Source: Phycisphaerae bacterium
Lineage (GTDB): Bacteria > Planctomycetota > Phycisphaerae > UBA1845 > UTPLA1
Assembly: GCA_016935885.1 (NCBI GenBank)
Contig: JAFGQA010000453.1
Span: forward strand, 1 to 25,534
Direction of reading: 5' to 3'
Length of the DNA stretch: 25,534 bases
In this document: one piece after another, positions 1 through 25,534 of the stretch
How the letters are laid out: every line of letters begins with the position of its first letter
How positions within the stretch are numbered: the stretch's first letter is position 1
Notes under the pieces: generated by a model
What the model saw: the letters and a program-made list of their open reading frames with translations, nothing else
What the model was told of the DNA's origin: nothing
The model's database searches: none
Translations under genes and position numbers: made by a program

Positions 1-78
1 CAAGACGGAATCGTTACCACCGGTAGGTCGTCAGCCTGAGCCGACACCCCATCAAGACCCCAAAGTGCCAAAGTCCAG

Positions 79-99
79 ACCACCGGCTCTGCCGGTGGT
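79..99. repeat. REP-like palindrome with a 9-bp stem
   Basis: ACCACCGGC and GCCGGTGGT form a perfect 9-bp stem around a 3-nt loop (TCT). There is no T-tract, so it is not a standard intrinsic terminator. Its compact GC-rich form resembles repetitive extragenic palindromes, but only this one copy of the exact sequence is seen in the window. Confidence 0.5.
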
Positions 100-270
100 T
101 GCTGATAGCCCAGCCGGTCCTGCCCCGAAAAGGTTCATGAAGACGGCCCAGCGGCTCCTCGCCGGCCTGCTCGCAGTCGTCCCTGCGGGACAGCCGCGCC
201 ACGTCAATCATTCGTTTCCGATGATCGCCGTCGCTCCCGGCCGCGCCTCAAGCTGGGGCTCGGATCAACT

Positions 271-293
271 CCCGCCTAAACCGTCACGCACCC
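271..293 (+). repeat. Fragment of the family-1 element right end
   Basis: This stretch, containing CGCCTAAACCGTCACGCACCC, closely matches the right end of the full element at 313-454 (GGCCTAAACTGTCATGGACCC). It looks like a remnant of an earlier insertion about 20 bp away from a complete copy in the same orientation. Confidence 0.45.
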
Positions 294-312
294 GGCCCGC
301 GTAGCTGGTTTT

Positions 313-454
313 GGGTCCGTGACACTTCCGGCGGCATTCGTTTCTGGGTGCCACGGGCGGCTTGTCCGCCCGTGTGGTGTCTCTGGTGGGCGCGTGGGGC
401 ATCCACACTGGCAGGCAAGCTGCCAGTGGCACCGGCCTAAACTGTCATGGACCC
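313..454 (+). mobile_element. Family-1 MITE-like element, copy A (142 bp)
   Basis: The ends are GGGTCCGTGACA and TGTCATGGACCC, a 12-bp terminal inverted repeat with one mismatch. Internally there are two hairpins, ACGGGCGG/CCGCCCGT and CACTGGCAG/CTGCCAGTG. The copy at 25072-25213 is the same length, in the opposite orientation, with closely matching sequence. No transposase is encoded. No clear target duplication flanks this copy (GCTGGTTTT versus TACCCTGTT), which suggests an older insertion. It lies about 135 bp upstream of the chosen kdsC start and is stop-free in the kdsC frame, so longer kdsC start calls would be partly element-derived. Confidence 0.75.
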
Positions 455-588
455 TACCCTGTTGGCCGGTCGCCATCTGGCTTGTGTGGCTATGGGGCCG
501 ACCCTACAATCCGGTGTTTTCACAGGTAGTGCAGCAATGTGCCTGTTCGTTCTGGTGGGCTCGCCTGGGGGGTCGTTGGGACTGGGCC

Positions 589-1092
589 TTGGGCAGAATC
601 AGACTGTTGATCCTCGACGTTGATGGCGTGTTGACGACCGGTGAGTTGCCGTATTGTGCGGCCGGCAGCGAGGTCAAGGTGTTTCATGTGCAGGACGGGG
701 GGGCGATCCGGTTGTGGCAGGCGGCTGGCGGCGTCGTGGCGGTAATCAGCGGCCGGGAGTCGCCGGCGGTGGCGGCCCGGGCAAAAGACCTTGGCATCGA
801 TTTCGTTGCCCAGGGTGTCGTCGACAAACTGCCGGCCTATGAGGCAGCCTGCCGCGAGGTAGGGCTGACGGATGCCGAAGTGTCCGTCGTCGGCGACGAC
901 TTGCCCGACCTGCCCCCGATGCGGCGGTGCGGGTATCCCATCGCGGTGGCGAATGCGGTGCCGCTGGTGAAGCGGGCTGCACGCCACGTGACACAACGAC
1001 GCGGCGGCGAAGGCGCGGTGGCCGAGGCAATCGAGCGGCTGCTGCGACACGATGGGATGTGGTCGAACACAACGGCGCGATGGACCACGTAA
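589..1092 (+). CDS. kdsC: KdsC-type HAD phosphatase (KDO 8-phosphate phosphatase)
   Basis: This is a HAD-superfamily phosphatase of the KdsC class, which removes phosphate from 3-deoxy-D-manno-octulosonate 8-phosphate in the KDO branch of lipopolysaccharide core synthesis in the cytoplasm. All HAD motifs are visible: DVDGVLT near the N-terminus with the nucleophile Asp10 and general acid Asp12, ISGRES (motif II), the Lys in VVDKLPAYE (motif III) and VGDDLPDLP (motif IV). There is no large cap domain, as in KdsC. The frame stays open upstream to 319, but that part runs through a repeat element. TTG at 589 gives 167 residues, the usual family length; GTG at 514 or 526 are alternatives. The next gene, 81 bp downstream, is LptC/LptA-like, matching the classic kdsC-lptC-lptA order. 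YrbI-like phosphatases of other sugars are possible. Confidence 0.8.
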   Translation: MGRIRLLILDVDGVLTTGELPYCAAGSEVKVFHVQDGGAIRLWQAAGGVVAVISGRESPAVAARAKDLGIDFVAQGVVDKLPAYEAACREVGLTDAEVSVVGDDLPDLPPMRRCGYPIAVANAVPLVKRAARHVTQRRGGEGAVAEAIERLLRHDGMWSNTTARWTT

Positions 1093-1173
1093 CGCGCATC
1101 CCGTCCTGAGTGGACCGCACCCTACGGCCCGGCGGCGCTTGCACGGGCGGAGAAGTGACAGGCGGGGCAGACC

Positions 1174-4100
1174 ATGCACAAGAAGATCATCCTGGCGTTG
1201 GTCACGTTTGCCGTCGCGGCCGGCGCGTACTTCGTCTTGTCAAGCGGCGATCGGCGGCACCGACCGCGGCGGGACGACGACGCGGCAGACGCGGTGCGCA
1301 ACTTCGTATCGCTGCCCGCCACACAGCCGAGCCACTCGATCAGCGAAGCTGGGATGACGTTCAGCCCCGGCGATCAAACGCTGGCGCGTGTCTATGATGA
1401 CGTAACGGGCCGGCTGAAGTACCAGTTTGAGGCCGAGGCGTGGGAGCCGGTTTCGGAGACGGACTTCCTCCTCCAGGACCTGTTGATTCAGATCTTCTCC
1501 CCACGAGGTGAGATCACCTACATCAGCGCGGACAGGGCGCAGGTCACGCTGGCGAGGAAGGCGAAGAACCGTCTTGAGCCGAAGCGAGGCTGGCTGCGGG
1601 GGAACGTGAATGTCGTCATCGACCGGACGACGTCTCAGTGGCGGGAGGAGAATCCCGAATTGGCGGACCGGTACGCCCATCCGGACGATCTGATCGACAT
1701 CGAGCTCGAAGACGCAAGGTTCGACATGGATCAGGCGGAGTTGGTGTCTGAAGGCACGATCCTGGTGGACAGCCGCGAGGCGCGGATCGAGGATGTCGAG
1801 GGCCTGACGCTCCAGTGGAATCAATTGGACAACCGCATCGACGTGCTGCGATTTAAGCACGGCGGACGGATGATGCTTCGCCGTGGGGGCAGGCTGGTGG
1901 ACTTCGCGATGCCGGGCGGGCAGCGAGATGCCAGGCCGTCCGATCGGGCGGACGTTGCCGCGGGGGACACGCGGGAGGGTGCCGCGCGCTTTGACGTGCC
2001 TCGGGCGCAGGCCATGAAGCCGATGTCGATCGACTTCGTGACGGCCGACGAGGCTGCGGCGGAGATCCGACTGGAAGGCGGTCTCGCCACGGCGAATCGT
2101 CCGAAGTCGCTGGCGTCGGAGCCGTTGGCCGAAGGCGGCACCGACCGACTGCGGCCCCCCGAGGTGCTGGCCGCTGATGTGGAGGCACTGAAGGCCGAGG
2201 CCCGATTGGGTGCATCGGCGAACCCAACGAAGCTCGCATCCCTCGGTTTGGATGACACGCAACGGCGCAAAAGGGTCCACACCTACTCAGCGGTATTCCA
2301 GAACCAGGTCGTGGTCGAGCAAAGGAGCGGCCTTCGGACCATCGGGAAGCTCGAGGCGGACAATCTGGAGATCAACTTCGATTTCGGCGAGAAGCTGAGA
2401 GACATGTCCCGTTCGCCGCGTGGGCGCCAGGACCGGGCTTCGCCGCGTGCCGCGAAGCCGGAGCCTGCAACGGTCCCGGCGTTGGATCAGGATTCGGAAA
2501 CGCTATTCCCGTTGGAGGAGGATCGGACGAAGCTGATCCTGACGTGGGACGGGCCATTGGAGATGCGGGCCCTGCGGGTGGACCCGTCGGAGCAGACCGG
2601 CCAGCGTTTTGACGCCATCGCGACCGGCCAGCCCGTGAAGGTGGAGAGCGAACAAGGCAAGGCGCGTTGCGGACATTTGGTCTACCGCCACGAGCGGGGG
2701 CAGGTGTGGTTGTCGGGCAGCGAGTCGGCGCCGGTCGAGATGTCGGTCAGCGCGTCGCGGAGGCTTGTCGGTCGCGAGGTGTTTTTCGACCAGAAGCGTG
2801 GGCTGGCCCGGGTGGACGGACCGGGGAGCATGATTGACGAGCGCGGCAGCGCGGATGGCGGATGGCCGACAGCGGATGGCGACGAGTTGTTGCTCGCTGA
2901 GTCTTCCGCGCGAGGGGCTGGTTTGCTGACGCAGACTGCGGACCTTGTGTCGTCTGGCCGCGAGGCGGCAAAGCGCAGCCAACGCGAGCCAGTGGAGATT
3001 CACTGGTCGCGCGGCGTGGACATCGAATTGGGCCACCGCACGGTCAAGCGGAAGAACCCGTCTACCGGGTTGAAGGAGGACAAGCGGCGGGAGTACTTGC
3101 AGCGGGCATGGTTTCACGGCGATGTATCGGTTCAGCAGGGAGAATCGCGGCTTGCCGCGGAGGAGGTGGCTACCACGTTCGGTTCTCCTCTCTCCACCGA
3201 GGAGTTGGCCGATCACATCCAGCACTTGAACATGTCCGGAGAGGTCCGACTGAGCCGCGACGATGATCTGATCACGGCCGACCGGCTGGACGTTGAGATG
3301 GTGGTTACACAAGACGGACGCAACGTTCCCGAGGTCGTCGACGGAATGGGCCGGGTGCTTGTCCGACAGGGGGAGAGCGAATTCCGCGCGGAGCGGATGC
3401 ACGTGGTGCTGGAACCCGCGCGACGCCGCGACAAGGCCGCCGCGAGCAGCGGCATGTCGGCGTTTCATGAGTCGCGAACAGGGATCAAGTCGCTGGACGC
3501 ATCGGGCGACGTCTTCGTCAGCGATCCGGAGCACAACCTGAAGATCAGGGACGCTGAGACACTCAAGTGCACGATGCGCGATGGCAATCGGTTGGTCCGG
3601 GCCACGATCGTGAGCGCTGATCCGGCCGCGTTTGCCAAGGCGAGATACGGTGAGGTGGCGATCCACGGGCACCGGATTGAGATCGACATGGACGACGAGT
3701 CGGTGGACGTGCCGGGGCCGGGCAAGGCGTGGATGATCACGCGCAAGGATTTCGGCGGGCGCAAGCTGCGAAAGCCCGCCCCGGTGAGGACCACGTGGAC
3801 CGACAGGATGCAGTTCCGCATGGCCAAGGACTACGGCCTGTTCACAGGCAACGTTCACAGCGAGGTGCAATCGTTCTCACTGGACTGTGACAAACTGACG
3901 GTGCGCTTCGGGAAGACGCCGCCGCTCCGCGAATCGCAGGGCAGGAGCCTCGTCGATCGATTCTGGTTGCTGGGGTCGATCATCGGGGACAAGGCGGAGG
4001 TGGAGGCGGTGGAACCGAGGGGGCCGAGTCCGGAGCGGCGGCGTCCCACCTACGTCGTGGCCGAGGGTAATGCGGTGGCGTTGAGCACCGACTACGCGAC

Positions 4101-4857
4101 AGGATCCCGGGCTGATGAGCCCGGGCGGTTACTAAGCCTGGTGCGCGTCGCTGGCGACCGAATCGTGGCGGATCTCCTGCGGGAGCAGATGTCCGTCCCC
4201 TGTGCCGGGACGTTGCTGATCCTGGATTATCAGTTTGATCCGGACGGCGGAAAGGCGCGGCTCGCAAGGAATGCCATCGAGAGGGACCCCCTCATGAGTG
4301 CGGTTCGCAGCGAGGGCCCCAGCCAGTCATACGTCAAATGGAGGAACTCGATGGACTTCTTCGTGGATCGCGGCCTGATCGCGTTCGACAAGGACGTGGA
4401 GATGGTCCATTGCAGTGGTCGGGAAATGGTTCTGAAGGAGGAACTGGCCAGGGCGAGGGACACGGATCCAGACACGTTGCGGCAGCTTCCAGCCGGACGC
4501 AAGGCGACATTGACCTGCGGATATCTTCTATTGGAGTTCCTCATAGGCGACGACCAAGGTTCGGAATCAGATCCGGCGACACCTGTCGTCCGGGCGACGG
4601 ACCTCCGGCGGTTGATCGCCAAGCACGTGGTACACCTTCAGGATGGGACAAAAAGCCTAATGGGGGAGCATCTGCAATACCTGCACGACGCAGACGAGAT
4701 CCAGTTGGAGGGCAGCGACAGGCTGGAGGCACGAATCATCGATCAGGATGAGACGAATCAACGGTTCAACATGTGGCGGGGACCACTTCTGATCTGGAAT
4801 CGCCGGACCAATCAGATCGAGGCACCCGGCGCGAGGATCCGGGCGAGCCGCGGCTGA
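1174..4857 (+). CDS. Giant LptC/LptA-like lipopolysaccharide transport protein
   Basis: This 1227-residue protein has an N-terminal membrane anchor (residues 4-23, no lipobox). An LptC-like segment follows at about 55-190, with the pattern 'vYDdvTGRLKYqFEAEaWEPV...GeityisADraqV'. The rest carries repeated LptA/OstA-like strands of the form 'GdV.v..g...l.Ad.l.v': GDVSVQQGESRLAAEEV (about 646), GEVRLSRDDDLITADRLDV (about 686), GRVLVRQGESEFRAERMHV (about 725), GDVFVSDPEHNLKIRDAE (about 777), GNVHSEVQSFSLDCDKLTV (about 890), and weaker ones near 387, 960, 1069 and 1147. LptC and LptA bridge the inner and outer membranes for lipopolysaccharide, so I infer an inner-membrane-anchored periplasmic bridge. 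LptC is normally about 190 residues and LptA about 180. Kinship to kdsC upstream supports the role. There is no lptB next to it. The family call is by pattern only. Confidence 0.62.
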   Translation: MHKKIILALVTFAVAAGAYFVLSSGDRRHRPRRDDDAADAVRNFVSLPATQPSHSISEAGMTFSPGDQTLARVYDDVTGRLKYQFEAEAWEPVSETDFLLQDLLIQIFSPRGEITYISADRAQVTLARKAKNRLEPKRGWLRGNVNVVIDRTTSQWREENPELADRYAHPDDLIDIELEDARFDMDQAELVSEGTILVDSREARIEDVEGLTLQWNQLDNRIDVLRFKHGGRMMLRRGGRLVDFAMPGGQRDARPSDRADVAAGDTREGAARFDVPRAQAMKPMSIDFVTADEAAAEIRLEGGLATANRPKSLASEPLAEGGTDRLRPPEVLAADVEALKAEARLGASANPTKLASLGLDDTQRRKRVHTYSAVFQNQVVVEQRSGLRTIGKLEADNLEINFDFGEKLRDMSRSPRGRQDRASPRAAKPEPATVPALDQDSETLFPLEEDRTKLILTWDGPLEMRALRVDPSEQTGQRFDAIATGQPVKVESEQGKARCGHLVYRHERGQVWLSGSESAPVEMSVSASRRLVGREVFFDQKRGLARVDGPGSMIDERGSADGGWPTADGDELLLAESSARGAGLLTQTADLVSSGREAAKRSQREPVEIHWSRGVDIELGHRTVKRKNPSTGLKEDKRREYLQRAWFHGDVSVQQGESRLAAEEVATTFGSPLSTEELADHIQHLNMSGEVRLSRDDDLITADRLDVEMVVTQDGRNVPEVVDGMGRVLVRQGESEFRAERMHVVLEPARRRDKAAASSGMSAFHESRTGIKSLDASGDVFVSDPEHNLKIRDAETLKCTMRDGNRLVRATIVSADPAAFAKARYGEVAIHGHRIEIDMDDESVDVPGPGKAWMITRKDFGGRKLRKPAPVRTTWTDRMQFRMAKDYGLFTGNVHSEVQSFSLDCDKLTVRFGKTPPLRESQGRSLVDRFWLLGSIIGDKAEVEAVEPRGPSPERRRPTYVVAEGNAVALSTDYATGSRADEPGRLLSLVRVAGDRIVADLLREQMSVPCAGTLLILDYQFDPDGGKARLARNAIERDPLMSAVRSEGPSQSYVKWRNSMDFFVDRGLIAFDKDVEMVHCSGREMVLKEELARARDTDPDTLRQLPAGRKATLTCGYLLLEFLIGDDQGSESDPATPVVRATDLRRLIAKHVVHLQDGTKSLMGEHLQYLHDADEIQLEGSDRLEARIIDQDETNQRFNMWRGPLLIWNRRTNQIEAPGARIRASRG
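2436..2459 (+). repeat. Palindrome inside the LptC/LptA-like gene
   Basis: GGCTTCGC and GCGAAGCC form an 8-bp stem with an 8-nt loop. It lies in a charged, low-complexity linker (around residues 421-430, RASPRAAKPEP) between predicted modules, so it is tolerated in frame. Confidence 0.45.
2851..2880 (+). repeat. Short GCGGATGGC repeats inside a coding region
   Basis: GCGGATGGC, GGATGGC and GCGGATGGC occur within 30 bp and encode SADGGWPTADG in the LptC/LptA-like protein. The unit resembles microsatellite-like GGATGGC tracts and looks inserted in frame in a linker. Confidence 0.5.
4106..4125 (+). repeat. Perfect palindrome inside the LptC/LptA-like gene
   Basis: CCCGGGCT and AGCCCGGG form an 8-bp perfect stem with loop GATG. 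It encodes SRADEPG in frame. It resembles the GGGCT..AGCCC palindromes at 8938-8961 and 15635-15657, suggesting one family of small palindromes that can land in genes. Confidence 0.5.
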
Positions 4858-5900
4858 GAATCTGTCCGAACTGTAGCACCCGCGTCCCGCCGGTGAGCCC
4901 GAAAAAAAATCCCGGGCGGTTCTTGCCTTTGCGCGCCGCAAGGCAACAATCTATACGGATGATGGAGGAACCGCGCGTCGCCGGGCATCAACCGATCTTG
5001 GGTGCCTGAGGATATCTGAAGCGGCGACGCAGAAGCGGTGAATCGCTCTTGGGCCCGACTCCGGGCGATCGAGACCCAGCGAAGCGCATCCTACTTGGCG
5101 CCGTGTGTGCCATGCCGGGAACAGACGACCTCGCACGTCAAGCGTCACATCCCGGGAGGTTGATCGCATCAGCCCGGCACGTGAGTGATCAACGACATCG
5201 CCATACGCACGGGGATTGAGGCGGAATGGTGCGGTAGCGCGTGCTACCGGCATCAGGGGGAGGGCGGTTCGTGTGCTGCCGCGGGAGATCATCGCCGCAC
5301 GTCGGTTCGGTGCCGGCGCAGTCAGGATGATGGGCTCGCCGCGCAGCAGGAGACTCGTCCTCCGTGCTGGTGGCCGCGGAGCAGTCCGCGAGGCTCAGGT
5401 GCGTTCATACGGGTGGAGTGGTTGTAACGCGCTTCGGAGCCAACCCTGGTTCGCGGCCACCAATGTGACGACGCGCTGTACATCACTGGCCAAGGTGAAT
5501 CCGTGGAGGTGGAGACGGAATCGTACGGCGGGGATGTAAGGAACCTGTGGAGGTCTGACAATCGCGATCGGTGTTGACTTGGATGGGCAAGTCTCGCAGG
5601 TGCGGAACGGATCGACATCATTTGATCCAACACGAGCCCGTATCGCTTTCCGGATGGGGCGGAGACGGAGACCGGTCGCGTTTATGGACGCCATGGCACG
5701 TACGTTGGGGGAGCGTGCGAGTGGCGTCCCAGCCAACGGCCGTGGTGGTCCTCCCGAGGGCTGCCACGGCTGCTTGATTTTCATATGCGCTGTTCAAGCG
5801 GCGAGGAGTCCGCACTGCGGCTTGGCCGCGCACAGGGCCGGGGTGCGTCGCCCAGGCCGGCGCGGACGTCCTGCGACAGGTGGCGGAACGCAAACCGCGG
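4858..5900. other. About 1 kb without an intact gene, possibly a decayed gene
   Basis: Several overlapping short open frames run on both strands, but none has a ribosome binding site plus a recognisable domain. Around 5464-5560 one frame reads like a piece of a real secreted repeat protein (DALYITGQGESVEVETESYG) and is then cut off, and the text near 5410-5460 fits another frame. This is compatible with a frameshifted beta-propeller-like remnant, but it is not proven. A weak stem GCCCG/CGGGC (4897-4917) lies just after the upstream gene, without a T-tract behind it on the plus strand. Confidence 0.4.
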
Positions 5901-6695
5901 TCAGGCCATGGTTCTCTCGAATTCCTGTCGGGCATGATGGAGATCGCCAGCAGGGTCCGCGCCGGTCGTTCGGGACAGGACGATGTCACCATAGAAGCCG
6001 GCTTCGGCCAAGGCCGCGAGGAAACGCGGCGTGTCAAGATGCCCGTCTCCAAGAGCGACCTCGTATCCCGCCGCCTCGGCGGAACCGCGCACCGCGTCAC
6101 GGGCCCTAACCAGTTGGATTCGACCAGGCAGGATCTCCGCGATCTCGTGGGGGTCCTCTCCCTGCATTAGCATCGCTCCGGAATCACAGCACGAAGAAAG
6201 GAAGGTGCAGTTGCCTGCGGTTAGCAGGCTATTCAGCGTCCTGGCGCCGATGCCGGCAGTCTCCACCGCCACGACGACGCCGGCCCGATCGGCGTCGTCC
6301 GCGAGGAGCGTCAAGGCCTCCCGTAGTCGACCTGCTTCGGCAACGTCAGCCGAGTCGGCTGCCGGTCCCGGCGCGGTGGAGACCACGCGAACCTCCAGCG
6401 CGGCGGCGAGTCTGATCACGCTGCGCATCGTGTCCAACCTGCGTTCACCCGCGACGGCGTCGGCATAGCCTGGCCCGCCTACAGGCCCGCGCAGGCTGCC
6501 CAGTCGCAGACCCATGTCTGAAAGGTGTCTGAGCAAATGCCGTTGGCCCGTCCAGGACAGTTCACCGGGCGAGATGATCCCCCGCGACGCGGAGACGTCC
6601 GCGATACTGAATCCCAATGAGCGGGCGCGGGCCATCGCGGTCTTGACGTCCGGGCAGAGATCGTCCAGGCAAACAGAAAGCTGCGGATTGGTCAT
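5901..6695 (-). CDS. Degenerate xylose-isomerase-like TIM-barrel protein
   Basis: This 264-residue protein resembles the sugar phosphate isomerase/epimerase (AP endonuclease family 2) TIM barrels. The fold signature is visible in order: an N-terminal strand, 'VVVAVETAG' with a conserved Glu, 'CCDSGAMLMQGEDPHEI', 'RIQLVRARDA', 'GYEVALGDGHLDTPRFLAAL' and 'GFYGDIVLSRTTGADPAGDL'. In typical members the fourth reads VHARDA and the last reads IERE.G. Here the metal-binding His is Arg and the final Glu is Ser, so the metal site appears damaged and isomerase activity is doubtful. It starts 30 bp after the stop of the zinc-ribbon/VWA-like gene on the same strand and is probably cotranscribed with it. 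The substrate is unknown. Confidence 0.72.
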   Translation of the reverse strand: MTNPQLSVCLDDLCPDVKTAMARARSLGFSIADVSASRGIISPGELSWTGQRHLLRHLSDMGLRLGSLRGPVGGPGYADAVAGERRLDTMRSVIRLAAALEVRVVSTAPGPAADSADVAEAGRLREALTLLADDADRAGVVVAVETAGIGARTLNSLLTAGNCTFLSSCCDSGAMLMQGEDPHEIAEILPGRIQLVRARDAVRGSAEAAGYEVALGDGHLDTPRFLAALAEAGFYGDIVLSRTTGADPAGDLHHARQEFERTMA

Positions 6696-6725
6696 AGGGC
6701 AGTATCAGTAATCAAGAACAGCGGC

Positions 6726-7754
6726 CTAGGGAGCGGCCTCTTCAGCGAGCTGTTGCTGCCGCAGGGCGCCCTCAAGTCGGTATACCCAGTCGTGGAGCAA
6801 TGGATCGGTGATTGGCAGAAACTTGCCCCCGGTGGCGTCGGAGATCGGGCTGAGGTCTTGCTTGGCGGCTTCGCCGAAAGCGATCACGTTGACGACTGCA
6901 TAGGTCTGCTCGGCGTCTTGGGCCAGGACTGGAATCTGCTCGTCAGGAATGTGCTTGGCGAGAACCAAGAAGATCTGGTCGGCACTCCAGCCTTCAGTCT
7001 TCTTCAGCGCCTTCGATAAGTCGGTATTCCCGCCCGCCAGCTTGGGCGACAGAATGGTCCGCCCCCCGGCGAGATCCGACACCGGCTCGTAAACCTCGAG
7101 CACGGTGTGCCCCTCCTGGCTTGTCGCCCTGACAATACCGTAACGCCGCGTGCCGGGCTCTATCGACTTATTAACAGTGTTTGTCGTGAGCGTGGCAGCG
7201 TCGATGTAAGGCAACATCGAGTTGTCGCCGTCAACCACGTAGCCGACGATCTCGCCCTCCAAGGCGAAGCCAAAGTACGTCGTCAACGGATTGCCAGTCC
7301 GCATCGCCAGGACGGGATCGTCCATCGCAGCGGATGGCTCCGCGATGGGTTCTGGTGACAGGCCGAGGTCGGCATCCGGCGGCAGGAGGTCCGCCACCTG
7401 AACTCCCTGCGGTGTGGCAACAAGCCAAGCGGCCACGGCAAGTCCGGCCGTCGCGGTCAGCACGATCGCGGCGATCGTGGCGGGCGATCGCAAATAGTTG
7501 ACGCGGGTCTTTTTGCGAGCCGACGAGGGTGGCGGGGTCTTGACGGGAGAGGGAAGGCTTGCCGTTCGCCTCGCGCCCGCAAGGGGCGGCGCATCAGGTC
7601 GAACGGACGGGCGTTTCGGGGTGTACTGCGGGTGGGAAGGCACACGGATCAGCTTGCGGCAGTAACGACAACGGCAATGCGCGCCGCTGTACACCTCCTC
7701 GATGAGGAGTTCTCGGCCGCAACTCCCACATTTGACTGCTAGCGGCATGGACAC
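6726..7754 (-). CDS. Zinc-ribbon, single-pass membrane protein with VWA-like domain
   Basis: This 342-residue protein opens with a zinc-ribbon-like Cys cluster (Cys9, Cys12, then 27, 29, 32). A Pro/Arg-rich linker and one transmembrane helix (about 92-112) follow, then a von Willebrand A-like domain (about 165-330). The VWA features are the strand-end motif GYVVDGDNSM (171-180), GGNTDLSKAL (241-250) that supplies the MIDAS Thr, and the terminal ISDATGGKFLPI. The canonical DxSxS is replaced by D-G-D-N-S, so metal binding may differ. The protein would place the ribbon in the cytoplasm and the VWA domain outside the membrane. Ligand and function are unknown. It lies 147 bp downstream of sppA and directly upstream of the TIM-barrel gene on the same strand. 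Confidence 0.68.
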   Translation of the reverse strand: MSMPLAVKCGSCGRELLIEEVYSGAHCRCRYCRKLIRVPSHPQYTPKRPSVRPDAPPLAGARRTASLPSPVKTPPPSSARKKTRVNYLRSPATIAAIVLTATAGLAVAAWLVATPQGVQVADLLPPDADLGLSPEPIAEPSAAMDDPVLAMRTGNPLTTYFGFALEGEIVGYVVDGDNSMLPYIDAATLTTNTVNKSIEPGTRRYGIVRATSQEGHTVLEVYEPVSDLAGGRTILSPKLAGGNTDLSKALKKTEGWSADQIFLVLAKHIPDEQIPVLAQDAEQTYAVVNVIAFGEAAKQDLSPISDATGGKFLPITDPLLHDWVYRLEGALRQQQLAEEAAP

Positions 7755-7850
7755 CGCTCCAGCGAAGACACGTCCACCCGTTTATCGCAGCCAAGACTTA
7801 TCGATCGCCGCTGTCGTCGGTGGGTGGCGGCTCACGATGAAGCCCTGCTC

Positions 7851-7877
7851 CGAAGATCCGCGATTATCGGATCTTCG
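7851..7877 (-). terminator. 10-bp stem-loop downstream of sppA
   Basis: CGAAGATCCG and CGGATCTTCG form a perfect 10-bp stem with a 7-nt loop, 24 bp past the sppA stop codon and upstream of the next gene. There is no T-run after the stem on either strand, so it may be a transcript-end or stability hairpin rather than a classical intrinsic terminator. Confidence 0.35.
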
Positions 7878-7901
7878 TGTAGCACCACTCCTGCTGCGAT
7901 G

Positions 7902-8996
7902 TCACTCGCTCACACACCAAATATACACGAACTGAGGCCGCTTTGTCCACAAGGAAGGCAGATTAATGTTGAATAGATTTATTATTCTCGGGCTCACGGG
8001 TGGCGCCTCGGCGTAGATCGTCGGACGCCAATCCAACGGCCGATGGTAAATCACGACGTGGGCCGACTTGATCCCGGCACGCTCCTTGGTGATGTCGATG
8101 GCCTCACGGAAGGTGGCGATTCGGTCGACAAGACCGGCCTCAACGGCCTGTTCAGCAACGTAAACCCTTCCGTCAGCCAGATTTGCAATCTTCTCCCGAG
8201 ACAATGCCGGGCGACCGGCTGCCACCACGTCGAGGAATTGCTGATAGAATCCGTCTACAAGAGATTGGAAGACCTCCCGCTCCTCCGGCTCCATCCGCCG
8301 AAACGGTGAGCCGGCATCCTTGTAGGGGCCGGACTTGATGGCGTCGGTGGCAATGCCGAGCTTTGCCATGGTGCCGGACAGGTCCACCATCTGCATGACC
8401 ACGCCGATCGAGCCCGTCACGCTCGTGCGTTGAGCGATGATCTCGTCCGCCGCGCAGGCCACGTAATAGGCCCCGCTGGCGGCAACATCCTGGAAATAGG
8501 CAATCACGGGCTTGCCCGTTTTCTCGCGAAAGTGCCTGATCTCCTGGTACAGCGTGTCGCTGGCCGTCACCGTTCCGCCGGGCGAGTTGATGCGCAATAC
8601 GATCCCCTTGACCCGCTTGTCCTTTGCGGCTGCGTTCAGTTTCTCCACCGTGAGAGAGACGGCATGTTCCCCTTCAGAGAGCAGCCCGGATTCATAGGCG
8701 TTCATCAGGATGCCCGAGATGTCAATGATGGCAATGCGATCGCTGACCCAGCCGGGATCCCGCCAAACGATCCGCTCCTCCAAGCTCTGGTCCGACGGCA
8801 CGGCGGTCACCTTGAAGGTGCCGACAGGAGAACAGCCTGTCATGGACGCGGCCGTGACAACGGCGACAATCGCGGTGTACGCCGCGGCACGCCTGAACGG
8901 CGCGCCTGCTACGAGGCTGCCTTCGGGCTTCTGAAAGGCCACGTGGGCTGAAGCCCGTGGCTCCTTCATTTTCACTTCGACTCTCAAGGATGTCAT
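7902..8996 (-). CDS. sppA: SppA-type signal peptide peptidase (S49), predicted lipoprotein
   Basis: This 364-residue serine peptidase of family S49 would cleave residual signal peptides at the membrane. The short, single-domain form is recognisable from INSPGG (137-141), the nucleophile Ser174 in DVAASGAYYVAC, TGSIGVV (194-200) and Lys226 in SGPYKDAGSPF. The Ser-Lys spacing of 52 residues equals that of Bacillus subtilis SppA. Residues 38-55 form a hydrophobic stretch ending in SMTGC, a plausible lipobox, so it is probably a membrane-anchored lipoprotein. The start at 8996 was chosen because a good Shine-Dalgarno (GTGAGGT) precedes it. The frame stays open upstream to 9212, but that extension runs into a repeat element. 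Codons 12-20 derive from a small palindrome. Confidence 0.85.
   Translation of the reverse strand: MTSLRVEVKMKEPRASAHVAFQKPEGSLVAGAPFRRAAAYTAIVAVVTAASMTGCSPVGTFKVTAVPSDQSLEERIVWRDPGWVSDRIAIIDISGILMNAYESGLLSEGEHAVSLTVEKLNAAAKDKRVKGIVLRINSPGGTVTASDTLYQEIRHFREKTGKPVIAYFQDVAASGAYYVACAADEIIAQRTSVTGSIGVVMQMVDLSGTMAKLGIATDAIKSGPYKDAGSPFRRMEPEEREVFQSLVDGFYQQFLDVVAAGRPALSREKIANLADGRVYVAEQAVEAGLVDRIATFREAIDITKERAGIKSAHVVIYHRPLDWRPTIYAEAPPVSPRIINLFNINLPSLWTKRPQFVYIWCVSE
8938..8961 (-). repeat. GGGCT..AGCCC palindrome within the sppA N-terminus
   Basis: On the plus strand GCCACGTGGGCT and AGCCCGTGGC form an imperfect hairpin with a 2-nt loop and a 2-nt bulge. It lies just after the sppA start and encodes PRASAHVA in frame. 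The same core recurs at 15635-15657. Confidence 0.55.
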
Positions 8997-9128
8997 AGAG
9001 ACCTCACAACGTGATGCAGGTTCGTCCCAATTCGGGACCGTCGAGCGCGACTCCGCCGCCACCGCCCGTCCCTCACACAGGGCGCGTTTTACAACCTTCG
9101 TGCCACGGGCACAAATCCCTGGGACAGT

Positions 9129-9273
9129 GGGTGCGCGACAGTCAAGGCTGATGCCACTGGCAGCTTGCCTGCCAGTGGTGTATGCCCCATGCGCCCACCG
9201 GATGGACTGCACGGGCGGACAAGCCGCTCGTGGCGCTCAGAATCGAATGCCGCCGAAGGTGTGTCCCGGTCCC
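9129..9273 (-). mobile_element. Family-1 MITE-like element, copy C (145 bp)
   Basis: This copy aligns end to end with the copy at 25072-25213 in the same orientation: GGGTGCGCGACA at the left, TGTCCCGGTCCC at the right, and both internal hairpins (CACTGGCAG..CTGCCAGTG and ACGGGCGG..CCGC). The ends are more worn than in other copies and no target duplication is seen. It lies between sppA and the small Cys-rich membrane protein, upstream of sppA. Confidence 0.68.
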
Positions 9274-9358
9274 AGTGACGGCGCCGGCAAGACGGCCGTG
9301 CCGCCAGCGCGTCGGGACGCACTCCTGATGCTCGTCGATCCGAGGGACCCCGAACCAG

Positions 9359-9694
9359 CTATTGCGGCGCCACGCGGGTGGCCTTGCGGCGGCCGAGGCA
9401 GGCCGGGCATGTGTCTTGCGCAAACCACGCGTAGATGAACGCCACGCCGAACACGGGCGGCAGACCGGTCAGCACCCAAATGCCGACTGAAGTGACCCAC
9501 GCTGGCATGCCGAGCCGCATTCCGAAGTCGCCGACCGCCGCGAACAGCCCGGGTGTGGGCGGCCAATGAAAGAAGCACATGATGCCGCTGGCAATGAGAC
9601 AGATGCCGTAGAAGAAATGCCTGGCGTTACGGTAAACACCCGTTCCGTCACACTTCGGACAAGTACTCACAACAAATGTTTCGCTTAGAATCAT
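9359..9694 (-). CDS. Small membrane protein with terminal CxxC zinc-ribbon motifs
   Basis: This predicted 111-residue protein has a CPKCDGTG motif near the N-terminus (about 12-19) and a CPACLG motif near the C-terminus (about 97-102). Two or three hydrophobic segments lie between them (about 27-43, 49-60, 68-92). The two CxxCxG-type motifs resemble the DnaJ zinc-centre repeat and could form one ribbon on the cytoplasmic side if the membrane segments make a hairpin. I recognise no named family. The start at 9694 was chosen over an in-frame ATG at 9757 because GGGGGTG lies just upstream and the Cys motif follows soon. It is transcribed towards sppA, with a family-1 element between them. Confidence 0.6.
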   Translation of the reverse strand: MILSETFVVSTCPKCDGTGVYRNARHFFYGICLIASGIMCFFHWPPTPGLFAAVGDFGMRLGMPAWVTSVGIWVLTGLPPVFGVAFIYAWFAQDTCPACLGRRKATRVAPQ

Positions 9695-10170
9695 GAGGGA
9701 CACCCCCAATCCATCGGACTCGTCACCCACGACGATTGGGTGGAGGCCACAGCGCATATCGCCACTTCGGGACGAGCGGTTCAGGATACAGTACGGGTTT
9801 CTGACTGGACGGGTTGCCGTGGCGTCTTATGCGGACCGGTTAGAGCGTTTTAGGGTTGAGCGTGCATGCTCCATTGACGCTTCGTTGCAGCGTCGGCCCC
9901 CTGTGGCGGACGGGGATGACCAGTTTGCCGACGTTCCTCAAGGGTGAACGCTGACCGCTCCCTCACGGTCGCGGTTCCGATCGGCGTCGGCGGGGCATAG
10001 GCAATCTCAAGCTTAAACTGCTGTAATCGACAGACTGAAGCCGTCGTTATCGGCAGGCGACCTCGGCAGACTTGATGCGGACGGGGAGCAGACCGCGGCC
10101 GTTGCCTCAGCGTGCGTGTGATGTCGAAGCGGGCCGCCGCCGCCGCACGGCCTCGATCCCAGAACGCAAC
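9695..10170. other. Intergenic region with no recognised gene
   Basis: The 476 bp between the giant protein stop and the small membrane protein contain short open frames on both strands but none with a domain or good start. On the minus strand this is the downstream region of the giant gene and the upstream region of the small membrane gene. No strong terminator or promoter consensus stands out. Confidence 0.4.
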
Positions 10171-13100
10171 CTACGGGCAGGGACAGGTCACATTCAGGGT
10201 GATCACGCCCTGGGAGCCTGCAAAGTATGACGCCACCTGGACGTAGTATGTATTGCCCGCCGTCAGCCCGGACGCGCACACCTCGGACAGGCGGCCGCAG
10301 TCGTCTTCGCTGCACGCGATCTCGGTTAACGCGCCACACGACCCGTCGTAGACGGCAAGAAGTGTGTCGCTAACCGGCGGCTGCGACTTGCACGTGCTGA
10401 TCAGCGCAGCGGTATCCGTCGCCACGAACGTGTACCACACGGTGCCGACGCCCTGCGCCGGCGTGGGATAATGACAACTGAATGCTGGATCGCTTGGGTT
10501 AGTCGTCGCCAGGGTGTTATCGACCGTGGCCTCGCCGTTGCAGGCGATTGCCTTGGCGCTCGCGCACTCGTCGTTCGTCGGCGCGCCCCCGCACGGGTTC
10601 GGATCACAGCCGACGCCGACGCCCTGATAGGTGCCGCTCGCGGCCTCGCACTCGGCTACGGGGAGCACCTGGCACTCGCCGCCGGCCAGGCAGCACGCAC
10701 TGGCCGGGCACGGGCAGATCAGATCGAGCGTGATTTCGCCGCGAGTATCCTCATCAAACGACGCCACCTGAATGTAGTACTCGTTGCCCTCGGTCAGCCC
10801 GACGACGCACACCTCCGACAGCCGGCCGCACGATCCGCCGGCGTCTTCGTTGCACGCGATCTCGTCCTCGGCGCTGAGGAACAGACACGACGCGGCATCA
10901 TAGACCGCCACGAGCGTGTCATTGGCCGGGCCAACACTGTTGCACGTGCTGAGCATCGCGTCGGTGCCGGCGGCCGTGAACTTGAACCAGACGGTGCCGA
11001 CGCCCTGGGCGCTGCCGCCGAAGTGGCAACTGAATTCGGGGTCGCTCGCGATCGTGGTGGCCCACGTGTTGTCCGCCGTGACTTGGCCGCCGCACGCGAT
11101 CTCGATCGCGCCTTCGCAATCGTCATTGACCGGGATCGGCGGGCACGTGACATCCGAGCAAACGTCACCGGGCCAGAAGACGTCGCCGATGCCCGTGCAG
11201 TCGGCTTCAAGCTGAAGCTCATCACAGGTGTAATCCAGGTGGCAGCACGCGCCCTCCCCGTCGGGCACGCAGTCTATGCTCAGCAAGCCGGACCCGCCGC
11301 TGACACCGAAGCCGACGTCCTTGCCGCCGACGCGAATCAGGAGGCAGTCGGCGAGGTTGGCGGCGACGGCAATCTGCGACCAGGTGAATTCGCCCGTGAT
11401 GTCGTCGTTGCAGGCCACGTCCGTGTTGTCTGCCACCGGACACAGGTTTGGATCGGGACAGCCGCTGGTGCCAGGACCATACGCAGCCAGGAACGTGTCA
11501 TAGGAGCTGCCCTCCGTCCGGATGACGACGTTGCCGGTACACGGCACAAGGTAGCTGTACCAGATGTCTTGGACGATGGATCCGCAATTCGTGGTGGGGG
11601 CGCCGGGTGCCGTCGTGGCGTAGTCGGTGTCGTACGCGATCGAGACGTTCAAGCCCGACAGATGCTCGGCGTCTTCACACTCGTCGTTTTCCACGCCGCA
11701 GGTCGCTCCCGTCAGCAGCAACTGGACGAACGGCTCGATGTCCAGGCCGTTGATGGCCAAGTTCTCGTCGATGTCGGCCCGACAGAAGTCGATTGTGCCC
11801 CCGTCCGGCGGGTCGAGCAGCGCGGCGACAAACGGTGCGACGTCCGACTCGGTGATGAATCCGTCCCCGTTGACATCGCCAACGCAGCAGACCGGGGGCG
11901 GCTGCGGGCAAGGATTCGGATCGCAGTCTGTCCCGGTGCCCTGGTAGACCCCACCGAACGACCCGCAGGCGGAACTGGCGAGGACCAGGCAACTGCCATC
12001 CTCGAAGCAGCAGGCTCCGGGCGGCTGCGGACATGGATTGGGGACGCAGTCCGTGCCGGTCCCTTCGTAGGCGCCGCCGGCGTAGGCGCACTGTGTCGAG
12101 GACATCTCCTGGCAGACACCATCGTCAAAGCAGCAGGCCCCTGTGGGTACCTCGCCGCACGTTGCCCCGTCCAGGAGGTTCTGGACGAATGGCGTAATGT
12201 CGCTCATGTCGATGACTTGGTCCTCGTTCACGTCGGCCCAGCAGAACGGCAGCGTCCCAATCTCCGGTGGCGGATCGGCCAGCAGCAGCTCGACGAACGG
12301 GCCGATGTCCGCACCGTTCAGAAGGTTGTCGTCATTTGCGTCACCGGGGCAGCATTCCGGCGGTTCCGGCTGCGGGCACGTGATCGGCGAGCACGGCTCG
12401 TCGAGCGTAAAAACGTCGCCCTCGGCGACGCACTCCGACTCGAGGAGGATCTCGCACGAGTAGTCTTCGTGGCAGCAGGCGCCCGATCCGGCGGGCACGC
12501 AGCCTACGACCAGTGTGCCGGTTGTGGCGTAATACACGCCGCCGACTCGAATCAGGTATTCGTCGCCTGGCTCCACCTGGAGTCGAACCTCGCACATGTG
12601 GCCGTCCGGGAACTGGCAATCATCGCTTTGGCAGCCGGCCAGCAGCGTCGGCGGGCAATCCCACCCGGCATAGACCGCAATGGACGGATCGCTGTAGTCG
12701 ACAAGGCACAGATTCGCCACAAAGGTGCCCTCACACGTCGCGGCGTATTTGAACCAGACGTCCTGAAGCAGGTCGTGGCATTCCGGCAGCTCGAGCGGAG
12801 GGCCGCCCGTCGTGGCGCCCGTCGCGTCGAAGTCGTGGCTGCCGTCACTGATCTCCTCGGCGTCCTCGCAGTTGTCGTTGGGCGGGGCGCACGTCTGCGG
12901 CAGACATGGCTCACCGACGTCCGTGAAGGCGCCACCCGCATCGGTGCAGTCCGCCTCGTCCATCTGCTGGCATTCGCCGTCGGGAAAACAACAGGCGCCC
13001 TCGCCGGGCAGGACGCAACCGATGGACAGGTAGCCTTCGCCGCTGGCGGTTCCGGCCCCGCCGACGCGGATCTTATAGCAATTGCCCTCGGTGACCGGCA

Positions 13101-15237
13101 CGACGGTTTCACTCGGGCCTTGGGCCTCGCCACATCCGTCGTCATCGCAGGCGAGCCGGTCTCCAGGATCTGCCGGGCAATCGCAGTCTCCATAGACCGC
13201 CAACATCGTGTCGTAGCCGGTACCGAAACACAGGCTGACTGTCAAACCACCGGTGCAGGTCGCCGTGTAGTCGAACCAGACGTCCTGGTTGACCGGGCAG
13301 TCCCCAGGGCCGTCCGTTTCGGCGCCATGCGTGTCAAAGAAGTGAATCCCGTCGCTGACCGTCTCCGCATCCTCGCAAAGGTCCTTCGGAGGCGGACACA
13401 CCAACGGTGAACAGATCTGGTCGACCCAGAAGACCCCCGCCAACGCCGTGCAATCCGCTTCAAACGTGATCAGACAATCGCCATCCGGAAGACAACACGC
13501 CCCCGCGTCCTGCGGCACGCAGCCGACGGCGATGTAGCCCGATCCGGTTGCCACGTCGTCACCTCCGATCCGGATCAGATAACACGTGCCCGCCACGACC
13601 GGTACCGTCACCTCGCTCTGTTCGCCGGTGGTGCCACAGCCGTCGTCGTCGCAGCCGACCTGCGGTCCCAAGGCACCCGGACACGAACAGCCCTCGTAGA
13701 TCGCGATGGCGTCGTCGTAGTCGGTCTCGAAGCACAGGCTGACCGTCAGGCTGCCGGTGCAGGTGGCGACGTATCTGAACCACACGTCCTGGTGGACATT
13801 CGTGCAGTCGCCGCCGGGTGAGTCATCTGGCCCGTCCGTTGTGGCGCCCAGGTTGTTGAACGGGAACAGGCCGTCGCCAGGTAGCAGGATGGCCTGTTTA
13901 CACGGATCGTTGTCGGGGGGACAGTCGAGCGACTCGCACAGATCCTCGTGCCAGACGCCGCTGGCGGTGGAGCAGTCTGTGGGATTCAGATCCTGGCACG
14001 CTTGACCCGGCAGACAACACGCCCCCGGCACAGTGATGCCGCACACCGGGTCCAGGTCGGCGCACAGCACGCCGGGGGCAAAACGGTGAGTCCCCACTGG
14101 GCAATCCGCGATGTTGACGTCATCGTTGCAGTTGGTCGGGGGGGGCTCGGCGTCATTGCAGCATGCGCCGGTGACGGGCGCATCACAAGGAGGGTCCAGG
14201 AACTCGCATAGAGCGCCGGCGTGGAACACCTTGTAGTCGTCGATGCAATCCGCGGGGTCCATGACATCCACGCACACACCGGTGGACTCATCGCAGCACG
14301 CGCCGCGGTTCAGCGGGACCTCCTGGCCAAAGAGGGCAAAGGACAGTTCCTTGTTCGTGCCTGCCGGAGGCGAATCCGGACAGTAATTGATGTTGCCGGG
14401 ATCGAGCTCGGTCCAGAACGGAATACTGTGGTATTCAAAGCCACGGTGGGAAGGGATGCCAAGGTCGGGTTCTTCAGAGATACACCACGCGGATTGCGGC
14501 GGTGCGATGTGCTTCGGGACCAGCGACAGCCAGTACTTGGTGTTCTTGGCCAGGACAATGTCAACCGGAATGTCGATCAGATAACAGAGTCGGCACTCGC
14601 CCACCAGCGTCTCGTTCAGCAGATCGTCTTTGCCCACGAGCACTGAGGCGACGCAGGCGGATTGGGTGCCATCAATATATGGCACGCCGTAAGGACCGTT
14701 GTCGACCGAATTGGTATAGACGGTGACGTAGATCCCATCCCAAGTGGCCGTGGGCGTGGCGCTGCCGTGGCCATCGCCAAAGAACGCGAAGGCGGCCCGC
14801 ACCATTGTGATCTGGCAGTTTGTGTCCGGCGTCTCGATGTCCACGATCTCGAAATCGTCCGCGGCGGCGGCGATGAACCTCCACACGCCGGAACCGAGGC
14901 TCAACTGGCTGGCCGGGTCGCCGTAGTCGTCTAGCGGCGCACCGTTGTCGTACACCGCGGTCCCACCTTCCCGCGGTCCCGCGCCGCCGGGCAGTGTCGT
15001 CCAGGCGGAGTGTATGTCCTCGCCGCGGCGAGTGATCGGATTCACAAGGTCAGGACTCGTTGCCGGTGCCGGGCCGTCGGCGCGCCCTGTGCCCTCCGCG
15101 CCGCGATTGCCTGAAATGGGTGCCTGCTCGAACGCATCGGCGAATGTGCTTGCCGCCGTGCCGAGCAAAAGGACCGCGATCGCCGCCACGGCGATCGATG
15201 GACTCGTCATTCCCGGTTGCCGCCTTCTTGCACACAT
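10171..15237 (-). CDS. Giant secreted Cys-rich modular protein (GACC, PPC-like and dockerin-like modules)
   Basis: This 1688-residue exported protein starts at 15237, behind a strong AAGGAG (15246-15251). Residues 1-35 look like a signal peptide (basic start, hydrophobic IAVAAIAVLLLGTAAS, cleavage near TFADA). A beta-rich N-terminal domain (about 40-290) follows. After it come about ten short Cys modules of the form [GS]ACC..G.C......C, and six about 125-residue modules of the form 'ND.CE.A...DVWF.Y.A.C.G.L...YD...AVY..C...CDDDGC...YLIRVGG' at about 442-572, 617-739, 785-912, 1182-1320, 1367-1505 and 1553-1687. These resemble pre-peptidase C-terminal (PPC) domains. Two EF-hand/dockerin-like segments (GDANDDN..., GDVNGDG...) lie at about 960-1026 and 1115-1179. 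No C-terminal anchor follows the last module. Function is unknown; a surface or secreted adhesin or scaffold is inference. Confidence 0.85.
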   Translation of the reverse strand: MCARRRQPGMTSPSIAVAAIAVLLLGTAASTFADAFEQAPISGNRGAEGTGRADGPAPATSPDLVNPITRRGEDIHSAWTTLPGGAGPREGGTAVYDNGAPLDDYGDPASQLSLGSGVWRFIAAAADDFEIVDIETPDTNCQITMVRAAFAFFGDGHGSATPTATWDGIYVTVYTNSVDNGPYGVPYIDGTQSACVASVLVGKDDLLNETLVGECRLCYLIDIPVDIVLAKNTKYWLSLVPKHIAPPQSAWCISEEPDLGIPSHRGFEYHSIPFWTELDPGNINYCPDSPPAGTNKELSFALFGQEVPLNRGACCDESTGVCVDVMDPADCIDDYKVFHAGALCEFLDPPCDAPVTGACCNDAEPPPTNCNDDVNIADCPVGTHRFAPGVLCADLDPVCGITVPGACCLPGQACQDLNPTDCSTASGVWHEDLCESLDCPPDNDPCKQAILLPGDGLFPFNNLGATTDGPDDSPGGDCTNVHQDVWFRYVATCTGSLTVSLCFETDYDDAIAIYEGCSCPGALGPQVGCDDDGCGTTGEQSEVTVPVVAGTCYLIRIGGDDVATGSGYIAVGCVPQDAGACCLPDGDCLITFEADCTALAGVFWVDQICSPLVCPPPKDLCEDAETVSDGIHFFDTHGAETDGPGDCPVNQDVWFDYTATCTGGLTVSLCFGTGYDTMLAVYGDCDCPADPGDRLACDDDGCGEAQGPSETVVPVTEGNCYKIRVGGAGTASGEGYLSIGCVLPGEGACCFPDGECQQMDEADCTDAGGAFTDVGEPCLPQTCAPPNDNCEDAEEISDGSHDFDATGATTGGPPLELPECHDLLQDVWFKYAATCEGTFVANLCLVDYSDPSIAVYAGWDCPPTLLAGCQSDDCQFPDGHMCEVRLQVEPGDEYLIRVGGVYYATTGTLVVGCVPAGSGACCHEDYSCEILLESECVAEGDVFTLDEPCSPITCPQPEPPECCPGDANDDNLLNGADIGPFVELLLADPPPEIGTLPFCWADVNEDQVIDMSDITPFVQNLLDGATCGEVPTGACCFDDGVCQEMSSTQCAYAGGAYEGTGTDCVPNPCPQPPGACCFEDGSCLVLASSACGSFGGVYQGTGTDCDPNPCPQPPPVCCVGDVNGDGFITESDVAPFVAALLDPPDGGTIDFCRADIDENLAINGLDIEPFVQLLLTGATCGVENDECEDAEHLSGLNVSIAYDTDYATTAPGAPTTNCGSIVQDIWYSYLVPCTGNVVIRTEGSSYDTFLAAYGPGTSGCPDPNLCPVADNTDVACNDDITGEFTWSQIAVAANLADCLLIRVGGKDVGFGVSGGSGLLSIDCVPDGEGACCHLDYTCDELQLEADCTGIGDVFWPGDVCSDVTCPPIPVNDDCEGAIEIACGGQVTADNTWATTIASDPEFSCHFGGSAQGVGTVWFKFTAAGTDAMLSTCNSVGPANDTLVAVYDAASCLFLSAEDEIACNEDAGGSCGRLSEVCVVGLTEGNEYYIQVASFDEDTRGEITLDLICPCPASACCLAGGECQVLPVAECEAASGTYQGVGVGCDPNPCGGAPTNDECASAKAIACNGEATVDNTLATTNPSDPAFSCHYPTPAQGVGTVWYTFVATDTAALISTCKSQPPVSDTLLAVYDGSCGALTEIACSEDDCGRLSEVCASGLTAGNTYYVQVASYFAGSQGVITLNVTCPCP

Positions 15238-15904
15238 GCAGCCTGCTCCTTCCGTAGGTCTCCGTGTCCTCATCGGATCAGCACACTCACACTGCCAGAA
15301 CTTCTTCGAGGGGATGCAGCCATCACCTTGCGGGGAGGAATGCCTGGACGCCCCCGGAGCTGGGTCGGAGTACGGCCCCTATCTACCTTGAGGAACCTCG
15401 TGCCCCCGAGTCTCGTTCCATCGCCCCTTTGCCGCCACGAGGCAAGTGGGATCGGGACGCCCCGCGTCTGCGGGCCTTGTACCCGACTTGCCGAGTGGAA
15501 TCGATCACACGGCGCGCGGCGAAACCCACCTCCTCGAATATATCCTCTATTGCATCATAATGGTAGACCAAGTGTCCCCGGTGCGGTTGATGCCGATAAT
15601 ACGGCATTCAAAGTGCCAGTCTCGACCGGAGAAGAGCCCCGGGCTCCAGCCCGTGGCCGTTCACACCCCCAGCGACGAGCCACGGGCTTCGTACGTGTTT
15701 AGCAGCCCGTGGCAAAACTGTGGCACCGGCGCCAAAGCCGGTGGGTTGGATGATCCACTGGGCATTCTCTCGATTGTCTCCACAGTTCTGGAACGGCTTC
15801 TAGACACGAACCGGCGGACGTTGCGAGGCGGCCCGTTGCGCCCGGATGATCCGGAGACTCGTGACACGCCGTGCTCGGAACGGAGTTTCTCCTGGCGGAC
15901 GGCG
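15238..15904. other. Repeat-rich intergenic region upstream of the giant gene
   Basis: This gap separates two minus-strand genes, so it should hold the promoter of the giant protein and the end of the mfd transcript. Between 15635 and 15743 it contains a cluster of palindromes and a partial family-2 element. A minus-strand open frame at 15383-15607 (74 codons) has a non-low-complexity N-terminal half, but it has no recognisable family and no clear ribosome binding site, so I do not call it a gene. Confidence 0.4.
15635..15743. repeat. Palindrome cluster and partial family-2 element
   Basis: AGCCCCGGGCT..AGCCCGTGGC (15635-15657) and GAGCCACGGGCTTC (about 15677-15690) are followed by CAGCCCGTGGCAAAACTG from 15703. 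From there to about 15743 the sequence matches the left 41 bp of the family-2 elements at 19621 and 22307 and then diverges. This looks like a truncated family-2 copy beside related palindromes. Confidence 0.6.
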
Positions 15905-18900
15905 CTATGGACGTCTTGGCGGACGGCGCGAACCACCTGCTTTGCGCCGACGTGGTCCGTCGGCTGGGCGGACGTTCCGGGATACCACGACCGGCCCGGA
16001 TCGCGAAGGTGGGCGACCTTTCGAGCGTGACGTCGCGGCCTCGGATGGCTCCCGGTCGGCACCGTCAATCCCTGTGGATTCCCTGCGAAACAGGTTGACG
16101 AGAATCCGCAGCAGCGTCTGCCCGTGGAAATAGTGCTCCGGGAGCCGCCAGTGCATCGTCCGCCCGTCCGGCACCCGGACCGAGCCACCGCTACCGGCGA
16201 ACAACGGCTCGATCTTCTTGACCTCACCTTCGATGGAGAAGATAAGGTCCGGCTCCTTCTTGATGATGGTCTTGATGTTCCACTGTGCCGCCCGGACCTT
16301 GACCTCCGTCAGCGTCAGCAGCGTCTCCACCGTCGCTGGGTAGTGGCCGAAGGCGTCTTGCAGATCCTTGCCAAGCTGGTCCGCTTCCTCCGCGCTGCGG
16401 CACGCGGCGAACCGCCGGTAGCACTCCATGCGCTGGCGGTCCGAGGGGATGTAGCTCCTGGGGATGTGGGCCTCCACGTCGAGTTCCAAGTGCACGGACG
16501 GTCGCTCGCTGTATGCCTCTCCGCGCATCCGTTTGACCGCCTTCTCCAACATCTGGCAATACAGCTCGTAGCCCACCGCGGCGATGTGACCGGATTGCTC
16601 CGGCCCCAGGATGTTGCCGGCCCCGCGGATTTCCAAGTCGCGCATCGCGATGCGGAAGCCCGCGCCAAGCTCGCTGAACTCCTCGACCGCCTTCAGCCGC
16701 TTGGCCGCCGGGCCCGTCAGCGGGCGGTCCGGGCTCAACAGTAGGTAGCAATGCGCACGGTGCTTGTACCGGCCAACACGGCCGCGAAGCTGGTGCAGAT
16801 CGGCCAGCCCGAACATGTCGGCGCGGTCGATGAAGATCGTGTTGACGTTCGGAATGTCCAGGCCGGCCTCGATGATCGTCGTGCAAACGAGCACGTCAGC
16901 CTCGTGTCGAACGAAACGGAGCATCACGCCTTCCAACTCGTCTCCCGGCATCTGGCCATGGCCGACGATCACCCGGGCCTCGGGTACGAGGCTCGCGATG
17001 TTGTTTGCGATGTTCCGGATTGGACGCACGCGGTTGTGGACGAAATAGACCTGCCCGTCGCGGTTCAGCTCGCGGATGATCGCGCTGCGGATCAGCCCGT
17101 CGCTCCAGGTGCAGACGCGCGTCGAAATCGCCCGGCGGTCCAGCGGCGGCGTGGCCAGGCTGGAGATGTCGCGCAGCCCGACCATCGCCATGTGCAGCGT
17201 CCGCGGGATCGGCGTGGCCGTCAGCGTCAGGACGTCGACGGTCGTCCGAAGGCACTTGAGGTGCTCCTTGTGTTCGACGCCGAAGCGCTGCTCCTCGTCG
17301 ACAATCACCAGCCCCAGATCCGCGAAGCCCACGTCCTTGGACAGGATCCGGTGCGTGCCGATCAGGATGTCGATCTGCCCCTTTTTGGCCGCGGCGACGA
17401 TCTCGCGCTGCTCCTTCGCGGAGCGGAACCGATTCAGGCGCTCAATGATAAACGGGTAGTCCGCCATGCGCTCGGCAAAGGTGCGATAGTGCTGCTCGGC
17501 CAGCACCGTCGTCGGCACAAGGACGGCAACCTGCTTGCCGAATTCCACCGCCTTGAACGCGGCCCGCATGGCCAGTTCCGTCTTGCCGTAGCCGACGTCG
17601 CCGCAGAGCAGGCGGTCCATCGGGCGCTGCCGGGTCATGTCCGTCTTGATGTCGCCGGCCGCCGAGGCCTGATCCGGCGTCTCCGTGTACAGAAACGCGT
17701 TCTCGAACTCCGTCTGCCAGTGTGTATCCCGCGGAAACGCGACGCCGGCCTCCGCCTGCCGCGCCGCCTGAACACGGAGCAGCTCGCCCGCCAGGTCCGT
17801 GACGGCCTCCTCGACCCGCGCCTTGGTCGATTGCCACCGCGTACCGCCGAGCTTGGACAGCGGCGGACGCATCGCCTTGGCGCCGACGTATTTCTGGACC
17901 AGGTCGATCTGCGAGACCGGCACGTGGATCGTTGCCCCGTCAGCAAAGCGGAGTGTCAGGAATTCTTCGCTCTTGCGGGAATCGCCCTTGGTCATCGTAC
18001 GCATGCCGACGTAGCGGGCGATGCCGTGGACAACGTGTACGACGTAATCGCCGTCGGACAGATCCAGGAAGGACTCGATCGGCCGACCGGTGGTGACCTT
18101 GCGAATGCGGCGCTTCTGCGTGTACCGCCGGAATAGCTCGTGATGTGGCAGGATGGTCAGCACGGATGCTTGATGATGGGCAACCAGCGATTGGGCATCT
18201 CGGCCAGCGGATTGCGAATGGCAAAATCTCTGCGCCCTCTGCGCCTCTGCGTGAAACGATTGGCGATCGGCAGCCGACGATTGAACCGTGTTGGTCTTCC
18301 AGGTGAATCCCCGATGGATCAGGCCGATGCACGTTTCAATGTCTGGCGGCGCGGCCCGCTTTGCTCCCGCCCTGGTAGCCTCGTCAAGCACCTGAGCGAC
18401 CAGTTCCGCAAGACGATCCTCCTCGCCCTTGTTGTCGCAATACACGACGACCGGGTGATCCCGACCCAGGCTGACGAGCTGCTGAACGGCGTCGGTCGTC
18501 TTGGCCTCGAAGCTGGGCAGCGCCTCGCACTGCAACGCCATCGCGTCCGCGTCGGGCACCGTGGCGGTTGGAAATCGACTGACGTGCAATTGCCCGAACG
18601 CGGCCAGCCGTCTTTGTATCGCCTCGATGGGGTAGTGCCCGACCGGGTTGCCAAGCCGATCCAGCACCGTGCGAGCGATCTCCGCGATCTCGACGGGTTC
18701 TTCCAGAACCACAAGCGTGTCTTCCGGCAGGTAGTTGAGGAAGCTGGTCGTGTCCTTGGCCTGCGACGTTGTTGGATCGGGCGACAGCGTGATCCGCGTC
18801 ATCTCCAGGTTTCGCATGGACCGCTGGCTGCCGACCTCGAATTGTCGGATTGACTCGATCTCGTTGCCGAAGAACTCGACACGCACCGGGTCGCTGTCGG

Positions 18901-19591
18901 CCGTGGCGAAGATGTCCAAGATGCCCCCGCGTAACGCGAAATCACCTGGCCGCTCGACCTGGTCCAGCCGCTCGAAGCCCCGGTCCGAAAGAAACGTCGC
19001 GATCTGCTCCGGCTCCCGTTGCTGCCCGACCGCGAGTGTCAACGAGTTGGCATCCAGGCACGCGGGCGACGGCACAGGTTGCATCAACGCCTGAACCGGC
19101 GCGACCAACTGGGGGCTGGCGATTGACGATTGATGTGTGCGGCTGGGAGGCTGCGGACTGGATCCAGATGGGTCCGCCGCCGCCGCCAAGGCCGCGCACA
19201 ACCGTGTCCGTTCGGCCCGGATTTCGCCCGCGCCAGATCCCTCGCCCGGCAACGCCTCCCACGCCGGCAGCAGCCCCACCGCACGGCCGAGCACGGTCTC
19301 CATGTCATCTCGGGCGTCATCGGCCTGATCCAGATGCGCCGTAACGAACAGCAACGGCCGGTCGAGCCTCGCCGAAACGAGCGCCGCCAGAATAGGCGCG
19401 GCGGACCCCCACAGCCCAGTTGCGCCAAGCGGGATCCTCTCCGCGGCAAGCCTCGCACAAAGGGCCTTCACGGTGACGTCTTCGGTGATCGTGTTTGACA
19501 CAATCACGCCTGTATTATCGTCTGTGGAACCAAGCCCGACAACCTGAATCAGAGCTTCCGAAACGGTTCGGGCCCGTGCCACTGGCAGCAT
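15905..19591 (-). CDS. mfd: Transcription-repair coupling factor Mfd
   Basis: Mfd releases RNA polymerase stalled at lesions and recruits UvrA for nucleotide excision repair. This 1228-residue protein has the family order. A UvrB-like N-terminal part carries GDFALRGGILDIF (about 18940). The RNA-polymerase-interacting domain has LSDGDYVVHVVHGIARYVG (about 18050). The RecG-like motor has Walker A GDVGYGKTE (about 17590), DEEQRFG (about 17290), LTATPIPRTLHM (about 17200) and QLRGRVGRYKHR (about 16780), and a TRCF C-terminal domain follows. Two low-complexity peptide insertions (near 19105-19165 and 18168-18285) are unlike the family. The C-terminal 50 residues are a basic, low-complexity extension. 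The start at 19591 is the first Met close to the domain, but it lies in a repeat element and has no good ribosome binding site; downstream GTG codons are alternatives. Confidence 0.93.
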   Translation of the reverse strand: MLPVARARTVSEALIQVVGLGSTDDNTGVIVSNTITEDVTVKALCARLAAERIPLGATGLWGSAAPILAALVSARLDRPLLFVTAHLDQADDARDDMETVLGRAVGLLPAWEALPGEGSGAGEIRAERTRLCAALAAAADPSGSSPQPPSRTHQSSIASPQLVAPVQALMQPVPSPACLDANSLTLAVGQQREPEQIATFLSDRGFERLDQVERPGDFALRGGILDIFATADSDPVRVEFFGNEIESIRQFEVGSQRSMRNLEMTRITLSPDPTTSQAKDTTSFLNYLPEDTLVVLEEPVEIAEIARTVLDRLGNPVGHYPIEAIQRRLAAFGQLHVSRFPTATVPDADAMALQCEALPSFEAKTTDAVQQLVSLGRDHPVVVYCDNKGEEDRLAELVAQVLDEATRAGAKRAAPPDIETCIGLIHRGFTWKTNTVQSSAADRQSFHAEAQRAQRFCHSQSAGRDAQSLVAHHQASVLTILPHHELFRRYTQKRRIRKVTTGRPIESFLDLSDGDYVVHVVHGIARYVGMRTMTKGDSRKSEEFLTLRFADGATIHVPVSQIDLVQKYVGAKAMRPPLSKLGGTRWQSTKARVEEAVTDLAGELLRVQAARQAEAGVAFPRDTHWQTEFENAFLYTETPDQASAAGDIKTDMTRQRPMDRLLCGDVGYGKTELAMRAAFKAVEFGKQVAVLVPTTVLAEQHYRTFAERMADYPFIIERLNRFRSAKEQREIVAAAKKGQIDILIGTHRILSKDVGFADLGLVIVDEEQRFGVEHKEHLKCLRTTVDVLTLTATPIPRTLHMAMVGLRDISSLATPPLDRRAISTRVCTWSDGLIRSAIIRELNRDGQVYFVHNRVRPIRNIANNIASLVPEARVIVGHGQMPGDELEGVMLRFVRHEADVLVCTTIIEAGLDIPNVNTIFIDRADMFGLADLHQLRGRVGRYKHRAHCYLLLSPDRPLTGPAAKRLKAVEEFSELGAGFRIAMRDLEIRGAGNILGPEQSGHIAAVGYELYCQMLEKAVKRMRGEAYSERPSVHLELDVEAHIPRSYIPSDRQRMECYRRFAACRSAEEADQLGKDLQDAFGHYPATVETLLTLTEVKVRAAQWNIKTIIKKEPDLIFSIEGEVKKIEPLFAGSGGSVRVPDGRTMHWRLPEHYFHGQTLLRILVNLFRRESTGIDGADREPSEAATSRSKGRPPSRSGPVVVSRNVRPADGPRRRKAGGSRRPPRRP
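18168..18285 (-). repeat. In-frame low-complexity insertion in mfd (CTCTGCGCC repeats)
   Basis: The plus strand contains tandem CTCTGCGCC, CTCTGCGCC and TCTGCGTGA at about 18226-18254, flanked by GATTGGGCATC and GATTGGCGATCGG tracts. In mfd it encodes about 40 residues rich in Gln, Ala, Arg and His (FHAEAQRAQRF in the middle). They interrupt the usual short link between the 'HRGF' and 'HHELF.RY' motifs. Confidence 0.6.
19105..19165 (-). repeat. In-frame GATTGACGATT-type insertion in mfd
   Basis: The plus strand reads GGCGATTGACGATTGATG followed by GGCTGGGAGGCTGCGGACTGG. In mfd it encodes a Ser/Pro/Gln-rich stretch (SPQPPSRTHQSSIASPQ) in the N-terminal UvrB-like region. It resembles short-unit repeats rather than folded protein. 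Confidence 0.5.
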
Positions 19592-19800
19592 GCCTGCCAG
19601 TGTGTAGGCCAAGGCCCTATCAGCCTGTGGCAAAACTGTGGCACCGGCGCCAAAGCCGGTGGTTTTCACGGTCAGGAACGGCGTTTCCGAACCGCTGTTT
19701 TCCCTTTTGCCACGGGCTGCTATGTGCCCACCGGAGAGACCGCACGGGTGGACAAGCCGCCGTACGTGTTTGGCGTTCAAACGGCGTGTCATGGGTAACC
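19576..19800 (-). mobile_element. Family-1 element, copy B, split by a family-2 element
   Basis: The left part (GTGCCACTGGCAGCATGCCTGCCAGTGTG, from 19576) and the right part (GACCGCACGGGTGGACAAGCCGCC, from about 19737) align with the family-1 copies at 9129 and 25072. Between them sits a complete 99-bp family-2 element (19621-19719). Removing it, with one CTAT, restores the expected family-1 spacing. The outer ends are eroded, so the limits are approximate. A hairpin GGCGTGTC/GACACGCC (19783-19811) marks the right edge. The mfd start codon falls in the left hairpin loop. Confidence 0.65.
19621..19719 (+). mobile_element. Family-2 MITE-like element (99 bp), nested in family 1
   Basis: The ends CAGCCTGTGGCAAAA and TTTTGCCACGGGCTG form a 15-bp terminal inverted repeat with one mismatch. 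An internal hairpin, CACCGGC..GCCGGTG, is present. It matches the copy at 22307-22405 almost base for base and in length. It is flanked by CTAT on both sides (19617-19620 and 19720-19723), consistent with a 4-bp target duplication. No protein is encoded. Confidence 0.72.
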
Positions 19801-19913
19801 AACGACACGCCCAACGGGGGCAGGTCGTTCATCAGGCATCGCGCAGGAACAACATGACCGATCGTGCCACGTGGCTGGCCTGCCGGCTCGCCGTTTGGCG
19901 GATGCCGTGGCCT

Positions 19914-19996
19914 GCCGCTCGTGCGAGAATCCTCGCACGCTCGCCCCCACTTCCGCCACTGGTGCGGGGATCCTGTCACGCTGGTGCAAGAATCCC
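19914..19996 (-). repeat. Three imperfect 20-bp direct repeats after the GIY-YIG gene
   Basis: Plus-strand units GCCGCTCGTGCGAGAATCCT (19914-19933), GCCACTGGTGCGGGGATCCT (19955-19974) and CACGCTGGTGCAAGAATCCC (19977-19996) share the pattern C-KGTGCRRGRATCCY. Inverted pieces are nested in them (GTGCGAG/CTCGCAC and GCGGGGAT/ATCCCCGC), so the minus-strand transcript downstream of the nuclease gene could fold strongly. Confidence 0.5.
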
Positions 19997-20042
19997 CGCC
20001 TGTGACGCACCGCCACGCCCGCGGTGCCGCACATCCGCGTGC

Positions 20043-20792
20043 TCACCCGCAGGCTCGGGAAGCTGCAACGGCCGATCGCAGCTCACTGAGCCGTATCAGC
20101 TCGCCGTTCTTGCGAACGCGCCAAAAGCCCCAACCACTTGTCGGCTTCTTCGTCACCGCCTGTGCAGCAGCGGATGGGTAGTCGTAAAGTCGCCCGTCAA
20201 GTTTGATGCGGCCAGTGTGCAGAATGACGGCTTTGTACTCCTCACCCTTGTATGTGGCATAGATGCGTTTGTTCCGAGCGACGATGCCCTTCAACGGTCG
20301 ACCGCCACGGCGACTGGCTGCGCTCTTCCGGCGTCCGCTCGACTTGCGACGAGCAACCTTGGCGGTCAATCGCTTCAAGCGGGCCGCACGACTGAAGATC
20401 TCCTCCAGTTCGGCCCGCTGGCGCCGCTCCACCACCTGGCGGAGTCTCAGCTCAAGGTTGGTCGCCTTGCTGAGCCGTCCTCTTTGTTTGTTGCCCGTGG
20501 GATCGGCGATCCGCAGTAGCAGCGACTCGATTTCCTTCGTGTGATCAATCCTGCGGACCAAATAAAGGCTGAATCGATTCCATCGACCCGCGTGTTGGCC
20601 GCGCAGGTGCTGCTCGATACGGCGCCGGAGATTGACCGCGAGGCCGACATAATACAGGCGATCATCGCTATACAGTGCATAGACCCCGTGCCGCGTCTGC
20701 ACCAGACTGGTGATCTCACCGTGGTACTTCTCAAAAGCCTTTACCGAGATGTGCTCCAGGTAGCCGCCAACGAGAGGATCTGCCGTCGTCAA
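20043..20792 (-). CDS. GIY-YIG nuclease fused to a RAMA-like domain
   Basis: This 249-residue protein has a GIY-YIG endonuclease domain at about 34-100. GVYALY (36-41) and YYVGLA (47-52) are the two signature strands, Arg57 in NLRRRIEQHL is the expected catalytic Arg, and Glu88 or Glu89 in KEIESLLLRIADP is the probable metal-binding Glu. A Lys/Arg-rich helical linker (about 105-165) may bind DNA. The C-terminal part (about 173-238: YKGEEYKAVILHTGRIKLDG, YPSAAAQAV, SGWGFWRV) fits the RAMA/DUF2924-type fold, proposed in the literature to sense modified DNA. The TTG start at 20792 was chosen because GGGAGGTG lies 4-5 nt upstream; the frame is open to 20963 but without a better start. It stands alone, with no methyltransferase nearby. 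Confidence 0.8.
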   Translation of the reverse strand: MTTADPLVGGYLEHISVKAFEKYHGEITSLVQTRHGVYALYSDDRLYYVGLAVNLRRRIEQHLRGQHAGRWNRFSLYLVRRIDHTKEIESLLLRIADPTGNKQRGRLSKATNLELRLRQVVERRQRAELEEIFSRAARLKRLTAKVARRKSSGRRKSAASRRGGRPLKGIVARNKRIYATYKGEEYKAVILHTGRIKLDGRLYDYPSAAAQAVTKKPTSGWGFWRVRKNGELIRLSELRSAVAASRACG

Positions 20793-20796
20793 GATG

Positions 20797-20804
20797 CACC
20801 TCCC
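20797..20804 (-). promoter_or_regulatory. Strong Shine-Dalgarno that sets a TTG start
   Basis: On the minus strand GGGAGGTG precedes TTG (20790-20792) by a few bases. No ATG or GTG in this frame nearby has a comparable site, so it supports the TTG start of the GIY-YIG gene. Confidence 0.65.
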
Positions 20805-20887
20805 TCGCGTCAAGTAAAACCGTGTCACAACCACCTGCCCCAACCCACCAATGCCGACAGTTGTCGATGTGCTGCGGTTATTGTAAT

Positions 20888-20907
20888 CGTAAACGCACGT
20901 AAACGCA
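20888..20907 (+). repeat. Two tandem copies of CGTAAACGCA
   Basis: Two perfect 10-bp units abut each other between the divergent GIY-YIG and IPTL-type genes. They could be an operator, but no protein partner can be named. Confidence 0.5.
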
Positions 20908-20936
20908 ACGGCTGACAACGATTTCAGGCACGTGTC

Positions 20937-20966
20937 TTGACTTCTCCAGACTTTTTCCGGCACAAT
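20937..20966 (+). promoter_or_regulatory. Candidate sigma-70-like promoter for the 21137 gene
   Basis: TTGACT and CACAAT are separated by 18 bp, about 170 bp upstream of the start at 21137. The -35 box is good and the -10 box is weak. It lies about 30 bp downstream of the tandem CGTAAACGCA repeat. Confidence 0.3.
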
Positions 20967-21136
20967 GGTGGCAGAAGGCGAAAGAGGCTACAGCCACCAT
21001 ATCCTCAAGCGGCTGCCAGTCTCTCCAGATCAGGCGCGGCAGCGGCACGGTCTCGCTCGCGATCGCGCGTGGTGCTGTACCCCGCCTGAAGATCGAATGG
21101 CTGTATTGGCGATTCAAGGCGAACAACGGAGGCAGA

Positions 21137-22306
21137 ATGATGAACGGCTTTCTAGCAAGACGTGGCGCGGTGGTTTGCGGTGTGTGCGTAGTCTTGGCAT
21201 CCCTTGCAGCGGGCTCGTCGGCCCTTGCGAGCCCGACGATCAACGGCATCATTGATCCGGCCACCGAGGGATGGCTGCTGCTGACCGAGGCCGGCTACGC
21301 GGAGCCCGTCCCTGGTGGGAGCACGACTACTTCCGATCAGGTAGGCGAAAGCTGCACGTTCCACTGGTGGGAAGGTGTCAGTGAAGTAGATGTTGAGGCC
21401 GCGGACAACCGGGGCGACATCATCAACATCTACCTCACGCAGGATAGCGACAACCTCTACCTTGCCGTCGCCGGTCCGACGGCGCCGTTCAATGACTGGT
21501 GGGAGGAAAACGAGCTGGCCAGGAACGATATCGGCGACTTGTACATCGCCCTGGACGTTGACGGCGGCGCGGCATCAGGCCACATCCGAGCAGATGAAGG
21601 TCACACCGTCTACGGCACCAAGGCCGTCGACTTCCTTGGCTGGGCGCCCACACACGTTGTCGGCGTGCAGTTTGTCGACAACGGCGGCGGCGGTGGCGGC
21701 GGGGCCGATATCGAGACCACCGTCACACACCAGGAGATCGCCGGCGAGGGGCAGAACCAAAACGACGGCGGCTTCGACTGGCACGCCACCATCAGGAGCG
21801 GTCCGGACGCTCCATACGACACGGTCAACCTGAATGCGGGCGAGTTCGAATTCGCCATTCCCTGGTCGCTGCTGGGCCTTCCACAAGGTGGCCCGCCGAC
21901 GGGTCAGCCGCTCCGCATCGCCGCTTACATCACGCAGAACTTCGAGCAGTCCGATGTCTACGATAGCGGCCCCGGTGTCGGCAATCAGACCGTGTACGAG
22001 GAACTGGGCGATTGTCCCGGCGACCCTGACGACAGTGGGCAGCTTGGCGCCTGTGATCCCGGCTCCTACGCGGGCAGCCAGCCCGGCGCGAACTTCGTCG
22101 CCGACATCAACTTCGACCCCGGCCACGGGGACGGCATCGACACCATCGAGGAGTACATGTCCTGGGAACCCAGGCCAGCCCCAAGCATCCCGGCCTTTTC
22201 CGAGTGGGGTCTGATCGCTACGGCAGTGCTGTTGATCGCCGCGGGAACGATCCTGTTCCGCGGGAGGCAACCGGCGGCGACCCACAGGTGGGTGGAGGAG
22301 CCGTAG
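21137..22306 (+). CDS. Secreted protein with an IPTL/PEP-CTERM-type sorting tail
   Basis: This 389-residue exported protein has a signal peptide (about 1-32: MMNGFLARRG, a hydrophobic core, then SALAS). A beta-rich, acidic ectodomain (about 35-300) follows, with DNLYLAVAGPT, GDLYIALDVDGG and EFEFAIPWSLLGL strands. These resemble the carbohydrate-binding-like or DOMON-like sandwiches of planctomycete secreted proteins. The C-terminus has IPAFSEWG (351-358), a hydrophobic helix and then an Arg-containing tail, the layout of IPTL/PEP-CTERM sorting signals handled by exosortases. A run of seven Gly (about 184-190) may be a flexible loop. The start is supported by GGAGG just upstream; an ATG 3 bp later is equally placed. 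The stop codon directly abuts a family-2 element. The ligand is not known. Confidence 0.78.
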   Translation: MMNGFLARRGAVVCGVCVVLASLAAGSSALASPTINGIIDPATEGWLLLTEAGYAEPVPGGSTTTSDQVGESCTFHWWEGVSEVDVEAADNRGDIINIYLTQDSDNLYLAVAGPTAPFNDWWEENELARNDIGDLYIALDVDGGAASGHIRADEGHTVYGTKAVDFLGWAPTHVVGVQFVDNGGGGGGGADIETTVTHQEIAGEGQNQNDGGFDWHATIRSGPDAPYDTVNLNAGEFEFAIPWSLLGLPQGGPPTGQPLRIAAYITQNFEQSDVYDSGPGVGNQTVYEELGDCPGDPDDSGQLGACDPGSYAGSQPGANFVADINFDPGHGDGIDTIEEYMSWEPRPAPSIPAFSEWGLIATAVLLIAAGTILFRGRQPAATHRWVEEP

Positions 22307-22405
22307 CAGCCCTTGGCAGAACTGTGGCTCCGGCGCCAAAGCCGGTGGTTTTCACGGTCAGGAACGGCTTTTCTGAACCGCTGTTTTCCCTTCTACCACG
22401 GGCTG
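22307..22405 (+). mobile_element. Family-2 MITE-like element (99 bp) between two genes
   Basis: The ends CAGCCCTTGGCAGAA and TTCTACCACGGGCTG form imperfect terminal inverted repeats. The interior is almost identical to the copy at 19621-19719, including CACGGTCAGGAACGG and the CCGGCGCCAAAGCCGG hairpin. It begins at the base after the stop codon of the IPTL-type gene and ends 18 bp before the trpA stop codon, filling the convergent gap. No clear target duplication is seen. Confidence 0.7.
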
Positions 22406-22423
22406 ATAAGGGCGCAGTCGCTT

Positions 22424-23236
22424 CTACCGCTCCGGGCTGGCCAGTTCGGCAACCAGACGTGTTACGTGCTCGACGATCACATCGGGCGCGTGGCCCGACT
22501 CCAGCAGATGCGTGATCTTGCGGACGATCGCGCTGCCGACGATCACCCCGTCGGCGAAGCCGCACACGTCTCGAACATGCTCCGGCTTGCTGATGCCGAA
22601 GCCGACCACCACCGGCAGGCCGGTACCGTCGCGAAGCTCGACAACGTGATCCCTCAAGTCGGACGGCAGCGTCCCGCGTTCGCCGGTCGTGCCTTGCACG
22701 GAGACGTAATACAGAAAGCCGCTGGCAACTTCGGCGATGCGTTTCTCCCGGTCCGGCGGCGTGGTCGGCGCGATCAGCATGGACAACCGCAGGCCCGCTT
22801 CGTCTGCGAACCTCGCCAACTCCGGCGCTTCTTCTAGCGAAATGTCCGGCACGATCAACCCGTCAAAACCAGCCGCCCGGGCACTGGCCACGAACTCCCG
22901 TGTGCCAATTCGGTACACAATCGACGCCGAGACCATCGCCAGCAACGGGTAGCCGATGTCGCCCCGAACCGACGCGACGATGTCGAAGATCTGTCGGACG
23001 CGGACGCCGCCGGCCAACGCATGACTAAACGCGTGCTGGATGACCGGTCCGTCGGCGATCGGATCGGAGAACGGGAATCCCAGTTCGACCCCGCGGATGG
23101 GGAGGTCGGCCATCGCGCGAAGCATCGCCGCCGTGCTACCGAGATCCGGGTAACCTGCCGCCAGAAACGGCCACAGCCCAGGCGCTTCGTCGGCAAGTGT
23201 TTGGTCTATGCGGTTGGCGTTTCTTTCATTGCCCAA
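22424..23236 (-). CDS. trpA: Tryptophan synthase alpha chain
   Basis: TrpA splits indole-3-glycerol phosphate into indole and glyceraldehyde 3-phosphate and passes indole to TrpB through the alpha2-beta2 tunnel. The 270-residue TIM barrel is full length. The catalytic Glu51 lies in [11 protein letters not shown] and Asp62 in IADGP. The phosphate-binding [13 protein letters not shown] and GVIVGSAIV motifs are near the C-terminus, and [12 protein letters not shown] is present. The start is TTG at 23236, because GAGGTG lies 6 nt upstream. GTG at 23245 is an alternative, and the frame stays open to 23371. It overlaps the trpB end by 11 bp, which suggests coupled translation of a trpBA unit. No other trp genes lie in the window. 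Confidence 0.93.
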
Positions 23237-24443
23237 TGTCGGCACCTCGCAGTCGTGCGACCTCGACGCAGTCCTTGTCGCCGCGGCCGGACAGGTTGAC
23301 GACGATGATCTTCTCACGGCCCAACTGCGGGGCCAACTTGGCGACGTGCGCGATGGCGTGGGCCGGCTCAAGCGCGGGAATGATGCCCTCCGTGCGGCTC
23401 AGCAGCTCGAATGCCGCCAACGCCTCGTCGTCCGTGGCGGAGGTATACTCGGCCCGTCCGGTCTCGGCCCAGTAGGCGTGCTCCGGCCCGACACCAGGAT
23501 AGTCGAGCCCCGCGGAGACGGAATGGACCGGCAACGTCTGTCCGTCGTCGTCCTGGAGCACCATCGTCTGCATCCCGTGCAGGACGCCGAGTCGGCCCTT
23601 GGCGATCGTCGCGCTGTGTCGTTTGTCCAGGCCTTCCCCGCCGGCCTCCACGCCGATAAGACGGACGGCCCTGCTATCAAGAAACGGATAGAAGATCCCC
23701 GCGGCGTTGCTCCCGCCGCCCACGCACGCCACCACGGCATCCGGCAGGCGCCCGGCGGATTCGAGAATCTGACGCCGCGTCTCGCGCCCCATGACCGATT
23801 GCAGGTCGCGAACGATCGTCGGGAACGGGTGCGGCCCCATAACCGAGCCGATGACGTAGTGCGTCGTCTCGACCGTGGCAATCCAGTCGCGCATCGCCTC
23901 GTTGATCGCATCCTTGAGCGTTCGCTGGCCGGCATCGACGGGGACGACCTTCGCTCCCAGCAGCTCCATGCGATAGACGTTCAGTCGCTGCCGGCGCACG
24001 TCCTCTGATCCCATGTACACCGTGCACTCCAGGCCGAAAACCGCCGCGGCCGTGGCGGTGGCGACGCCGTGTTGGCCTGCACCCGTCTCCGCGATGATCC
24101 TTGGTTTGCCCATTCGGCGGGCCAGCATGGCTTGGCCGAGCGTGTTATTGATCTTGTGGGCGCCGGTGTGGTTCAGGTCCTCACGCTTCAGGAAGATCCT
24201 GGCCCCACCAAGACGCTGGGTCAGTCGGCCGGCGAAATACAGCGGGCTGGGTCGTCCGACATAATCCGCCAAGTACTTCTCCAGTTCGGTCCAGAACGCC
24301 GGGTCTCCTTTGGCTTGGGCGTAGGCTTCCTCGAGTTGCCACACGGCCGCCATCAAGGTCTCTGGAACGTACTGGCCCCCGTACAGGCCGAAACGACCCA
24401 CCGCACGGGGATTGGCATCGTCATGCCCTATTGACTCCGTCAT
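23226..24443 (-). CDS. trpB: Tryptophan synthase beta chain
   Basis: TrpB condenses indole with L-serine to make tryptophan, using pyridoxal phosphate. The 405-residue protein is full length. [15 protein letters not shown] lies at the N-terminus. Lys97 in [13 protein letters not shown] forms the Schiff base, [10 protein letters not shown] is present, and [12 protein letters not shown] (phosphate of PLP) is at about 240-251. The start at 24443 is supported by GAGGAGGT 4 nt upstream. The open frame runs back to 24779 but is antisense to the ACT gene there. It overlaps trpA by 11 bp at the 3' end and is divergent from the double-ACT gene. Confidence 0.95.
23243..23248 (-). promoter_or_regulatory. 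Shine-Dalgarno GAGGTG that sets the trpA TTG start
   Basis: On the minus strand GAGGTG lies 6 nt before TTG (23234-23236), inside the 3' end of trpB. Its GTG could itself be read as a start at 23245, but nothing like a ribosome binding site precedes that codon. Confidence 0.55.
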
Positions 24444-24555
24444 GACCACCTCCTCGGTCGCACGCTGCGGATGATACGGCGCAAGTGCCTCGTTCTCCAA
24501 ATACTTGGGCGCAACAGTGTTCCTGTCCAGCCGCCTGACCGATAGAATACAGACC
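24444..24555. promoter_or_regulatory. Divergent promoter region of trpBA and the ACT gene
   Basis: This 112-bp gap separates two genes read in opposite directions, so both promoters should lie here or overlap the genes. GAGGAGGT serves trpB. TAGAAT at 24543-24548 is a possible -10 box for the ACT gene, but it is only 7 bp from the start codon, which would make a nearly leaderless transcript. No attenuator or T-box-like structure is evident. Confidence 0.35.
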
Positions 24556-25035
24556 ATGACCGGCAACCAATTCGGAACAACGGAGACATTCCAGACTCCT
24601 TCAGTCCGACAACTCTCGGTCTTCCTGGAGGATCGGGTCGGTGCCTTGCTCCGGCTGTTCAAGGCGTTCGAGGGTTCGTCCGTTCGCGTCGTGGGGATGT
24701 CGGTCGTGCACACCATAGACTGTTCGATCGTCCGGTTGATCTGCGACGACACCGACACGGCGACCGATCTACTGACCACCAGGGGGTTCCCGTTTGTCGA
24801 GTCGGAGTTGCTCGTGGTCGAGCTTCCGCAAGGTCAGGGCCTGATGTCCATCTGTTCGGGGCTGCTGGCCGGTGAAGTGAACATCGACTACGCCTATCCC
24901 CTCCTGGTCCGGCCGAAGGGCCGGGCGGCCCTGGCCGTCCGCACGGACAGTCTCGAAACCGCCGCCCAAGTCCTCCGATCGGGCAAGTTCCACCTGATGT
25001 CCGAGGAGGACCTGGGCCCAGGCCCAGCACGCTAG
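24556..25035 (+). CDS. Protein with two ACT domains
   Basis: This 159-residue protein seems to consist of two ACT (amino-acid-binding) domains. The first (about 18-80) starts [19 protein letters not shown], and the second (about 85-150) contains [37 protein letters not shown] pairs usually bind small amino acids at their interface and regulate a partner enzyme or gene. No catalytic or DNA-binding domain is attached. It is divergent from trpBA, so a role in sensing tryptophan or a related amino acid is a reasonable guess only. Met at 24556 is preferred over the upstream GTG at 24505, which would be inside the divergent promoter region. The ribosome binding site is weak. Confidence 0.75.
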
Positions 25036-25062
25036 TCCGAAAACCGCCCGCCGCATCAGGTG

Positions 25063-25071
25063 TGATTCTGC
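25063..25071 (+). repeat. Left target-site duplication TGATTCTGC
   Basis: This is the left copy of the perfect 9-bp direct repeat that brackets the family-1 element. Confidence 0.8.
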
Positions 25072-25213
25072 GGGTCCGTGACAGCTTGGGCGGGTGCCAC
25101 TGGCAGCTTGCCTGCCAGTGTGGATGCCCCATGCGCCCGCCAGATAGACCGCACGGGCGGACAAGCCGCCTGCGGCACCCAAGATCGAATGCCGCCGGAA
25201 GTGTCACGGACCC
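25072..25213 (-). mobile_element. Family-1 MITE-like element, copy D (142 bp), with target duplication
   Basis: GGGTCCGTGACA at the left and TGTCACGGACCC at the right form a perfect 12-bp terminal inverted repeat; 18 of the outer 22 bp pair. It is flanked by TGATTCTGC at 25063-25071 and again at 25214-25222, a perfect 9-bp direct repeat as left by a transposase. Two internal hairpins (CACTGGCAG..CTGCCAGTG and ACGGGCGG..CCGC) are shared with the other copies. It has no coding capacity for a transposase, so it must be mobilised in trans. It lies between the ACT gene and tRNA-Val. Confidence 0.85.
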
Positions 25214-25222
25214 TGATTCTGC
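25214..25222 (+). repeat. Right target-site duplication TGATTCTGC
   Basis: This is the right copy of the 9-bp direct repeat, immediately after the terminal inverted repeat. Confidence 0.8.
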
Positions 25223-25360
25223 ACCGGCGTTGTGGCCCCTCTGTCTGATCGATAGAATGCCGATGGTCATGGCGGCTTAGCCTATGAGCCCGCGGATAAG
25301 GAGTGCGAGTGCATTTGCCCCAGCGCGCCAGGCTGGCGCCGCCGACCGTGGATCGAATTC

Positions 25361-25434
25361 GGGCGATTAGCTCAGTTGGCTAGAGCACCTCGTTTACACC
25401 GAGGGGGTCATCGGTTCGAGTCCGGTATCGCCCA
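25361..25434 (+). tRNA. tRNA-Val (anticodon TAC)
   Basis: The cloverleaf is complete: acceptor GGGCGAT/ATCGCCC, D-arm GCTC..GAGC with AGTTGGCTA, anticodon arm CCTCG-TTTACAC-CGAGG with anticodon TAC at 25395-25397, and T-arm ATCGG/CCGGT with TTCGAGT. The discriminator is A at 25434 and the 3' CCA is not encoded. The anticodon reads valine GUA and probably other GUN codons by wobble. Confidence 0.95.
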
Positions 25435-25534
25435 GTGCCACACCTACCCCGGATTATTCATACTCACTGGCTGTTTTACGACCTCCTTGCGGGGTAAGCT
25501 ACGGTTGTAACACGACTTAGCCCCAGACAAGGAG

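Follow-up and report, generated by a model that had tools for sequence, protein, structure and literature searches.

A gene-less mobile element of uncultured planctomycetes, apparently moved by a larger, unnamed insertion sequence that shares its ends

A 142-bp repeat on a Phycisphaerae contig is apparently a parasitic, gene-less element of uncultured planctomycetes, moved by a larger and so far unnamed insertion sequence (IS) with the same ends. Related genomes contain ISs with matching ends, one of them inside a 9-bp duplication, as well as internally deleted IS copies, and the repeat is thus a MITE, presumably moved in trans. The full reading, in which we place high confidence, is that this is a MITE of an ISKra4-like IS family, that a partner DDE transposase acts on it in trans and that its interior is hairpin cargo enclosed by the ends. 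The intact copy is a true MITE, and the first-pass annotation had read it correctly; added here are the family of the partner, hairpin interiors that look separable from the ends, and transposase genes laid out in +1. A probable enzyme can be named for a small Phycisphaerae repeat, whose exact ends are given below for annotation.

The intact element and its relatives in the window

The window, by which we mean the whole stretch of 25,534 nucleotides analysed, holds the following features.

25072..25213, + strand: non-autonomous element (MITE), intact copy A, 142 bp, with 12-bp terminal inverted repeats and an exact 9-bp target-site duplication
25063..25071, no strand: left copy of the 9-bp target-site duplication, TGATTCTGC, identical to 25214-25222
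25214..25222, no strand: right copy of the 9-bp target-site duplication, TGATTCTGC, identical to 25063-25071
25072..25093, + strand: left terminal inverted repeat, exact extended pattern GGGTCCRTGACANNNTNGGCGG, a pattern also found at ISKra4-like IS ends
25192..25213, - strand: right terminal inverted repeat, GGGTCCGTGACACTTCCGGCGG, with one mismatch against the extended pattern
25094..25120, + strand: inner REP-like hairpin 1, GTGCCACTGGCAGCTTGCCTGCCAGTG, a 27-mer pattern found in 24 of 101 genomes
25152..25178, - strand: inner REP-like hairpin 2, in the opposite orientation to hairpin 1 and imperfect in copy A
313..454, - strand: copy B, 142 bp, identity to copy A 90%, ends good, target-site duplication absent
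9129..9274, + strand: copy C, 146 bp, identity about 83%, ends decayed, target-site duplication absent
19557..19761, + strand: copy D, decayed, without target-site duplication and split by a second element
19621..19719, + strand: second-family element of 99 bp within copy D, ends CAGCCYGTGGCAAAA and TTTTGCCACGGGCTG, target-site duplication CTAT (4 bp); coordinates counted by hand

The perfect 12-bp terminal inverted repeats and identical 9-bp flanks originally described for the 142-bp element are both present. The two ends of copy A (25072-25213) read GGGTCCGTGACA, match at 12 of 12 positions and continue imperfectly to about 22 bp, and TGATTCTGC stands exactly at 25063-25071 and 25214-25222. 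A perfect 12-bp inverted repeat with arms 60-400 bp apart and exact 9-bp flanks is seen a single time in the window and never in 200 dinucleotide shuffles. Folded as single-stranded DNA, copy A has z = -7.3, which none of 200 shuffles equalled, and it is situated 36 bp past a stop codon, ahead of a tRNA gene. The view that the element is non-autonomous, mobile and recently inserted draws support from these ends, from the exact duplication and from the duplications that recur in relatives (see below). The element combines the features by which MITEs are recognized: it has terminal inverted repeats, duplicates a fixed length of target at independent insertions, lacks a transposase gene and is present in multiple copies.

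The further claim of three more copies in 25 kb stands in so far as copies B, C and D are clearly related to copy A; it needs amending in that none of them retains a target-site duplication, C and D are decayed, and D is split by another element. These three are older than copy A. The abundance of the element in its source genome is judged solely from these four copies in 25.5 kb and from the 107 exact ends of a related genome, CSMAG_386. The element that splits copy D belongs to a second mini-element family, whose left end can also be written CAGCCTGTGGCAAAA or CAGCCYGTGGCAAAACTGTGGC and whose right end is TTTTGCCACGGGCTG; a further mini-element of this family (about 99 bp) lies at about 22307-22405 and a partial one at 15700-15747. 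Its exact left-end pattern was found in two of the 101 related genomes described below, at 13 places in CSMAG_386 and at two in Zod_Metabat.429.

The window was said to contain no transposase, and this agrees with our searches as far as they extend: tblastn with both open reading frames of the cognate transposase, ORF1 and ORF2, gave no match in the window at E <= 1, and a Pfam scan of eight of the 98 listed window ORFs gave no transposase domain. Elsewhere in the window, a 1700-aa ORF with internal repeats occupies 10171-15273 on the - strand (direct DNA repeats at 10174/10705 and 12799/13306, 65-68% identical), and a protein in which Pfam recognizes GIY-YIG nuclease and RAMA domains is encoded at 20043-20963, also on the - strand.

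The insertion site itself can be compared across relatives, as nine of 12 fetched relatives keep the order of an ACT-domain gene followed by tRNA-Val(tac). Their spacers measure 28-306 bp (the window's own is 325 bp), and none of the nine has a blastn match to the element. Eight lack any 12-mer that resembles the terminal repeat within two mismatches; the exception (L308) has one, which weighs against the MITE reading.

Ends and target duplications in related genomes

We scanned a genome collection in which 84,980 species are each represented once for both ends of the element, allowing either R or Y at one position and a distance of 105-135 bp. The scan returned 17 stretches in four metagenome-assembled genomes titled Phycisphaerae or Planctomycetota (CSMAG_386, CSMAG_2662, AS01afH2WH_3 and Zod_Metabat.429); a viral collection gave no exact copy of the element. 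Comparison of the scanned stretches lengthened the end to GGGTCCRTGACANNNTNGGCGG, which is present exactly in at least one place in 29 of 101 genomes around Zod_Metabat.429, against no match to the reversed pattern in any of the 101. CSMAG_386 has 107 exact ends in 5.2 Mb. Many of its contigs begin or end about 100-150 bases from such ends, and given these contig termini the short-read assembly of this genome may have been broken by the MITE. One pair of ends 3190 bp apart (L076) was considered as a single element and set aside, since it is really two MITEs of 151 and 166 bp.

Copy A has counterparts in CSMAG_386 (L048; 90.6% identity across positions 1-138) and in Zod_Metabat.429 (L015/L018; 89% across 142 positions). 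For the neighbouring ACT-domain protein, the best match among 200 relatives is again in CSMAG_386, at 74% identity, and the Zod_Metabat.429 protein is 52% identical. That a non-coding element (about 91% and 89%) should be more alike than a conserved protein suggests that the element has moved between lineages.

Target duplications were assessed in 83 distinct elements, drawn from the fetched loci and the window, whose two ends together had at most four mismatches against the 22-mer, lay 60-700 bp apart and had at least 10 flanking bases on each side; window copies C and D and any element that ran off a contig were left out, and mates were picked by end match alone. An exact target-site duplication of 8-10 bp flanks 31 of the 83 (25 of 9 bp, four of 8 bp and two of 10 bp), and the number rises to 49 if one mismatch is allowed. 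When each left flank was paired with the right flank of every other element, the 6806 wrong pairs gave no exact duplication and nine with at most one mismatch. CSMAG_386 contributes 42 of the elements (22 with exact duplications, 28 with at most one mismatch), yet duplications are also frequent among the 41 from outside it (nine and 21, respectively). Weighing on the other side, 34 of the 83, window copy B among them, have no duplication even with one mismatch. No strong consensus was seen among the 25 exact 9-mers. Inconsistent ends and missing duplications in copies elsewhere would have spoken against transposition; when these were looked at, the end pattern recurred in relatives and duplications of 8-10 bp recurred at independent sites.

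The partner insertion sequence and its transposase

At L100, a locus of CSMAG_2662, an end continues into an incomplete ORF resembling the start of a transposase. NCBIfam and Pfam scans of this 52-aa start found nothing, and against the four genomes it matched only itself and, weakly, two other places. The NCBIfam ISKra4 model NF033572 on its own gave seven partial matches in the four genomes, all in CSMAG_2662, and at three of those loci an end GGGTGCATGACCGTTTATGCGG lies nearby, which was the lead to the partner IS. The search for a full-length IS with matching ends, proposed along with the original claim that the mobilizing enzyme lies elsewhere, yielded in relatives four ISs of about 1.53 kb with an ISKra4-like transposase, besides three deletion derivatives.

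L202, 1525 bp: full-length IS with both ends, related genome
L203, 1524 bp: full-length IS with both ends, related genome
L204, 1541 bp: full-length IS with both ends, related genome
L205, 1533 bp: full-length IS with both ends, related genome
L160, 499 bp: internally deleted IS copy, no duplication
L210, 560 bp: internally deleted IS copy, no duplication
L207, 687 bp: internally deleted IS copy, no duplication

In L205 the ends are alike over about 22 bp and a perfect 9-bp duplication, CGAAGATCG, surrounds them, so that through this copy the partner IS shows the duplication of 8-9 bp and the inverted repeats of 18-39 bp of the ISKra4 family. An autonomous partner with matching ends is present in related genomes. 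The link between ends and enzyme is further supported by exact GGGTCC-type ends that stand directly 3' of the transposase C-terminus, so that the extended terminal repeat contains the stop codon (L153-L156, L160, L163), that adjoin the coding sequence at its start (L100, L208) or at both ends (L160), or that lie at the C-terminus (L163 and the contig ends of G022/G008); in L208, an IS cut by a contig end, the left end is exactly GGGTCCGTGACAGTATCGGCGG. The transposase C-terminus has matches in 59 of 200 genomes searched, and through these the four full-length ISs and L208 were located. Transposase matches occur in 18 of the 29 genomes with an exact end, compared with 14 of the 72 without one (Fisher p = 9e-5, uncorrected for kinship).

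Several observations weigh against the partnership. The ends of the four full-length ISs read GGGTGC or AGGTCC, at least one base off the MITE end, and exact GGGTCC ends beside a transposase are seen only on fragments and on copies that are contig-cut or internally deleted. The duplication is kept in one of the four full-length ISs and in none of the three deletion derivatives. Eleven of the 29 genomes with an exact end have no transposase match; among the four metagenome-assembled genomes of the two-end scan, CSMAG_386, AS01afH2WH_3 and Zod_Metabat.429 have none and CSMAG_2662 has partial matches only, all four being draft assemblies.

The transposase matches NF033572 with E = 4.7e-49 and 4.7e-51, and the match spans profile positions 101-420. 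With ORF2 alone the match (E = 4.7e-51) scores 174 bits, under the curated cut-off of 205, which weighs against outright membership of the family; ISKra4 is by far the best model, the next being ISLre2 at E = 7.6e-16, and ORF1 alone gives E = 0.0028. The 15 listed of 51 relatives in plasmid records are 25-28% identical to the partner transposase and, where named, are transposases of the ISKra4 or ISLre2 family or hypothetical proteins. At least 1580 of 7997 candidate proteins scored are homologous to ORF2 at E <= 1e-20, exposing a widespread transposase family; among the 120 homologues listed, all readable names are 'hypothetical protein' and none has a Pfam domain. The original statement that a 9-bp duplication is compatible with several DDE transposase families left the family unnamed; the probable one is ISKra4-like.

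The transposase is encoded in two overlapping frames. ORF1 carries two CxxC motifs and (G/R)SFSPSG, and ORF2 lies in the +1 (or -2) frame relative to it over an invariant 17-nt stretch, TCTTTTTCCCCCTCAGG, in all six IS copies in which this region survives (L202-L206 and L208, from six genomes). ORF1 stops just past TCTTTTTCCCCCTCAGG in five of the six and continues in L203, whose ORF2 has one internal stop. The candidate slip region consists of a T5C5 run followed by TCA and contains a putative CCC_U +1 site. Among the 120 listed ORF2 homologues, the paired CxxC motifs of ORF1 are missing from 119; the remaining one, P0031, is a natural fusion of 468 aa and reads GGSFSPQVRDW, which is the product predicted from a +1 slip at CCC. 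We favour a candidate +1 ribosomal frameshift as the way in which the partner transposase is made.

A transcriptional slip is the less favoured route, as T5C5 is shorter than the run that IS1447 needs. In that IS3-family element, as described in PMC6211511, ORF2 is likewise reached by a +1 change, but the transcriptional slippage occurs in a run of nine A's and requires seven of them, in place of the T5C5 and TCA of the partner IS. According to a 2016 review, several ISs use +1 transcriptional realignment and none was known with +1 ribosomal frameshifting; nor did we find any report of it for an ISKra4-like family, most subscription papers lying outside that search. A CCC_U +1 site like that of the partner IS is found in the cps gene of Listeria phage PSA (ACA_CCC_UCC; PMC5009743). 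The conserved two-frame layout makes +1 ribosomal frameshifting in this IS testable with a reporter.

One pair of exact GGGTCC-type ends encloses a different gene. In L152 (1070-2900) they lie 1831 bp apart around a 419-aa ORF of IS110 type (PF02371, E = 2.6e-16; PF01548, E = 2.7e-10). We rejected this gene as the partner, as the pair has no matching target duplication. IS110 elements are not known for inverted ends or 9-bp duplications of this kind, and for both these reasons L152 is as likely an IS110 copy that perhaps inserted into an old element.

Hairpin interiors, alternative readings and known systems

Although the ends are shared, interiors vary widely. We clustered the 80 of the 83 elements that are longer than 110 bp and obtained 21 clusters when matches had to cover half the length, or 15 when any local match at E <= 1e-3 joined two interiors. 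The window-type cluster has 29 members by the first measure, and the largest cluster by the second again has 29; one cluster is an IS-derived pair. Only two of the 80 interiors match the interior of the IS, both of them deletion derivatives, and this lack of interior homology between MITE and IS weighs against the partnership. In an earlier comparison of the window with the IS, tblastx without low-complexity masking gave many weak matches that we judged to be GC-rich noise, and tblastn was used instead. Nearly all interiors of elements of 110-400 bp (73 of 75) fold better than one mononucleotide shuffle each.

The window-type interior consists of two GTGCCACTGGCRGCTTGYCYGCCAGTG-like hairpins in inverted orientation, that is, a short dispersed palindrome in inverted pairs, as in REP and REPIN sequences. 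Several of the 24 genomes with the exact 27-mer pattern lack an exact extended end, among them G007 (18 places), G017 (9), G033 (25) and G053 (57). At L066 of CSMAG_386 (1475-1607) a hairpin doublet is found inside other inverted 16-mers, GCTAGTGCATCGCCAC, placed at 1475 and 1607, so another mini-element family may carry the doublet as well. On these two observations, hairpins and ends look like separable modules. In L071 an end resembling GCTAGTGCATCGCCAC lies near one hairpin.

From these sequence comparisons we infer how the element would be mobilized. Its ends, of about 22 bp, are those of the 1.52-1.54-kb ISKra4-like IS; the DDE transposase of that IS would bind them in trans and cut the target with a 9-bp stagger, leaving the 9-bp duplication; and the interior, which is not IS sequence but an inverted REP-like hairpin doublet, would have been captured between the ends as cargo. 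A broader proposal, on which we remain undecided and lean slightly towards doubt, is that the bare ends work as an exchangeable casing into which unrelated hairpin repeats have been taken again and again, among them REP-like doublets with an independent life of their own.

The shared core measures merely 12-22 bp, and the element could in principle derive from another family with GGG ends and 9-bp duplications, its resemblance to ISKra4-like ends being convergence or chance; the L152 pair, with its IS110-family ORF between exact ends, might be read in the same way. That pair lacks a target duplication, however, and the extended 22-mer occurs at both ends of, or adjoining, an ISKra4-like transposase in several genomes, while the internally deleted L160 bears exactly these ends. 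We consider such an origin quite unlikely. The mobile unit might instead be the inner doublet, a REPIN-like sequence moved by a RAYT, with the outer ends incidental. The occurrence of the hairpin pattern in genomes without the exact end would fit, and Y1_Tnp/RAYT-type transposases were matched in all seven genomes checked; but at 16 fetched Y1 loci (of 60 matches listed) no hairpin was found within five mismatches, and on that count we discarded a RAYT as the mover. The target duplications, moreover, abut the outer ends at many sites, and those ends also enclose quite different interiors. The position of its duplication makes a REPIN-like origin very improbable for copy A, even if the same explanation may hold for hairpins elsewhere.

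It has also to be asked whether selection maintains the repeat as a terminator-like hairpin with a structural or regulatory role, the flank repeat being due to chance. The very strong fold and the location between a stop codon and a tRNA gene are what such a hairpin would lead one to expect. Against it, no shuffle reproduced the flank match, duplications were present in relatives when looked for, and all nine syntenic spacers lack a match to the element, all of which makes selection plus chance exceedingly improbable. The trans-mobilized MITE of an ISKra4-like family is accordingly the reading that we carry into the comparison with known systems.

Guerillot et al. 2014 (PMC3942029) describe p-MULT elements whose inverted repeats measure 18-39 bp and whose duplications span 8 or 9 bp; their p-MULT 4 is the ISKra4 family, comprising the ISAzba1, ISMich2 and ISKra4 groups, and its hosts include Planctomycetes. 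The partner IS resembles this family in its NF033572 match and in the sizes of its repeats and duplication, and differs in that the proteins in plasmid records (15 listed of 51) are only 25-28% identical to its transposase. Its two-frame transposase recalls the ISMich2 group, for which the same paper gives a transposase split in two frames with a predicted -1 shift; here, in contrast, ORF2 lies in +1 in all six copies. The word 'MITE' does not occur in the main text of that paper.

With REPINs and BIMEs, as portrayed in PMC3116915 and PMC3733652, the element shares an interior built as an inverted doublet of palindromes of about 27 bp that are also dispersed alone. Unlike them, it holds the doublet inside DDE-type terminal inverted repeats with a 9-bp duplication; the hairpin unit, GTGCCACTGGC...GCCAGTG, starts GTGCCAC and on inspection has neither a GTAG nor a CGTC tag, and it is absent from the 16 fetched loci around Y1 genes. 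The bacterial MITEs listed in PMC3733652, among them NEMIS, RUP and Nezha, are short and non-coding with terminal inverted repeats of 15-30 bp, as is the present element, and are mobilized by a transposase that recognizes those repeats. Where the element differs from them is in joining a single type of terminal inverted repeat to 15-21 classes of interior across related genomes, and this enclosure of many hairpin-rich interiors by one set of DDE ends bears on how MITEs originate.
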